NCBI RefSeq assembly: GCF_019236175.1
Contig: NZ_JAFAJM010000023.1
Location: 1-64,000 of the forward strand
From: Chryseobacterium sp.
Lineage (GTDB): Bacteria > Bacteroidota > Bacteroidia > Flavobacteriales > Weeksellaceae
Length of the DNA: 64,000 nucleotides
Reading direction: 5' to 3'
The position numbers were made by a program, and so were the translations under genes. How positions within the stretch are numbered: position 1 is the first letter of the stretch; each line of letters opens with the position of its first letter. Shown here in pieces: positions 1 to 64,000 of this stretch. The notes under the pieces were generated by a model. It did not search any database. It had not been told where the DNA came from and saw only the letters and a list, made by a program, of their open reading frames with translations.

Positions 1-198
1 ACCCGGCAGGAATGTAAAAGGATGCAAAAACCTATCAAAATAGGCCATAATAAATTTTTATTCATATAGTGTTATAATTTAAATAATTCTTTTACCGGTG
101 ATAAATATAAGAATATATTATAAATCTCTATTACGGGAATCCTTACAGATTAAGATATTTCAGTTGATTTACTTGTTGATAATCAAAACATTCATAAT

Positions 199-225
199 AA
201 AAAAAGGGACTATTTAAAGTCCCTT
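199..225 (-). terminator. Rho-independent terminator after the integrase remnant
   Basis: Read on the minus strand, GGGACT and AGTCCC form a 6-bp stem around an AT-rich loop and are followed by a run of T. The hairpin overlaps the stop codon of the integrase remnant, as often seen for compact terminators. Seen directly; activity is inferred. Confidence 0.6.
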
Positions 226-329
226 GCTTTTTCTTTGACTGCTCGAAAATTTGTCAATTCAAGTATCTGTGCATAGATTTCTGTAGTGATTGGCGTGGAA
301 TGCCCAAACTGTTTAAACCCGCCTCTTTT
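210..329 (-). pseudogene. C-terminal remnant of a tyrosine recombinase (phage integrase family)
   Basis: The minus strand has an open frame of about 40 codons ending at 210-212. It carries FGHSTPITTEIYAQI followed by a Lys/Arg-rich tail. This matches the end of tyrosine recombinases: Gly-His (last basic catalytic position) and, nine residues on, the nucleophilic Tyr. The frame is closed upstream by a stop at 330-332, and no other part of an integrase is visible in any frame up to the tRNA. The core domain, including the two catalytic Arg, is therefore gone. It lies 136 bp beyond the 3' end of tRNA-Arg, the usual position for an island integrase. I read it as the scar of a lost or decayed genomic island. 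Confidence 0.65.
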
Positions 330-433
330 TTAAATGCCTCGAATTCGAGGGAATTGCTTTTATAAGAATCAGGATATCGGAAATATTAATTAGTAAAAAT
401 AATCCGACTGTGTATAAATCTGTGTATGATATA

Positions 434-458
434 TAAAAAAAGCCCCTAAAATAGGGGC
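434..458 (-). terminator. Terminator of the tRNA-Arg transcript
   Basis: On the minus strand GCCCCT and AGGGGC form a stem with an ATTTT loop, followed by seven T. It begins 7 bases past the tRNA 3' end, so it fits a tRNA terminator. Confidence 0.8.
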
Positions 459-464
459 GATTAG

Positions 465-536
465 TGACCGCAGAAGGATTCGAACCCTCACTGTCGGAGC
501 CGAAATCCGAAGTTCTATCCATTAAACTATGCAGCC
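465..536 (-). tRNA. tRNA-Arg (anticodon TCG)
   Basis: The minus strand folds into a cloverleaf. The 7-bp acceptor stem GGCTGCA/TGCGGTC contains two G-T pairs and the discriminator base is A. The anticodon stem TCGGA/TCCGA encloses the loop TTTCGGC, giving anticodon TCG. The T arm is GAGGG-TTCGAAT-CCTTC. CCA is not encoded. The 3' side faces the integrase remnant. Confidence 0.9.
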
Positions 537-553
537 GTATTCATCAGTCATGA

Positions 554-590
554 ATGATAAGTAATATGTAAATTCAGGATTACTTATCAT
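554..590. repeat. 12-bp perfect inverted repeat between tRNA-Arg and the outer-membrane gene
   Basis: ATGATAAGTAAT at 554-565 is matched by its exact reverse complement at 579-590 around a 13-base loop. No T-run follows on either strand. It could be a weak terminator for the minus-strand barrel gene or an mRNA-end structure. Confidence 0.5.
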
Positions 591-611
591 CCACGGGTGA
601 TTCCTGATGGT

Positions 612-2381
612 TTAGAAAGTAATTTTCACTCCTCCCAGAATCTGGGCACCCAGAACTTTATATCCTTGGTACGTCTGATACTTTGAGCTCAGAAGATTAT
701 TTCCGAGTGCAAAAATACTGAAATTTTTGTGAATTTTATACTCTGCGGAAAGATTTAAATCAGCATAACCACCAACTTTATCATTTGTATTCTCCGTAGA
801 CTGGAAAATCATGGCCGGATTGGCTACTCCTTCAATCGCATAAGAATTTGTTGTTCTGTCACTTGCGAAGATTCCCTTGAACCCTAAAAGCAACTTTTTA
901 TCAAGCATCGTATATTTTGCTCCTATGCTCGCATTGAACAACGGAACGTTATAAATATGGTCATAATTCTTCAGATTATACTTGGTGAACTTTAATTCTC
1001 CGTCTAAAACAAGGTTTTCCAACGGGAAATACTGTACACTCCCTTTGATATCGCTTACATTTCCGTCATCATATACAGCGGAGAATGTATTGGCAAAATT
1101 ATAAGCAGAACGGTTAAGCGTATATGTATTATCAAAAAGGTCATTGGCCTTAAAGAACATAATATCATTTATTTTTCCATAGCCTGCTGAGAAGTCATAT
1201 TTCAGTGTTTCATCAATATCTCCCCTAAGACCTACATAGAAATGATATTTGGTCTCTGTTGGCTTTAAATACTGGTCAGAAACGATAAACGGATTGGCCT
1301 GAAGAAGGTCACTATAGGTATTCAGTTTAAGACCTCCGTCTACTCCACCGTAAAATTTAAATTCTTTTGCAGCAGCAAACTGGAATTCAGCCTGCGGGAA
1401 CCAGTAGGTTTTATTACTTTTCATTCTTTCAGCCATTAAATCATTTGAGTTTTTAGCATTCAGGAATGAGAATGAAGAACCTAACATCAGATAAGAATCT
1501 CCTTTTCTGAAAGTTACTTTGGGTGCTAAATTCGTATTGAAGAAATTGGATGAATTTTTATCTCTGATAGCAAAATCAGTTTTTACCGCTTCCAGTCCTA
1601 CTCCAAGATCAGCATTGAGTGTAATGTCTGATTTTCCAAGCTCTACAGCATGCTTGGAGAAATTAGCCAAAATGGAAACCTGATTTTCCTGTGCATCGAA
1701 ATGATCTTTCAGGAAAGATGATTTTACCCTTACATCATTGAGGATTTCATTAGAATAAAAGTCATAATATCCGTTTACTTTAAACTGGTTGACTTTTTGT
1801 TTCAGATCCACATCTGAAGCTGGCTGCAGGGCATAAATACCATAATAATTATAATTATTTAGCCCGTACTCTGCATTAATATTGAATTTCCCTTTATCTC
1901 CGTAAGAATTAAGGAAAGCAGCAAAATTAGCTGAGGTCTGTTTGGAATTCCAGTCATAGTCTTTTTTAAGACCATTCGTAGATAATACATGAACATCCCC
2001 TCCTACTTCAATCTTATTTTCCAGTGTTTTGGAAATATTTCCATCTGCTAAGATTTTACCATAATTACCCATTCCAAACTGGAAATAATTATTCTGAGCT
2101 GTACCGTCAAATTTAGGGGCTACATCCGCCCCCTGAATGGTAGAAGTTTTGAAATCAGAAACCGCAGGAACATCTGTAATCGTATATCGTACAGGGTTCT
2201 GGGATTTCTCTTCCGGCGGATAATTTTTTATCGTCTCCACAGAAGTTTTCTTCTTCTCGATCTTCTTCACTTCCGGCTCTCTTTTTTTATTAAGAACCAG
2301 CTTTTCCTCCTTGATCTGGGAGAACGCCAACTGCGAAATCCCTAAAAATAATATGGATAATAATTGAATTTTTCTGTTCAT
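612..2381 (-). CDS. Outer-membrane beta-barrel protein (TonB-dependent-receptor-like, no plug)
   Basis: 589 residues with a signal peptide ending near LAFSQ. A Lys/Glu/Pro-rich linker follows at about residues 25-65, then a long region of alternating hydrophobic and aromatic strands that ends in Phe, the outer-membrane barrel signature. The barrel resembles that of TonB-dependent receptors, but I see no plug domain and no carboxypeptidase-like N-terminal domain, and it is shorter than the usual 700-1000 residues. It lies 67 bp downstream of the TPR gene on the same strand. In Bacteroidota such barrel/TPR pairs are common and may form one envelope complex. The substrate is unknown. It could be a structural or assembly barrel rather than a transporter. 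Confidence 0.7.
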   Translation of the reverse strand: MNRKIQLLSILFLGISQLAFSQIKEEKLVLNKKREPEVKKIEKKKTSVETIKNYPPEEKSQNPVRYTITDVPAVSDFKTSTIQGADVAPKFDGTAQNNYFQFGMGNYGKILADGNISKTLENKIEVGGDVHVLSTNGLKKDYDWNSKQTSANFAAFLNSYGDKGKFNINAEYGLNNYNYYGIYALQPASDVDLKQKVNQFKVNGYYDFYSNEILNDVRVKSSFLKDHFDAQENQVSILANFSKHAVELGKSDITLNADLGVGLEAVKTDFAIRDKNSSNFFNTNLAPKVTFRKGDSYLMLGSSFSFLNAKNSNDLMAERMKSNKTYWFPQAEFQFAAAKEFKFYGGVDGGLKLNTYSDLLQANPFIVSDQYLKPTETKYHFYVGLRGDIDETLKYDFSAGYGKINDIMFFKANDLFDNTYTLNRSAYNFANTFSAVYDDGNVSDIKGSVQYFPLENLVLDGELKFTKYNLKNYDHIYNVPLFNASIGAKYTMLDKKLLLGFKGIFASDRTTNSYAIEGVANPAMIFQSTENTNDKVGGYADLNLSAEYKIHKNFSIFALGNNLLSSKYQTYQGYKVLGAQILGGVKITF

Positions 2382-2448
2382 TACTACTTTTTGTATTTAT
2401 GTCTTCAGTTAAAATGTATGAACAATTTATCTGAACACGACAGTACCT

Positions 2449-5412
2449 TTACTTTTTAATCTGCTTTTTAACGTCTTTTGCTTCGGCAACAATTTCAGGG
2501 AAATCCTTATAGTTGGCAATAATCTGATCACAGGTATAACTTGCCTGATAATTATCTTTAAGCCCGATATAGTTTTTAGCCATCAATACCAATGCTTTTG
2601 CTCCCCAGAATTCTTCCGAAGAATAGTTATTGGCCAGCTTAAAAATCGTCTCGTTAGAAGATTTGAATGCTTTTCCTTTATTCTGATAATAAGCTTTGGC
2701 GTATAATGCTTCCGCAGCAACCGAAGTATTTGATGATTTTTCAAGAGAAACATAGGCAGACTGTGCATCTTTATCTTTTCCTGAATTCATCAGGCTTCTT
2801 GCTTTGATCACTTTTGCCGTTTCAATTACTGCTGCTGAGTTCTTAGAATTGGCAATCACAGCATTGGCTAATTTTTCAGCTTCTGAGAAGTTCTTCTCTT
2901 CTGCATACACCTTCATCAATTCTACATTCGCGTAGTTTTTGATACTGATATCGGATGAATTTTTAATGCCTTCAAGATATTTCTTAGCTTCAGTAGTATT
3001 CCCCTGTGCAAGGAAAATCTGTGCTAAACGGGTCTGTGCATCATCCTGATAATCATTCTGAACTCCGGCTACCTCCTGTAATACCAGAAGAGCTTTTGTA
3101 GCATTATTAGTCTGATAATAGCTTTCTCCCAGTTCATATTTAGCCTGATAAAGCCCTTCTCCTGTAGGGTTTTGTGTCAGATATTTCTCGTAATAAGAAA
3201 TTGCATTTTTGTAGTCTTTCTTCGCGAAATACTGTTTTCCTGTGGACAGGTTGATTTCGTCAATTTCAGAAGCATCAATGTTTACCCCGATGTTTTTTGC
3301 AAAATTTTCATATCCGGAAACATCACCGTTTTTAGTGAAAACTGGTTTGGCAGCCTGAGCAATTTTTTGGGCATAGGCTGTATTTTTATACTGCTCCCCT
3401 AAAGATTTCAATTCAGAAAGCGCTTTGTCATTCTGATTCTGATCAATATAATTCTGAGCTCTGTAAATTGAAGCATTGGCGATCAGATCTTTATCTGCTG
3501 AGGTTTTAATAACCTTTCCGAAGTAATCATTGGAATTGGCAAAATCATCCTGAGCCGCATAAGCTGTCCCAATTTCGTATTGTGCATCATCGTAATATTC
3601 AGAGTTTGGATATTTCGATAGAAGGTTTTTTAAATTATTGATTTTCGCCTGAGTATCTCCTTTAAATCCTAAAGCCATCGCTTTCTGATATAAAGTATAA
3701 TCTGTGGCATCTTCATTCTTGTCGTAAATAGCAATAGCCTCGTTCAGATCATTATTGGCGTAGTGAATATCTGCAAGACGAAGTTCCGCATCATTTTTAA
3801 ATTCAGGTTTCGGATTCGTCAGATATTGTTTGAAATAGGTAGCCGCCTGATCAAATTTCTTAGATTTAAAATAGGCATATCCTAAATCGTAAGGTAACTG
3901 CTGTTTTTCAGGGAAATTTTCATTTAGAAGTTTTTCATAACGAACAATCGCAGACGGATAATTTCCTTTTTGATAATATACCTGAGCGAGCCAGTATAAA
4001 GCTCTGCTGTTAAACTCTTTATTGATATTAAATCCTAGACTTCTCAGGAAATACTTTTCAGCTTCATCATAATTTCCTTTATTAAATTCTTCAGTTCCCA
4101 AAAGGTATGAAACCTCCTGATCTACTTTATTAATTTCAGGAGAAGAACTCTGGAGTCTGTCAATAGCATTCAAAGTTTCTTTATAGTTACCGGAATACAG
4201 ATAAGACTTTACCAGTAAAGATCTCATTTCTGAGGCATTGGCTCCATTTTGATTTTCATTGATATAGCTTTGAATAACCCCTGAAGGGCTTTCAAACGGG
4301 TTTCCTATATCATAGCTTAATTTGGCATATTGCTCATGTGCCAGTTTTTTCACTTTGGCATCATAATCCATCTGATAAGAAGAACGGAAGGCCGAAAGAG
4401 CTTCCTGTTTTTTATCTACTGCCAGATAAGCATTTCCTAATTGATAATAAGCATTCTGGGCCAGTGCCGAATTGCTGTTTAGAAGTTGGTTGTAATAAGA
4501 AACCGCTTCATCATATTTTTTCAGCTGAGCAGCCACAAACCCCATCTCATACAAATCGTTTTCAGATGGATTCTGCTGTACACTCAGATAATCTTTTAAA
4601 TGCGGATAAGCCGAAGTATAGTCATTCTTCATGAAATAACTCTCTCCGATAATCTTATGAACTTCTGCTTTGTATGAATCTGAAATATTTTCATTTAACA
4701 GAGCGTTTCCTTCCGAAATAGCCTGATCATAATTCTTATCATTATAATACATCTGCACATAATAAGGGCGTACAAGCTTTGAGAATTTATCCTGATTCTT
4801 TACAGAATCAAAATACTGGAACGCTTTATCATTTTGTCTGTTGCTGTAATATAAATGCCCGAGCATATAAGCGATATCTCCCTTCTGAGATTGGTCTGCA
4901 GATTTATAAGCCTCTTCCAAAGCATCAATGGCTCCTTTAGAGTCTCCTGTCATAAATTTCGCATATCCAAGTTTCAGAATATACTGGGTATTTTCTTCTT
5001 TTGAAAGCTGATATTGATTCACTTTTTTCAAAGTTTCCAATGCTTTGTCAAAATCTTTCTTCGCCAGATAATAATCTGCCAAAGGCAGGTTAGCCTGAGC
5101 AAAATAAGCAGAATTAGGATACTCTTTCATGAAAGCTGTTAATCCGTCTTCAGCATGATTTTTCTGAAGAATTACTCCAATCACATTATCAAAAAACTGA
5201 GCCGCTTCTTTCTTTGAACGGGACAAATTCTGATTATAGAAATATTGTCTTGCATATTCATATTGGGAAGCGTTGTATATTTTTGTCTGATAGAGATTTT
5301 CAGCTAGATTGAATCTGTAATTTTCTTTCTGTGTAAAATATTGGGACTGTTGAGCATCGGAGATTCCGAAATAAATAACCGCAGCCGCTAAAAGTATTTT
5401 TTTTGATTTCAT
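2449..5412 (-). CDS. Secreted tetratricopeptide-repeat protein
   Basis: 987 residues with a signal peptide (KKILLAAAVIYFG, cut near DAQQ). Almost the whole chain is TPR helices: repeated units of about 34 residues with the pattern A-x-Y-x-L-G-x-A-Y and K-Y-x-x-A-I/V-x-Y-Y. There are no catalytic motifs and no membrane segments after the signal. It should be periplasmic or envelope-attached and act as a protein-protein scaffold. It is the first gene of a two-gene unit with the barrel protein at 612-2381, so that barrel is the likely partner (inference). It is divergent from the hydrolase at 5658. The 245-bp gap between them is AT-rich and must hold both promoters. Confidence 0.75.
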   Translation of the reverse strand: MKSKKILLAAAVIYFGISDAQQSQYFTQKENYRFNLAENLYQTKIYNASQYEYARQYFYNQNLSRSKKEAAQFFDNVIGVILQKNHAEDGLTAFMKEYPNSAYFAQANLPLADYYLAKKDFDKALETLKKVNQYQLSKEENTQYILKLGYAKFMTGDSKGAIDALEEAYKSADQSQKGDIAYMLGHLYYSNRQNDKAFQYFDSVKNQDKFSKLVRPYYVQMYYNDKNYDQAISEGNALLNENISDSYKAEVHKIIGESYFMKNDYTSAYPHLKDYLSVQQNPSENDLYEMGFVAAQLKKYDEAVSYYNQLLNSNSALAQNAYYQLGNAYLAVDKKQEALSAFRSSYQMDYDAKVKKLAHEQYAKLSYDIGNPFESPSGVIQSYINENQNGANASEMRSLLVKSYLYSGNYKETLNAIDRLQSSSPEINKVDQEVSYLLGTEEFNKGNYDEAEKYFLRSLGFNINKEFNSRALYWLAQVYYQKGNYPSAIVRYEKLLNENFPEKQQLPYDLGYAYFKSKKFDQAATYFKQYLTNPKPEFKNDAELRLADIHYANNDLNEAIAIYDKNEDATDYTLYQKAMALGFKGDTQAKINNLKNLLSKYPNSEYYDDAQYEIGTAYAAQDDFANSNDYFGKVIKTSADKDLIANASIYRAQNYIDQNQNDKALSELKSLGEQYKNTAYAQKIAQAAKPVFTKNGDVSGYENFAKNIGVNIDASEIDEINLSTGKQYFAKKDYKNAISYYEKYLTQNPTGEGLYQAKYELGESYYQTNNATKALLVLQEVAGVQNDYQDDAQTRLAQIFLAQGNTTEAKKYLEGIKNSSDISIKNYANVELMKVYAEEKNFSEAEKLANAVIANSKNSAAVIETAKVIKARSLMNSGKDKDAQSAYVSLEKSSNTSVAAEALYAKAYYQNKGKAFKSSNETIFKLANNYSSEEFWGAKALVLMAKNYIGLKDNYQASYTCDQIIANYKDFPEIVAEAKDVKKQIKK

Positions 5413-5657
5413 TCTTCTTGATATAAGAAAATTAGTCTAAATAAGTTAACGAAAATATTAAAAACTTATTGTTTAAGCAAGTTTTAACAGATTTAATACT
5501 GTAAAATATTAATTCAATAACACTGAAATTATTTCACTATTTAATGATAAAATTTATTACTTTAGTCTGCTAAAAAAATAAACAATTCAATAATCAATGA
5601 TCAGAAGTACATTTTGATCTGACACTTTTTGAACAGCAGCTAAAAACATACCATAAA

Positions 5658-7901
5658 ATGAAAATTAAGATACTTTTAGCATTAATTTTTGTAAATCTGA
5701 TGCAGGCCCAGAAGTTCTACTTTCCAAAAACAGCCACCTCTGACTCTCTTATACTGGACAAAGAAATCCCCCGGTTAGCATCACAGGTTATTACCCAATA
5801 TCGTTTGCCTAAAAATAAACCACCATATCCTATTACCTTTTTAGATAATCTTTACCATCTGCAAATCGCGGCAAAAGATTACAAAAACGCTATTCTTACC
5901 TTATCCGACTACCGAAAAGAATATGCCGATCATAATATGGCAGGGAACAAATCGCTGGCTTATGAAATTTATAGTATGGCCAGACTAATGGAAAAAGACA
6001 AAAGGATGTCTTTTTCCAAAGCTCTTCAGGTAGCCTTCACTACAAAATATGAAAGCTTACCGGAATCTTTAATCGCAAAAATAGGTCCTGCTATTGACGG
6101 TGATATCACTGAGTTTAGAAATTCCCTGAAAAAAGCTTTGGCCGGACAAAAAGATAAAGACAGTATAGATTATGTTTCTGCCCTTGCTTTATGTAAAACT
6201 TATGCGAATTACAAAACTTACGCCGACGCTCAACCTCAAATGATGAGACTGCTGGAGTTCAAAGAACAGGAAAAATTTATTATAGAAGAAAAGAATCTTA
6301 GTCTAAAAAGCGGAAGTACGCTTACCATTACCATTGTCAGAAAAAAGAGCAATACATCCCGGCTTCCGGTTATTCTTACCAATAATATATACGCCGGATC
6401 ATTTGATAATTTTGTGGGAAAAAGAGCCGCCATCTACAATTATGTGGGGGCAGTTGTCAACACCCGCGGAAAAAGAAACAGCACCGATGAAAACAATCCT
6501 TTTGAACATGAATCACAGGACCTTTATGAAGTTATCGACTGGGTTAGTCAACAACCATGGAGCAATGGTAAAGTAGGAATGATCGGTGGAAGTTATCTGG
6601 GATTCAGCCAGTGGGCTGCTGTGAAAAAATTGCATCCGGCATTAAAAACAATCGTACCTCAGGTATCTGTAGGAATCGGAATAGATTACCCTGCCCAGAA
6701 TAATATATTCATGAGTTATATGATGCGGTGGATCCGTTACGTAACGAATAATAACTATACCGATGAAACAGATTTCAATAATTTCACGAAATGGGATTCT
6801 GTAAATACCGCCTGGTATAAAAGCGGAAAATCGTTCAGGACTTTAGACAGCATAAGCGGAAATCCGAGCAGGATTTTTCAAAGATGGCTGGATCATCCCG
6901 GATATGATCAATACTGGCAGAAAATGGTTCCTTACAAAGAGGATTTTGCAAACATAAATATTCCTATACTGACCACTACAGGTTATTATGATGCCGATCA
7001 GATAGGTGCGCTGTATTACTTCAAAGAACATCTTCGTTATAATAAAAACGCTGACCATTATTTAGTCATCGGACCCTATGATCATGCAAGTGCACAAAGT
7101 TACGGATATACATATACAAACGGAAGTATTCCTATAGATCCTGTTGCGAGAATAAGCATTGATGATCTTGCTTTTTCATGGTTTGATTATATTCTTAAAA
7201 ATGGGAAAAAACCGGAACTTTTAAAAGACCGGATTAATTTTCAGGTAATGAACACCAATACATGGAAACATGTTTCTGACCTTGACAAAATGCATTCTTC
7301 TGCCTTAAAATTTTATTTGCAGGATAAAAAAAACAAGTCTTCAGTTTTTGATAAGCCCCGACAACTGCAGTTCACAAGACAAACACTTGACTTCAAAGAC
7401 AGGAGCCTGAAAGAAACGTATTACACCATCAGCAGGAAAGACAGTGTAAACATCACTAATTCCGTTTATTTTGAAAGTGAAGTTTTAGACAAGGATCTTA
7501 TCATCAGTGGCAATTTATCCGGAGTATTTAATATTTCCATTAATAAAAAAGATTTTGATACCAGTACGGCTCTTTATCAGATACAACCGGATGGGAAGTC
7601 ATTTCTATTATCCACTCATATGGTAAGAGCCAGCTATGCAAAAAACAATGCCGTCCGCCAGCTTCTTGTACCTGGCCAAAAAGAGCAGATTCCAATACAA
7701 AACTCAATATTGATGAGCAAAAAATTAGAAAAAGGAAGTAAATTATTGCTTGTAGTAGGCGTCAATAATAATCAGAATTGGCAGGTGAATTACGGAACGG
7801 GGAAAGATGTAAGTACTGAAACTGTACAGGATGCAGGTGAACCTCTGGAAATAAAATGGTATAATGACAGCTATGTGGAAATACCTGTCTATAAAGCGTA
7901 A
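5658..7901 (+). CDS. Secreted CocE/NonD-family alpha/beta hydrolase (X-Pro dipeptidyl-peptidase-like S15)
   Basis: 747 residues with a short signal peptide (IKILLALIFVNLMQAQ). Residues 20-210 form an N-terminal helical extension that I do not recognise. The S15 catalytic domain follows: the nucleophile Ser312 lies in GGSYLG, Asp445 in GYYDAD and His476 in GPYDHAS. The C-terminal quarter is the beta-rich lectin-like domain of the family. Members cleave ester, amide or X-Pro bonds; the substrate here cannot be read from sequence. It is transcribed alone, divergent from the TPR gene. Confidence 0.85.
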   Translation: MKIKILLALIFVNLMQAQKFYFPKTATSDSLILDKEIPRLASQVITQYRLPKNKPPYPITFLDNLYHLQIAAKDYKNAILTLSDYRKEYADHNMAGNKSLAYEIYSMARLMEKDKRMSFSKALQVAFTTKYESLPESLIAKIGPAIDGDITEFRNSLKKALAGQKDKDSIDYVSALALCKTYANYKTYADAQPQMMRLLEFKEQEKFIIEEKNLSLKSGSTLTITIVRKKSNTSRLPVILTNNIYAGSFDNFVGKRAAIYNYVGAVVNTRGKRNSTDENNPFEHESQDLYEVIDWVSQQPWSNGKVGMIGGSYLGFSQWAAVKKLHPALKTIVPQVSVGIGIDYPAQNNIFMSYMMRWIRYVTNNNYTDETDFNNFTKWDSVNTAWYKSGKSFRTLDSISGNPSRIFQRWLDHPGYDQYWQKMVPYKEDFANINIPILTTTGYYDADQIGALYYFKEHLRYNKNADHYLVIGPYDHASAQSYGYTYTNGSIPIDPVARISIDDLAFSWFDYILKNGKKPELLKDRINFQVMNTNTWKHVSDLDKMHSSALKFYLQDKKNKSSVFDKPRQLQFTRQTLDFKDRSLKETYYTISRKDSVNITNSVYFESEVLDKDLIISGNLSGVFNISINKKDFDTSTALYQIQPDGKSFLLSTHMVRASYAKNNAVRQLLVPGQKEQIPIQNSILMSKKLEKGSKLLLVVGVNNNQNWQVNYGTGKDVSTETVQDAGEPLEIKWYNDSYVEIPVYKA

Positions 7902-7968
7902 AGATTTGCCATAAAGAAATTTTAGCCAAATGTCGTTAACAACTGTTAACATCAAAATAAAAAATCAT

Positions 7969-7976
7969 TACATTTG
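7969..7976 (+). promoter_or_regulatory. Bacteroidota -7 box for the permease gene
   Basis: TACATTTG matches TAnnTTTG, the -7 element used by the primary sigma factor of Bacteroidota. It lies 29 bp before the ATG. No convincing -33 TTG is present, so the call rests on the -7 box and its position. Confidence 0.45.
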
Positions 7977-8005
7977 CTTTTTTTCAAATCAAATATAATT
8001 ATTGG

Positions 8006-9688
8006 ATGAGTCAACTTTTTAGAAGAAAAATCTATTCAGATACAGATACTTCAACAGGGCTTTTAAGAGTCTTAGGAGTTTGGGATATTGTATTTTTTGG
8101 TATTGCGGCGATTATTGGAGCAGGAAGTTTCAGCAGTTTGGGAGAAGCCGTTTTCAGAGGAGGCCCCGGTGTGATACTTTTATATTTGATTTGTGGTTTT
8201 GCCTGTGGATTTACGGCTTTATGCTATGCTGAATTTGCCAGCAGAATCCCTACAGCAGGCTCTGCATACACCTATGCTTATGCAAGTTTCGGAGAACTGA
8301 TTGCCTGGATCATCGGGTGGGCTCTTATCATGGAATATTCGTTTGGAAATATTTATGTTGCCTTCTCCTGGTCAGATTATTTCACCAGCTTTTTAGGACG
8401 TCTGGGAATGCACATCCCGGATTATCTTACCTGCAGCTATACTGAAGCTCAGAAAGCCTTTATAAAAGGGTCTGAAAATAAAGAATTGCTAAATGCCTGG
8501 AAAACAGCTCCGCTTATAGGAGGTCTTAAATTTATTGTAGATATTCCGGCATTGGTAATCAACGGGCTAATTACATGGCTTTGTTATGTAGGAATAAAGG
8601 AAAGTAAAAACTTTAATAATTCACTGGTAATCCTAAAACTAGGTGTTATTTTATTAGTAATACTGGTTGGATTTGCCTATATCAATACAGACAACTGGAC
8701 CCCGATAAGCCCGGCAACAGGAAGTCCTTCTTTCATGCCGAACGGCTTCACAGGGGTAATGAGTGCTGTTTCGGGAGTATTCTTTGCTTATATAGGATTT
8801 GATGCACTTAGTGTTCTTTCCGAAGAAACAAAAGATCCTCAAAAAACATTGCCAAAAGGAATGATCATCTCTCTTGTCCTTTGTACTGTAATCTATATTG
8901 CACTTACACTGGTACTGACAGGAATGGTAGATTACAGAAAATTTGACGGTGTAGGCGACCCTCTTTCATTTATATTTGAAAAAAACAATGCAAATGTGGC
9001 CTGGATGGAATTGGTAGTTTCATTTGTTGCCATTGTAGCGATTACAACTGTATTATTGGTATTCCAGATGGGACAACCAAGAATCTGGTATGCTATGAGC
9101 CGTGACGGACTGATGCCGCAGAAGTTTCTGACCATCCACCCAAAATATAAAACACCATCTTTTGCAACAGTTGTTACAGGTATTGTAGTTGGAATTCCGA
9201 TTTTATTTACAGATAAAACGTTTATCCTTGACTTTACGAGTATCGGAACTATCTTCGCTTTTGTACTGGTTTGTGCAGGTGTTCTTTTATTACCGGCCAA
9301 AGAGAAAATAAAAGGCAGATTTCACCTTCCGTATGTGAATGGTAAAATTATTTTCCCGATTGTTTTTATCGGCGGCTTGATAGCTTTTTATTACTGGCAG
9401 CCGGAATTTTTCCACAGTCTGACGGATTGGAAAGATCCGAAGGAAGGAGAATTCAGAGCTTCTATTTTCTTCTTCATTCTGATCAATCTGGTTTTATGTG
9501 TACTGGCTTTCATAAAGAATCTTTCATTGATCCCATTAGTGGGTTTAAGCTCATGTTTGTATCTTCTTACCGGAATGAGCCATGAAAACTGGTTCTGGTT
9601 TGGGATGTGGTTCCTGATAGGTATGGTGATCTACTTCTGCTATGGCTACAAAAACAGTAAGCTTGGAAAAGAATTAAAGAATAATTAA
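8006..9688 (+). CDS. APC-family amino-acid permease
   Basis: 560 residues and about 12-14 hydrophobic segments. The family hallmark of the unwound first helix is visible (FFGIAAIIGAGSF, about residues 30-42), as is the GFDALSVLSEETKDP segment after helix 6. The length and the extra C-terminal helices fit the cationic amino-acid transporter branch (YfnA/CAT-like). It should import amino acids across the inner membrane; the substrate is not assigned. It stands alone, with its own promoter box upstream and a strong terminator downstream. Confidence 0.85.
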   Translation: MSQLFRRKIYSDTDTSTGLLRVLGVWDIVFFGIAAIIGAGSFSSLGEAVFRGGPGVILLYLICGFACGFTALCYAEFASRIPTAGSAYTYAYASFGELIAWIIGWALIMEYSFGNIYVAFSWSDYFTSFLGRLGMHIPDYLTCSYTEAQKAFIKGSENKELLNAWKTAPLIGGLKFIVDIPALVINGLITWLCYVGIKESKNFNNSLVILKLGVILLVILVGFAYINTDNWTPISPATGSPSFMPNGFTGVMSAVSGVFFAYIGFDALSVLSEETKDPQKTLPKGMIISLVLCTVIYIALTLVLTGMVDYRKFDGVGDPLSFIFEKNNANVAWMELVVSFVAIVAITTVLLVFQMGQPRIWYAMSRDGLMPQKFLTIHPKYKTPSFATVVTGIVVGIPILFTDKTFILDFTSIGTIFAFVLVCAGVLLLPAKEKIKGRFHLPYVNGKIIFPIVFIGGLIAFYYWQPEFFHSLTDWKDPKEGEFRASIFFFILINLVLCVLAFIKNLSLIPLVGLSSCLYLLTGMSHENWFWFGMWFLIGMVIYFCYGYKNSKLGKELKNN

Positions 9689-9706
9689 AAACGAAAAACG
9701 TTATAT

Positions 9707-9754
9707 AGAGAAAGGGCAAAGCAATAAAAAATTGTTTTGCCCTTTCTCTTTTTA
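9707..9754 (+). terminator. Strong terminator after the permease gene
   Basis: GAGAAAGGGCAAAGCAAT pairs with ATTGTTTTGCCCTTTCTC around a short A-rich loop, followed by T5. A clear stem-loop plus T-run. Confidence 0.85.
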
Positions 9755-9819
9755 TCCTCTTCCAAAAACCGGCAGCATTATTGCTGTAACTCCAACAGAA
9801 ACAACAAACTAATACAGCC

Positions 9820-10170
9820 ATGTCTGAAAGAATAAAAACATACAAAGAATTTTACCGGTTTTACCTTACTGAACACAGCAAAACCGGAACCCGGATTTTT
9901 CATTTCATCGGGACACTACTCGTATTTGTAGTGATAGGCTATGTCATTAATTCAGGGAAAGAAAGGTTCCTGTGGTATATTCCCATTTTTGGATATGGCT
10001 TTGCCTGGTTCAGCCATGCTGTTATTGAAAAAAATAAACCGGCAACATTCAGATACCCGCTCTGGTCTTTAATTTCAGATTTCAGATTATTTTTTGAGCT
10101 CCTGATAGGAAAACAAAAATTTATAGAACCCGTACAGACCAAACAACCTCAGAATACAGAAAACCTGTAG
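9820..10170 (+). CDS. Mpo1-like (DUF962) membrane protein
   Basis: 116 residues. The EFYRFYLTEHSKTGTRIFHFIGT start and the GYGFAWFSHAVIEKNKPATF block are characteristic of DUF962. There are two or three hydrophobic segments (about 27-45, 48-68 and 80-95). The yeast member Mpo1 is an Fe(II)-dependent dioxygenase in 2-hydroxy fatty acid alpha-oxidation, and the conserved His residues (His19, His28, His66 region) are present. Whether the bacterial protein has that activity is not known. A small hairpin (TCTCTCAT/ATGAGAGA, 10174-10193) follows. Confidence 0.8.
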   Translation: MSERIKTYKEFYRFYLTEHSKTGTRIFHFIGTLLVFVVIGYVINSGKERFLWYIPIFGYGFAWFSHAVIEKNKPATFRYPLWSLISDFRLFFELLIGKQKFIEPVQTKQPQNTENL

Positions 10171-10215
10171 TTCTCTCATAAAAATGAGAGATTCTTATAT
10201 GCAATTATTCAGATA

Positions 10216-10258
10216 CAAAAAATTTCAGCTGGGGCGGCTTTACTACCACAGCTGAAAC
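10216..10258 (-). terminator. Terminator of the transglutaminase-like gene
   Basis: TTTCAGCTG and CAGCTGAAA form a 9-bp stem; on the minus strand a run of T follows. It sits 26 bp beyond the stop of the gene at 10285. Confidence 0.7.
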
Positions 10259-10284
10259 TTTAAACTTTACATTTTAGCCGGGTT

Positions 10285-12306
10285 TTATTTAAATCTTTTT
10301 TTAAAACCGAACTTTAGCCTGTTCATTAATCCCGGTTCTATAATATCAATTCCCAGTCCGAAATTACTGTCTGCTACCGTATGATGATCTTCCCTGAACT
10401 TTTCAAATTCAGCCTGCGGAATTTCAAGATTAATCAGCGGATTGGATTCTATATAAGCACTTGCTCCGCTCTTAGTCACTTTCTTACGACTTTTATAGTC
10501 AAGATAAGTACTTTTTATTGTGCTTTCCTGCACGGTATATTTCTCTTCGGAATCAATTCTCTGATCCGTATACAAATTGATTTCATATTTTTCGCTGTCG
10601 AAATTATGCCAGAAAGGTAAATCTCTATGCATAAAATCTCTTGCAGCAGCCTTTACCACGTTCCTGTCGAAATACATCAGAAAGCGGTTATTCTGTGGAT
10701 CTACAAAATAAGGATTCTCAACAACAGCAGTATACCGGATCTTAATTTCATTCAGTTTTTTATCATCACTGAGTATATCTATCGCCGCATCTGTGAATAT
10801 ATTTCTGACATCAGTCCCGTTTCTGTCGCCGGAGTAATTAAGACTGTAAAAAAGAAAATTATTCCAGCTGTCTATAATTTCGCGTTTATTTGTACTTTTA
10901 AAATACCTTCTCATCGCATTGGCACGATTCCCCTTATAAATACTCTCCAGGTTTAATTTCCCCGTATTTCCTATGACGTCAAAATCCACTTTCTCATCAA
11001 TACAGTAATAAGGAAGACGATAAGGCTTTCTTAATTGCAGTTCCTGATTTTCTTTTACCTCCAGATAATGCATAAAATACATAAACCCTCTGTTTTCAAT
11101 CAAACCGAATTCATCACGGATCGTAGCATCTACAAAATAGTCTTCTCCTTTGTAATTAATTTTTACCACAACATGATTAAAACTTAACAGTGACGGTAAA
11201 TAGTACTTGATATAATAATCCGTATTAAAATTCACCAATACCACCGATGCATCTACTCCGATATAATCGAGAATCATTTTGAGTAAAACGGATTTTGCTT
11301 TGCAGTCTCCCTGCTTGTTTTCATAAGTTAAAGCAGGCTCCTGAGGTCGGTGCCCATTCATTTCATCAGCATTGAAGGTATAATAGATATGGTTTTGAAC
11401 ATATTCTATAGCAAACTGGAGCTGCTCATCCAGATCATCAATAGCATCTAATTTTTCTATAAGACTGGGCGCAAAATCTTTTAAAGCCGATTTATTGAAA
11501 ACCTCTTCATAGAGAGGAAAAATATAATTGGAAAGGTTCTTCCAGTTATTTTCCGTTGCAAAATCAATATATGGGAAAATTTCACGCCCTGAATCTACAG
11601 GATTGATGTAGTTCTTCTCTTCAATCACAAACCTTTCTCCTTTTTTAAGATAGCCGATTTCAGGCTCCAGAACTTCACCCCTTTCGTTTCTGAAAAAAGT
11701 TTTTTTATAGGCTATTGTCTGCTCACGTTCATTGATAAAAGTAAATTTAAAACTGCCGTACGCCCAGTAGTTATCAGGGCTTACCCAGACATATTTTGAA
11801 AATTCCTTTCGAAGGAAATCACGATCGGTAAATTCCTTAATTCTGGAGTCTTCCAGTATTAAAACATCATATAACCTAAGATCTTTGATCGTTATATTGA
11901 TCTTTTTATTGCTACTCAGTACACCTCCGCTGCTATGGTTTTCATTATCCAGCACTTTAATTTTTGTGTCCGGAATTTTATCGATCAGCACTCCGTCTCT
12001 TACTACACTGATTCTATGAATCTGGTAAACTTCATTTTCTTCTACAATAATATCAGAAACGGAAGCCCGTTCCAGATTTCCCGGTTCATTAAGCGTATAA
12101 GCCATGCATACATACTCATTGTTTTCTTTGTTACTCGTATAGTATTTCTTATCTACAAAGTAACAATAATCTTTACCTGCGTCAATTTGTTTTCCGGCAA
12201 ATTCAGAGTCCTTGATTCTGTCTATAATTTCCTGGTCTCCAATATTTCCCGCCCATAATTCCGGCTTTTGAATCTTGTAATTTTCAACTTGAATTTGATT
12301 TTCCAT
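10285..12306 (-). CDS. DUF3857/transglutaminase-like domain protein, cytoplasmic form
   Basis: 673 residues. Residues 50-200 fit the DUF3857 beta domain. A transglutaminase-like cysteine-protease fold follows, with Cys335 in GDCKAKS, His378 in FNHVVV and Asp393 in VDATI, so the full triad is intact. A C-terminal beta domain makes up the rest. Most Bacteroidota relatives carry a signal peptide, but here the chain starts with charged residues (MENQIQVENYKIQ) and there is no upstream in-frame start with a signal, so it appears cytoplasmic. Substrate and role are unknown. It is a single gene with a terminator downstream. Confidence 0.8.
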   Translation of the reverse strand: MENQIQVENYKIQKPELWAGNIGDQEIIDRIKDSEFAGKQIDAGKDYCYFVDKKYYTSNKENNEYVCMAYTLNEPGNLERASVSDIIVEENEVYQIHRISVVRDGVLIDKIPDTKIKVLDNENHSSGGVLSSNKKINITIKDLRLYDVLILEDSRIKEFTDRDFLRKEFSKYVWVSPDNYWAYGSFKFTFINEREQTIAYKKTFFRNERGEVLEPEIGYLKKGERFVIEEKNYINPVDSGREIFPYIDFATENNWKNLSNYIFPLYEEVFNKSALKDFAPSLIEKLDAIDDLDEQLQFAIEYVQNHIYYTFNADEMNGHRPQEPALTYENKQGDCKAKSVLLKMILDYIGVDASVVLVNFNTDYYIKYYLPSLLSFNHVVVKINYKGEDYFVDATIRDEFGLIENRGFMYFMHYLEVKENQELQLRKPYRLPYYCIDEKVDFDVIGNTGKLNLESIYKGNRANAMRRYFKSTNKREIIDSWNNFLFYSLNYSGDRNGTDVRNIFTDAAIDILSDDKKLNEIKIRYTAVVENPYFVDPQNNRFLMYFDRNVVKAAARDFMHRDLPFWHNFDSEKYEINLYTDQRIDSEEKYTVQESTIKSTYLDYKSRKKVTKSGASAYIESNPLINLEIPQAEFEKFREDHHTVADSNFGLGIDIIEPGLMNRLKFGFKKRFK

Positions 12307-12453
12307 ATGTATATTTTACAATGTTTTTTTGGCTATAAATAATTAAAAGCACCAAAATAAATCATTAAAAAAAGAAAAACAATAGAAGAACTGCGACAAT
12401 TAACGGAAAAATTTCGGCATGGTAATTGCCAGGTAAGCCCTAAAATCAAGTTT

Positions 12454-13065
12454 ATGAAAATTATAGCAACAATTCTAAAGGGGACAGTTCCCGCGCTAGC
12501 GTTATTTACGATGACACAATGTACAACCACTGCAGGAGCCACTGCTTCCGATGAAAAAACATTCATCGTAGGCCCTCAGACAGCAGATTGTACAGGAGTA
12601 GCTCCTATGAAATGTCTGCAGGTAAAAGAAAAATCTTCTGAAAGCTGGACTAATTTCTACACAAATATCGATGGGTTTACTTATGAGCCGGGGTATGAAT
12701 ATGTTTTAAAAGTAAAAACTGAAAAAATTGCCAATCCGCCAGCTGATGGATCTTCTATAAAATACACATTGGTAAAACAGGTTTCTAAAACAAAAAAGGA
12801 AGCAGCAGCAGATGAAAAAACACTTATTGTAGGTGCTGAAACAGTAGACTGTTCAGCAGGAGCAGGACGTATGAAATGCCTGCAGGTGAAAGAAAATGCT
12901 TCTGAAAACTGGACTAATTTCTACACAAATATCGAAGGATTTGTTTACGAACCGGGATATGAGTACGTTTTAAAAGTGAAAACTGAAAAAATTGCTAATC
13001 CTCCGGCTGATGCCTCTTCTATTAAATATACGTTAATCAAGCAGGTTTCCAAAACAAAGAAATAA
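12454..13065 (+). CDS. Lipoprotein with two tandem DUF4377 domains
   Basis: 203 residues. Residues 1-23 are a lipoprotein signal (ALFTMTQC, lipid on Cys23). Two DUF4377 domains follow, residues 33-115 and 120-203, joined by EAAA. Each has VG-x-x-T-x-DC, MKCLQVKE, NFY-x-NI-x-GF-x-YEPGYEYVLKVK and NPPAD. The copies are nearly identical in protein and close in DNA, so the duplication is recent or kept alike. DUF4377 proteins usually have one copy; their function is unknown, though some are annotated as heat-shock/HslJ-associated. Expected in the periplasm, membrane-anchored. Confidence 0.85.
   Translation: MKIIATILKGTVPALALFTMTQCTTTAGATASDEKTFIVGPQTADCTGVAPMKCLQVKEKSSESWTNFYTNIDGFTYEPGYEYVLKVKTEKIANPPADGSSIKYTLVKQVSKTKKEAAADEKTLIVGAETVDCSAGAGRMKCLQVKENASENWTNFYTNIEGFVYEPGYEYVLKVKTEKIANPPADASSIKYTLIKQVSKTKK
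12550..12798 (+). repeat. Intragenic tandem duplication, copy 1 (DUF4377)
   Basis: This 249-bp stretch is repeated at 12811-13062 with high similarity, for example GAAAAAATTGC, TGGACTAATTTCTACACAAA and AAAACTGAAAAAATTGC occur in both. It codes for the first DUF4377 unit. Confidence 0.85.
12811..13062 (+). repeat. Intragenic tandem duplication, copy 2 (DUF4377)
   Basis: Second unit, 252 bp, one codon longer than copy 1 and separated from it by four codons. Differences are scattered and mostly conservative. Confidence 0.85.
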
Positions 13066-13069
13066 TAAT

Positions 13070-13106
13070 AAAAAAGCTCTCAGAATAGAATCTGAGAGCT
13101 TTTTTA
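13070..13106. terminator. Bidirectional terminator
   Basis: AAAAAAGCTCTCAGA and TCTGAGAGCTTTTTT form a perfect stem with A- and T-runs on both sides. It serves the DUF4377 gene (+) and the convergent SPFH gene (-). Confidence 0.85.
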
Positions 13107-13140
13107 TTGTATTCCGTAAAAATATTTTTCATCCGGGTTC

Positions 13141-14079
13141 TTAAAATCCGGTTTCTTTTTGAGGTGGTTCCGGATATTTCCCTTTATTGGCTTCTCCGAC
13201 AGTATTAGCTGTTGTCATTGCTACTACCAGATCATTCAGCATATTGCTTGCTGCGGTAGGTGAATTGGGAAGAAGAACGAGATTACTTCTATTACTTGCC
13301 CCTACAGAATGCAGAGTATCATAATGCTGAGTCACCACAATCAGTGCTGATGCTTCATGTGAGTTGATATCCACATTATTCAGCATTCTTACCGATTCTT
13401 CAAGACCTTTTGCAATTTCTCTTCTCTGATCAGCAATCCCCTGTCCCTGCAGCTTTTTGGATTCTGCCTCAGCTTTTGCTACTGCTACAATTCTGATTCG
13501 CTGAGCTTCTGATTCGTATTCTGCTGCTGTTTTTTCTCTTTCTGCAGCATTGATCCGGTTCATCGCATGCTTTACCTGTTCATCCGGATCGATATCCGTA
13601 ACCAATGCCTTAATAATATCATACCCATAGCTGTTCATCGCTTCCTGAAGCTCACCTTTTACGGCAATCGCTACATCATCTTTTCTTACAAAAACATCAT
13701 CCAGCTTCAGTTTTGGTACTTCAGCACGTACTACGTCAAAAACAAAAGAGGTAATCTGATTCTCCGGATTTTCAAGTCGATAATAAGCATCTTCCACCTG
13801 GCTTCTGATTACCTGATACTGAACGGATATTTTCATTTTGATGAAAACATTATCCAATGTTTTGGTATCAATCATTACGTCTAACTGCTGAATCCTAAGA
13901 TTCAGTCTCTTAGCTACCTGATCTACAACCGGCAGTTTCAGATGAAGTCCTGAATGTTTTACCGCTTTGAATTTTCCAAAACGTTCAATAATTGCAGCGG
14001 TCTCCTGCTTAACAACAAAAAACGAAGCAAATAAAATAATAAGCCCGAAGAAAATAACGGGTGCCAGAAAAATTCCCAT
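13141..14079 (-). CDS. SPFH/band-7 membrane protein (stomatin/QmcA-like)
   Basis: 312 residues. One N-terminal membrane helix (about 3-24) is followed by an SPFH domain (about 25-190: VKQETAAIIERFGKF, GLHLKLPVVD, LDVMIDTKTLDN, DAYYRLENP). An Ala/Glu-rich coiled coil comes next (about 185-240: NAAEREKTAAEYESEAQ), then a short C-terminal tail. Such proteins form large membrane rings linked to membrane-protein quality control. The usual NfeD partner gene is not adjacent, which favours the QmcA/paraslipin-like branch. Confidence 0.85.
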   Translation of the reverse strand: MGIFLAPVIFFGLIILFASFFVVKQETAAIIERFGKFKAVKHSGLHLKLPVVDQVAKRLNLRIQQLDVMIDTKTLDNVFIKMKISVQYQVIRSQVEDAYYRLENPENQITSFVFDVVRAEVPKLKLDDVFVRKDDVAIAVKGELQEAMNSYGYDIIKALVTDIDPDEQVKHAMNRINAAEREKTAAEYESEAQRIRIVAVAKAEAESKKLQGQGIADQRREIAKGLEESVRMLNNVDINSHEASALIVVTQHYDTLHSVGASNRSNLVLLPNSPTAASNMLNDLVVAMTTANTVGEANKGKYPEPPQKETGF

Positions 14080-14179
14080 AGTTTAATTTTTTAATAATAA
14101 GTCGTACTATTTCATGTTTTGTTAAAAGCCATGACAATTTATTTTTCAGTTTTCATAAATATACCACTTATTTTTCAAA

Positions 14180-15538
14180 TTAAACAGTCATTCCGATATC
14201 AATACCTTTAATCTTTCTGTAAAGATCGGTCGCATAATTGTCTGTCATTCCTGAAACAAAATCAATAATTCCGAGAACTTTCTGATATTCTGTTCCCTGA
14301 TCATATACAAATTGTTTGGGTAATAATTTCAATGCTTTTTTATCGTAAGACTTTCTTTCATCTTCTGACTTTAGGATAGAAGGTATAAAATGATCCAGTA
14401 ATTCATACATAACGTTATATCCTGCATTTTCAATTTCCACTACGGCCTTATGGTTGTAGATTTTTTCTATGGAGAATGCTTCAATATCGTGTAATGCTCT
14501 GTTTTCAGATTTATAAATATCAAGAAGCGCCTTATCCAGATTTCCCTGAAGTACCGTTTCAAAATTCTTTTTATAGCTTTCAAGTGACTTATTGATAAGG
14601 GCATTAATGGCTTTTGCCCGCAGATAAGAGATCTTTTCGTTTTCATTAGAAATGGAAGCCAGCTTATCGGTAACTCTGCGTACATCATCACTTTCAGATT
14701 TTACCAGTTCTAAAAACAGATTTTCACAATCTGCCGTAGAAACAATTCCCAGCCTGTGAGCATCTTCCATATCAATAATATTATAACAGATATCATCGGC
14801 TGCTTCTACCAGCCATACAAACGGGTGTCTTTTGAAAATATGAGGTTCTTCTGATTCGGAAATAAGCTGTGTTCCTTTGGCAATTTCAAGGAATATATTT
14901 TTCTCATTCTGAAAAAATCCGAATTTCTTTCTGTGAATAATTCCTTTTTTCTTAGCAATAGCTTCACATGGATATTTGGCAATACTTGCCAGTGTGGAAA
15001 AAGTCAGTTGAATCCCTCCTGCATCTTTTCCCTGCTGCTGTTGGGCCAATACTCTGATTGCGTTGGCATTTCCTTCAAAGTTCACCAGATCTGCCCATTC
15101 TTTTTCATTGAATTTGGATTTCAGATCTTTTTCATTTCTTTCAAAATAACTCGCAATAGCATCTTCTCCGGAATGTCCGAATGCGGGGTTTCCCACATCA
15201 TGGCACAAACAGGCTGCAGCAATTACATTTCCTAAATTATGCAGATAAAAGTTCTTAGAATCTTCAGACAGTTCATTTTTAAAATCTTCAGCAATAAATT
15301 CGCCGATTATACTTCCTAAACTTCTACCTACTGATGACACTTCCAATGAATGTGTCAGTCTGTTGTGTACAAAAACACTTCCGGGGAGAGGAAAAACCTG
15401 AGTTTTATTTTGAAGTCTTCTGAATGCGGAAGAGAAGATAATCCTGTCAAAATCTCTCTGGAAATCAGTTCTTGAAGCCTTAGTCTGTGGATTGTTTCCT
15501 GTACGTTGATTGGTAAAAATCTGGTTTAAATTCATCAT
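14180..15538 (-). CDS. dgt: Deoxyguanosinetriphosphate triphosphohydrolase (dGTPase)
   Basis: 452 residues. An HD-domain phosphohydrolase that splits dNTPs to nucleoside plus triphosphate. Visible motifs are the family N-terminus (RTDFQRDFDRIIFSSAFRRLQNKTQVFPL), the first His in RLTHSLEVS, the HD pair His113-Asp114 in CLCHDVGNPAFGH, and the later Asp in EAADDICYNIIDMEDA. Two adjacent ATG codons could start it; the second gives the same protein minus one Met. It helps control dNTP pools in the cytoplasm and may defend against phage. Divergent from the hexapeptide-repeat gene. Confidence 0.9.
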   Translation of the reverse strand: MMNLNQIFTNQRTGNNPQTKASRTDFQRDFDRIIFSSAFRRLQNKTQVFPLPGSVFVHNRLTHSLEVSSVGRSLGSIIGEFIAEDFKNELSEDSKNFYLHNLGNVIAAACLCHDVGNPAFGHSGEDAIASYFERNEKDLKSKFNEKEWADLVNFEGNANAIRVLAQQQQGKDAGGIQLTFSTLASIAKYPCEAIAKKKGIIHRKKFGFFQNEKNIFLEIAKGTQLISESEEPHIFKRHPFVWLVEAADDICYNIIDMEDAHRLGIVSTADCENLFLELVKSESDDVRRVTDKLASISNENEKISYLRAKAINALINKSLESYKKNFETVLQGNLDKALLDIYKSENRALHDIEAFSIEKIYNHKAVVEIENAGYNVMYELLDHFIPSILKSEDERKSYDKKALKLLPKQFVYDQGTEYQKVLGIIDFVSGMTDNYATDLYRKIKGIDIGMTV

Positions 15539-15648
15539 TTTTCAAAATTACTCCAAATTTTAATTGTACGGAATAGCATTTAGATTTTTATTGGAAATGC
15601 TTTTTATATAAATTTGGGATATACAGAATCTTTATCTATTTTTTTACA

Positions 15649-16251
15649 ATGATCAACATTAGCCATTTTATTACGTCTTTTCCATTGCCTACTTTTGCTT
15701 CAAATACATATCCCTGGGAAGTAATCAATAACCTGGAGAATATATTGGAGAATCTGTTGAAAAGTCTGTCTGATGATTATATTATAACAGGTTCCTGTGC
15801 TGTTCATAAAACCGCAATTATAGAGAAAAATGTAACATTAAAAGGGAGTCTAATCATTGGTCCTGATACTTTCATCGGAGCTAATGCTTACCTGAGAGGT
15901 CCTTCTTATATTGGAGAACGGGTAAAGATCGGCCCCGGAAGTGAGATCAAACAAAGTATCATCGGCAGTGAAACAGCCATTGCTCATTTTAATTATATCG
16001 GAAACAGTATTATAGGCAACAGGGTAAATTTTGAGGCTGGCTCTATCTGTGCCAATCATTATAATGAAAGAAAAAATAAAGAAATAGCCGTTCTTTTTCA
16101 TACTAAAATCATTAAAACAGGAACTCAGAAATTCGGAGCCTTAGTTGGTGATGATTCCAAAATCGGAGCCAATGCAGTTCTATCACCCGGAACATTATTG
16201 ATGCGCGAGACTATTGTTAAAAGACTGGAGCTCGTGGAACAGGTAAAATAA
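15649..16251 (+). CDS. Left-handed beta-helix (hexapeptide repeat) protein
   Basis: 200 residues. From about residue 48 there are hexapeptide repeats of the LbH fold (VHKTAIIEKNVTLKGSLIIG, YIGERVKIGPGSEIKQSIIG, SKIGANAVLSPGTLL). This is the architecture of GlmU/LpxA/DapD-type acyl- or nucleotidyl-sugar transferases. The His-rich stretch AIAHFNYIGNSIIG resembles the acetyl-CoA site of GlmU, but no GlmU pyrophosphorylase domain is present. Probably an N-acetyltransferase; substrate unknown. Single gene with a methyltransferase downstream on the same strand after 144 bp. Confidence 0.7.
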   Translation: MINISHFITSFPLPTFASNTYPWEVINNLENILENLLKSLSDDYIITGSCAVHKTAIIEKNVTLKGSLIIGPDTFIGANAYLRGPSYIGERVKIGPGSEIKQSIIGSETAIAHFNYIGNSIIGNRVNFEAGSICANHYNERKNKEIAVLFHTKIIKTGTQKFGALVGDDSKIGANAVLSPGTLLMRETIVKRLELVEQVK

Positions 16252-16395
16252 CACATTTTTATTTCCGGGGATATTATACAAAAAATCTATGAGCATCACT
16301 ATTTTTTCCAACACTAAAACTGCGGAAAAGACTTTACATTTGGGATAACTTAAAATAAATATGTTTTTTTATTATTGACTTAAAAAAAATTACTG

Positions 16396-17022
16396 ATGGA
16401 AGACAAAACATGGCTTGAAAAATGGGATGAAAGATACCGTAATGAAGACTTTGCATATGGAATACAACCCAATAATTATTTACAGCAACAACTGCTGCCG
16501 TTACCTCCCGGTTCTATCCTCTTCCCGGCTGACGGTGAAGGCCGGAACTCTGTGTATGCCGCTATTCAGGGCTGGAAAGCCTCTGCATTTGACATCAGTA
16601 CGGAAGGACAGAAGAAAGCATTACAGCTTGCTGCTCAAAATCAGGTCTGTATTGATTATCAGGTAGGAGAATTATCCGTGTTAACATATCAAAAAGAGGA
16701 ATTTGATGTTATTGCTCTTATTTATGCTCATTTTCCGGCAGAAATAAAGTCTTCTATCCATACCATGCTGAGTCAGTATCTTCGTAAAGGCGGCTTAATT
16801 ATTTTTGAAGCTTTCAGTAAAAATCACCTTCAATATATAGCAAGAAATGAAAATGTGGGAGGCCCGAGAGATATTGGATCCCTCTTTTCTGTTGACGAAA
16901 TAAGGTCCGATTTCCCAGATTATGAAATTCTGGAACTTTCAGAAACTGAAGTAGAACTTGAGGAGGGATTATTTCATAATGGGACCGGCTCTGTCATCCG
17001 GTTTACAGGGAGAAAACGATAG
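16396..17022 (+). CDS. Class I SAM-dependent methyltransferase (TehB-like)
   Basis: 208 residues. The start [21 protein letters not shown] is typical of the tellurite/thiol methyltransferase-like group. Motif I is modified: [14 protein letters not shown] gives the glycine-rich SAM loop, AFDIS the acidic ribose-binding end of strand 2, and [12 protein letters not shown] the post-II region. It is expected to be cytoplasmic; the acceptor is unknown. The DNA-glycosylase gene starts 97 bp downstream on the same strand, so the two may be co-transcribed. Confidence 0.8.
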
Positions 17023-17119
17023 ATTTACATTCGATATACAGGCTGGAACATTCCGGTCTTTTTACTGTGCATCAATATTTTACGGAATAATATTTGGACT
17101 TTCACTCAAAAACAGTCCT

Positions 17120-17854
17120 ATGCCTGAAGGTCCGTCTATAATTTTAATGAAGGAAAACCTTCAGCAGTTCACCGGTCATTTCGTAACGGAAGTTTCGGGA
17201 AATGCGGGGTTTGACAAAGAGCCTTTTGTAGGTCAGAAACTCCTCGAGGTTCGTACATTTGGAAAACAAACCTATCTGATATTTGAAAAAGCAGCGATCC
17301 GTATTCACCTTCTTATGTTTGGTTCATATAGTATTGATGAACAAACAAAACCTGACAGGAGCCTGCGTCTTGCCCTCATGTTTCAGACGGGAAGCTTATA
17401 CTTTTATACCTGCTCTGTAAAACCTGTCGATATTGATTTTCTCTCGTCAATTGACTGGGAAGCGGATGTGATGAGTGATCTCTGGAACCCGGAAAAAGCG
17501 AAAAAGAAACTGAAATCACATCCTGAGATGATGGTTTGTGATGCCCTGATGGACCAGAATATTTTCTCAGGAGTCGGTAATATCATTAAAAATGAAGTTC
17601 TTTTCAGAATCGGGGTACAACCTGAAAGTATCATAGGACATCTTCCTGATAAAAAATTAACCGCACTCATTACAGAAGCCCGAAATTACAGTTTCGATTT
17701 CCTTGAATGGAAAAGAGAATTTACACTGAAAAAGCACTGGCTCGTTCATACCAGAAAAACATGTCCGGTATGTGGTCAGAAACTCATACAAAAACAAACC
17801 GGTGTCGGTAAAAGACGAAGCTTCTTTTGTGAAACAGATCAAAAGCGTTACTAA
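17120..17854 (+). CDS. Fpg/Nei-family DNA glycosylase
   Basis: 244 residues counted from ATG 17120, which gives the obligatory MPEGP start: Pro2 is the Schiff-base nucleophile and Glu3 the catalytic acid. An earlier in-frame ATG at 16958 would bury Pro2 and overlap the methyltransferase gene. Middle helices carry the H2TH region (DQNIFSGVGNIIKNEVLFRIGVQP, with the catalytic-site GVGN-I-K-NE). The zinc finger at the C-terminus reads CPVCGQKL ... SFFCETDQ, so the fourth zinc Cys is replaced by Asp. It excises oxidised bases and nicks the abasic site. Bacteroidota endonuclease VIII-like subgroup is likely. The Asp may still bind zinc. Confidence 0.85.
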   Translation: MPEGPSIILMKENLQQFTGHFVTEVSGNAGFDKEPFVGQKLLEVRTFGKQTYLIFEKAAIRIHLLMFGSYSIDEQTKPDRSLRLALMFQTGSLYFYTCSVKPVDIDFLSSIDWEADVMSDLWNPEKAKKKLKSHPEMMVCDALMDQNIFSGVGNIIKNEVLFRIGVQPESIIGHLPDKKLTALITEARNYSFDFLEWKREFTLKKHWLVHTRKTCPVCGQKLIQKQTGVGKRRSFFCETDQKRY

Positions 17855-17865
17855 TCGCTATCTGA

Positions 17866-18588
17866 TCAGTCTGAGTTTAAAAAGCCACCCGCATATTTAT
17901 CAAAAAACTCAGCTCTGTAGACTTCCCCGATCGGAATCTCTGCTGTTTCTATGTAAATGTTATGATTATCAAATGAATCAATATAATCCACATTCACAAC
18001 ATAGGATTTACTGACACGGATAAAGGCATTTCCTGTAATTTTCTGATGAATGGTTTTCAGATTCATCGCTGTAATCAGTTTTTGCTGACGGGTATGAATT
18101 ACGACATAATCTTTCAGCCCTTCTATAAATTTAATATCCGAAAAACTGATTTTATAAAACCGGCGGTCTGCTTTAATGAATAAAAAATCTGCAGTATTTG
18201 ACTCTACAGTATTTTTAATAGTTTCTTTGGATAAAAGTTCTGTATAGAGAATAGCCTTTTCAACGGCTTTTTTAAGCCTTTCGGGATCAATGGGTTTTAA
18301 TAAATAATCAACGGCTTCCAGTTCATAACTTTTCAATGCATACTGGGAATAAGCAGTTGTAAAAATAATGAGCGTTTTTTCAGGAAGCATTTCGGCAAAC
18401 TCCAGCCCTGTAACCATCGGCATTTCAATATCAAGAAAGATAAGCTCCACTTCATTGTCTTTAAGAAAATCCAACGCAGAAGGAGCATTGGAAAATTCAC
18501 CGAGAATCTCCATTGCTGAAGTTTCGCTGATGAGCGATCTCATTTCAGCTCTTGCCAAAGGCTCATCATCTACTATAATACAATTCAT
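17866..18588 (-). CDS. LytTR response regulator
   Basis: 240 residues: receiver domain 1-120 (acidic pocket DDE at 7-9, phospho-acceptor Asp53 in FLDIEMP, Lys in DYLLKPI), then a LytTR DNA-binding domain (about 140-238, FIRVSKSYVVNVDYI). Its start codon overlaps the end of the sensor kinase gene by 4 bp (ATGA), so the two are translationally coupled. The unlinked but divergent DUF6268 gene pair at 19851-21268 is the obvious target candidate (inference). Confidence 0.9.
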   Translation of the reverse strand: MNCIIVDDEPLARAEMRSLISETSAMEILGEFSNAPSALDFLKDNEVELIFLDIEMPMVTGLEFAEMLPEKTLIIFTTAYSQYALKSYELEAVDYLLKPIDPERLKKAVEKAILYTELLSKETIKNTVESNTADFLFIKADRRFYKISFSDIKFIEGLKDYVVIHTRQQKLITAMNLKTIHQKITGNAFIRVSKSYVVNVDYIDSFDNHNIYIETAEIPIGEVYRAEFFDKYAGGFLNSD

Positions 18589-19667
18589 GATACGGGAATT
18601 TTTAAATTTACAGTATATTTTTCAACTCCGGAATCGATCTGCAAATCAAATGTATCGCTATAGAGCAGCTCCAGTCTTCTTGTAATATTTGCCAGTCCGA
18701 GCCCGCTGCTTTTTTTATCCGGATTGGAATAATTATGGCTTTTAGAATTGACACATTTAAAATGAAGTTCCTTATTTTCAATACCTATATATAGAGTGAT
18801 ACCGGATGCTTCTCCGTTCATATCCACACTATGTTTAACAGCATTCTCTACAAAAGTTGTAAATAAATTCGGAGGAATAAAGCAGGTGTTTATGGCACGC
18901 TTCTCTCCTTCCGTATGAATATCAAATGAAAAATTTTCCCGTCTTATTTTTTCAAGGTTTAAAAAATTGGAAAGAAAATCAATTTCTGAAGTCAATAAGG
19001 TTTTCTCTTCACTGCTTTCATAAAGCTGATATCTTAGGAATTCTGAAAATTTTACAATCACGACAGAAGCTTTCTCAGGATCTGTTCTGATAAGTGCCTT
19101 AACATTGTTCAGCATATTGAACAAAAAATGTGGATTGATCTGGTTTCTAAGCTCATTCAGTTCCATTGTAAGAGTAAGATTACTCAATTCATTGATCCTT
19201 TTATTATCGCTGATCCATTTCTGGAGGAGCTTTACGGTGGTTGTGGTCAGAATAATGGGAATACACATTAATACACCTTCATAAATTCCACCTTTTTCAT
19301 TATCTCTTGGCATGCTGCTTATTCTGAAATCTCCAAAAAAAGATCTTAAACCATATCCTATAAAATTAAGCCCCATCACTCCCATTAGCACAAGCAGAAT
19401 CAGATAACTGATGTATTTTGTTTCAAAGAAAAACCGGGGAACCAAAACATAGATATTGATATATACCATGGCAATCAGCATGACGTATACAAATATCAAA
19501 ACATAGTACTGATAAACTCCAGGATACCAATGCCAGAATCTCGCACTGTATAAAAGAAAGAAAAAGAAAATGAGAAATAACAGATGCCTGTATAATCTAT
19601 ACCGACTCTCTGTCAGAAAATCGATTACAAGGCTTTCTTTAAATTTCCAGGGGCTGTATTTCGTCAT
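18585..19667 (-). CDS. LytS-type sensor histidine kinase
   Basis: 360 residues from ATG 19667; the earlier in-frame ATG at 19709 adds 14 hydrophobic residues with no better context. Four hydrophobic segments fill the N-terminal half. A His_kinase (LytS/YehU) domain follows with the phospho-accepting His (residue 180) in INPHFLFNML, then an HATPase domain with NAVKHS and SGLGLANITRRL. It lacks an extracytoplasmic sensor domain, so it probably senses a membrane or small-molecule cue. First gene of the pair with the LytTR regulator. Confidence 0.88.
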   Translation of the reverse strand: MTKYSPWKFKESLVIDFLTESRYRLYRHLLFLIFFFFLLYSARFWHWYPGVYQYYVLIFVYVMLIAMVYINIYVLVPRFFFETKYISYLILLVLMGVMGLNFIGYGLRSFFGDFRISSMPRDNEKGGIYEGVLMCIPIILTTTTVKLLQKWISDNKRINELSNLTLTMELNELRNQINPHFLFNMLNNVKALIRTDPEKASVVIVKFSEFLRYQLYESSEEKTLLTSEIDFLSNFLNLEKIRRENFSFDIHTEGEKRAINTCFIPPNLFTTFVENAVKHSVDMNGEASGITLYIGIENKELHFKCVNSKSHNYSNPDKKSSGLGLANITRRLELLYSDTFDLQIDSGVEKYTVNLKIPVS

Positions 19668-19850
19668 AATCCGGATAATTATACCAATTACAAAAATAGG
19701 CAATACCATTATGTATACCTATAATATTATACAAAACCTTCATTTTGTTCTACCAATCCGGCTCTCCGGATTTCGTATAAAATAATGGCCGTTTTGTATA
19801 AAAACAAATTTTTGCCATTCTATTCTGACTTCCTTTGTCCTGTTTAATCA

Positions 19851-20285
19851 ATGCGTATGGAATTAGCCACTTTTAATGAATTGACTCAGGAAATAATCTC
19901 AGAATGTTTTTTTATGACAGAATCCCAACAGGAAGAAAAAGTAATACAACTTATCGATCTTCATCATTTTATCGAGTGTTTTAATCAGAGGCTTGAAATT
20001 CTCAGCTACATTCATCATTCTATTAATATTGTAAAACAGAACAATACTCGTGTCGGTATTTTATTTTACGACCTGAAACATTCTGCTTTACCGGATTGTA
20101 ATGCTTCTGAAGAATTTAAAAAGAAACATAGTCTTGCAGCGCTCTGGTTTGTTTTCGTAGAAGAAGGATTCACCAAAGAAACAACCTGCCACACAGACTG
20201 TATTATAGAGAATAGTCTGGATATTTTCTTTGACAGAATATTTTTATTCAATTTTTTTCAGTCTGTAATTCATTCCTTAAAATAA
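19851..20285 (+). CDS. Hypothetical protein upstream of the DUF6268 gene
   Basis: 144 residues, no family recognised. There is no signal peptide or membrane helix: a helical N-terminal half (FNELTQEIISECFFMTES, HHFIECFNQRLEILSY), a strand-like centre (RVGILFYDLKH) and a C-terminal half with Cys-His-Thr-Asp-Cys. A second Met at codon 3 could be the start. It ends 11 bp before the DUF6268 gene, so the two are one operon, divergent from the LytTR two-component genes. A cytoplasmic partner or regulator is possible; nothing shows which. Confidence 0.65.
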   Translation: MRMELATFNELTQEIISECFFMTESQQEEKVIQLIDLHHFIECFNQRLEILSYIHHSINIVKQNNTRVGILFYDLKHSALPDCNASEEFKKKHSLAALWFVFVEEGFTKETTCHTDCIIENSLDIFFDRIFLFNFFQSVIHSLK

Positions 20286-20296
20286 AAATAATAACC

Positions 20297-21268
20297 ATGA
20301 AAACACTGAGAAAAGTGCTGGTTCCGTTGGCCATACTTCCTTTTAAAAATACGGTATATGCCCAGAAAAAGGACAGTATTCCTTTTAAAGTACGTGCATT
20401 TTTTGCTGATAAATCCCCACAGGCCAGAAACTTTAATATAGATTATACCTTTTTTAGTCCGTATCAATCTACATCCTACCTGCAGAGTCATCAGTTACCA
20501 GATAATAAAGTTAAAAGTCTTCAGCAGATGAGAGCTACGGCCAATATTTATTTTATCAAAAATAAAAGCTGGCTTCTGAGCACGGCACTTAACTACCGTT
20601 ACATTTCATTACAGATGGAGCATCCCGAAGTTATTGAGGGAAGCCGTCACGGAGATTATCATTATCATTCTGAAGCTGTTAATCTGACATATTTTTCAAA
20701 ATTATTCCGCAAAACAGCCATTTATTCCGCCAGTTTTTCTGCAGACGGCAGCGATCAGCATTTTGAACGGGTGAGAGGAATGATAACAGCTTCTCTGATT
20801 ATAAAAGCAAGTCCGAAAACAAAAATGACTTTGGGACTGGCAGGAATTATTGATCCGAGTACACAGATTCCGATTCTCCCTATTTTTACCTATGAAAATA
20901 AATTCAATAACGGATGGGTGCTTGATGTTCTTCTTCCGAAAAAATTACTGATCAGAAAAGATGTTTTTGCCAACGGCAGGGTATCATTAGGAACAGAAAT
21001 GGATAATACCTCATTTTATATTTATACCTATAACCACACGTATGAATTCCGGCAGGCAGATCTCAATTCCGGAGCGATCTATGAGCATCATCTTGGCGGA
21101 AATTTTATAGGAACGGTGAAAGCCGGAATCCGGACCCCGTTTAATACCAGAGTCTTTAATAAAGAAGAAACTTTCAAAAATTATATCTGGGAAGCAAAGT
21201 ATCAGCCCTCATTTTATTTCAATATCGGGCTTTCCTATAATCCTTTTGAAAAACCAAGGAGAAAATAA
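20297..21268 (+). CDS. DUF6268 outer-membrane beta-barrel protein
   Basis: 323 residues with a signal peptide (TLRKVLVPLAILPF, cut near VYAQ). The rest is amphipathic strands, for example WLLSTALNYRYISLQ, VFANGRVSLGTEMDN and SFYFNIGLSYNPFE; the terminal Phe-rich strand is followed by a basic tail. It fits DUF6268 family barrels of Bacteroidota, whose function is unknown. Second gene of an operon with the 144-residue hypothetical; the LytS/LytTR pair next door may regulate it. Confidence 0.75.
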   Translation: MKTLRKVLVPLAILPFKNTVYAQKKDSIPFKVRAFFADKSPQARNFNIDYTFFSPYQSTSYLQSHQLPDNKVKSLQQMRATANIYFIKNKSWLLSTALNYRYISLQMEHPEVIEGSRHGDYHYHSEAVNLTYFSKLFRKTAIYSASFSADGSDQHFERVRGMITASLIIKASPKTKMTLGLAGIIDPSTQIPILPIFTYENKFNNGWVLDVLLPKKLLIRKDVFANGRVSLGTEMDNTSFYIYTYNHTYEFRQADLNSGAIYEHHLGGNFIGTVKAGIRTPFNTRVFNKEETFKNYIWEAKYQPSFYFNIGLSYNPFEKPRRK

Positions 21269-21273
21269 TCTGA

Positions 21274-21609
21274 TTAATGAGTGCCCATTTTTGAGAATAC
21301 ATTGATAATAATGACCCCGATCACAATCAGAGCAATTCCTATAATAGCCGGTAAATCCGGTATCTGTTTAAAAGCAATCACACCGATTATTGTAATAAAA
21401 ACAATACCTACTCCCGACCATATGGCATAAGTAATTCCCACCGGAATCTGACGAAGACTCAGACTCAGACAGTAAAAGGCACAGGCATATCCTATTACCG
21501 TTATCACTGAAGGCCATAGTTTTGAAAATTCTTCTGATTTTTTCAGAAAAGTGGTGGCTATGATTTCAAATATAATAGCCAAAGCAAGAAAAATATAACT
21601 GCGCCCCAT
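21274..21609 (-). CDS. Small multidrug resistance (SMR) transporter, EmrE-like
   Basis: 111 residues and four membrane helices. The proton/drug-coupling Glu is Glu15 (AIIFEIIATTFLK). The helix-3 motif YAIWSGVGIVFIT and the end DLPAIIGIALIVIGVIIIN follow EmrE closely rather than the guanidine-exporting SugE/Gdx type. It should work as an antiparallel homodimer exporting cationic drugs against protons. I see no guanidine riboswitch upstream, consistent with that. It ends 5 bp from the convergent DUF6268 gene. Confidence 0.88.
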   Translation of the reverse strand: MGRSYIFLALAIIFEIIATTFLKKSEEFSKLWPSVITVIGYACAFYCLSLSLRQIPVGITYAIWSGVGIVFITIIGVIAFKQIPDLPAIIGIALIVIGVIIINVFSKMGTH

Positions 21610-21927
21610 TGTTTATTCTTTATACAAAAGTAGTAAAAACAGTTCTGGTATTTTACATTTCCCGAATCAATGATTTATTTAACAACAGATCAAATATCTC
21701 TCATTTCACTACAAAAACATCTCTTAAAAGGGAATTAATATCCATTCATTTTATTTCTTTTTAAAAAACAAAACATGTTATTAAAATTTACAACAAAGAA
21801 AATCAATCACAAATAACATGCTAAAAATAAGCAATTTAAACACCCTATTATTTCTCTTTAAAATGAATATTACAAACAGAAAATCAACATATACGTGTGA
21901 TTTTTCTTCAGATTTGGCATAACAAAC

Positions 21928-21944
21928 TGTCATACTTTATGACA
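21928..21944. repeat. Palindrome TGTCATA-CTT-TATGACA (possible activator site)
   Basis: A 7-bp perfect inverted repeat with a 3-bp spacer, about 320 bp upstream of the sigma-54-like promoter. TGTC/GACA arms at that distance are typical of binding sites for sigma-54 enhancer-binding proteins, but no such regulator is encoded in this window. Palindrome seen; function inferred. Confidence 0.4.
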
Positions 21945-22260
21945 ACTGACAAAAATTCAGCAGGTAAAAACATCATCAAAAAATAAATTTTCTTAACATA
22001 AAAATATCTTTTACGCCGAACTTTCCTTGTCAAAAATAAGAGTGGGCAACAATATTATGCAACGCATTATTTATTATTTGTTTTATCAAGTCCAATATAG
22101 AAGTCTTTAAACGATTAACACTTTCACATAATTTTACATTAAAAATAAAAAATACATTAATAAATTTATAATAATATATTAATTTAATGTAAACTTAAAT
22201 TCACCAATAAATGAACTCACACACACCTAATACACTGATATACATCATAATGCTTTACTT

Positions 22261-22276
22261 TGGCACGTGATTTGAA
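22261..22276 (+). promoter_or_regulatory. Sigma-54-like (-24/-12) promoter
   Basis: TGGCACG-TGAT-TTGAA with a T before it. The -24 part is a perfect TTGGCACG-type box, and GG is separated by exactly 10 bases from the -12 dinucleotide, which is GA instead of the consensus GC. The predicted transcription start near 22287 leaves about 50 bases of leader before the ATG at 22339. Confidence 0.5.
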
Positions 22277-22338
22277 AGTTGTAATATTGCAATTGAAAGA
22301 TTGATAAAAAAAAGTCAAATAATTAAAAATAATACAAA

Positions 22339-22419
22339 ATGGTAACTTATATCGGTATCGCAACTTGTGTAGTAGTGTTCGCATCATATTTCATGACAGT
22401 AAGAAGAGAAAGAAACTAA
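22339..22419 (+). CDS. 26-residue single-pass membrane peptide
   Basis: ATG at 22339, stop TAA at 22417. The product starts MVTYIGIATCVVVFASYF, one hydrophobic helix of about 16 residues, and ends in the strongly positive tail RRERN, which predicts an N-out/C-in inner-membrane peptide. It sits behind a 729-bp non-coding tract with a sigma-54-like promoter and ahead of a hairpin-rich 3' region ending in a terminator, so it has its own transcription unit. No known family recognised. Alternative reading: the ORF is incidental and the transcript is a non-coding RNA of about 320 bases. Confidence 0.55.
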   Translation: MVTYIGIATCVVVFASYFMTVRRERN

Positions 22420-22476
22420 TTCTAAATACAATAAGCCTATAGAGAATCTATACTAATTATATTGTTTTATGTTTTT

Positions 22477-22613
22477 AATCTGATCCTGAAAATCAGATCC
22501 GCTCTTTTACTCATTGGGGTAAAAGGGTCCTAAAAACATAGCAAAAAGATCTTAGTTTCATAACAAATTTTAATATCCAAAAGAAAATCCGGTCATTTGT
22601 CCGGATTTTCTTT
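22477..22613 (+). terminator. Hairpin-rich 3' region ending in a terminator
   Basis: Three stem-loops follow the small ORF: ATCTGAT/ATCAGAT (22476-22498), CTTTTACTC/GGGGTAAAAG (22503-22528) and the terminator AAAGAAAATCCGG/CCGGATTTTCTTT (22580-22613). The last has a T-rich end on the plus strand and would also work on the minus strand. Confidence 0.65.
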
Positions 22614-22720
22614 GTTATTCCCATATTCTTATTTACTGGCCTATCTGTTTATTCTCATTCAGGCAGGTCTTCTTCACCTTGTAAAGCCTTATCTTTGTAC
22701 CTTTAAGAAATTGTATTCTC

Positions 22721-23440
22721 ATGAATCTATACAACCTTATTATTCAGGACAAAGAACAAATACACATCAATGATGTATTCCTTAACGCGACCAATAGAAA
22801 CCTGCTTATCCAGCTGATCAAAGAACACGCTTATGTAAAAGAACTTCAGGAATATGGTCTTCCGGTAAATAATAAGATTCTTCTTCAGGGAAGCTCAGGG
22901 TGCGGAAAAACAATGACCGCAAAAGCTATTGCTCATGCACTGGGTAAAAATATTATCATTTTAAACCTGAGTAATATTGTATCATCACGTATTGGAGAAA
23001 CCTCACAAAATATTAAGATGATCTTCGACAAAGCGGCAAGAGAAAGATCAGTTCTTTTTCTGGATGAGCTCGATCAGATTGGGAAAGCCAGAGGCAGTGA
23101 CGACAAAGATGTGGGAGAAATGCGGAGACTTGTCAATACTCTGATTCAGCTGATCGATTACTATCCTGAAAATGCATTGCTTCTTTGTGCAACCAATCAC
23201 CCAGAGATCATTGATACGGCTTTGCTGAGACGTTTCCAGCTAAAGGTCAATTATGAAATGCCCTCTTCAGAATTTCTGGACACATTCTATGATCAGTTGC
23301 TGAGCCGATTTCCTGACGATCTGAACACTATTGAAAGGAGATACGCCATTTCCTTTGCAGAAGCAAAAGACCATGCGCTTACTTCTGTAAAAGCAGCATT
23401 GATAAGAAAATTGGAAGCTAAAGAAATCTCCCGGTCATGA
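22721..23440 (+). CDS. AAA+ ATPase (FtsH/26S-like AAA module, stand-alone)
   Basis: 239 residues. Walker A at 57-64 (GSSGCGKT), Walker B with Asp115-Glu116 (VLFLDELDQ), sensor-1 region CATNHPEIID and arginine-finger LLRRFQ. The fold is a single AAA module with a short N-terminal helical part. No protease domain or membrane segment is attached, so it is a stand-alone remodelling ATPase of unknown substrate. Its last 4 bp overlap the start of the YggS gene (ATGA), so the two are coupled. Confidence 0.8.
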   Translation: MNLYNLIIQDKEQIHINDVFLNATNRNLLIQLIKEHAYVKELQEYGLPVNNKILLQGSSGCGKTMTAKAIAHALGKNIIILNLSNIVSSRIGETSQNIKMIFDKAARERSVLFLDELDQIGKARGSDDKDVGEMRRLVNTLIQLIDYYPENALLLCATNHPEIIDTALLRRFQLKVNYEMPSSEFLDTFYDQLLSRFPDDLNTIERRYAISFAEAKDHALTSVKAALIRKLEAKEISRS

Positions 23441-24180
23441 AAGAAGATATTCTCCACAACCTAGCCCTCATTAATGACAGAATAAAAAAGTCCTGTATTA
23501 AAGCAGGCAGAAACACTGATGAAGTCAGATTACTACTGGCCACTAAAACCGTTTCCGCAGAGCGAATCAAAATGGCACTGGAAAATGGCCAGATCCTGAT
23601 CGGAGAAAATAAAGTACAGGAACTAAAGGAGAAATATGAGGATTTACAACAAATCCCTCATGAAAATCATTTTATCGGGCATCTTCAGACCAACAAAATC
23701 AAAGATATCCTCAGATACGATGTCACCTGTATCCAGTCTCTGGACCGTTGGGATCTGGCAGAAAAACTTCATCAGAGGCTTTTAGCTGAAAATAAGACAA
23801 TCGAAGTACTGATTCAGGTAAATACCTCCGATGAAGAAAGTAAATTCGGAACAGATCCGGCGCAAACCATAGAACTTATCAAAAAAATTTCAGCTCTTTC
23901 TACAATAAAGATAAAAGGACTGATGACTATCGGTCTGTTCAGTGCTGAAACAGAAAAAGTAAGAGCCTGTTTTAAAATCCTGAAGAATCTGCAACAGGAA
24001 ATTATGCATGAAAACATTCAACATGTAGAAATGAAGGAACTTTCTATGGGAATGAGCGGAGATCTGGAAACAGCTATTGAAGAAGGAGCAACTATCGTAC
24101 GGGTGGGAACAGCAGTTTTCGGGACGAGAATATATCCTGACAGCTATTACTGGAACGAAGGAAAAGAGAACAAAGAATAA
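23437..24180 (+). CDS. YggS-family PLP-binding protein (PLPBP/PipY homologue)
   Basis: 247 residues, a TIM-barrel fold like the N-terminal domain of alanine racemase. Lys37 in LLLATKTV binds pyridoxal phosphate. IGENKVQELKEKY, FIGHLQTNK, VLIQVNTSDEESKFG, GLMTIG, LSMGMSGDLETAIEEGATIVRVG and FGTRIY are the family blocks. It keeps free PLP in balance and affects amino-acid pools; no catalytic activity is established. Coupled to the AAA+ gene upstream. The pairing with an AAA ATPase is uncommon to my knowledge (inference). Confidence 0.92.
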   Translation: MKEDILHNLALINDRIKKSCIKAGRNTDEVRLLLATKTVSAERIKMALENGQILIGENKVQELKEKYEDLQQIPHENHFIGHLQTNKIKDILRYDVTCIQSLDRWDLAEKLHQRLLAENKTIEVLIQVNTSDEESKFGTDPAQTIELIKKISALSTIKIKGLMTIGLFSAETEKVRACFKILKNLQQEIMHENIQHVEMKELSMGMSGDLETAIEEGATIVRVGTAVFGTRIYPDSYYWNEGKENKE

Positions 24181-24187
24181 TGATCAT

Positions 24188-24628
24188 ATGTTTGTATTTA
24201 CGTATACTTTTAAAAGGGAAATAAATAACGATAAAACTCTAAAAAACGTTACAGATGCTGTTTATGCCTCATTCATGGAGAGAGAAATGAAATACATCAA
24301 TATCGAAGGGAACAGAATAACAGGGAAAGACAGTCTGATAAAACTTGATTTTTCAAACAGATCTCCACTGGTATTCTCACCAGGTAAAGAATATTTTATT
24401 TATGATGAAAATACAAAAGTTCTCACATATAAAATTGAAGCTATTTATCCGGTTTTATTTAATCTGATCTACTCATCTGTCCTTTTTTTAATCCTGTATA
24501 AACTTGTTCACCATCCCGTTATAGAACTGGCAGTACCTTTCCTCTTCTTTATTCTCATTACCATTACAGGTTATTTTCAATACCAGATGATCATGGGTAA
24601 AGTCTGCAGAAAACTGGTTGAAGAATAA
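24188..24628 (+). CDS. Hypothetical protein with two C-terminal membrane helices
   Basis: 146 residues from ATG 24188, 7 bp after the YggS stop; a longer frame back to 24077 would overlap YggS and is less likely. An N-terminal soluble part of about 85 residues (FVFTYTFKREINN ... VFSPGKEYFIYDE) is followed by two hydrophobic helices near residues 92-110 and 115-135 (FNLIYSSVLFLILYKL, LAVPFLFFILITITGYF). No family recognised. Probably the third gene of the AAA+/YggS operon. Confidence 0.7.
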   Translation: MFVFTYTFKREINNDKTLKNVTDAVYASFMEREMKYINIEGNRITGKDSLIKLDFSNRSPLVFSPGKEYFIYDENTKVLTYKIEAIYPVLFNLIYSSVLFLILYKLVHHPVIELAVPFLFFILITITGYFQYQMIMGKVCRKLVEE

Positions 24629-24714
24629 ATAACGACACTATTCATCTTTATCTTAGTCTACAAAACCGGTATACTTTTTGATCATAAATCATTAACAACC
24701 AAACAAATGCATTT

Positions 24715-24888
24715 ATGAATAAAAAATTACTATCGGGCTGTCTGATAATGACAGTATTATTCTTTTTTTCATGTGAAAAAGAAAACACAGAGATGAAAAG
24801 TGGAATTTCAATTGAAACGATTTCAATGATAACCGTTCTTATAATGGGAGTAGCCATTTTGGTGGCTTACAGCTATAAGAGAAGATAA
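24715..24888 (+). CDS. Small lipoprotein with a C-terminal membrane helix
   Basis: 57 residues, ATG 24715 to TAA 24886. MNKKLLSGCLIMTVLFFFSC is a lipoprotein signal with Cys20 as the lipid site. A short charged linker (EKENTEMK) and then a hydrophobic helix (about 36-52, ISMITVLIMGVAILVAYS) end in YKRR. A lipidated N-terminus plus a transmembrane C-terminus is uncommon; it could tie the outer leaflet of the inner membrane to the helix. It has a terminator just after it. No family recognised. Confidence 0.6.
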   Translation: MNKKLLSGCLIMTVLFFFSCEKENTEMKSGISIETISMITVLIMGVAILVAYSYKRR

Positions 24889-24910
24889 CAAAATAAATAT
24901 AACGCAAAGA

Positions 24911-24938
24911 GCCTCTCAAAATTTTGGGAGGTTTTTTA
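24911..24938 (+). terminator. Terminator after the small lipoprotein gene
   Basis: GCCTCTCAAAA and TTTTGGGAGG pair (one mismatch-like T-G), followed by T6. Confidence 0.75.
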
Positions 24939-25078
24939 GTTAGGCTTGCTCATACACAGGAATATATTTAGCTAACATTTTATAACAAAATTCCAGTATG
25001 AATACAGAAAGTAAATCTACGCTTCTATATATTTTTATCTTTACTATTCGAACCATCAATTAAACTTAAAAACCACAA

Positions 25079-25463
25079 ATGAAACAGAAAATACATCAGG
25101 AAGAAACGTAAAAAGATTCAGATAAATGTTAGGAATCAAGCAGGAAGCTTTGACTTTCGATTTGGGTGAAGGTGGGAATCAAAAGAAAATCTCATTACTT
25201 GAACAAAAAGAAACTATTGAAGATCCTTTGCGTCAAAAAATCTCTGAAGTATTAAAAATTCCTGTGGGAAGCACTCCGGAATTTCGATGAAGAGCAAGCT
25301 ATCAATATTATTACAAGTAATTTTTCATGATAATGCGACAGGCGTAATTGTTAATAATTACAATCCTACTGATAAAATCATTCAACTTTATGAAGATAAA
25401 ATTGCCCTTTATGAAAGAATGTTGAAGGAAAAGGATAATATGATATGCAGACTTGAAGACTGA
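25079..25463 (+). pseudogene. Broken XRE-type helix-turn-helix regulator
   Basis: The pieces of one Bacteroidota HTH protein can be followed across frames. MKQKIHQ starts at 25079; after a frame change GRNVKRFR leads into a TAA in place of a codon; then MLGIKQEALTFDLGEG, QKKISLLEQKETIEDPL and ISEVLKIPV (the HTH region). After another frame change comes NFDEEQAINIITSNF; a frame change in the T5 run near 25325 leads to FHDNATGVIVNNYNPTDKII and QLYEDKIALYERMLKEKD, a coiled-coil tail that ends at 25463. At least three frameshifts and one nonsense codon are needed, so it cannot make the full protein. Confidence 0.75.
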
Positions 25464-25529
25464 TTAAAAAGAAATAAAAGATCATTCAGGTTTTAAGATT
25501 ACTTCACCGAACTGACGATAAAAAATAAA

Positions 25530-25560
25530 AATCCCTCTCATTGCTGAAAGGGATTTTTTA
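25530..25560. terminator. Bidirectional terminator at the gcvP end
   Basis: AAAATCCCT and AGGGATTTTTT form the stem with A/T runs on both sides; it terminates gcvP on the minus strand. Confidence 0.75.
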
Positions 25561-25576
25561 TCTCTAAAAACTAAGA

Positions 25577-28435
25577 TTACATATAAGCTTCAATCGGCTC
25601 ACAAGTACAAACTAAGTTTCTGTCTCCGTAAGCTTCATCTACTCTTGATACAGAAGCGAAGAATTTATGGTCCCTTACCCACTCTAGCGGATAAGCTGCC
25701 TTTTCTCTGCTGTATGGTTTATCCCAAGAATCGGAGATCACCAGTTGTTCTGTGTGAGGAGCGTTTTTCAATACGTTGTTTGCCGGATCTGCCTGTCCGT
25801 TAACAATCTCATCAATTTCATGCTTGATAGAGATTAAAGCCTCTGCAAAACGATCAATTTCAGACTTGCTTTCAGATTCTGTAGGCTCAATCATTAATGT
25901 TCCTGCCACAGGGAAAGAAACTGTAGGCGCATGGAAACCATAATCCATCAATCTCTTCGCAACATCAGCCACTTCAATTCCTAAAGATTTGAACTGACGG
26001 AAATCTACGATACATTCGTGAGCTACTCTTCCGTTTTCGTTTGAATATAAGATTGGGAAATGCTCTGCCAAAATCACTTTAAGATAGTTAGCATTCATAA
26101 TTGCATGTCCTGTAGCCTTTTTAAGACCATCTGTCCCTAACATCTTGATGTAAGCATAAGAAATGTTGAGGATCAATCCGGAACCGTAAGGTGCTGCAGA
26201 AATACCGTCAATAGCTTCTTTAGCTCCAATTTTGATATTCGCGTTAGAAGGAAGGAATGGTACTAAGTGCTTAGCAACACAGATTGGACCAACTCCAGGA
26301 CCTCCACCTCCGTGAGGAATTGCAAAAGTTTTATGAAGATTTAAGTGACAAACGTCTGCTCCGATGTTTCCTGGACTTGTAAATCCCACCTGCGCGTTCA
26401 TATTGGCACCATCCATATACACCTGTCCTCCGTGCTCGTGGATAAGGTTAGTAATTTCCTTGATATTAGCATCAAAGAATCCGTAAGTAGACGGATATGT
26501 AATCATTACAGCAGATAAGTTTGCTGAATGTAATTCTGTTTTAGCTTTAAGGTCTTCAAAGTCGATTTCTCCGTTTTCAAGGTTTTTCACGACTACGATT
26601 TTCATTCCTGCCATAGCAGCAGATGCAGGGTTTGTTCCGTGTGCAGACTGAGGAATTAATACCACATTTCTGTGGTGATCTCCTCTTGAAATGTGATATT
26701 CTCTGATCACCATTAATCCTGCATATTCACCCTGAGCTCCTGAATTTGGCTGTAAAGAAGTTCCTGCAAAACCTGTAATCTCAGCAAGATCTTTTTCAAG
26801 TTCTGCAATCATTTGCTGATAACCTCCTGCCTGATCTACCGGTACAAATGGGTGTACACTTCCCCAGTCTGCCCATGACAGTGGCAACATTTCAGTAGCT
26901 GCGTTTAATTTCATGGTACAAGATCCTAAAGAAATCATTGAGTGGGTCAATGATAAATCTTTTCTCTCAAGACGCTTGATATAACGCATCAGCTCTGTTT
27001 CAGTATGATATTTATTGAATACTTCTTCCGTAAGAATTTCATCTTTTCTAAGATTTTCTACAGGAATGCTGTATCCTTCTTTTATTTCTAGTTTGAAGCT
27101 CTGCTTGTCTTTGAACTGAGCAAAAGAAGCCATCAGATAGTTTAATTTCTCTAATGTTGTGCTTTCGTTAATCGCAATACTTACTACTCCTTCTGTAAAA
27201 TAGTTAAGATTTAGCTTATGATCCAGCATCATTCTCATCAGTCTTCCTTTTTCATCTTCAGCCATTTCGATTTTTACTGTATCGAAAATAGGCTCCTCAA
27301 CAGTCTGATATCCTAAAGCTTTAAGACCACCTTTCAAAGCGTTGGCTTTAAAGTGAATCTGATCAGCGATATATTGTAATCCTTTCGGACCGTGATAAAC
27401 CGCATACATTCCCGCCATTACCGCTAAAAGAACCTGAGCTGTACAGATATTGGAAGTTGCTTTTTCTCTTTTAATATGCTGTTCTCTTGTCTGCAATGCC
27501 ATTCTTAATGCACGTTTTCCGTACATATCCTGAGAAACCCCGATGATTCTTCCCGGGATATCTCTTTTATAATCTTCTTTACAGGCAAAGAATGCAGCGT
27601 GAGGACCTCCGTATCCTAACGGAATACCAAATCTTTGTGAAGTACCTACAGCACAGTCTGCACCCATTTCCGCCGGAGACTTTAGTTTAACCAAAGCCAT
27701 CGGGTCACAAGCTACTGCTACCTGAAGATCAATCTTTTTATATTCTACAATATTTTCCGTGTAATCTAAAACGATTCCGTTTTTACCGGGATACTGTAAT
27801 AAAACACCGTAATAAGAGCCATCAAACTGATGAGTTTTGTGATCTCCTATTACAATTTCAATTTCTAATCCTTCAGCTTTTGTTTTTAAAACAGAAACTG
27901 TCTGAGGAAAAACAAGGTCAGAAACAAAGAACTTATTAGCTCCTGCTTTTTTCTGATCTTTTGTTCTGTTGTTGAAGAACATATGCATTGCTTCAGCTGC
28001 TGCAGTAGACTCATCCAATAAAGATGCGTTCGCCAATGCAAAACCTGTAAGATCACATACGACAGTCTGGAAATTAAGAAGGGCCTCAAGTCTTCCTTGT
28101 GCAATTTCCGCCTGGTAAGGGGTATACGCTGTATACCAGCTCGGATTTTCAAAGATATTTCTCTGAATCGCCGATGGTAAAAGTGTATTGTGATATCCGA
28201 ATCCGATATAACTCGTATAATCAGTATTTTTTGATGCCAATTCTTTCGAATGGTTCAGCATTTCGTATTCCGAAAGCGGTTCCGAGATCTCAAGATCTTT
28301 CTCTAAACGGATAGAAGAAGGAATCGTCTGAGAAATTAACTCTTCAATACTAGAAACGCCAAGTTTTTCCAACATCGCCTGTTTATCGGCTTCATTAAGG
28401 GAAATGTGACGGCTCACAAACTGTTCTGTATTCAT
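25577..28435 (-). CDS. gcvP: Glycine dehydrogenase (decarboxylating), P-protein
   Basis: 952 residues, the full-length single-chain form in which the two halves (GcvPA and GcvPB) are fused. The PLP lysine is Lys702 in HLNLHKTFAIPHGGGGPG. Other family blocks: YTPYQAEIAQGRLEALLNFQ, GSCTMKLNAATEMLPLSW and EPTESES. It decarboxylates glycine and passes the aminomethyl group to lipoyl-GcvH in the glycine cleavage system. gcvH and gcvT are not in this window, and I see no glycine riboswitch in the leader. Monocistronic, with its own terminator. Confidence 0.97.
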   Translation of the reverse strand: MNTEQFVSRHISLNEADKQAMLEKLGVSSIEELISQTIPSSIRLEKDLEISEPLSEYEMLNHSKELASKNTDYTSYIGFGYHNTLLPSAIQRNIFENPSWYTAYTPYQAEIAQGRLEALLNFQTVVCDLTGFALANASLLDESTAAAEAMHMFFNNRTKDQKKAGANKFFVSDLVFPQTVSVLKTKAEGLEIEIVIGDHKTHQFDGSYYGVLLQYPGKNGIVLDYTENIVEYKKIDLQVAVACDPMALVKLKSPAEMGADCAVGTSQRFGIPLGYGGPHAAFFACKEDYKRDIPGRIIGVSQDMYGKRALRMALQTREQHIKREKATSNICTAQVLLAVMAGMYAVYHGPKGLQYIADQIHFKANALKGGLKALGYQTVEEPIFDTVKIEMAEDEKGRLMRMMLDHKLNLNYFTEGVVSIAINESTTLEKLNYLMASFAQFKDKQSFKLEIKEGYSIPVENLRKDEILTEEVFNKYHTETELMRYIKRLERKDLSLTHSMISLGSCTMKLNAATEMLPLSWADWGSVHPFVPVDQAGGYQQMIAELEKDLAEITGFAGTSLQPNSGAQGEYAGLMVIREYHISRGDHHRNVVLIPQSAHGTNPASAAMAGMKIVVVKNLENGEIDFEDLKAKTELHSANLSAVMITYPSTYGFFDANIKEITNLIHEHGGQVYMDGANMNAQVGFTSPGNIGADVCHLNLHKTFAIPHGGGGPGVGPICVAKHLVPFLPSNANIKIGAKEAIDGISAAPYGSGLILNISYAYIKMLGTDGLKKATGHAIMNANYLKVILAEHFPILYSNENGRVAHECIVDFRQFKSLGIEVADVAKRLMDYGFHAPTVSFPVAGTLMIEPTESESKSEIDRFAEALISIKHEIDEIVNGQADPANNVLKNAPHTEQLVISDSWDKPYSREKAAYPLEWVRDHKFFASVSRVDEAYGDRNLVCTCEPIEAYM

Positions 28436-28887
28436 TTTTATTTATTAGATTTTGTTTGTAAAAAAGATGGGTAAAATTACAATTTTTTACACGATTGTAC
28501 AACAGCTTACGACTACTGATCAACGAAAGAAAAATTCATATTCATCTTTTTATACCAAGTGTTAAAATTCAATTCATTTTATTCAACAATCACATTAATT
28601 TTATAAACAATAACAAATAATATTAAATATTTATTACTAATGAATCATTAAATACCTAGTTGAAAATATTGGTATATAATCAATTGAATTAAAATTATTA
28701 CAAAAAACACTTTTAAAATAATTTTGTAGTTTCACTTCACCGTTAAGAGAATAAATAACTAAAAGATACAAATCGTCCGATAGCAGTCCTCTTAAAAACA
28801 TTTCTTAACTGTATTAATCATCATCACACTAATAGCCTAAAACAAACATATGAGAACCTAAAACAAGCGCTACAAAACACGCCATAC
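28436..28887. other. Non-coding gap between gcvP and the porin gene
   Basis: 452 bp of AT-rich sequence with no ORF I can support. It separates two divergent genes and must hold both promoters. One TAnnTTTG box (28719-28726) points toward the porin and would give a leader of about 150 bases. Confidence 0.6.
28719..28726 (+). promoter_or_regulatory. Possible -7 box for the porin gene
   Basis: TAATTTTG fits TAnnTTTG. There is no TTG at the expected -33 distance, so confidence is low. Confidence 0.3.
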
Positions 28888-30072
28888 ATGAAGAAAAAAA
28901 CACAAACCGGATTAATTGTCTTATTTATATCTGTTCTGATTCCTCACGCGGAAATTTCCGCACAAATTACCCTTGCGACCATAAAACCGGAAGATGAAAA
29001 CGAATGGGATCTCTATGTACAAGGATTTATACAGGCTGATATGATGCTTAACTTTCAGGAAACGGGAGTAAAAGACGGTTTTGTTTCTCATTCTATAGAA
29101 ATTCCCCAACACAATGTTATCACCGGTAATTTCAGTATCAAACAATCCCAGATCGGACTGGGAATACAACAAAAGAAAGCAAAAAACGGAAAACCTCTTT
29201 CTGCTTATATAGAAATAGATTTCTACGGACCCAATGGTACAACAGCTCCAAGATTCAGACAAGGATACCTGCAATGGAATCAGTGGCTTCTGGGACAGAC
29301 CTGGAGTAATTTTTCGGATCTGGATATCTTTCCGAATATCTTTGACTTCGTTCCTCCCAACGCTATGGTTTTCACCCGTAGAATGCAGGTTCGTTATACA
29401 ACTCCGGTGTCGAAAAAAGGAATCTTATCCTTGTCTATGGAAGATCCTGATACCCCCAGTATTACCCTTCCCGCAGATTCTTTACAATGGAAAAAGAAAG
29501 CCATCATTCCCAATTTTACGGCTTTATACCGATATGGGGATGAAAAAAATTACATTAAACTCGGAGCCATACTATCGCCAATAAGCTATGAAATGAAGTT
29601 TTCACCTCAGGAAAATTACCAAACCCAAACGATTCTGGGTTGGGGAGCTGTAATTTCAGGAAAAATGTATCTTAATAAATCCAATATCATCAGTCTTCAG
29701 ACTTCTTTCGGAAAGGGGTTTTCAACCAACAACAGCAATTTAAATGAAGAAAAATATGATGCTATTCCTGATCCCGTCAACAAAAATTTATTAAAAACAT
29801 TAGAGATGTTCAACATCGTAGGTATTTATGAACACTGGTGGACTTCCAAATGGAGTTCCGTAACTTTTATAAGCCATTCCCGTATCGGTGAAGAAAGCTT
29901 TATTCCTGGAAATATGACAAAAAGCTTCCAGAACATCGGAATGAATATCGTTTTCCAGCCGTATAAAAAAGTAAGAATGGGAATAGAAGCCAATTATGGA
30001 AGAAGACAAAATTTTGGAAATCAAAGTGCTCATGCCTGGAGAATTCAGGCGTCAACATCGGTGAAATTTTAA
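28888..30072 (+). CDS. DcaP-family outer-membrane porin-like protein
   Basis: 394 residues with a signal peptide (GLIVLFISVLIPHAEISAQ). The early segment LYVQGFIQADMMLNF and the blocks GPNGTTAPRFRQGYLQWNQWLLGQTWSNFSD and FDFVPPNAMVFTRRMQVRY match DcaP-type trimeric porins. The chain ends in F (TSVKF). DcaP-type channels in Acinetobacter take up dicarboxylic acids and similar negatively charged molecules; the substrate here is not known. Confidence 0.82.
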   Translation: MKKKTQTGLIVLFISVLIPHAEISAQITLATIKPEDENEWDLYVQGFIQADMMLNFQETGVKDGFVSHSIEIPQHNVITGNFSIKQSQIGLGIQQKKAKNGKPLSAYIEIDFYGPNGTTAPRFRQGYLQWNQWLLGQTWSNFSDLDIFPNIFDFVPPNAMVFTRRMQVRYTTPVSKKGILSLSMEDPDTPSITLPADSLQWKKKAIIPNFTALYRYGDEKNYIKLGAILSPISYEMKFSPQENYQTQTILGWGAVISGKMYLNKSNIISLQTSFGKGFSTNNSNLNEEKYDAIPDPVNKNLLKTLEMFNIVGIYEHWWTSKWSSVTFISHSRIGEESFIPGNMTKSFQNIGMNIVFQPYKKVRMGIEANYGRRQNFGNQSAHAWRIQASTSVKF

Positions 30073-30165
30073 TCTCATTGCCCTTCTGCAAGGGAGAGAC
30101 AAGTGCTATTGATCAGGTTGTAAGAAAATTATGAAATTTTATTAATTATATTTATTCTAAATTAA

Positions 30166-30173
30166 TATATTTG
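30166..30173 (+). promoter_or_regulatory. -7 box directly before the Cys-rich ORF
   Basis: TATATTTG (TAnnTTTG) ends 5 bases before the ATG at 30178. Transcripts normally start about 4-9 bases after this box, which would put the 5' end on or next to the start codon (leaderless or nearly so). Confidence 0.45.
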
Positions 30174-30177
30174 TACC

Positions 30178-30330
30178 ATGAATATGATTACTCCATTTAA
30201 AGTACCGCCTTTGGCACCTGTATACGCTTTCAACAACGAAGAGATGTTTTGCGAAAAGAAATCCTGCTGCAAAAAATTTAAGAAAGGAAAAAGATGTAAA
30301 AAATGTCCGGGAAGGAAAAAAATGGCTTAA
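30178..30330 (+). CDS. 50-residue Cys-rich basic peptide
   Basis: ATG 30178 to TAA 30328; Met3 is a second possible start. The N-terminal half is neutral and Pro-rich (PFKVPPLAPVYAFNNEE). The C-terminal half holds five Cys at 25, 30, 31, 40 and 43 among many Lys/Arg (CEKKSCC, KRCKKCPG), a C-x4-CC-x8-C-x2-C spacing that suggests metal binding. No signal peptide. It ends 1 bp before the convergent J-domain gene. Family not recognised; I believe related short proteins occur in other Flavobacteriia, but cannot check. Confidence 0.6.
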   Translation: MNMITPFKVPPLAPVYAFNNEEMFCEKKSCCKKFKKGKRCKKCPGRKKMA

Positions 30331-30331
30331 A

Positions 30332-30979
30332 TCAGCTTAGATTTTTTACTAAAAAATAAATCGCTATAATCAGGATTATAATTCCAAAAATCAACATAAC
30401 GATTTTAGGATGACCGGATTGGTTTATTCTTGTTCTCGGTTGCGGCTTAAACATTTCCTCCACATTATTCTTGAATTTGTCTGCAGGATGATCAAAAACT
30501 TCTGTAATCGTAATTCCCTGTACAACGGTTTTATGCAAAAGAGAATTGGTAGCATGAAGCAAAAGCTGGAATTTACCGTCTTTAAATTCCGTAATCTTAA
30601 ATATTCTTTCCCCGTAAGGTTTTTCCAGCCCAAAAGGTAATACTTTTACCACATCGGCATTGCTTGTCTGCCAGTTGATGATAATTTCCTCTCCTTTTTT
30701 AGCATGAATTTTATTTGAAGTGAATGTTTTAATTGCCGGTGGTATATTATACCTGAAACTTCGCTGATGACTTTCTAAATTCTGGTCATAAGTATGACGT
30801 CTGCCGGAATCGCTCAATATTTCATAAGCCTCCTGAATTTCACGGAAACGATCGGCAAAAAAATCATCATTTTCATTTTTATCAGGATGATACTTTAAAG
30901 ATAACTTCCGATAGGCTTTTTTAATGTCCTCTTCAGAAGCATCCTGAGATATACCGAGAAAATAATAGTAGTCTTTCAT
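30332..30979 (-). CDS. Membrane-anchored J-domain (DnaJ-like) protein
   Basis: 215 residues from ATG 30979 ([10 protein letters not shown], the canonical J-domain start; an earlier ATG would add four residues). The J domain spans 1-68 with His-Pro-Asp in KYHPDKN and a QEAYEILSD helix. Residues 80-165 form a beta-rich domain ([19 protein letters not shown], an immunoglobulin-like pattern), and one helix at about 195-212 ([19 protein letters not shown]) anchors the C-terminus. It should recruit DnaK to the membrane. There are no zinc-finger or G/F-rich regions, so it is a class C J-protein. Confidence 0.85.
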
Positions 30980-31196
30980 TGAGCAATACAAAAATAAGGA
31001 TTTATTTTTCTTTTTTCCTGGTTATTGTCTGTAAATAATAAAGCAGGATAACTCAGGATATTGATCCGGTTCAATTCTGATCACAGATGTTATAACAGAA
31101 TAGTTTCAACTTTACAATATGGAATAATTGTGGGAAAAATAATTTTACCTCTATACCGTTAAAAAATCATACCGCCACATAAAAACCCAAAATTCT

Positions 31197-31212
31197 ATTC
31201 GTGCATTCATGG
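31197..31212. repeat. Dispersed 16-bp motif, copy A
   Basis: ATTCGTGCATTCATGG here is repeated exactly at 57545-57560. It lies inside a larger imperfect stem (AACCCAAAAT ... ATTTTGGGGTT) downstream of the hydrolase gene at 31244, which may act as its terminator on the minus strand. Confidence 0.5.
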
Positions 31213-31243
31213 CAAAAAACAGTTTTCAATTAGTATTTTGGGG

Positions 31244-31888
31244 TTATTTACCATCAATCCATTCTTTTGTAGGAACAATCCAGACATCAAGGGCTTTAAA
31301 TAAGAACCCATGGTTCAATCCGGTATTCAGTTCAATCTCTCTGAAAGTTTTAATATCAGATCTGGTAAATCTTGATTCCTTCGATAGCGGAACATGTCCT
31401 TCATCAGATTTCTCAGTAATAGAAAGAATTCTGCCATAAAGCCTGAAGTTTTTATCCTTTTCCAAAGAATCATCCTTAAACGTCGCCCCTATAAAAACAA
31501 ACTTCAGCAATGGATTTTTCTCATAATAAGATACATACTGTGCAATATAACCTCCCTGAGAAGTTCCTACCACAGTAATATCTCCTGCAGAAATACCCTT
31601 TCTTACCAGACTGTCAATTTGTTTTTTCACCTTCAATGCATAGATTTCCGGTTCCACATTAGGTTTTCTCTTTTCAGAAATCACAACCTTGTTTTTCCCT
31701 CTTAACTGAAGAAGGACAGACTCATACTCTGCTACTCCATATTTGGGGTGCTCCTCCTTTAAAGAATGCTCTTCCAAAAATTTATTATGTAAAAAGAAAA
31801 TATATTGTTTTCGCGGGGATTGCTGTGCGGAGAGCAGCCATGAAGAAAACAACAAAACTATAATACAGATACTTCTAAACTTCACCAT
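31244..31888 (-). CDS. Secreted alpha/beta-hydrolase-like protein
   Basis: 214 residues from ATG 31888, which gives a clean signal peptide (VKFRSICIIVLLFSSWLLSAQ); the longer frame to 31936 adds 16 residues before it. The nucleophile elbow is GTSQGG with Ser, and the family-like YIFFLHNKFLEEH opens the fold. A likely catalytic His is in LNHGFLF; the acidic partner is not certain. The chain is short, with no lid domain. Possible serine hydrolase of the periplasm; substrate unknown. Confidence 0.65.
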   Translation of the reverse strand: MVKFRSICIIVLLFSSWLLSAQQSPRKQYIFFLHNKFLEEHSLKEEHPKYGVAEYESVLLQLRGKNKVVISEKRKPNVEPEIYALKVKKQIDSLVRKGISAGDITVVGTSQGGYIAQYVSYYEKNPLLKFVFIGATFKDDSLEKDKNFRLYGRILSITEKSDEGHVPLSKESRFTRSDIKTFREIELNTGLNHGFLFKALDVWIVPTKEWIDGK

Positions 31889-31962
31889 AATCCTGAAGAT
31901 AATTTTTACACAAATGTAATACTTAAATGAATACATACTACTTTAGACTCCCCTGTTTACAA

Positions 31963-32005
31963 GAAAAATTCCGGTGCAGGAAGCTTTGCTTCCCGCACCG
32001 GAATT
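31963..32005 (-). terminator. Terminator of the ECF-sigma operon
   Basis: AATTCCGGTGC-GGAAGC and GCTTCC-GCACCGGAATT form a long GC-rich stem with one bulge; on the minus strand T5 follows. Confidence 0.8.
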
Positions 32006-32033
32006 CAACAATTTCAATTTAGTATTTTACGGA

Positions 32034-32291
32034 TTATGCCTCGCAGGTATTATCCTTACTGCAACATCTTGAACTGAATTCTTTTTTGAATTTCCCTTTC
32101 AGTTCCTGATAATCCTCTTCATTCATTTCTCTGATTTTATCTGCTAATCCGAAAGGGGATTTTTCTTTGATTCCGTATTCATTAAAAATACCTTTGATAA
32201 ATCTTTTTCTTTGTGCGGCTTTCTTAGCAATTAATGCTACTCCCACAACCGCTAGTGCTCCAAGAGCTCCTTTTAATGCTGAATTTTTCAT
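32034..32291 (-). CDS. Hypothetical small membrane-associated protein of the ECF-sigma operon
   Basis: 85 residues: an N-terminal Gly/Ala-rich hydrophobic helix (KGALGALAVVGVALIAKKAA), then a basic soluble part and a Cys-rich tail (SSRCCSKDNTCEA). The segment EEDYQELKGKFKKEF resembles EEREKFKEVWRNKC in the neighbouring 110-residue protein, so both may be variants of one theme. It is the third gene after the sigma factor, 89 bp downstream of the second. No family recognised. Confidence 0.65.
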   Translation of the reverse strand: MKNSALKGALGALAVVGVALIAKKAAQRKRFIKGIFNEYGIKEKSPFGLADKIREMNEEDYQELKGKFKKEFSSRCCSKDNTCEA

Positions 32292-32380
32292 TTTTTCAAA
32301 ATTTTAAATTTTACTACTTCTTTTTTTATAGAGACGAATCAATTGTAAATTTACTTTACTACTTCTTTACAATTTTCAAA

Positions 32381-32713
32381 TTATTCGTTATTTCTGTTGA
32401 AGAATCCTCCGGAACATTTATTTCTCCATACTTCTTTGAATTTCTCTCTTTCTTCGGGCGACCAGCCTTCCATTTTCTGCCTCATTTTTCTTTCCTTAAA
32501 ATCTCTCATTCCTTTTCCGAAATGGAAACCTCCAAAAAGAATTTTGCTTAAAATCAATATTCCCATAGCCTGCCAGAAACTAATTGCTTTTACCCCTAAT
32601 ATTTCAGGAAGAAGACAGTTCCATAGCGACATGACAATCCATGTAACAGCCAAGAGAATTAATGGCGGACATAACAATAAAAAAATCCAGCCTTTTTTGT
32701 GTTTATGATTCAT
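32381..32713 (-). CDS. Hypothetical two-helix membrane protein, possible anti-sigma partner
   Basis: 110 residues. Two hydrophobic helices (about 9-32 and 42-62) lie before a charged cytoplasmic tail rich in Arg/Lys/Glu (DFKERKMRQKMEGWSPEEREKF) with a Cys near the end. It starts 12 bp after the ECF sigma stop, a position typical for anti-sigma factors, but no zinc anti-sigma motif (HxxxCxxC) or FecR domain is visible. The anti-sigma role is only suggested by position and membrane topology. Confidence 0.65.
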   Translation of the reverse strand: MNHKHKKGWIFLLLCPPLILLAVTWIVMSLWNCLLPEILGVKAISFWQAMGILILSKILFGGFHFGKGMRDFKERKMRQKMEGWSPEEREKFKEVWRNKCSGGFFNRNNE

Positions 32714-32725
32714 AATTTCTTTTTA

Positions 32726-33304
32726 CTAACTTTTTAAATCTTCGTATAATCTTCTCAATCTGTTTCTCAGATGCTTCACAGCATAGTTTTTTCTACTGAT
32801 GATGGTCTTAATGTTTTCTCCCTGTTCATCGGCGATCTCCTGGAGGGTTTTGTCGTTCAGTTCATTCTCTACATAGACCAGCCTTTGTTTTTCGGGAAGT
32901 TCATCAAGTGCCTCAAACAGTTTTTTCCAGATCTCATCCTGAAACATCTTCACATCCGGACCTGCGCTTTCATCCATCAATAGAATATCCTTGATGGAAA
33001 AACTTCCGTCTTCATCTTCATAGACGAAATCTTCAAGATTTTCCGTTTTCTTTTTGCGGTAACGATCCGTAATTTTATTGGCCGTTACCCTGTACAGCCA
33101 GCCTCCTACATTCACAATCTCGGAAAGATTGGTAATGCTGCTGAACTGATACCACACTTCCTGCAGAATATCTTCCGCATCTTCAGTGTTTTTCACTTTA
33201 GGGCGAATATAAGACATCAGCTTCCCTCCGTAGTTGGAAACGGTTTGTGAGATGATGCTTTCTTTCTCCTTCTGTGGCATTGTTACTTTTTCGACAACCT
33301 CCAT
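32726..33304 (-). CDS. ECF-type RNA polymerase sigma factor
   Basis: 192 residues, with a possible later start at Met9 (33280). Sigma-2 region at about 25-95 (NTEDAEDILQEVWYQF, GGWLYRVTANKITDRYRKKK); sigma-4 region at about 130-185 (LDELPEKQRLVYVENELNDKTLQEIADEQG). It should direct transcription of a stress or envelope regulon and probably its own operon with the two small proteins downstream. Confidence 0.9.
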   Translation of the reverse strand: MEVVEKVTMPQKEKESIISQTVSNYGGKLMSYIRPKVKNTEDAEDILQEVWYQFSSITNLSEIVNVGGWLYRVTANKITDRYRKKKTENLEDFVYEDEDGSFSIKDILLMDESAGPDVKMFQDEIWKKLFEALDELPEKQRLVYVENELNDKTLQEIADEQGENIKTIISRKNYAVKHLRNRLRRLYEDLKS

Positions 33305-33715
33305 ACTGATATGACGGCTATCCTTTTGGTTTTACTTTAATAAATTTAAAATATTTTTCCGGATTTTCAATTTTTCTTTTATTCACAGGATTTTTATCTT
33401 CCTCATAGTCATCCTGTACTCATTTTCTATTTTCTAAGGAGCTGTTCCCGCTATCCGCTCCTACTCCTCGCGCCGGAGCTCTTCCCTTTCCGCTGTGGGG
33501 TAACCGCTGCTATCGGGGCTAAAGTCTGTATGGCCTGTACAAATCTACAGAGAACAGATAAAATACAATTGTACTGGAAATAAAAACGCTCGGGTCTTAA
33601 GCTAAAGCCAATGGAGGTTATCTTTTTATTTGAACGGGCTAAAGCCCGTCCCTATTGGCAACAAAAAAAACGGAAGACCTTTCGTCCTCCGTTTTTGCTT
33701 ATAAAAATAATAAGT
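33305..33715. repeat. Non-coding gap with a dispersed-repeat-like element
   Basis: No coding signal. From about 33436 the base composition jumps to GC-rich: CCCGCTATCCGCTCCTACTC, CGCGCCGGAGCTCTTCCC and CCGCTGCTATCGGGGCTAAAG follow one another. Then GCTAAAGCCAATGGAGG and the perfect palindrome ACGGGCT-AA-AGCCCGT (33634-33649) with CCCTATTGG appear. I recall such blocks recurring between genes in Chryseobacterium and related genomes, but cannot confirm copy number from one window. Confidence 0.5.
33663..33696 (-). terminator. Terminator of the S9 peptidase gene
   Basis: ACGGAAGAC and GTCCTCCGT pair with one bulge, followed on the minus strand by T8. Confidence 0.8.
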
Positions 33716-35722
33716 TTATTTTTTATTAAAATTCTCGGCAAAGAATCCTAACATTGCTGTATACAATTCAATTCTGTTCGGTTCTTTTCCAAATCCGTGT
33801 CCTTCGTCATATTTTACCATATACGGCACTTCAAATCCTTTCGCACGCATTGCTTTTACAATCTGATCAGACTCGTTGATATTCACTCTTGGATCATTAG
33901 CTCCCTGAACTACAAACAATGGCTTCTTAATCTTATCTATCTGAAAAACAGGAGACACCTCTTTAGCGATTTTAGCTTCCTCCGGATTATCCAGATCATA
34001 CCAGATTTGTTTCACCATTTCCTTATAAGGCTTCCAGTATTCCGGGAAAGAATCAAAGAAAGTAAAAATATTGGATACTCCTACATAATCTACTCCACAG
34101 GCATACAGATCCGGTGTTTTGATCAATCCCATCAGAGTGGCATATCCGCCATGACTTCCTCCATAGATAGCAATCTTATCCTTATCCACCCATCCCTGGC
34201 TGATAGCATATTTTACGCCGTCTTCCACATCATCCATCGCTTTTCTTCCTATCTGCTTATAGCCGGCTTTTTGAAATTCTTTTCCGTATCCGCCTGATAT
34301 TCTGAAATTCACCTGAAGCGTAGCATAACCTCTGCTGGCAAACAACTGCGCCTCCGGATTGAAACCCCAGTCATCTCTGATTCCCTGCGGACCACCGTGC
34401 GGATTAACTATCAAAGGAACTTTTTTACCCTCCAAAGCTGCTTTGGGTAATGTAATATATCCGTGAATAGTCATTCCGTCTCTGCTTTTGAATTCAATAG
34501 GCCGCATTTCTGCCATATCCTCTTCTTTCAGCTGCGGCATCAGGTTGTAAAGAAGTTTTAACGCTCTGGTTTTTGTATCGTATTCATAATAGGTACCATA
34601 TAACTTATCACTTCCAACAATCACCAGAAGTCTGTCATTATTATCATCCGAAGAAACAATAGAAAATTCTTTGTCTTTAAACTGCGATTTTAATTTATCA
34701 TCAATTTCCTTATAAAACTTACTGACAGGAACAGTTTCTCCTTTCGTTCCGTTATAACTGATGTAATCCAGTTCGTAATTTCTGTTTTTTCCGGCAACAC
34801 TTATTGAACTCACATCATATACAGGGTTGGAGTATACCTCTTTAATAACGGTGTTTTTCTTAAGATCATATAAAACAATTCTGGCCTTATCACTATCTAA
34901 ATTGGTAACAACATACGCTTCATCTTTATTTTTAGAATGATCATTAAATCTGATAATACTAAATGTATCAGACCAGTCTGCCGATTTAATCAGATTAAAT
35001 TTCCCTGTCTGAAGATCTTTATAATAGGTTTTTGTAGTCAGTCCATTTTCCAGAATACTATACCCTCTAAGATTTCCGTCTTTATCAAAAAGATAGTCAT
35101 CAATAGGACTATTGACATCCTTATTTTCATACAGCTGTGTCATTTCCCCTGTAATGAAATTGATTTTATAAGGTTCAAAGATTTGTTTGTTGTTCTTATT
35201 CATGGTCACAACTACAAAATCCGTGTCTTTTACAGGAATAATACTTCCCAGTGTAATTCCGTCAAACGGTGTTAAATCTTTCAGATTACCACCGTCTACA
35301 TCAGCGGCATACAGATGAATATTCTCATTTCCTCCTTTATCCTGTGTATAGAAAAGGCGTTTTTTATTTAACCAGCCGTAGTTTTTGATCAGATCATCCT
35401 TTTCTACAATCGCTTTGGTAATTTTTCCTGTATTCAGGTCTTTAACATATACATGGTTTTTCTTATCACTGTCTTTCTCTTTATAGGAAAGATATTTCCC
35501 ATCCGGAGATATTTTAAAAGCCGAAGCTTTTGGTCTTGCAAAGTAATCTTCAACCTTATATTTGAAGTTTCCTTTATCATACGAAACCAGTTTTTCCAGG
35601 TTAGCTTTTGAAGAAGGCAATGCAGGATCACCGGGTAATTTGGCTGCAGCGCTTTGTGCGTTTATCATAATGGCTGTGACTACAATATGAGCAGTGGTTA
35701 AAATTTTGGAATTTAAATTCAT
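33716..35722 (-). CDS. Secreted S9 family (prolyl-oligopeptidase-like) peptidase
   Basis: 668 residues with a signal peptide (TTAHIVVTAIMINAQ). The N-terminal beta-propeller spans about 50-410 (FKISPDGKYLSY, GWLNKKRLFYTQDKGG). The alpha/beta-hydrolase domain carries Ser523 in GGSHGG, Asp610 in GANDPRV and His642 in DEGHGF, so the triad is complete. NPHGGP and NFRISGGYGKEF are family blocks of the acylaminoacyl/dipeptidyl-peptidase branch. It acts in the periplasm or outside on short peptides. Single gene with its own terminator. Confidence 0.92.
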   Translation of the reverse strand: MNLNSKILTTAHIVVTAIMINAQSAAAKLPGDPALPSSKANLEKLVSYDKGNFKYKVEDYFARPKASAFKISPDGKYLSYKEKDSDKKNHVYVKDLNTGKITKAIVEKDDLIKNYGWLNKKRLFYTQDKGGNENIHLYAADVDGGNLKDLTPFDGITLGSIIPVKDTDFVVVTMNKNNKQIFEPYKINFITGEMTQLYENKDVNSPIDDYLFDKDGNLRGYSILENGLTTKTYYKDLQTGKFNLIKSADWSDTFSIIRFNDHSKNKDEAYVVTNLDSDKARIVLYDLKKNTVIKEVYSNPVYDVSSISVAGKNRNYELDYISYNGTKGETVPVSKFYKEIDDKLKSQFKDKEFSIVSSDDNNDRLLVIVGSDKLYGTYYEYDTKTRALKLLYNLMPQLKEEDMAEMRPIEFKSRDGMTIHGYITLPKAALEGKKVPLIVNPHGGPQGIRDDWGFNPEAQLFASRGYATLQVNFRISGGYGKEFQKAGYKQIGRKAMDDVEDGVKYAISQGWVDKDKIAIYGGSHGGYATLMGLIKTPDLYACGVDYVGVSNIFTFFDSFPEYWKPYKEMVKQIWYDLDNPEEAKIAKEVSPVFQIDKIKKPLFVVQGANDPRVNINESDQIVKAMRAKGFEVPYMVKYDEGHGFGKEPNRIELYTAMLGFFAENFNKK

Positions 35723-35865
35723 AACTTATGCTTTAAAAGTTAAAACTATTGTTTTCTATTTATACTTTTGAATAACAAAAGAATAAATATTTCTCTACCT
35801 ATTAGACATGCTTCCTGCTTAAAACGTTACATTATTTAACATTTTTTCTGAATACTTTAAAAAAA

Positions 35866-35893
35866 TAAAAAAGGCAACCCGTAGGCTGCCTCT
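35866..35893. terminator. Terminator ending the SRPBCC/VOC cluster
   Basis: AGGCAACCC and GGCTGCCT pair across GTA; T-rich tails are present on both strands, the longer on the minus strand. Confidence 0.7.
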
Positions 35894-35899
35894 TAATTT

Positions 35900-36355
35900 T
35901 TATAAATAAACCCCAAAATACCACGTCCAGATTATCAGAATAATTTGCATCGGAATCCTTTGTGTATACAGGTATTTCATACCCGGGCCCGTGTAGTCTG
36001 CCTTAAAAATATTGATATTCTTTTTTGATGAATGAATATTGGCGATAAAAACCAGTATATAAAAAATAATCAGTAAAACGGCAGTCAGCTCCCGGATAGA
36101 CGGGATCATCAATCCTACTCCGGCAGCAATTTCCAGAATGCCGGTAAAATAAACCCAGAACATTCGGGCAGGGATAAAATCCGGAATCATCATGGCCATT
36201 CCTTTTTGAAATTTGAAATGCGAAAAACCTGTAAAGATGATAAAAACAGCCATTCCAAGATTCCCTGAAAATAAATAATCGGGCTTACCCCAGAATACCA
36301 TGGTACCCAGCAAAGCCAGAATAAAGGTTGCGAAAATAATTGTTAATAATTTCAT
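35900..36355 (-). CDS. DoxX-like four-helix membrane protein
   Basis: 151 residues from ATG 36355; the frame continues 25 codons upstream but those residues are not hydrophobic in the DoxX way. Four hydrophobic helices: LLTIIFATFILALLGT, LGMAVFIIFTGFSHF, VYFTGILEIAAGVGLMIPS and LTAVLLIIFYILVFIANI. DoxX proteins are linked to redox or thiol homeostasis in some bacteria. Last gene of the minus-strand cluster, followed by the terminator. Confidence 0.75.
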   Translation of the reverse strand: MKLLTIIFATFILALLGTMVFWGKPDYLFSGNLGMAVFIIFTGFSHFKFQKGMAMMIPDFIPARMFWVYFTGILEIAAGVGLMIPSIRELTAVLLIIFYILVFIANIHSSKKNINIFKADYTGPGMKYLYTQRIPMQIILIIWTWYFGVYL

Positions 36356-36464
36356 ATTTAATTCGAAAAAAATTACGGAATGAAAAAGGGAATAAAGGAT
36401 GGTTTTCAATCGGCATGAAATAGTTAACAACTATAAACCGACAAACTTAACCCTCTACTATTCA

Positions 36465-36920
36465 TCAGACTGAATCAAGACTTATCCCCTCCGCAAGGCT
36501 CTTTACGACAATTAATCCTTTTGTAAAACCGGTATTCATATGATCACGCCACTGGCTATCCACCTGAACTTCGGTATGAAGTTTTGTTTTTCCGCCAAAA
36601 TCAATTAAAAAATATTTTTCAAAAGAGCCGTTCCACTCCATCACTTCTTTACTCTGAGTATCTTCCACACCATCCTTCACCACACCTAAATGTTTAAAAA
36701 CAACCTGACCAGGTTCTTCCAGACTGTCTATAGTGGAAACCATACCGTCCCCATTAGAATTAAGAAAATAGGTTTTTCCGCCTACTTTCCAGTCTGATTT
36801 CATCACAGATCCTGTACCGAAATACCGGGTCCATTCACTATACGTTTCAGGATTCCAAAGAATATCCCAAACTTTTTGCAGAGGAGCATCAATGATAGTC
36901 TCATAAGATAGGGTTTCCAT
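36465..36920 (-). CDS. SRPBCC (START/Bet v1-like, AHSA1) protein, paralogue B
   Basis: 151 residues from ATG 36920, giving METLSYETIIDAP; an upstream frame to 37028 would overlap the neighbouring gene. The SRPBCC fold is recognisable by IDAPLQKVWDILWNPETYSEW at the start and GMVSTIDSLEEPGQVVFKHLG in the middle. The fold binds hydrophobic small molecules in a deep pocket. It lies 46 bp downstream of a paralogue that starts with the same METLSYE. Confidence 0.78.
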   Translation of the reverse strand: METLSYETIIDAPLQKVWDILWNPETYSEWTRYFGTGSVMKSDWKVGGKTYFLNSNGDGMVSTIDSLEEPGQVVFKHLGVVKDGVEDTQSKEVMEWNGSFEKYFLIDFGGKTKLHTEVQVDSQWRDHMNTGFTKGLIVVKSLAEGISLDSV

Positions 36921-36966
36921 ATTTTTATTTTTTGAGTTATCGGTATGAGTATAATACAATATCACT

Positions 36967-37395
36967 CTAAAGTTGATTTTCCGAAAGGTGTTTGATAATT
37001 CCCAATGCTTTAGGAAATTTTTCTTCAAAAAAATCTTTGTATTCTGCAGGGGTCTGGATAACCGCTTTCAACAATGTTCCGTCTTCATTTTCTTCCAGAA
37101 AATAAGATTCAGTAGATTCACCCCAATCCTGAGGAACTTCAATACCTTCGTAAATTTCACCCAGATGCAGAAATCTTATTTCCTGATTAGGAATTACTTT
37201 TTCTACCCTGCTGTACATCCCATTCTGCTTAGGATCAAAAAATTTTATAATATTATTTTCTTCCAGTGTTCCTTCATAAAAAGAGCCCTCTGTGAAAGCT
37301 GTAGTCCATTGCCTGTAAGTAATATCACTCCACAGGACACTCCATACTTTTTCAGGTTCTGCATTGATTTCAATTTCATAGGATAAGGTTTCCAT
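36967..37395 (-). CDS. SRPBCC (START/Bet v1-like) protein, paralogue A
   Basis: 142 residues. INAEPEKVWSVLWSDITYRQW, GMYSRVEKVIPNQEIRFLHLGE and the C-terminal helix FFEEKFPKALGIIKHL mark the SRPBCC fold. Aligns by eye with the next gene over nearly its whole length (same METLSYE start; VW-x-x-LW; V-x-x-P-x-Q/E), so the two are a diverged tandem duplication. Ligand unknown. Confidence 0.78.
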   Translation of the reverse strand: METLSYEIEINAEPEKVWSVLWSDITYRQWTTAFTEGSFYEGTLEENNIIKFFDPKQNGMYSRVEKVIPNQEIRFLHLGEIYEGIEVPQDWGESTESYFLEENEDGTLLKAVIQTPAEYKDFFEEKFPKALGIIKHLSENQL

Positions 37396-37672
37396 ATTTT
37401 TTTATTTAAGATATTAAACCGAAGCAGGCTAAAACCCACATTTACTGATACTCTTTCCGGAGCTATTCTCTGAAAAAATCTCCGTCTTTGATGTGAATCA
37501 CTATTGTCTCCACATGAAATCACATCTTTTTTCCGGTAATTTCCGCCTTACCGGATAATCGTTCCGGATAAAGCCCTTCTTTAGGAACTTTCGACTTAGA
37601 TTATGATTTGTTCTGTGTTTTCAGATAGCAAATCTTTACTGTATTCACATCAAACAACACGCCTAAAATTTT

Positions 37673-38539
37673 CTAAGAACGATAAGCGTCTTCCAAATCC
37701 TGTATGATAATTTTCTGCATTTTCATCATAGCCTGAACTACTTTATATGCTTTTTCCTGATCAGAATCATTCATAAGCTGGATCAGCCTTTTAGGAACAA
37801 TCTGCCAGCTCAGTCCATATCTGTCTTTTAGCCAGCCGCACATACTTTCTCTGCCTCCGTCTGAAGTTAGGGTATTCCAGTAGTGATCTGTCTGTTGCTG
37901 ATCATCTGTCATAACCACCATAGAAATTCCCTCATTGAAATCAAACTGATGATCATAAGAGTTATCCATACAATACAGGCTGTAATTGTCAATCACAAAT
38001 TGTGCATGCTGAACATTTTCTGCCGGTTCCTGTATAGGATGCCCTTCACTACCATCACCATATTTCAGAATATTTCCGATATGAGAATTGGGAAAAGTCT
38101 GTGTATACAATTCCATGGCCTCTTTTGCTTTTCCATTATTTTCATGAATAAACATCAGTGTAGGAACAATTTTCTGGTCGCTGGCTTTTTCTCCTAAGAA
38201 TAATTGCCATGTAACACCATATTTATCCTGTAACCAGCCATATTTTTTACTCCATGAATAAGAGCCCAGCTCCATTAACGCCATTCCACCCTCCAATAAG
38301 TGATCCCAGTATTTCTGAACCTCATCTTCCGTGTCGCAAATTACCATGAAAGAAATGGCAGGATTCTTTTTAAACTGGGGTCCTCCGTTCAATAACATCA
38401 GCCGTTGTCCGAATAAATCAACATTCATGACAACCGGGGTATCTGCTGTAATTTCACCACCAAACACACTGCAGTAAAATTCAGCAGATTCTTTAGCATC
38501 TCCATCATACCAGAGACATGGAAAAATATCTTTATTCAT
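37673..38539 (-). CDS. VOC protein with two PhnB-type domains
   Basis: 288 residues from ATG 38539 (MNKDIFPCLWYDGDAKESAE, the PhnB/3-dmu-9_3-mt start). Domain 1 is at about 1-130 and domain 2 at about 138-270; both contain the W-Q-I/L-x-P/L ending (YGVTWQLFLG, YGLSWQIVPK) and the A-x-EFY-SVFGG or A-MELYTQTFP pattern. Fold related to glyoxalase and DNA-binding demethylubiquinone-like proteins; activity not known. Part of the SRPBCC/VOC cluster but separated from neighbours by 199 and 277 bp, so it may have its own promoter. Confidence 0.8.
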   Translation of the reverse strand: MNKDIFPCLWYDGDAKESAEFYCSVFGGEITADTPVVMNVDLFGQRLMLLNGGPQFKKNPAISFMVICDTEDEVQKYWDHLLEGGMALMELGSYSWSKKYGWLQDKYGVTWQLFLGEKASDQKIVPTLMFIHENNGKAKEAMELYTQTFPNSHIGNILKYGDGSEGHPIQEPAENVQHAQFVIDNYSLYCMDNSYDHQFDFNEGISMVVMTDDQQQTDHYWNTLTSDGGRESMCGWLKDRYGLSWQIVPKRLIQLMNDSDQEKAYKVVQAMMKMQKIIIQDLEDAYRS

Positions 38540-38738
38540 AATTTCAAATTTTAATTGCTTAATATAATCGTTGAGTTTTTTCTTATTCACCGGAATGATC
38601 ATCCATAAAAATCGGTATGGTCCGCAGAAAAATGATGATTTTTATACCGGACACGGAATACCTTATGTCTTTGCGCATAAAGCTATTTATTCTACTTCTT
38701 TATTCGCAATGACACTGTAAAAATTTCAGTTTATTTTT

Positions 38739-38978
38739 TTATGCTTCTTTGAAAAAAAACTGGTTTTCTTTCATATAGTTCTTTAGCCTTTCCATCGTAT
38801 TTTTCCCGAAACCATGCATCTGTAGAATTTCTTTTTCAGAATAATCCGATAATTTTTCCAAAGAATCAATTTTCTCTTTTTCTAAAGCTCTTCTTGCCGG
38901 TATTGCAATGACCCCGTAAAGAAATTCTTCTTTAGAATCGTAATTGACTGCATATATAGAATTTAAACTTTTTGACAT
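38739..38978 (-). CDS. RNA-polymerase-alpha-CTD-like helix-hairpin-helix protein
   Basis: 79 residues from ATG 38978. The segment AIPARRALEKEKIDSLEKLS-DYSEKEILQMHGFGKNTMERLK has the two helix-hairpin-helix turns of the RpoA C-terminal domain (LHGFGK-type hairpin). Small stand-alone proteins of this type occur next to SRPBCC genes in several soil bacteria. It could bind DNA or RNA nonspecifically; no partner is evident. Confidence 0.7.
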   Translation of the reverse strand: MSKSLNSIYAVNYDSKEEFLYGVIAIPARRALEKEKIDSLEKLSDYSEKEILQMHGFGKNTMERLKNYMKENQFFFKEA

Positions 38979-39014
38979 GATAACTAAATTGATCATGGCT
39001 ACAAAAAATATTTT

Positions 39015-39428
39015 TTAATGATTCTCAACATATTTATGGAAATTATTAAGGATTGCGTACCAGCCTTCCCTTTGCATTTCCACAGAGTTTTGTTTTTCAG
39101 GATCGAAAATTTCAATCACTTTCGTTGTATTACCATCGATCTTATCAAAGATCACTTCTACTTTTCTTCCGTCTGCAATATGATATGATAGTCTTTCATA
39201 AGGAATAACCTCATCATATATTCCTTCAAAGTCAAATGCAAAGCTTTTATCTTTAGCTTCCATTCTGTTTTTGAATTTACCACCCACTTTGAGGTCATTT
39301 TCAGAACTTGGACAATGCCAGCTTTCATGGGCAAAATTCCATTTGACAATATGTTTAGGGTCGTTGAAATAATTCCAGACTTTTTCTGCCGGTGCTAAAA
39401 TTGTAATATCTATTGTAATTGGGTCCAT
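39015..39428 (-). CDS. SRPBCC (AHSA1-like) protein
   Basis: 137 residues. ITILAPAEKVWNYFNDPKHIVKW, GGKFKNRMEAKD and the C-terminal helix EGWYAILNNFHKYVE fit the activator-of-Hsp90-like SRPBCC group; in that group the YAILNNF helix closes the ligand cavity. It is 36 bp upstream of the HhH gene and 74 bp (with a hairpin) downstream of a VOC gene, so it is in the same minus-strand run. Confidence 0.82.
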   Translation of the reverse strand: MDPITIDITILAPAEKVWNYFNDPKHIVKWNFAHESWHCPSSENDLKVGGKFKNRMEAKDKSFAFDFEGIYDEVIPYERLSYHIADGRKVEVIFDKIDGNTTKVIEIFDPEKQNSVEMQREGWYAILNNFHKYVENH

Positions 39429-39451
39429 CGTTCTTATTTTTAGTGATTAGG

Positions 39452-39484
39452 AAAGGGACACCCAAAAGAAGGTGCCCTTTTTAT
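39452..39484. terminator. Attenuating hairpin between VOC and SRPBCC genes
   Basis: GGGACACC and GGTGCCC pair with one bulge around CAAAAGAA. T-run on the plus side; weak on the minus strand. May be a partial terminator within the operon. Confidence 0.55.
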
Positions 39485-39502
39485 AATGAGTTAAATATAG
39501 TA

Positions 39503-39934
39503 CTATTTTGTGTATTGATCATTATAGTTCACCATCCAATGAACACCATATTTATCCTGAAAGCTTCCGAAATAGTCTCCCCAAAACTGATCTTCAAGCG
39601 GCATTTCTACATTTCCGCCTTCTGAAAGTCCCTTAAAAAGTCTTTCTGCTTCTGATCTGGAATCCGGAAAAATAGAAACATAATTATTGTTTCCTACAGT
39701 CAGGCTCTGCCCGAAACCAGGAACAATATCCGAAGCCATTAAAAGGTCATTTCCAATAGGCAAAGCAACATGCATTACTCTGTTTTTCTCTTCTTCAGAA
39801 AGGTTTTCAGTTCCCGGAGCATTTCCCATTTTATGAACTTCTCCTACAAATTCACCACCGAAAATAGATTTATAAAAATTGAACGCCTCTTCGGCTGTAC
39901 CATCAAAATTTAAGTACGGATTTAATTTTGCCAT
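39503..39934 (-). CDS. VOC protein, PhnB type (single domain)
   Basis: 143 residues from ATG 39934 (MAKLNPYLNFDGTAEEAF). The PhnB pattern NFYKSIFGGEF, MHVALPIG, GNNNYVSIFPDSRSEAERLF and the final DKYGVHWMVNY are all present. The chain ends right after the last beta strand, so it is full length. Function unknown; metal site not fully conserved. 52 bp after the alpha/beta hydrolase gene. Confidence 0.82.
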   Translation of the reverse strand: MAKLNPYLNFDGTAEEAFNFYKSIFGGEFVGEVHKMGNAPGTENLSEEEKNRVMHVALPIGNDLLMASDIVPGFGQSLTVGNNNYVSIFPDSRSEAERLFKGLSEGGNVEMPLEDQFWGDYFGSFQDKYGVHWMVNYNDQYTK

Positions 39935-39986
39935 GATTTTAATTTTAAATGTTAATATTTTATTTTTTAAACACAATCTGTATGTG

Positions 39987-40766
39987 TTATTGATGATTTA
40001 AAAATTTTGCGACTTCCTGTGCGGTGAAGTCTATTAGCTTACTGTCTACACTTCCGTCAAAACCTGCCATCATATAAGCTCCGTGTACTCCCGGGAGAAT
40101 CATTACTCTTGAACCTTCAGTCATGCGCCACATCTCCAGGGTATGTTCCGGTTTCATAACATCCTGATCTCCGCTGATAAATAATACCGGTGAATCTATT
40201 GAAGTCAGAACCTCATCATCCCAGTCCTCAAAAGTCTGCATTCTTTTACTGTCTTTATCGAACATATTTTCAAGCTTTGAAAAATCAGGATTCAGATTTA
40301 GGAAATTGATTTTCAGCGGCTCCGGTACTGAATCCAGGGTGGCTTCATTCATAGATTCGAAAAAGCCGTCCATCATTCCTTCCTTTTTATAAAATGCAGA
40401 AGCAACGACCAGTTTATCTACCATATCCGGATGCCGGTGGGCGATCTGCATTACCGTACTGCCTCCATTGCTAAAACCCCAGAATGAAGCCTTATGGATA
40501 TTGATTTCTGCTAAAAATGCAGCTACATCATCTGCATCCTGTTCAAACGTTTCAGGGATATAGCGATGCTCACTTCTGCCATGATTTTGCAGATCAATCC
40601 CGATCAACTGAAACTGATTCTCTAATCTGGCGATGATCTCACTGAAATCAAACAGAATGGAAGAACCTCCTCCGTGAATCAGAACTACAGGTTTTCCGGA
40701 ACCATAGATTTCGTAATACATCTGAATTCCATTGATATGTTTATATCCTTTATCTGCCGGATTCAT
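39987..40766 (-). CDS. Alpha/beta hydrolase
   Basis: 259 residues, cytoplasmic. Oxyanion region VLIHGGGSS, nucleophile Ser99 in WGFSNGGS, Asp202 in GDQDVMK and His228 in LPGVHGAY: complete triad. The GSGKPVVLIHGGGSS start and GIDLQNHGRSE are typical of small-molecule esterases. It begins 3 bp after the DinB gene, so the two are one transcript. Confidence 0.85.
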   Translation of the reverse strand: MNPADKGYKHINGIQMYYEIYGSGKPVVLIHGGGSSILFDFSEIIARLENQFQLIGIDLQNHGRSEHRYIPETFEQDADDVAAFLAEINIHKASFWGFSNGGSTVMQIAHRHPDMVDKLVVASAFYKKEGMMDGFFESMNEATLDSVPEPLKINFLNLNPDFSKLENMFDKDSKRMQTFEDWDDEVLTSIDSPVLFISGDQDVMKPEHTLEMWRMTEGSRVMILPGVHGAYMMAGFDGSVDSKLIDFTAQEVAKFLNHQ

Positions 40767-40769
40767 GAG

Positions 40770-41294
40770 TTAGTATTTAATATTTTCATCCACATCATAC
40801 TTCATTCCGGGATAATTCAGGATTTTTCTCATCAACCCTATCTGACCACACAGGTAGTCTTCACGGCCAATGCACATTCCTGCAAAATTGAGTTTTGTTT
40901 CTTTAATAAAAGGAATGTTCATTCCCATTTGAAAGATTTCCTCCAGTTTTTCGTCGGTTACTTCTAAGAGTTTCTGGTATACTTTTGGAGAAATCTCGTG
41001 AAAATTCTTTTTCAGATCCGCTAATGTTGGATACTTTTTATTTTCATCCAGTGCTTTTCCCTGGAAAAACAGATCATTATTAGGGTCCTGTTCCTGTAAT
41101 CCCAATACCCATCCGAGGGCATATCTCATATTGACAAAGTTTCCTGCCATCCACACGATATGGTTGGTTTTATTTTCAATTCTCTTCAGAGCATCTTCTT
41201 CCGAAATGCCGTCCAAAACATTAAGAAAGCTTTGGCTGTGCATTCTGTAAGCCGGAACAATGACTTCCATTTTTTTTGATTTTGGTGTGTCCAT
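40770..41294 (-). CDS. DinB-like four-helix protein with altered metal site
   Basis: 174 residues, helical. The first conserved His of DinB proteins is present (NKTNHIVWMAGNFVNMRY), but the usual HExxHxGQ block is replaced by REDYLCGQIGLMRKILNYPGMKY: both His of that block are changed (to Arg and Cys). It may bind metal poorly or not at all. DinB proteins include thiol-dependent S-transferases (bacillithiol, mycothiol); the altered site makes such activity doubtful here. Translationally close to the hydrolase gene. Confidence 0.75.
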   Translation of the reverse strand: MDTPKSKKMEVIVPAYRMHSQSFLNVLDGISEEDALKRIENKTNHIVWMAGNFVNMRYALGWVLGLQEQDPNNDLFFQGKALDENKKYPTLADLKKNFHEISPKVYQKLLEVTDEKLEEIFQMGMNIPFIKETKLNFAGMCIGREDYLCGQIGLMRKILNYPGMKYDVDENIKY

Positions 41295-41385
41295 TTTTTA
41301 TGTTTTATGGATTTTATTTTTTCTTGAAACGTATCAGACCTTAGGTTTTATTTCCGTTGGTTTTCTATACTGCAACAGGGTACAA

Positions 41386-41838
41386 TTATTTTATTCCACC
41401 CGGTTTTCCTAAAAGTCTTCTGATATACCCGAGCTGGCCGCTATGGTAATTTTCGTGAAAGCAAAGGGTTGCGATATCACTGATCTGTTCTACAGGAAAG
41501 TGTTCAAGGCCGATTAGTTTTTCTTCCAGTTTTCCCTGGGATTGTTTTAAATAAGATTTCAGGTCTTCAAAATCTACAAATTCATCTTTTCTTTCTAAAG
41601 CAATCGCTCCTCTGTCATATCCTGAAAATATTCCGCCATCCCAAACCGGCACTTCACCCAGAATACTCAGTAATCCGTTTCTGATATAGATCAGATGCCC
41701 TAAGACCCAATTCATGCAATTGGCATCTCCGTTAGGGAAAATCATTGATTCTTCATGAGTGATTCCCTCTATATTAATCAGAACTACTTTATAGGTAATA
41801 TTGATCTGATTTTTTACTAATTCTATTTCGTTTGACAT
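41386..41838 (-). CDS. DinB-family protein with intact metal site
   Basis: 150 residues from ATG 41838. His in WVLGHLIYIRNGLL and the block FHENYHSGQLGYIRRLLGKPGG supply the three His of the DinB metal site. Possible thiol transferase or metal-dependent hydrolase; substrate unknown. It lies 31 bp after a VOC gene and 91 bp before the altered DinB gene, in the same direction. Confidence 0.82.
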   Translation of the reverse strand: MSNEIELVKNQINITYKVVLINIEGITHEESMIFPNGDANCMNWVLGHLIYIRNGLLSILGEVPVWDGGIFSGYDRGAIALERKDEFVDFEDLKSYLKQSQGKLEEKLIGLEHFPVEQISDIATLCFHENYHSGQLGYIRRLLGKPGGIK

Positions 41839-41869
41839 TGTTTCTATGTTTATTTGAAAATAAAACTTG

Positions 41870-42283
41870 TTACATATTCCCTGTAAACTGAGACGGATCT
41901 GCATACATCACTTCCCACTGGTGCCCGTCAATATCCGCAAAGGCGCTTTGATACATCCATCCGTGGTCCATAGATTCACTGTATTTCGATCCGCCGTTTT
42001 CAATGGCTGTCTTTACAATCTGATCTACTTCTTCCCGGCTGTTTACGCTGATAGCAAGAAGAACCTGCGTTGTGTCTCCTTGGGCAAAAGGTCTGTTGGT
42101 AAATGTCTGGAAAAATTCTTCCTTTAGAAACATGGTATAGATCTGGTCTTCTTTCATCACAACAGATACCGCTTTATCATTGGAGAACTGCTCGTTGATG
42201 GAAAAACCGAGTTGGGTCCAGAATGCTCTGGTTTTCTGTACGTCTTTTATCGGTAGATTGACATAAATTTGATTCACTTTCAT
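41870..42283 (-). CDS. VOC-family (glyoxalase/bleomycin-resistance-like) protein
   Basis: 137 residues. The pattern IYVNLPIKDVQKTRAFWTQLGFS and the closing FADIDGHQWEVMYAD are those of the VOC superfamily. The family Glu (WEVMYAD) is present. It could be a metal-dependent isomerase/dioxygenase or a ligand-binding protein. First gene after the Crp/Fnr regulator. Confidence 0.82.
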   Translation of the reverse strand: MKVNQIYVNLPIKDVQKTRAFWTQLGFSINEQFSNDKAVSVVMKEDQIYTMFLKEEFFQTFTNRPFAQGDTTQVLLAISVNSREEVDQIVKTAIENGGSKYSESMDHGWMYQSAFADIDGHQWEVMYADPSQFTGNM

Positions 42284-42359
42284 AATTGTAATTTTGGTAT
42301 TAAACTTTTATCCAAAATTACCAAGGTGCTATGAAAATCTACTTGCCATAAGGCAAGAT

Positions 42360-42950
42360 TTAATTTTTCTTGGGATGAGAAACCAATTCTTTGCGGATGC
42401 GGCTCAGTGAAGTGTCTGTTACTCCCAGATAAGAAGCGATTTGTTTTAACGGGGCAAACTGTACTACTTTTGATTTCTGTTCCAGCAGGTTCAGGTATCT
42501 TTTGGTAGCAGAAAGGGTAAACATTTCTACAGAACGTTGTTTATAATCAAAGAGTTCTTTAGACATCCACGATCTTCCCCATTCCCTGAGATTGGGAATT
42601 TTATGAAAAAGCTCCTGAAAAGTATCATAATCTAACTTCCAGCAATCACAATCGGTAATACAAACGATATTTTCCTGAGACGGAATTCTCTGAAACATGG
42701 ATAAAACCTCAATAATTACTTCATTCTCTACAAAAAAATGAGTGGTCACTTCATTGCCGTTAAAGTCGTTAACAAAAGAGCGCGCCAACCCATTTTCTAA
42801 AATATAATATTCATTGGCTGTTTTTCCTTCTTCGAGAATAAAATCACCTTTTTGAAATGATGTTTTCTCATGAGCCTTAAATATTTCATCAAGCTCTTCC
42901 TGAAGGAAAAATGGGAAATCATAGCATATTTCTAAAGATTTATTGGTCAT
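42360..42950 (-). CDS. Crp/Fnr-family transcription regulator
   Basis: 196 residues. The cyclic-nucleotide-binding-like barrel spans about 15-125 (FQKGDFILEEGKTANEYYIL) and a C-terminal HTH about 150-190 (LKQIASYLGVTDTSLSRIRKEL). The barrel lacks the residues that bind cAMP in Crp and has no Fe-S Cys motif. It heads the run of VOC, DinB, hydrolase and SRPBCC genes and is the likely local regulator (position only). Confidence 0.85.
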   Translation of the reverse strand: MTNKSLEICYDFPFFLQEELDEIFKAHEKTSFQKGDFILEEGKTANEYYILENGLARSFVNDFNGNEVTTHFFVENEVIIEVLSMFQRIPSQENIVCITDCDCWKLDYDTFQELFHKIPNLREWGRSWMSKELFDYKQRSVEMFTLSATKRYLNLLEQKSKVVQFAPLKQIASYLGVTDTSLSRIRKELVSHPKKN

Positions 42951-43241
42951 CAGGTTTATTTTTTTAAGATTCTAAAATTAAAATTTTTAATTGAAATCAG
43001 GGTAATAATTATTAAACAAAATAATTTATTTATGATTTAAAACCACATACCACACTGAATTTAAGATAAATTAACAACCTAAAATAATTAAACAATAGTT
43101 TAATCGCTAAAAAAACATCACGTCAAATCTATGAGAGAGTATCTTCCACCGAAAAGAACTCGGTATACGTGTATTGGTATCGTTTTAGTAAAGAAAAATT
43201 CAGATTTTAAAGGAAGCTGTATTGTTTACGGTATTATATAT

Positions 43242-44453
43242 TTAAAATAAAGAAAGCTGAATTGGTTGAGGAGGACTCGGTTTCCGGGCATCTCCCATCA
43301 CTGTTTTTCCTCCGAAACGCCATGAATCCCGGCGTTCTTCTTCAATGATTTTCTGAATATCAAAATCCGGCGTGAAATCTTTTTCAGCACTGGTTACTAT
43401 CTGATGTAGCTTATGTAAGCTATTTAGTTTATCTGAGTTTCCAAGTTTTGATTTTTCTATTCCTTTTCTTAGAATCCCAATACTTTCATCATAAGTCTGA
43501 ATAGGCACAGGAAAAGGATGTCCGTCTTTCCCTCCGTGAGCAAAAGAAAACCTCGCCGGATCAGCAAATCTTGACGGTGCCCCATGAATCACTTCACTGA
43601 CTAAAGCTAATGACTGCATCGTTCTTGGCCCTACTCCTTCCAGCATTAGCAAATCTTCAAAATTTTGAGGCTGTTGTTCACGGGTAACATACAAAAGCGC
43701 TCCCAATCTCCTTAAATCCACATCAGAAGCCCTTACCTCATGATGCGCAGGAAGAATCAGTCTCGAAAAGTCTTTCATTACTTCAACAGAATCCGTATGC
43801 GAAATATCCAGAATCCCTTTTCTGTTTCCTGAGGCTTCAGAAGAAGTAAGATTGAGAATTTTCCCTCTCGAAATACCATTGATCCCCGTATGTGGCTCTT
43901 CTATAAATGATCTGAGATTTTCGGAATGCCAGTGGTAGCGTCTTGCTGTCCCGTCCGATTCATGCATTCCCTGTTGAATAACACTCCAGTTTCCGTTATC
44001 AGACAAAACAAAATTATGCAGATACAACTGATATCCATCCTGAATCGCTGTATTATCAACTTTGGCAGATAGCCTACTGGCTCTTACCAGCTCCGTTCCG
44101 TTTAAACCTGTTTTATCAGCAATCCGAATCAGCTCTGATGGTGTTTCCCTGGAAAGTTTTCCTTTCCCGCCGCAAATGTAAAGGCCTAACGACTGAGAAT
44201 TGGGATTAACCGAACGTTTTAAAGCTCCCATCACAGAAGTGGTAATTCCTGATGAATGCCAGTCCATACCCATTACAGCTCCAAAACTCTGAAACCAGAA
44301 CGGATCAGCCAGCCGGCGAAGAACCTCATCTTTACCATAATCCATCAGAATAACTTCAATGACAGACAGTCCCAGAACAGACATGCGCTCATACAGCCAT
44401 GGTGGTACTTTACCATAGTGAAGAGGGAGATCTGCTGTACCTGAACGTTTCAT
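43242..44453 (-). CDS. DUF763 protein
   Basis: 403 residues. MKRSGTADLPLHYGKVPPWL, MDWHSSGITTSVMGALKR, SQSLGLYICGGKGK and EGVGPRTMQSLALVSE are the family blocks of DUF763, found in archaea and scattered bacteria. The GVGPRT segment is helix-hairpin-helix-like, and the final part is helical. Function unknown; a link to nucleic acids is possible. Monocistronic by spacing; 61 bp downstream of the VOC gene at 44515. Confidence 0.85.
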   Translation of the reverse strand: MKRSGTADLPLHYGKVPPWLYERMSVLGLSVIEVILMDYGKDEVLRRLADPFWFQSFGAVMGMDWHSSGITTSVMGALKRSVNPNSQSLGLYICGGKGKLSRETPSELIRIADKTGLNGTELVRASRLSAKVDNTAIQDGYQLYLHNFVLSDNGNWSVIQQGMHESDGTARRYHWHSENLRSFIEEPHTGINGISRGKILNLTSSEASGNRKGILDISHTDSVEVMKDFSRLILPAHHEVRASDVDLRRLGALLYVTREQQPQNFEDLLMLEGVGPRTMQSLALVSEVIHGAPSRFADPARFSFAHGGKDGHPFPVPIQTYDESIGILRKGIEKSKLGNSDKLNSLHKLHQIVTSAEKDFTPDFDIQKIIEEERRDSWRFGGKTVMGDARKPSPPQPIQLSLF

Positions 44454-44514
44454 TAATTTATTTTGAGAATGTAAAGGTAGCTTTATTAATCTAAAATTTT
44501 AATGATCCGGATCA

Positions 44515-44925
44515 TCAATCACCGGAATACAGCTCCAGAGCTCCATGTTTTTCTTCATTAAATTCTTCGTTAAAAATAATCCTGTTTCCAAATGGGTCAT
44601 TTACAGTAAATGAAACAGCATTATAAAATGTTTTTTCAAGACCGGGACGATTGTATTTATAATTTTTCGCAATTACCTCTCTATGATACTCGGCAACTCC
44701 TTCACCCCAGATAAAAACACTGCTTCCGGGAGTTGCATCACCGTGATGTTCACTCAGATGAAGAATGATATTGTTTTTTTTCACTTCCATATACACCGGA
44801 GTATTTTCTTCAAAATAATGTTCCCAGACCACTTCAAAGCCTAGCCAGTCAATATAGAACTCAAGGGTTTTCTGCACATCAAAAATTCTCAGAATCGGAA
44901 TAATTTGTTTTGCCTGCATGATCAA
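44515..44925 (-). CDS. Glyoxalase superfamily protein (bleomycin-resistance type)
   Basis: 136 residues; Met3 is an equally good start. The pattern IIPILRIFDVQKTLEFYIDWLGF, LHLSEHHGD and FTVNDPFGNRIIFNEE follows bleomycin-resistance-type VOC proteins, which bind drugs between two protomers. 6 bp after another VOC gene, so one transcript. Confidence 0.82.
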   Translation of the reverse strand: MIMQAKQIIPILRIFDVQKTLEFYIDWLGFEVVWEHYFEENTPVYMEVKKNNIILHLSEHHGDATPGSSVFIWGEGVAEYHREVIAKNYKYNRPGLEKTFYNAVSFTVNDPFGNRIIFNEEFNEEKHGALELYSGD

Positions 44926-44931
44926 TAAGTT

Positions 44932-45279
44932 TTATGGGTGAGAAAGGATATTAATTATTTTTCCAAACGGATCTTTTACAAAAAATCGGCGGACTCCCCA
45001 ATCTTCATTGGTAATTCCGTATGTTATTTTAAACCCCGCCTGACTCATTTTAGTATAGATCTCGTCTATATTATCCACTTCAATGGAAAGATCAGGAACC
45101 TCAGTCTCATTTCCGCCCTGTTCGGCAAAACTGATCTGAACTGCGGATTCCTCATTATTTCCGAGAGTTTTAATCCAGCCGTGATCCATCAGTACATCAA
45201 GTTCTAAAATTTCCTGATAAAATTCTCCGGCTTTTGAAAGATCATCTGTTTTTATATTAGCTACGATTCTTTTTACCAT
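44932..45279 (-). CDS. VOC-family protein
   Basis: 115 residues. MVKRIVANIKTDDLSKAGEFY and VKDPFGKIINILSH mark the VOC fold; this is the shortest form. It starts the two-gene VOC transcript, which follows a terminator (45298-45338). Confidence 0.82.
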   Translation of the reverse strand: MVKRIVANIKTDDLSKAGEFYQEILELDVLMDHGWIKTLGNNEESAVQISFAEQGGNETEVPDLSIEVDNIDEIYTKMSQAGFKITYGITNEDWGVRRFFVKDPFGKIINILSHP

Positions 45280-45297
45280 TTTAATTAAGTTATAACA

Positions 45298-45338
45298 TTA
45301 AAAAGCCTTGTGAAATTACATAAAATTCCACAAGGCCC
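45298..45338 (-). terminator. Terminator after the broken hydrolase gene
   Basis: GCCTTGTGGAATT and AATTTCACAAGGC pair with one mismatch; on the minus strand T5 follows. Confidence 0.75.
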
Positions 45339-45366
45339 TGTATCATTTTTACAAGTATTTTTAAAC

Positions 45367-46065
45367 TTAAATAGACGAAGCTGCTTCCAGAATCAGCTGG
45401 GTAACTTCCTCAGGGTGTGAAGCCAGTGAAGCATGTCCTGCATCTAAAGTAATGATTTTTTTAGGCTGAAGGCGTTCTGCCATTTCTTTTTCTGTTTCCG
45501 CAGGAATCATACGGTCATTGGATGAAATCTGGTACCAGCTTGGCTTTGTTTTCCATGCCGGTTCTCCGGCCTGATCACCAAAACACTGTCCGTGAATAGG
45601 TTTTTGAGACAGGGCCATTACCAATGCCTTTTCATTTTCCAGATCCTAGCAAAATGCAGACTGAAATTCATCGTATTTAATCCATAAAAAACCTTTATTA
45701 TCCGGATAAATACTTGCTCCACCCGGAGATTCTCTTTTTGCTAAAAGAGAGCCCAGACTATCTCCTGCATCAGGAGCAAAAGCTGCAATATAAACCAATC
45801 CGGCAACCTGATCATGATTTCCGGCTCCTGATATCACTGCTCCACCATAAGAATGCCCTACCAAAAGAACTTTCCCTTCCTGAGCATCAATAAGGTCTCT
45901 GGTTTTATTAATATCATCCTGTAATGAGGTCAGCGGATTCTGAACACTTCTTACTTTGTATCCTGCTTTAGTAAGAGAAGGAATAACATATTGCCAATGC
46001 GAGCCGTCTCCCCAGGCTCCGTGTACCAAAATAATGGTTAAGTCTTTTTGTTCCATGATGATCAT
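45367..46065 (-). pseudogene. Alpha/beta hydrolase gene split by an in-frame stop
   Basis: Two same-frame ORFs of 139 and 85 codons are separated only by a TAG at 45646-45648; reading through gives one 232-residue hydrolase. The N-terminal part has LVHGAWGDGSHW and Ser72 in VGHSYGGA; the Asp (SSNDRMIP) and His (DAGHASL) of the triad are after the stop. TAG is one base from CAG, and Gln fits the context FC-x-DLENEKA. The N-terminal piece alone lacks two of the three catalytic residues, so it is inactive unless the stop is read through. ATG 46056 (Met4) is another start. Confidence 0.85.
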
Positions 46066-46123
46066 ATTAAAGTTTGATGATCATAAAGCTACGTCCAAAA
46101 AACTGAGCAGGCGTTAACTTAAG

Positions 46124-46696
46124 TTAATTAATAATTCTGCTTCTTATTCTGCTCAAAGACTGCTCTGTGACCCCCAAATAACTTGCGATGTGTTTCTGGG
46201 CTATTTTCTGGAAAAGAAGCGGTTCTTTTTTCAGGAGGTTCAGGTATCTGTCTTCAGGAGAAAGACACAACAGATCATCAATTCTTTTTTTGGCATCCAG
46301 ATAGATCTTTTCACTCATCATTCTTCCAAATTTCTGCCAGTACGCTTCTTTTTCGTATAAAGCCTGAAGGTGGTCTTTACCTAACAGCAGAATTTCACAA
46401 TGTTCCAATGCCTGAATATTCATATTGGAGACGGAGTCGCAAAGTATGCTTTCATAATCGGTAAAAAATTCATTTTCAAAGTAAAAGCCGAAATTGATTT
46501 CCCTGCCCTGATCGTTGATGTAAAAACTTCTTAGAATCCCCTTTTTGATAAAGCCCAGGTATTTGCATTTTTCTCCCTGTTTCAGGAAAAAATCAGACTT
46601 TAAAAGCCGGGTATCGTTGAGGAGGGCATAAAATTCTTCAAAATGTTCCTGATCCACCTGAAACAGCTCACCATATTTATTGTAATGATCCTGCAT
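46124..46696 (-). CDS. Crp/Fnr-family transcription regulator
   Basis: 190 residues. Barrel at about 15-125 (FFLKQGEKCKYLGFIKKGI); C-terminal HTH FQKIAQKHIASYLGVTEQSLSRIRSRI. No cAMP-binding or Fe-S motifs. It is 58 bp upstream of the broken hydrolase, so that gene and the VOC pair may be its targets. Clearly a paralogue of the regulator at 42360 in the HTH (ASYLGVT-x-x-SLSRIR). Confidence 0.85.
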   Translation of the reverse strand: MQDHYNKYGELFQVDQEHFEEFYALLNDTRLLKSDFFLKQGEKCKYLGFIKKGILRSFYINDQGREINFGFYFENEFFTDYESILCDSVSNMNIQALEHCEILLLGKDHLQALYEKEAYWQKFGRMMSEKIYLDAKKRIDDLLCLSPEDRYLNLLKKEPLLFQKIAQKHIASYLGVTEQSLSRIRSRIIN

Positions 46697-46732
46697 TCTT
46701 TTTTCAGTTTATTTGTGTGTTTTTAAGTTCAA

Positions 46733-46765
46733 AAAAGCCTTGCAAAAATACTTTCACAAGGCTCT
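46733..46765 (-). terminator. Terminator of tpx
   Basis: AGCCTTG and CAAGGCT with a partly paired loop, followed on the minus strand by T6. The stem core repeats that of the terminator at 45298. Confidence 0.75.
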
Positions 46766-46790
46766 ACAAAATTTTATTTCTAAGGTTTGC

Positions 46791-47291
46791 TTATTGATTC
46801 AATGCAGATAATGCAGCCTCATAGTTGGGCTCATCTGCAATTTCAGAAACCTGTTCTGTATACACCACTTTATTGTTTTCATCTGTAACGATAACTGCAC
46901 GGCTTAACAATCCTTTCAAAGGAGAATCTGTAATAGTCACTTCATAATCATCTCCGAAGCTGCTTCTGAAATCGGAAAGCGTTTCTACGTTATTCAGTCC
47001 TTCTGCTGCACAGAATCTTCCCAATGCAAAAGGAAGGTCTTTTGAAATATTAATGATTACGGTGTTATCCAGCTTTGATGCTTCTTCGTTGAATTTTCTG
47101 CTGGAAGCTGCGCAGGTTGGCGTATCAATACTTGGGAAGATATTGAATACTTTTTTCTTACCGTCAAAAGTTTCAAGTGTTTTTACATTTAATCCTGAAT
47201 CTACCAAAGCAAAATCTTTTACTGTAGTTCCGACTGACGGTAATGTTCCTATTGTGTGTACTTCGTTTCCTTTTAAAGTAATCGTTGACAT
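46791..47291 (-). CDS. tpx: Thiol peroxidase (2-Cys peroxiredoxin)
   Basis: 166 residues. Peroxidatic Cys60 in DTPTCAASSR and resolving Cys94 in GRFCAAEGL, the spacing of atypical 2-Cys Tpx. The TLPSVGTTVKDFALVDSGL start is typical. It reduces peroxides with electrons from thioredoxin. It has its own TAnnTTTG box 22 bp upstream (47313-47320) and its own terminator. Confidence 0.95.
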   Translation of the reverse strand: MSTITLKGNEVHTIGTLPSVGTTVKDFALVDSGLNVKTLETFDGKKKVFNIFPSIDTPTCAASSRKFNEEASKLDNTVIINISKDLPFALGRFCAAEGLNNVETLSDFRSSFGDDYEVTITDSPLKGLLSRAVIVTDENNKVVYTEQVSEIADEPNYEAALSALNQ

Positions 47292-47312
47292 AATTTTATT
47301 TTTTTAGTTTTT

Positions 47313-47320
47313 CAAATTTA
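47313..47320 (-). promoter_or_regulatory. -7 box of tpx
   Basis: On the minus strand TAAATTTG, a perfect TAnnTTTG, lies 22 bases before the start codon. Confidence 0.45.
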
Positions 47321-47450
47321 ATCAAAATAGAAAATTTTCCCATCTAATAAAGGTTAAATAATTCTTAAAGTGAAAATATATCTGTTTTTCAGTACCATCA
47401 CTCAGTTATATGCAAATTTCAGTTATATTCGCTATTCTTAAACTAATACC

Positions 47451-47903
47451 ATGCGACAAAAATTAATTCTTATTTTTCTCGTAGTACCTTTATTCGGTTT
47501 TTCCCAGTCTGTGATTGGGAATATTAATTCCGGAGCGGTTTCTACAAACAACTTCGCCTATTCAGTCGGTGAAATTTATGTAATTCCTGCTGACCCGGAT
47601 CAGACCGGATCAGGAACTATGGGAATGCTGTATCAATCTGTTTTAAAAATTCTTGGAGTTTCTGAAATTGAAAAAGATAAAATTAAGATTTATCCCAATC
47701 CTACATCAGATTTTATCTATATACAACTCAGCTCGAGGTCAAAAATTGAAGATGTCGAAATCTATGATTTTTCAGGAAAGCTGGTTGTAAAAACAAAATT
47801 AGAATCGGGAAAACTGGACTTAAGGCATCTTGTTCAGGGAATGTATCTGGTTGTATTCCAAAATTCCGGCATCCAGCCCATTAAAATTATGAAAAAACCT
47901 TAA
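47451..47903 (+). CDS. Small secreted protein with a type IX secretion sorting domain
   Basis: 150 residues. Signal peptide (QKLILIFLVVPLFGFSQ); a 50-residue region (NINSGAVSTNNFAYSVGEIYV) and then a T9SS type A C-terminal domain from about residue 77 (IKIYPNPTSDFIYIQL, VEIYDFSGKLV, GMYLVVFQ, IMKKP). The cargo part is very small. It is followed after 13 bp by the SusE-like gene, so both are one transcript. Expected at the cell surface or outside. Confidence 0.85.
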   Translation: MRQKLILIFLVVPLFGFSQSVIGNINSGAVSTNNFAYSVGEIYVIPADPDQTGSGTMGMLYQSVLKILGVSEIEKDKIKIYPNPTSDFIYIQLSSRSKIEDVEIYDFSGKLVVKTKLESGKLDLRHLVQGMYLVVFQNSGIQPIKIMKKP

Positions 47904-47916
47904 AAACTATCTCCAC

Positions 47917-51355
<3,439 letters not shown>

Positions 51356-51376
51356 TTTCTGATTTTTGATATATAG

Positions 51377-51406
51377 AAAAGCCCCTTTTTAAAAGGGGCT
51401 TTTTGT
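51377..51406. terminator. Bidirectional terminator after icd
   Basis: AAAAGCCCCTTTT and AAAAGGGGCTTTTT form a perfect stem with A/T tails on both strands. Confidence 0.85.
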
Positions 51407-51439
51407 TTACTGACTCATTAGCAATCGGACATTAAATAT

Positions 51440-51775
51440 TTACCTGTCTTCTATGATTATCCTTCTGTGTTCCCGTCCCCAATTAATCATTTCCTGAATA
51501 ATAGCACCAAAAGTTCTGCAATATTCAGTGGGTTCATATTCTATTAAAACGGGAGTCTCAGGATAAACGCTGCGTTTTACCAGTTTATTCAGTTCCATAT
51601 CTTTCAGTTCTTTTGAAAGCATTCTTGTAGTAATTCCGGGAATACTTCTTTCAATCTCACGGAAACGGCGGTTTCCGTTACAAAGTGAATTGATCACGGG
51701 AATTCTCCATTTTCCCCCGATAAAATAAAGGGTGTCCTGGAGCGCTCTTAATTCTTCTGTCTGATCTCTTTCCAT
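51440..51775 (-). CDS. HxlR-family winged-helix regulator
   Basis: 111 residues. LYFIGGKWRIPVINSLCNGNRRF and the following SIPGITTRMLSKELKDMELNKLV (recognition helix and wing) are the family blocks, then a C-terminal dimer helix FGAIIQEMINWGREHR. The Cys near the N-terminus found in many HxlR redox sensors is absent; a single Cys lies in INSLCNG. Divergent from the SDR gene and separated from it by 101 bp that contain a perfect palindrome, so it probably controls both. Confidence 0.9.
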   Translation of the reverse strand: MERDQTEELRALQDTLYFIGGKWRIPVINSLCNGNRRFREIERSIPGITTRMLSKELKDMELNKLVKRSVYPETPVLIEYEPTEYCRTFGAIIQEMINWGREHRRIIIEDR

Positions 51776-51792
51776 ATGGCAAAGTTAATTGA

Positions 51793-51806
51793 TATCATTA
51801 ATGATA
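51793..51806. promoter_or_regulatory. Palindromic operator candidate for the HxlR regulator
   Basis: TATCATT-AATGATA is a perfect 14-bp palindrome, 17 bp upstream of the HxlR start. ATGATACTG occurs at 51801 and again 18 bp on at 51819, which suggests two adjacent half-sites. Confidence 0.5.
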
Positions 51807-51876
51807 CTGGTATACTCTATGATACTGATTACAAAAGTATATCAATATGAAATAACTTTGTCAAAAAATTTAAACA

Positions 51877-52623
51877 ATGAAAAAATTCAGTAACCGACTC
51901 GCGATCATAACAGGTGGCAACAGCGGGATCGGATATGCCACAGCGCAAGAGCTTATTTCAGAGGGTGCAACGGTGATCATTACCGGAAGAAGGAAAGAAG
52001 CTGTAGAAAAAGCAGCCCGGGAATTGGGTGCCATTCCCTTTACAGCGGATCAGGCCGACCTTAATGATATTGAAATATTAAAAAATGAAGTAGAAAAACA
52101 GTTTGGAAAAATTGATATTTTATTTATTAATGCCGGCATTACGGGAAATCTTACTTTAATTGAGAATATGGATGCCGATAATTTCGATCAGGTAATGAAC
52201 ATCAATTTCCGAGGAGCCTATTTCACATTGAGTCAACTGATTCCTTTATTGAATGACGGAGCTTCGGTGATATTCCTGTCTTCTATTGTTTCTTCTACTT
52301 ATCAACCTAACAGTTCCGTGTATCAGGCCAGTAAAGCTGCTTTAAACTCGGTGGCAAAAACAGCTGCAGCAGAGCTCGCTCCGAGAAAAATCAGGGTAAA
52401 TATCATAAGTCCCGGTCCTATTAAAACAGAAATTATGAGCAAAGCAGGACTGGATGAAGAGAGTTTGAAAAACCTTAACAAGCATCTCATCGAGCAGATT
52501 CCCCTTAAGAAAATGGGAACTGCCGAAGAGGTTGCCAAATTGGTTACTTATTTCTCCGATGACAGTGTATCAGGTTTTTTAACCGGTACAGAAATAATCA
52601 TTGATGGCGGAATCACTTTATAA
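51877..52623 (+). CDS. SDR-family oxidoreductase
   Basis: 248 residues, classical short-chain dehydrogenase. TGGNSGIG at 12-19 binds the cofactor; the catalytic Ser136, Tyr149 and Lys153 are in LSSIVSS and YQASK. The ITGRRKEA pattern (Arg after beta-2) favours NADP. The C-terminus IIDGGITL is typical. Substrate unknown; in this setting (HxlR neighbour) such enzymes often respond to reactive carbonyls or quinones (inference). Confidence 0.92.
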   Translation: MKKFSNRLAIITGGNSGIGYATAQELISEGATVIITGRRKEAVEKAARELGAIPFTADQADLNDIEILKNEVEKQFGKIDILFINAGITGNLTLIENMDADNFDQVMNINFRGAYFTLSQLIPLLNDGASVIFLSSIVSSTYQPNSSVYQASKAALNSVAKTAAAELAPRKIRVNIISPGPIKTEIMSKAGLDEESLKNLNKHLIEQIPLKKMGTAEEVAKLVTYFSDDSVSGFLTGTEIIIDGGITL

Positions 52624-52638
52624 GCCATCATCCTATGC

Positions 52639-52673
52639 TATACCGGTAATTTCCTGATTACCGGTATTTTTAT
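52639..52673 (+). terminator. Terminator after the SDR gene
   Basis: TACCGGTAAT and ATTACCGGTA form a perfect 10-bp stem around TTCCTG, followed by T5. Confidence 0.88.
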
Positions 52674-52801
52674 TGTGTTGCTGAGTTTTCAGCCTTCTAA
52701 TTTCCTGATTCACCACCTGATTTGTCCGGCTTAGCCTTTATTCTGTTCCAGAACATCCGGAGCTGATTTACTTTTGAATCAGAAAATAAAACAATACTCA
52801 T

Positions 52802-53773
52802 ATGAATACCACAAAAAAAAGAAATCCTATTGCAATAGTTTTCCTTGCTATATTGGGAATCTTTGGAGGGCTTCAAATATTCAGCCAGCCTTTAGAAGGG
52901 AAACCGGCAACCCAAAAAATCGAAGCCCCGCGTGAAGTGATTAACATTCTTGAAAATTCATGTTTCAACTGCCACTCCAATCAACCCAACTTAAGCTGGT
53001 ATGATAAAATTGCTCCCCTCTCATGGGTCGTGAATAAGGATGTAAAAAGGGCCCGGGAAGTCCTTAATTTTTCAGAATGGGACAAGCTTTCTCCAGCTGA
53101 GCATAAAGGAAAAATGTATGCTATTTTAAATATGATGCAAAGCGGTAAGATGCCTCTTCACGAATACACTATTCTTCATCCTTCTGCTAAAATCACCCCA
53201 AAGGAAGTTGAAACCATCAGAAAATATACCCTTTCTTTATCTGATACCGGTAATAACTCAAAAAACAAAAATACTGACCATGAAATTAACGCTGCTCTTC
53301 CCAAGGTACCGGTATCTCCTAATGGAATTCAATACACAGATGATTTTAAAAACTGGAAAGTGATCAGTATGAGTACTCTTTTCGACCAGTCAATCCGGGT
53401 TATTTATGGAAATGACATTGCTGTAAAAGCTGTTGAAACAGAAAATTTTCATCCATGGCCTGACGGAAGTATTGTCGTAAAATCCGTATGGAAACAACAG
53501 ACTTTACCTGACGGAGAAATCAGGGCCGGAGAATTTATCAATGCTCAGTTTATGGTAAAGGATTCCGGAAAATATAAAGATACCGAAGGCTGGGGATTTG
53601 CAAAATTCTCGGGAAATGATCTGCATCCTACCGGAAAATCTGCATCTTTTGCTAAAGAATCATGCATTGCCTGCCACAGACAACTTGCAGAGAAAACAGG
53701 ATACCTGTTTGATGTTCCTATGAAAGTCAATACCCAACAATTAATTCAAAACCTACAAAAAAATGAAAAATAG
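52802..53773 (+). CDS. Membrane-anchored dihaem-type protein: haem-binding domain plus cytochrome P460-like domain
   Basis: 323 residues. An N-terminal helix (AIVFLAILGIFGGLQIF) serves as signal anchor. Haem-binding domain at about 40-150 with CFNCH (Cys54, Cys57, His58), preceding LSWYDKIAPLSWVV and GKMPLHEYT, as in haem_bd proteins. C-terminal domain at about 170-315 resembles cytochrome P460, with CIACH (Cys288, Cys291, His292). Two c-type haems are expected, in the periplasm. P460 enzymes oxidise hydroxylamine; the true substrate here is unknown. Overlaps the next gene by 11 bp. Confidence 0.85.
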   Translation: MNTTKKRNPIAIVFLAILGIFGGLQIFSQPLEGKPATQKIEAPREVINILENSCFNCHSNQPNLSWYDKIAPLSWVVNKDVKRAREVLNFSEWDKLSPAEHKGKMYAILNMMQSGKMPLHEYTILHPSAKITPKEVETIRKYTLSLSDTGNNSKNKNTDHEINAALPKVPVSPNGIQYTDDFKNWKVISMSTLFDQSIRVIYGNDIAVKAVETENFHPWPDGSIVVKSVWKQQTLPDGEIRAGEFINAQFMVKDSGKYKDTEGWGFAKFSGNDLHPTGKSASFAKESCIACHRQLAEKTGYLFDVPMKVNTQQLIQNLQKNEK

Positions 53774-54203
53774 CCTATTAATCCTGCTTACAAGTTTGAT
53801 TTCGCTGGTATCCTGTAACAAAGAAAATACGACTGATAAAGGATTAGCACGACTTATTTTTAATTCCGGGAATCTGAAATTCATTTCCACATCCCTCAAT
53901 CCGAAAAAAGAAACCATGAGTGCTTTATACGGAAATGAAAAAGCTATGGAATCCCTGTCTGAAGAAGGTCATACCCCAAAAGCCGGAGCAATAATGAAAC
54001 TGGTTACCTGGCGTTATCATGACAACCCTCAGTATATAGGAGGAACAATCACCGGTGAACTGGTAAGTATTGAAACCGTACAGACTGATGGCAAAGGAAA
54101 AGTTTCTTATCAAATACAAAATACCACCTCTCAAAAATCAGCATTCAACAAGGAAGAAAGAATATCGTATTTCATGAGTTATCATCCTGTTATGAGACCA
54201 TAA
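53763..54203 (+). CDS. Lipoprotein related to cytochrome-P460-associated proteins
   Basis: 146 residues. Lipoprotein signal with LISLVSC (lipid on Cys19). The mature part contains MSALYGNEKAMESL, GAIMKLVTWRYHDNPQYIGG and SYFMSYHPVM; the first two recall the start of P460-type proteins, but no haem CxxCH is present. Overlaps the haem protein gene by 11 bp, so the two are coupled and probably form one periplasmic unit. Confidence 0.72.
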   Translation: MKNSLLILLTSLISLVSCNKENTTDKGLARLIFNSGNLKFISTSLNPKKETMSALYGNEKAMESLSEEGHTPKAGAIMKLVTWRYHDNPQYIGGTITGELVSIETVQTDGKGKVSYQIQNTTSQKSAFNKEERISYFMSYHPVMRP

Positions 54204-54379
54204 CTCAGAATGTTCTTACGATTATTGTTTATCAATAGTGAATCCCGCGGAAACAAGTCAGTGGTGAAAATAGCCGAAAATTTGACAAAGCCTGCAGATT
54301 CACTATTTGCCATGATATTATTCTCTATTTTTATCAATTAAAAGGATTAATTTAACATCTTCAAATTCGCAGTTCGATT

Positions 54380-55396
54380 ATGCAACAGCAAAAAATAAAA
54401 ATTTCGCAGGCTGTCATCTGGATAAGTTCCGTTTTTCTGGGCATTTTATCTTCTGTACCCCAGCTTGCCTCTCACGAATTCAACTGGAAAGAAGCTATTG
54501 TAAATTCAGCAATTACCGCTGCATTTTCTATTATCATGTGGTATGTTAATATTTATATGCTGAACAAAACAGCAGGAAAACGCAGCCAACATATTTCTTA
54601 TTCAAAGCTGATGGCTATTCTTGCTTTCGGGATGGTAATCATGTTCGGACTGGCGTGGATCCAGCAGCTGATTCTTTCTCATATCAATTTCGGCCCGGTG
54701 ATGCTGATGGTGGAAGTAAGGGGAATCCTGATCAACCTTGTCTGCTATATGTTTTTAACTCTGCTTCAGAATAATTACACAGGTCAACAGATTCAGCTGG
54801 AACTGGAAAAAGTTAAAAGTGATAATCTCGGAGCTCAGTATGAACTGCTCAAACAGCAGATCAATCCCCATTTTCTGTTCAACAGTCTGAACACCTTAAA
54901 ATTAATGGCGGAAACGAATGATGAGGAAACGGTAGATTTCATTGTTAAACTTTCAGATTTTTATCGTTTCACACTTGAAAGCAGAAAACTTGATCTGATC
55001 GGTGTTCAGGAAGAAATGAAAATCGTGGATGCTTATCTCTTTCTCCAGAAAGCACGTTTCGGAGAGGGAATTACATTCACCAACCTGTTGGAAAAAGAGG
55101 CCCTGGAGAGTCTTATACCTCCCTTTACCCTTCAGCTTCTGGTTGAAAACTGTATTAAACACAATGTGGTTTCACAGAGCAAACCTTTACATATAAAAAT
55201 CTACAATACTCAGGACCAACTCATTATTGAAAATCCTGTGCAGCGTAAAATGGTTCCGGAAGACTCTCTGGGTGTAGGGCTAGACAATATTAAAATGCGC
55301 TATAAGCATCTTTTGGAAAAAGACATTCTTATTTATTCAGACGAAAAAATATTTCAGATAAAACTACCATTGATCCATGAATATCATCATCATTGA
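54380..55396 (+). CDS. LytS-type sensor histidine kinase
   Basis: 338 residues. Four hydrophobic segments in 1-130 (VIWISSVFLGILSS, ITAAFSIIMWYVNIYML, LMAILAFGMVIMFGLAWI, ILINLVCYMFLTLL), then a His_kinase domain with His164 in INPHFLFNSL and an HATPase domain with NCIKHN and LGVGLDNIKMRY. There is no extracytoplasmic sensor domain. It overlaps the LytTR gene by 20 bp, an unusually long overlap. Confidence 0.9.
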   Translation: MQQQKIKISQAVIWISSVFLGILSSVPQLASHEFNWKEAIVNSAITAAFSIIMWYVNIYMLNKTAGKRSQHISYSKLMAILAFGMVIMFGLAWIQQLILSHINFGPVMLMVEVRGILINLVCYMFLTLLQNNYTGQQIQLELEKVKSDNLGAQYELLKQQINPHFLFNSLNTLKLMAETNDEETVDFIVKLSDFYRFTLESRKLDLIGVQEEMKIVDAYLFLQKARFGEGITFTNLLEKEALESLIPPFTLQLLVENCIKHNVVSQSKPLHIKIYNTQDQLIIENPVQRKMVPEDSLGVGLDNIKMRYKHLLEKDILIYSDEKIFQIKLPLIHEYHHH

Positions 55397-56138
55397 AGAC
55401 GAATTCAGGGCGGCAAAAGCCCTTCAGACCCTTATTTCAGATTTAAAACCGGATTCCCGTATTCTGGGAGTCTACGACAGCATTGAAACCAGTATCGAAG
55501 CTTTATCAAAAGATATAAAACCGGATCTTATCTTTATGGATATTCAACTTTCAGACGGATTATCTTTTGAAATTTTCAAAGCTATAGAGATCACCTGCCC
55601 TGTTGTCTTCTGTACAGCTTTTGACCAATATATGCTTGATGCCTTTAAAAGCAAAGGAGTTGACTATGTTTTAAAACCTTTTTCGAGGGAAGATATCGCA
55701 GAAGCTCTCAGAAAAGTAGATGAATTAAAAAAATTCTTTCAGAAAAATGAATTACCCGATCTGGAACTTCTTTTACAGAAAATAAATCAGCCGGAAGGAA
55801 AAAGCAGCTTTCTTGTTTTTAAAAACCAGAAATACACAACTATTCCTACGGAAAATGTCGCTTATTTTTATATCCATAATGAAATTACCCATCTGGTAAC
55901 TTTTGGCAAGGAGCAGTTTCAGCTTACTCAGCCTCTCGGACAGGTTGCTGAGCAGGTTTCCGGTAAACAGTTCTTCCGGGTCAACAGACAATACCTGGTC
56001 AACTTCAAGGCTATCAAGGAAATGGAACATTATTTTCAGCGCAAAATACTTGTCAAACTCATTGTTGATACTCCCGAAAAACTTCTCATCAATAAAGAAA
56101 AAACACATAATTTCTTTACCTGGCTGGAAGACAGATAG
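55377..56138 (+). CDS. LytTR response regulator
   Basis: 253 residues: receiver with EDE at 7-9, phospho-acceptor Asp55 in FMDIQLS and Lys in YVLKPF; then a LytTR domain at about 145-250 (KQFFRVNRQYLVNFKAI). Start MNIIIIEDEF is inside the end of the kinase gene. Target genes are probably nearby: the haem pair upstream or DUF1223/DoxX downstream (inference). Confidence 0.9.
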   Translation: MNIIIIEDEFRAAKALQTLISDLKPDSRILGVYDSIETSIEALSKDIKPDLIFMDIQLSDGLSFEIFKAIEITCPVVFCTAFDQYMLDAFKSKGVDYVLKPFSREDIAEALRKVDELKKFFQKNELPDLELLLQKINQPEGKSSFLVFKNQKYTTIPTENVAYFYIHNEITHLVTFGKEQFQLTQPLGQVAEQVSGKQFFRVNRQYLVNFKAIKEMEHYFQRKILVKLIVDTPEKLLINKEKTHNFFTWLEDR

Positions 56139-56181
56139 ACCATAACTGTTTTTCACTAAAAATTTTACCATTTATATTTTC

Positions 56182-56220
56182 AGGGTTCACCTTTGCATTT
56201 GTCCGGTTGAACCCTTTTTG
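56182..56220 (+). terminator. Terminator after the two-component genes
   Basis: AGGGTTCA and TGAACCCT pair across an 18-base loop, followed by T5. Confidence 0.7.
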
Positions 56221-56269
56221 TATTCTTTCAGGATCACAAAGTATCTACTTTTGAATCAAATTAAAAGAT

Positions 56270-57046
56270 ATGATACTTAAAAACTTAATCACAGTCGGGG
56301 CTTTCACCTCATTATTATTTGCAGCATTTGCATTCGCACATACAGAGAAGTCATCGGAAAAACCACTATCTTCAGCTTTGGACAGCAATGGGTTTGCCAT
56401 ATTGGAGCTCTTCACTTCAGAAGGCTGTTCAAGCTGTCCTCCTGCAGATGACCTGATGGGACAGATAGAAAAAAAATACAGGAATGAACCCGTATACATT
56501 CTTTCCTATCATGTTGATTACTGGAACCGTCTCGGATGGAAAGACAGATTCAGCAGCCCTGAAAATTCACAAAGACAGCAACAATACAGCCGTATACTTG
56601 GTTCACAGTTGTATACCCCACAATTGGTTGTCAATGGAAAAACCGAATTTGTAGGTTCCGATACCCATGCTGTGGAAAATGCTATTCAAAAAGCTTTATT
56701 TAATGCTAGAAGCATGAAGGTAGATCTTTCAGCCAAAATCTCTCAAAATGAAATCAGCGTACAATACGATGTTCCTTCCGCTGATGCTAAAAATATTCTT
56801 TTTGTTAATCTGGTTGAGAAACAATCTTCCACTCATGTCGCTAGAGGCGAAAATGAAGGCCGCCATCTGCAGCACTGGCAAATCGTTCACCAACAACAGC
56901 AGATTGTACTAAACAAGCAGCAGACTGGTCATTCATCATTTAAAATCCCTGAAAATTTTTCAACTGATAACTGGGAGGTCATTGCCTTTGTTCAGAATTC
57001 TAAAACCGGAGAAATCCTGGGTTCATCAAAAACTTCATTTCATTAA
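56270..57046 (+). CDS. DUF1223 secreted thioredoxin-like protein
   Basis: 258 residues with a signal peptide (TVGAFTSLLFAAFAFA). ILELFTSEGCSSCPPAD with Cys53-Ser-Ser-Cys56 is the DUF1223 hallmark; the fold resembles thioredoxin. YHVDYWNRLGWKDRFSSP and TPQLVVNGKTEFVGSD are further family blocks. Probably a periplasmic redox protein. 31 bp upstream of the DoxX gene, so both are one operon, consistent with thiol or redox work. Confidence 0.88.
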   Translation: MILKNLITVGAFTSLLFAAFAFAHTEKSSEKPLSSALDSNGFAILELFTSEGCSSCPPADDLMGQIEKKYRNEPVYILSYHVDYWNRLGWKDRFSSPENSQRQQQYSRILGSQLYTPQLVVNGKTEFVGSDTHAVENAIQKALFNARSMKVDLSAKISQNEISVQYDVPSADAKNILFVNLVEKQSSTHVARGENEGRHLQHWQIVHQQQQIVLNKQQTGHSSFKIPENFSTDNWEVIAFVQNSKTGEILGSSKTSFH

Positions 57047-57077
57047 TTTTTTTATTAACCATTAAAACAATACAACA

Positions 57078-57470
57078 ATGAAAACAAAAACAACAAAAAT
57101 CATCTACTGGTCCGGAGTGATCTTTATGTCATTATGGTTCGGAGCAAGCGGCTTCTTTGAACTTACCCAAAATCCTGTTGTATGGGATATTACCCGACAG
57201 CTGGGTTATCCGCCTCATTTCATTTACATATTGGGTGTTTTTAAGCTTTCGGGTGTTTTGGTTTTACTTCTTTCCAACCGATTACTGAGATTAAAGGAAT
57301 GGGTGTTTGCAGGAATGTTTTTCGATATTATTTTTGCTTTTTTTTCAAAAATTGTGGTACTTGGGTTTCCGGCCACTATCGATGCACTCATAGCACTCTC
57401 TGCTCTTTCGCTGACATATCTGATGTTCAGAAAATTATATTCACCGGAGTTGATTTTCGGGGAAGCATAG
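57078..57470 (+). CDS. DoxX-like membrane protein
   Basis: 130 residues and four hydrophobic helices (IIYWSGVIFMSLWFGASG, FIYILGVFKLSGVLVLLL, WVFAGMFFDIIFAFFSKIV, IDALIALSALSLTYLMF). Matches the DoxX-like family by length and topology. Second gene after DUF1223. A related protein ends the SRPBCC cluster at 35900. Confidence 0.82.
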   Translation: MKTKTTKIIYWSGVIFMSLWFGASGFFELTQNPVVWDITRQLGYPPHFIYILGVFKLSGVLVLLLSNRLLRLKEWVFAGMFFDIIFAFFSKIVVLGFPATIDALIALSALSLTYLMFRKLYSPELIFGEA

Positions 57471-57521
57471 CAGAGCCAACCGAGTTTCTTTAGAATCTGA
57501 AGGATTATTCTTAACACTATA

Positions 57522-57555
57522 AATGCACGAATTATACCTGATTAATTCGTGCATT
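57522..57555. repeat. 13-bp inverted repeat containing the dispersed motif, copy B
   Basis: AATGCACGAATTA (57522-57534) pairs perfectly with TAATTCGTGCATT (57543-57555). The right arm lies within ATTCGTGCATTCATGG (57545-57560), an exact copy of 31197-31212. No T-run follows, so it looks like a repetitive element rather than a simple terminator. Confidence 0.6.
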
Positions 57556-57626
57556 CATGGTTAAAAGCTCATCGTATTAAGATCAGCTTTAGTCAAAGCC
57601 TGTACTTCTATTGATCTCTTGCGGAT

Positions 57627-58619
57627 CTAATTCATAAAACTCTCTGGGAACCATTCAAATGCATTTCCTTTTTTCTTTGTAAATCCTGATCCGGGCCACG
57701 GTAAATGGCAGGCCAGTGCTCTGGTTTTTGTTTCAGCCAGCTGCTGAAGAAGTTTTTTTCTGGAAGATGTGGCAATATCCAGATCCGTATCGCCGAAAAA
57801 GCCCCAGTCCGGATGAGGAAAAAGAATAACATCAGAATGAATCAGATCTGCTATATAAACAAGCTTTTCTTTTCCTGAAGTAATGGTAGTAACTGTTAAT
57901 CCGGGAGTATGCCCCGGAGCCAGCTGAAAGCTGAAATAATCATATAACGGAGCATCCAGATCATAGAACTTCAATTTCGGCTGAATGGTTTTCAATACGT
58001 TTTGAAGTGCGGAAATAATCTGATCTAATACTTCCGGCTTAGCTTGTAAAGCGCTATTATAAAAATCTTTAAGGGAAGCTTTCATCCAGAAATCATATTC
58101 AGTTTTTGAAAGAAAGACCGCCGCATTAGGAAAGACAAGGTTATTCTGTTTATCCACGACTCCGCCTATATGATCCGGATGGGCATGAGAAATAAAAACA
58201 TCGGTGATATCTTTGGGTGAGAAGCCTGCTTTTTCAAGACTTTTTAATAAAAAGCCTGTTCTTTCATCAGCAAAAATTCCCATTCCGGCATCAAATAAAA
58301 TCAGTTTATCGTTGGTTTTAACGAGTAGAATATTCATAGCAAGATCGATATAATCTTCAGGTCTGAAATGATCTTTAAGAATAGCTTTCAAAGCTGAAGC
58401 ATTTCCTCTTGGCGCAAATGAATTCAAATCTGTTTCGCGGATGTATCCGTCAGTCAGAATAAACAAGTCCAGTTCTCCCAGCTTAATTTTTTTATACCCT
58501 GATAAGTCATCTTCAATTTTACCGGGAATTGTTTTGGTTTCCGCCATCAGACCGGAAAACGGGAGCAAACTCAATATTCCTGCCAACAGCCCGTTTTTTA
58601 ATAGTTCTCTTCTGTTCAT
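57627..58619 (-). CDS. Exported metallo-beta-lactamase-fold hydrolase
   Basis: 330 residues. The start NRRELLKNGLLAGILSLLPFSGLMAE is a signal sequence; it has a double Arg but not the full Tat consensus. MBL fold: HAHPDH at 145-150, later His in LAPGHTPG, Asp in YIADLIHSD, His in LACHLPWPG. Similar to quorum-quenching/AidA-type lactonases, but substrate unassigned. Next to the aldo/keto reductase and AraC genes on the same strand. Confidence 0.85.
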   Translation of the reverse strand: MNRRELLKNGLLAGILSLLPFSGLMAETKTIPGKIEDDLSGYKKIKLGELDLFILTDGYIRETDLNSFAPRGNASALKAILKDHFRPEDYIDLAMNILLVKTNDKLILFDAGMGIFADERTGFLLKSLEKAGFSPKDITDVFISHAHPDHIGGVVDKQNNLVFPNAAVFLSKTEYDFWMKASLKDFYNSALQAKPEVLDQIISALQNVLKTIQPKLKFYDLDAPLYDYFSFQLAPGHTPGLTVTTITSGKEKLVYIADLIHSDVILFPHPDWGFFGDTDLDIATSSRKKLLQQLAETKTRALACHLPWPGSGFTKKKGNAFEWFPESFMN

Positions 58620-58682
58620 ATTTTTAGTTTGTGATTCTATAGTTTTTATTACATTTCAATACCTTCTTCATTGTCTTATATA

Positions 58683-58720
58683 TAAAAACTGAGCTCCAGC
58701 GATCATTCAGGAACTCAGTT
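58683..58720 (-). terminator. Terminator of the aldo/keto reductase gene
   Basis: AACTGAG-CTCC and GGAACTCAGTT pair with one bulge; on the minus strand T5 follows. Confidence 0.75.
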
Positions 58721-58734
58721 AGTATGTATTTTTT

Positions 58735-59736
58735 TTAATTGTTAACCAGCTTCATTGAGCCTTCCGTATATCTTTCTCCTACATTCGGGTACTTTTTAAG
58801 AATAGTATCAATGGTATCCAGATCTGATTGAGAAAGTTCAATATTGGCGGCTGCCACATTTTCTTCCAGATACTTGATTCTTTTGGTTCCTGGAATAGGA
58901 ATGATGTCTTCTCCCTGGTTCAGCACCCAAGCTAAAGCCAATTGGGTTCCTTTAACCCCTTTTGATGCAGCAAAATCGTTAATTTCTTTTGCCAGTTTGG
59001 TATTATTATCAATATTTTCCTGTTGATAGCGTGGCAGTGTCTTTCTGAAATCATCATCTCCAAAATTCTGCACGTCATTGATATTGGCAAAGAGTCCTCT
59101 CGCCAACGGAGAATAAGGTACTAAGCTGATTCCGAGCTCTCTGATGGTTGGCAGGATTTCATTTTCTATATCTTTGGTAAGAATTGAATATTCAGACTGC
59201 AAAGCGGTGATGGGGTGAATTTTATTAGCTTTCCTGATTGATTCAGCAGAAGCTTCTGAAAGTCCGATGTATTTTACTTTTCCAGCTTTTACCAGCTCCG
59301 CCATCGCTCCTACTGTTTCTTCTACGGGTATATTCGGGTCGATTCTGTGAGCATAGTATAAATCAATCGTATCTATTTTTAATCGCTGAAGGCTTAAATC
59401 CACAGCCTGCCTGATCCAGTCCGGAGATCCGTCAAAATAGGTTCCCGGAGCACCACTGTGTCCTGCATTACCGTCTTTAAATCTAAATCCGAATTTTGTG
59501 GCAATAAAAATCTTATCTCTGTTGGGAACTAAAACTTTAGAGATCAGTTTTTCATTTTCTCCATTAGCATACATATCTGCCGTATCCCAAAAATTAACAC
59601 CTAAATCTAATGCTCTGTGCAATGTATTGATACTTTCCTGTTCATCCGTAGGGCCATAAGCAAAGCTCATTCCCATACATCCTAATCCGACAGCGGATAG
59701 CTGTTCATCTGTGTTTCCTAATTTTTTAAATTTCAT
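58735..59736 (-). CDS. Aldo/keto reductase
   Basis: 333 residues from ATG 59736 (MKFKKLGNTDEQLSAVGLG). Catalytic tetrad: Asp and Tyr in WDTADMYANGENE, Lys in FIATKFGFRF, His in LYYAHRIDP. NADPH-binding end: PIPGTKRIKYLEENV. The AKR13-type (yeast Yakc/PdxI-like) pattern SLVPYSPLARGLFA is present. It reduces aldehydes or ketones; the divergence of its regulator AraC (59824) upstream on the same strand suggests local control. Confidence 0.92.
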   Translation of the reverse strand: MKFKKLGNTDEQLSAVGLGCMGMSFAYGPTDEQESINTLHRALDLGVNFWDTADMYANGENEKLISKVLVPNRDKIFIATKFGFRFKDGNAGHSGAPGTYFDGSPDWIRQAVDLSLQRLKIDTIDLYYAHRIDPNIPVEETVGAMAELVKAGKVKYIGLSEASAESIRKANKIHPITALQSEYSILTKDIENEILPTIRELGISLVPYSPLARGLFANINDVQNFGDDDFRKTLPRYQQENIDNNTKLAKEINDFAASKGVKGTQLALAWVLNQGEDIIPIPGTKRIKYLEENVAAANIELSQSDLDTIDTILKKYPNVGERYTEGSMKLVNN

Positions 59737-59823
59737 GATGGTTTTGATTTTAATTTTACATGACAAAATTAGGACAAGAAAAAAGCATCTATGCTATAGA
59801 ATTCAAACTAAGAATTATAAAAT

Positions 59824-60729
59824 TCAAACAAGATTCGTTCTTAAAGCATTGGGGGTAATTCCCGTTTGTTTTTTAAAATAATTGGTAAAATAGGCAGGCT
59901 CTTCAAATCCCAGTCCATAAGCAATCTCAGCAATATTCCAGTCGGTATGTTTCAGTAATGCATTAGCTTCCTGAATCAGTCTTGAAGTAATCTGCTGACT
60001 GGTTGTTTTTCCGGTAATCTCTTTCACGGAACGGTTTAAAGAATTGACATGAATGGAAAGGCTTCTGGCATAATCATTAGGAGTCTTCAGTTTTAAAAAA
60101 GCTTCCGGGCTGTCAATAGGAAACTGTCTTTCCAGAAGCTCCATGAATAAGGAAGCTACTCTTTGTGAAGCATTCTGATACGGTTCAAAGCTTTCTGCCG
60201 GATGCATTTTCATGGTTTCGTGAATCATCAGGTATAAATACGCTCTGAGCATATCATATTTGTGAACGTAATCTGACTGAATCTCAGTCATCATTTTTTG
60301 ATAAAGATCCGAAAGTATCTTCTGATGTTCTTCTTCAACAAAAAAAATCGGAGTTCCGCCTATTTTGAAAAGCGGCGAATCCTGAAGGTTGCCAAGCCTG
60401 CTTCCGTTCTGTAGAAACTGTTCTGTAAAGAAGCAGAACCAGCCTTTCTGGTCTTCATCCTCAGATTCCCATGAATACGGAACTACAGGATTTGAAAATA
60501 ACAGGGCGGGGCGATCTACTTCAATCCATTTATCGGCATAATGAAGTCTTCCTTTCCCTATAATTAATGAAATTTTATAATAATCTCTCCTGCTGTAAGG
60601 AGCCAGCGGCGCACAATATTCCCGGGAAAACACATTGAAATGCCCCAGGCCGTGAGTATTGAGGCATTGTGGTCCCAGACTGGAAGCATTTCTTTCATAA
60701 AAGCCTTTTAGTGATTCATTGGTTTCCAT
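59824..60729 (-). CDS. AraC-family transcription regulator
   Basis: 301 residues: an N-terminal cupin-like sensing domain (about 30-160) and a C-terminal double HTH (about 195-300; IHVNSLNRSVKEITGKTTSQQITSR is the first, DWNIAEIAYGLGFEEPAYFTNYFKKQTGITP the second). It lies 87 bp upstream of the aldo/keto reductase on the same strand and may activate it. Confidence 0.9.
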   Translation of the reverse strand: METNESLKGFYERNASSLGPQCLNTHGLGHFNVFSREYCAPLAPYSRRDYYKISLIIGKGRLHYADKWIEVDRPALLFSNPVVPYSWESEDEDQKGWFCFFTEQFLQNGSRLGNLQDSPLFKIGGTPIFFVEEEHQKILSDLYQKMMTEIQSDYVHKYDMLRAYLYLMIHETMKMHPAESFEPYQNASQRVASLFMELLERQFPIDSPEAFLKLKTPNDYARSLSIHVNSLNRSVKEITGKTTSQQITSRLIQEANALLKHTDWNIAEIAYGLGFEEPAYFTNYFKKQTGITPNALRTNLV

Positions 60730-60787
60730 CTTTCAAAATTATAAAATTCAAACAAATATACTGATAATCGTTTTTATGTGATGAATA

Positions 60788-60816
60788 AAAGCGGCTGACA
60801 TTAGTGTCAGCCGTTT
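60788..60816 (-). terminator. Terminator of the Lys/Tyr-rich secreted protein gene
   Basis: GCGGCTGACA and TGTCAGCCG form a perfect 9-bp stem around TTAG; on the minus strand T4 follows. Confidence 0.8.
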
Positions 60817-60843
60817 AAAGTGAATATATATAGTTGATAATGG

Positions 60844-61305
60844 TTAATCCCAGTCATCGTCGTGTCCATGTCCACGACCATGCTTATATTGTTTTTTATA
60901 ATATTTTTCCTGATTTTTATAGTACTTTTCCTGTTGTTTACGATATTTCTTAAAATCATTTTTATTTCTACCATAAATAATCACAGGATTTTCTCCTCTG
61001 TAGTATCTCTTTTTAAATACAATATATTTTTCTCTACCAAGAATCCTTTCCAATTCAGAATATCGGTCATTTCTCCATCTTCCGGGTTCTACTACATATA
61101 CCCTGTTAAAAGAATTATAATCACGATATCTGTTATTTAAAGCATAAACCTGGTTAGCCTGCGTTGTAGAAAGTAACAGATCAGCGATTACCGTTTGCCA
61201 GTTTACATCTGATATACTTCTTCTATAATCGTTATAATAATCTGATTGCGCATAGCTGAGGCCGAAAGTACCTACTAAAAATGCTGTTAACAAAAACTTT
61301 TTCAT
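60844..61305 (-). CDS. Secreted protein with a Lys/Tyr/Gln-rich C-terminal region
   Basis: 153 residues from ATG 61305 (signal MKKFLLTAFLVGTFGLSYAQ); a frame back to 61398 has no signal and is unlikely. Residues 20-105 are a small conserved-looking domain (VNWQTVIADLLLSTTQANQVYALN, YSELERILGREKYIVFKKRYY). From about 115 the chain is low-complexity: KKYRKQQEKYYKNQEKYYKK, then HGRGHGHDDDWD. The very basic, Tyr-rich stretch ends in an acidic/His tail. Family not recognised. A strong AAAGGGG ribosome-binding-like run precedes the start. Confidence 0.7.
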   Translation of the reverse strand: MKKFLLTAFLVGTFGLSYAQSDYYNDYRRSISDVNWQTVIADLLLSTTQANQVYALNNRYRDYNSFNRVYVVEPGRWRNDRYSELERILGREKYIVFKKRYYRGENPVIIYGRNKNDFKKYRKQQEKYYKNQEKYYKKQYKHGRGHGHDDDWD

Positions 61306-61679
61306 TTCATTTTCCCCTTTAAAATTAAACATATTGACAGAGTCAATTAAAGTGCCAATTCTGAATTGTAATTGCCAATATTTGTTAAAGAAAATCATAA
61401 ATCATTGATTATCTTTTAAATATTTTCTACAGTTTTATCAGAAATATTACATTTAATTATAGAAAAGTGATAAATTCTGTTCTGTTTATTTCTTAAACAT
61501 TATGCTGTTTTTTTATTAAATAAACCAAGCGCTCTTCTAATGGTAATAAACATATATTATAAAATTCGTTAAGATTACCAAAACATATCGCTTCATATCA
61601 ATTAAATTTGTAATTTTAAAGGAGAGATTGCTTTTCAGCACCTCTGTTATAAGTCATTAATCAACCAAATCTTAATATT
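61306..61679. other. Non-coding gap with divergent promoters
   Basis: 374 bp without an ORF of coding character. A TAAATTTG box at 61603-61610 (TAnnTTTG) points to the GNAT gene and would give a leader of about 65 bases; upstream control of the minus-strand secreted protein gene also lies here. Confidence 0.5.
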
Positions 61680-61967
61680 ATGGAAAATATAAAATTTCAG
61701 GTATCTCCATATCAGGATGAATTGCAACTGCTTATTAATGGTGAGAAAGTAGGCTATATGTCCATAGAGGTTGACGGGAGATTACTTATTGTATATTACA
61801 CCAAGCTTAATGAAGAGCGCGAAGGAAAAGGATATGCCAAATTACTATTGGATGAGCTGGTACGCTATGCGGAAGAAAAAGATTTGCTTGTAGATCCTGA
61901 ATGTGATTTTGTTCGTCAACAATTTGAAAATCATCCCAGAAGATATAAAGATATCTGGCATGCATAA
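61680..61967 (+). CDS. GNAT-like N-acetyltransferase (NATD1/YjdJ type)
   Basis: 95 residues, a one-domain mini-GNAT. The acetyl-CoA loop is EREGKGYAKLLLDELVRYA, and the chain ends with PECDFVRQQFENHPRRYKDIW, typical of the YjdJ/NATD1 family. Substrate unknown. Convergent with the MBL gene at 61968, with which it abuts without a spacer. Confidence 0.88.
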   Translation: MENIKFQVSPYQDELQLLINGEKVGYMSIEVDGRLLIVYYTKLNEEREGKGYAKLLLDELVRYAEEKDLLVDPECDFVRQQFENHPRRYKDIWHA

Positions 61968-63071
61968 TCAGTCTTCCCACCAGGTACTGAACTGCTGATC
62001 TGTTTGATTCAGATTAACCACTTCTCCAATTATCGGGGTAAGAATCTGTAGTTTTTTTTCTTTTGCAAGGCTTGTTATTTTTTGCAAAGGCTCATTCCAT
62101 GGATGAAGGGCAAGAGCAAATTTTGCAGCATGAACCGGGATAATTTTTTGTGCATTAATGTCAATACTTGCCTGAATAACATCTTCCGGCAGAGTATGGA
62201 TGTACCTCCACGCTTCGCCATACTGCCCGTTCTCCATAATGGCATAATCAAAAGGGCCATATTGATCTCCGATCATTTTAAAATGGGAGTCATAACCGCT
62301 GTCTCCACCTAAAAAGATTTTTTTTGCAGGAGTTTCCAAAACATAAGAAGTCCAAAGTGTATCATTTTGTCTGATTCTTCTTCCCGAAAAGTGTCTTGCC
62401 GGTGTAAAAGTGATTTTTATATTATTTTTAAGTTCAGCTTCTGCTCCCCATTCTTCTTCTATCAGTTTACTTTCCGGATATCCCCATCTTTCCAGATGTG
62501 CTCCTACTCCCAATGGTACAATTGCCATCCCTGTCCGTTCCTGAATAGATTTCACTGTAGGATAATCCAGATGATCAAAATGATCATGGGTAATAACCAG
62601 ATAATCCAGCTGCGGAATATCTTCAGGTTTAAAAATATCTGCCCCTTTAAAGGCTTTGTTAAAATATTTAAATGGTGAACCATACTGACTGAGTACAGGA
62701 TCTACCAGAAAAGAAACTCCATCCAACTGTAAATAATAGGATGAGTGTCCCAACCAAATGAATACATCCTTGTTTTTATCTATATTTTTTAAATCCGTAT
62801 GGAGGGATGGAATCTCTTTCAATGGTTTAAGCAATGGATCTTTTTTACCCAGAAAGAAATCATAGGTCACTTTTGACATTTTATAGCCTTCTGCTATCGA
62901 GGGAGTATGGCTGATATTCTGAAACTTTTTATTTTTATACAGCTTTGATTTTTTTATACGTTCCAGCCTTTTGCCCTTTGGTATGGCTCCAAATGCTTTC
63001 CCGTTGATTATTATAAAATAAAGGGCAACCCATACCAGCACAGTGGTAATAATCCAATATATCATTTGCAA
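61968..63071 (-). CDS. Membrane-anchored MBL hydrolase (NAPE-PLD/UlaG-like)
   Basis: 367 residues. One N-terminal helix (MIYWIITTVLVWVALYFIII). Zinc motif HDHFDH at 162-167, GHSSYY as the family's first block (108-113), FTPARHFSGR and GGDSGYDSHF further on. The arrangement is that of NAPE-PLD-like/UlaG MBL proteins acting on phosphodiester or lactone substrates. The active site should face the periplasm or cytoplasm depending on anchor orientation. Confidence 0.85.
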   Translation of the reverse strand: MQMIYWIITTVLVWVALYFIIINGKAFGAIPKGKRLERIKKSKLYKNKKFQNISHTPSIAEGYKMSKVTYDFFLGKKDPLLKPLKEIPSLHTDLKNIDKNKDVFIWLGHSSYYLQLDGVSFLVDPVLSQYGSPFKYFNKAFKGADIFKPEDIPQLDYLVITHDHFDHLDYPTVKSIQERTGMAIVPLGVGAHLERWGYPESKLIEEEWGAEAELKNNIKITFTPARHFSGRRIRQNDTLWTSYVLETPAKKIFLGGDSGYDSHFKMIGDQYGPFDYAIMENGQYGEAWRYIHTLPEDVIQASIDINAQKIIPVHAAKFALALHPWNEPLQKITSLAKEKKLQILTPIIGEVVNLNQTDQQFSTWWED

Positions 63072-63237
63072 AAATAAATATCAAATGTATAGACTTTTGG
63101 CTTTAAATGAAAATATAAATTATCCGGATCTTCTTTTTAACTAAATTTATAATGTATTTCGGAAAATTTATTATTCATTTAAGTGATCATTAATTTTAAT
63201 CTTTTTATTTTAGCACCTTAAAAAAACTCAAATCAAA

Positions 63238-64000
63238 TTGAAAAATTATTCGGTAATATTTCTTTTAGCTGTGCTTTCGTCATGTGCCTCTATTAAAAGA
63301 CATAACGAGCAGCGGGCCTCCTATATTCCGCCGGAACAGCTTAAAGAAGATGTTGACTATGCCTATTCAAAACTGCAACAGATGCACCCTCAGCTTTACT
63401 GGTATATTCCCAAAGAGGAATTGGACCATAAGTTTGACAGCCTTAAACAAACCATCACCGAACCCCTCACTCCGCTTCAGTTTTATTTTAAGTTCCAGCC
63501 TGTTATTGCCAGCATTCGGGAAGGACATCTTTCTCTCAGAATTCCAAGAAAAAAATTCACAAAGAAAGAGATTAAAAAATTTGAACATACAAAAGGTTTA
63601 TTCAGCCGTTTTGAATATTACATCAGCGGAGACCATATGTATATTGTTCAGAATAAAGATTCTATAGAAAATATACAACCCGGAACTGAAATTTTAAAGA
63701 TCAACAACACTCCTGTTTCAGAATATATTAAAAAATATAAAAGCCTGATCAGCAGTGACGGATATAATACGACTTTCCATTCTTATTTTTTAAAGGATTT
63801 ATTTTTTAATTTCTATACTGCGGAACACGGCCTTTCAAATACAGCTACCATTGAAACCTTTTACAATGGTGAAAAACGTCTGTATACATTAAGCAGAGAA
63901 TCCAAATCAGAAACGGATCTTGAAAAAGATAAGGAATCCCAGAAAAGAACTCAGGAAAAGAAAATCAATGATTATGTGGCTTCCAGCAACTCCTATAACA
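63238..64000 (+). CDS. S41-peptidase-like lipoprotein, 5' part (cut by the window end)
   Basis: An open frame of 254 codons runs to the window edge from TTG 63238; there is no ATG that keeps the signal peptide, so TTG is the likely start. MKNYSVIFLLAVLSSC (reading TTG as Met) is a lipoprotein signal with Cys16 as the lipid site. The next part (EDVDYAYSKLQQMHPQLYWY, IREGHLSLRIP) is the N-terminal domain seen in S41-type carboxy-terminal-processing peptidases, followed by a PDZ-like part (GTEILKINNTPVSEYI). The catalytic region lies beyond the window. Confidence 0.75.
   Translation, partial: MKNYSVIFLLAVLSSCASIKRHNEQRASYIPPEQLKEDVDYAYSKLQQMHPQLYWYIPKEELDHKFDSLKQTITEPLTPLQFYFKFQPVIASIREGHLSLRIPRKKFTKKEIKKFEHTKGLFSRFEYYISGDHMYIVQNKDSIENIQPGTEILKINNTPVSEYIKKYKSLISSDGYNTTFHSYFLKDLFFNFYTAEHGLSNTATIETFYNGEKRLYTLSRESKSETDLEKDKESQKRTQEKKINDYVASSNSYN

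Follow-up and report, generated by a model that had tools for sequence, protein, structure and literature searches.

The gene described here shares features with several well-known kinds of small bacterial gene. The type I toxins Hok, Ldr, TisB and Fst share its length, its hydrophobic helix and its structured mRNA, and SgrS/SgrT is a dual-function RNA in which a short open reading frame (ORF) and a conserved structured RNA lie on one transcript. Similarly, CydX, KdpF and AcrZ belong to the same length class and have one hydrophobic helix, with charged residues that are few and lie at one end. Cytochrome bd oxidase includes CydX, of 37 residues, as a component (PMC4325964), and AcrZ binds AcrB in its transmembrane part (PMC7267776). 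Finally, TimP resembles the new peptide in length, in its hydrophobic helix and in having a structured mRNA (PMC7667032).

The locus was studied within a window of 64,000 nucleotides, the whole stretch of Chryseobacterium sp. DNA that was analysed (contig NZ_JAFAJM010000023.1), where an original prediction had placed an unannotated 26-residue membrane peptide. Unlike CydX and KdpF, this peptide has no Pfam match at threshold and its gene lies outside an oxidase, Kdp or other membrane-complex operon. Unlike the type I toxins, TimP included, it is the product of a single-copy core gene, with no conserved antisense promoter over its ORF and no family match. As in SgrS/SgrT, the ORF and a conserved structured RNA share a transcript, but here the peptide is more widely kept than the RNA. 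That RNA, a three-way junction in the 3′ untranslated region (UTR), is, like Flavo-1 and other Bacteroidetes RNAs in Rfam, a structured RNA of flavobacterial genomes, although no Rfam 15 family matches the junction locus at the gathering threshold. Flavo-1 itself (RF01705) has a match elsewhere in the window, at 33440-33524 (-), which scores 42.9 against a gathering score of 42 bits. The elements of the locus are as follows.

22235-22248 (+): FNR/CRP-like palindromic box CTGATATACATCAT, a putative activator site of TGAT-N4-ATCA shape, near-invariant
22259-22262 (+): -33 element, TTTG; strict -33/-7 pattern in 102 of 117 loci
22282-22289 (+): -7 element, TAATATTG; TAATATTGC in 101 of 115 loci
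22339-22419 (+): ORF of the predicted 26-residue single-span membrane protein; in 172 of 173 genomes of the genus, dN/dS ~0.18
22467-22541 (+): three-way-junction RNA (basal stem, arm 1, arm 2); shared fold with compensatory changes
22478-22498 (+): arm 1, ATCTGAT/ATCAGAT; stem sequence differs between clades, pairing kept
22501-22528 (+): arm 2, GCTCTTTTACTC/GGGTAAAAGGGT; both partners changed in 5 of the 11 consensus pairs
22579-22614 (+): terminator-like hairpin (dG -18.6), then a U-rich tail to ~22619
22721-23440 (+): AAA ATPase gene, near the peptide gene in 111 of 117 loci

The peptide gene and its distribution

The ORF runs from ATG to TAA and encodes MVTYIGIATCVVVFASYFMTVRRERN. The single helix and charged tail that had been proposed were recovered by calculation, as one hydrophobic stretch (Kyte-Doolittle mean of 1.9 over the best 19 residues) with a basic tail, which agrees with the general kind of small single-span membrane proteins, namely coding ORFs of ≤50 residues with one hydrophobic helix. 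The tail carries a net charge of +1 or +2 in every variant, and net charge is absent N-terminal to the helix. Because the basic end is C-terminal, the positive-inside rule points to an N-out/C-in topology, and the C-terminus is probably cytoplasmic. Across the aligned set M1, G6, T9, S16, Y17 and E24 are invariant, and Y4, I5, I7, A8 and T20 nearly so. The conserved small or polar residues G6, T9, S16 and T20 follow one another at intervals of three, seven and four residues; that these, or the invariant G6, T9, S16, Y17 and E24, roughly share one helix face, which would be a packing face, is suggestive only, the periodicity test on conserved residues giving a non-significant p = 0.08.

A profile search found the peptide in 172 of 173 sampled Chryseobacterium genomes, the sole genome without it being 73% complete, and a DNA search with 22230-22630 gave a match in all 59 other same-genus genomes of its sample. 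The carriers in the named genome collection are Chryseobacterium, and neither the other genera of the family nor a broad sample of the order yielded a credible copy. Other genera gave weak profile matches (E 0.01-0.1) that fell within longer genes or in unrelated frames, and DNA matches at two loci from other families (L061 and L062) covered a short AT-rich stretch only, with the related small ORF absent. In the genomes sampled, the gene is thus restricted to the genus Chryseobacterium. No Pfam model matches the peptide at threshold (the sole match was COX14, with E 0.099 and 12.9 bits where the cut-off is 25), no NCBIfam model covers it at threshold, and a literature search, with subscription journals mostly outside its coverage, found no description of the peptide or of its 3′ UTR RNA.

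The reading frame is intact in 117 of 117 loci examined, with 26 residues in 77, 27 in 39 and 25 in one; the differences are whole-codon changes near the C-terminus, and this ORF of 25-27 codons keeps a near-constant distance from its promoter. Changes are concentrated at the third codon position, the entropy being 0.47, 0.22 and 0.84 at positions 1, 2 and 3. From pairwise counts over 102 distinct DNA sequences we obtained pS 0.40, pN 0.097 and dN/dS ~0.18; since related sequences are not independent, this dN/dS is a pooled estimate rather than the outcome of a formal test. Together these values indicate that selection on the peptide is purifying. An alternative frame, from a TTG at 22365, was rejected; its start and C-terminus are variable or absent among relatives.

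The original prediction had proposed dN/dS as a check and held that conserved DNA with a lost frame would favour a non-coding RNA; the outcome was the opposite. An RNA gene carrying an incidental reading frame would account for the strong structure and conservation of the RNA, but the codon-position pattern, the dN/dS and the intact frames run counter to it, as does the survival of the peptide where an arm of the RNA is lost, and no locus among the 117 has a broken frame with an intact RNA. A pure RNA gene is contradicted by this coding signal, and we give it almost no credence. The ORF is conserved beyond chance, given the DNA matches, the profile matches and the dN/dS, and its genus-wide retention, with a conserved folded RNA on the same message, argues for a real core gene rather than a frame open by chance. 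Comparison thus shows the ORF to be a genuine protein-coding gene, of a length at which genes are usually skipped in annotation.

The same distribution bears on whether the peptide might be a type I toxin, damaging the membrane and silenced by an antisense RNA. Its size, its lone hydrophobic helix with a charged tail and its structured mRNA would suit a toxin, but single-copy presence in 172 of 173 genomes would not; furthermore, no copy was found in the plasmid and phage collections searched, no toxin family matches it, and a scan in cis over the ORF and 3′ UTR found no antisense promoter shared across the genus. An antisense promoter match, TTTG-N18-TACATTTG, does occur about 50 nt upstream of the ATG in 21-23 loci (for example L031); it is clade-specific and points upstream, away from the ORF. 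Because of its distribution, its copy number and the lack of a genus-wide antisense promoter, the gene is unlikely to be a type I toxin.

Promoter and upstream box

That the gene has a promoter of its own, as had been proposed, is confirmed by the conservation of its -33 and -7 elements. The arrangement (TTTG, 19 bp, TAATATTG) is of the standard Bacteroidetes type, and the strict pattern keeps a constant distance to the ATG in the 102 loci that have it. The published -7 consensus, TAnnTTTG, lies 4-5 nt before the transcription start (PMC6847099) and resembles the -7 element found here (PMC6847099, PMC9723704). With the start placed 4-5 nt past the -7 box, transcription is predicted to begin at ~22294, which gives a 5′ UTR of ~45 nt. 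The A residues at -3, -12 and -13 before the ATG agree with the published initiation context (PMC6847099), while position -6 is T. A sigma-54 promoter was also considered, as TGGCACG-N4-TTGAA at 22261-22276 resembles a -24/-12 element; this reading was dropped because the stretch varies in relatives (GGAACC.., GATTCC.., GACCGT..) while the -7 box stays.

Further upstream lies the box at 22235-22248, which had not been part of the original prediction. Its TGA.A.AC.TCA positions are essentially invariant in the 115 tabulated loci, 112 of which have 32-33 bp between box and -7 element; the table omits two loci, both of which bear the box and have TAGTTTTG as their -7. TGAT-N4-ATCA is the shape of FNR-type sites, and a site of this type at a fixed promoter distance is as expected of a putative member of a CRP/FNR regulon, although in the half-sites the outer base is not that of the FNR consensus. 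The genome encodes several CRP/FNR-family genes, with eight HTH matches above the Pfam cut-off. Because of this shape and these regulators, an activator of the CRP/FNR class is our best guess for the protein acting at the box, which could belong to a different class of regulator. A genome pattern search for the box gave this site only, a strict motif search of eight genomes found no second promoter-linked copy, and a scan that tolerated mismatches gave mostly coding matches among the loci inspected. Between the SMR transporter gene and the box the window holds ~620 bp of AT-rich intergenic DNA (21610-22230) with no ORF of note.

The 3′ UTR junction and the genes around it

Structured RNA had been expected behind the ORF and is present at 22467-22541; what had not been foreseen was that it forms a covarying three-way junction. 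The fold of 351 nt around it has z = -4.2. The basal stem is TTATGTTTT/AAAACATAA, and the common fold occurs in ~105 of 117 loci, a count of pattern matches that includes a few without arm 2 (for example L059, L129 and L149). In arm 2, the both-sided changes that keep the five pairs are each found in at least one sequence. Arm 1 has been replaced wholesale and yet remains paired (AATCTGA/TCAGATT, CAATCT/AGATTG, GCAGT/ACTGC, AGCCTT/GAGGCT); native partners pair at a mean of -5.4 kcal/mol against -2.3 kcal/mol for swapped ones, a comparison tilted towards the native because the stems were picked by folding each native sequence. In the basal stem, T-A pairs have become C-G pairs in three distinct versions. 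As the MAFFT alignment smeared arm 1, RNAalifold gave arm 2 alone and our RNA model R1 contains arm 2 pairs only, and the pairs of arm 1 and the basal stem were counted separately. R1 matches the window at 22464-22544 and has one match per carrier genome, whereas 73 genomes from 23 other genera gave no match, and the exact arm-2 pattern occurs only at this locus in the genomes searched, its own included. The covariation indicates that the junction RNA is conserved in its own right, and it is a new motif that is not in Rfam.

The peptide is kept and a recognisable junction lost in L039, L114, L115, L141, L142 and L147. The RNA is therefore not obligatory; it can be separated from the peptide, and of the two it is the peptide that is kept more widely. 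In L039, L114, L115 and L147 arm 2 is gone, and an arm-1-like piece and a rearranged AAAACAT/ATGTTTT inverted repeat follow the ORF.

These losses weigh against the idea of a dual-function transcript like that of SgrS/SgrT, in which the junction would be processed into, or act as, a trans-acting small RNA and would matter no less than the peptide. The compensatory changes, the primary sequence kept in arm 2 and the basal stem, the single locus per genome and the terminator close behind are all consistent with such an RNA, but besides the losses there is no identified separate promoter for it, and an element for stability or processing would look identical. We regard a trans-acting RNA of equal importance as conceivable, though rather doubtful.

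The claim that the gene has its own terminator was confirmed in most loci: 81 of 117 have a counterpart of the hairpin with its U-rich tail, at distances that vary little, whereas a stricter terminator scan reported none at the locus. In the window this terminator follows the junction and the next gene starts ~100 nt further on. The peptide gene is monocistronic, and its neighbours are genes for an SMR transporter and an AAA ATPase and a YggS-like gene. The upstream SMR gene is divergent in orientation and absent from some loci. In 110 of the 111 loci that have it nearby, the AAA ATPase gene lies downstream and is co-oriented with the peptide gene, but in the window the terminator separates the two. 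Its best NCBIfam match, the anti-phage ATPase IteA, scores 168 bits where the cut-off is 510, so that only an ATPase domain is shared. Gene order across the 117 loci gave no conserved operon partner that would hint at a complex.

A further gene, which we take to be mepB-like (163 aa), occurs in 24 of 117 loci, further downstream in some. In one group (L056, L058, L060, L148, L167 and others) it comes directly after the junction, 199-208 nt past the peptide ATG, and no terminator was detected between the two. This group would fit a leader or arrest peptide that acts by way of the junction on the expression of a gene downstream. However, the gene is present in just those 24 loci, in the window the terminator and ~100 nt intervene before the next gene, and the full length of the peptide is kept without a downstream partner. 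As most carriers lack a gene that could be led, we consider a leader peptide very unlikely.

Proposed working of the unit and its significance

The reading that we favour, at a probability of about 55%, takes the coding status, promoter, conserved box, RNA structure and genus restriction from comparison between loci, and adds a predicted membrane insertion and topology, a putative class of regulator, a presumed partner and a presumed RNA function: the locus would be a CRP/FNR-controlled core gene for a small inner-membrane protein that tunes a larger partner, with a 3′ UTR RNA that has a role of its own. A housekeeping Bacteroidetes promoter would start the transcript at ~22294, a regulator of the CRP/FNR family at the TGAT-N4-ATCA box would switch transcription, and the transcript of ~330 nt would stop at the terminator. 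Its product would be an inner-membrane protein of 26-27 residues that crosses the membrane once, with the N-terminus out and the basic C-terminal tail in. This peptide would most likely pack against a larger membrane protein or complex and tune or stabilize it (cf. CydX and AcrZ), and modulation of a membrane complex, as first suggested, is plausible. The junction would have a separate, selected role, most likely in mRNA stability or processing, or in release as a regulatory RNA. A more speculative extension is that throughout the genus a single CRP/FNR-controlled transcript serves two functions, a core membrane micro-protein and a junction RNA acting separately on other targets, under one Chryseobacterium-specific switch (for example an oxygen or respiratory one); we hold this to be improbable.

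In summary, comparison between genomes confirms the peptide gene, whose predicted product joins the small single-span membrane proteins. The gene belongs to the core of a large genus that is common in clinical and environmental settings, and it stands outside the family databases searched. All of its control parts are visible, namely an operator-like box, the promoter, the peptide, the structured 3′ UTR and the terminator. Furthermore, it offers a clean case in which the role of an isolated 26-residue membrane protein may be approached without an operon partner as a clue. The junction adds a covarying RNA motif beyond Rfam, and the arrangement of peptide plus RNA is the most interesting point of the locus.
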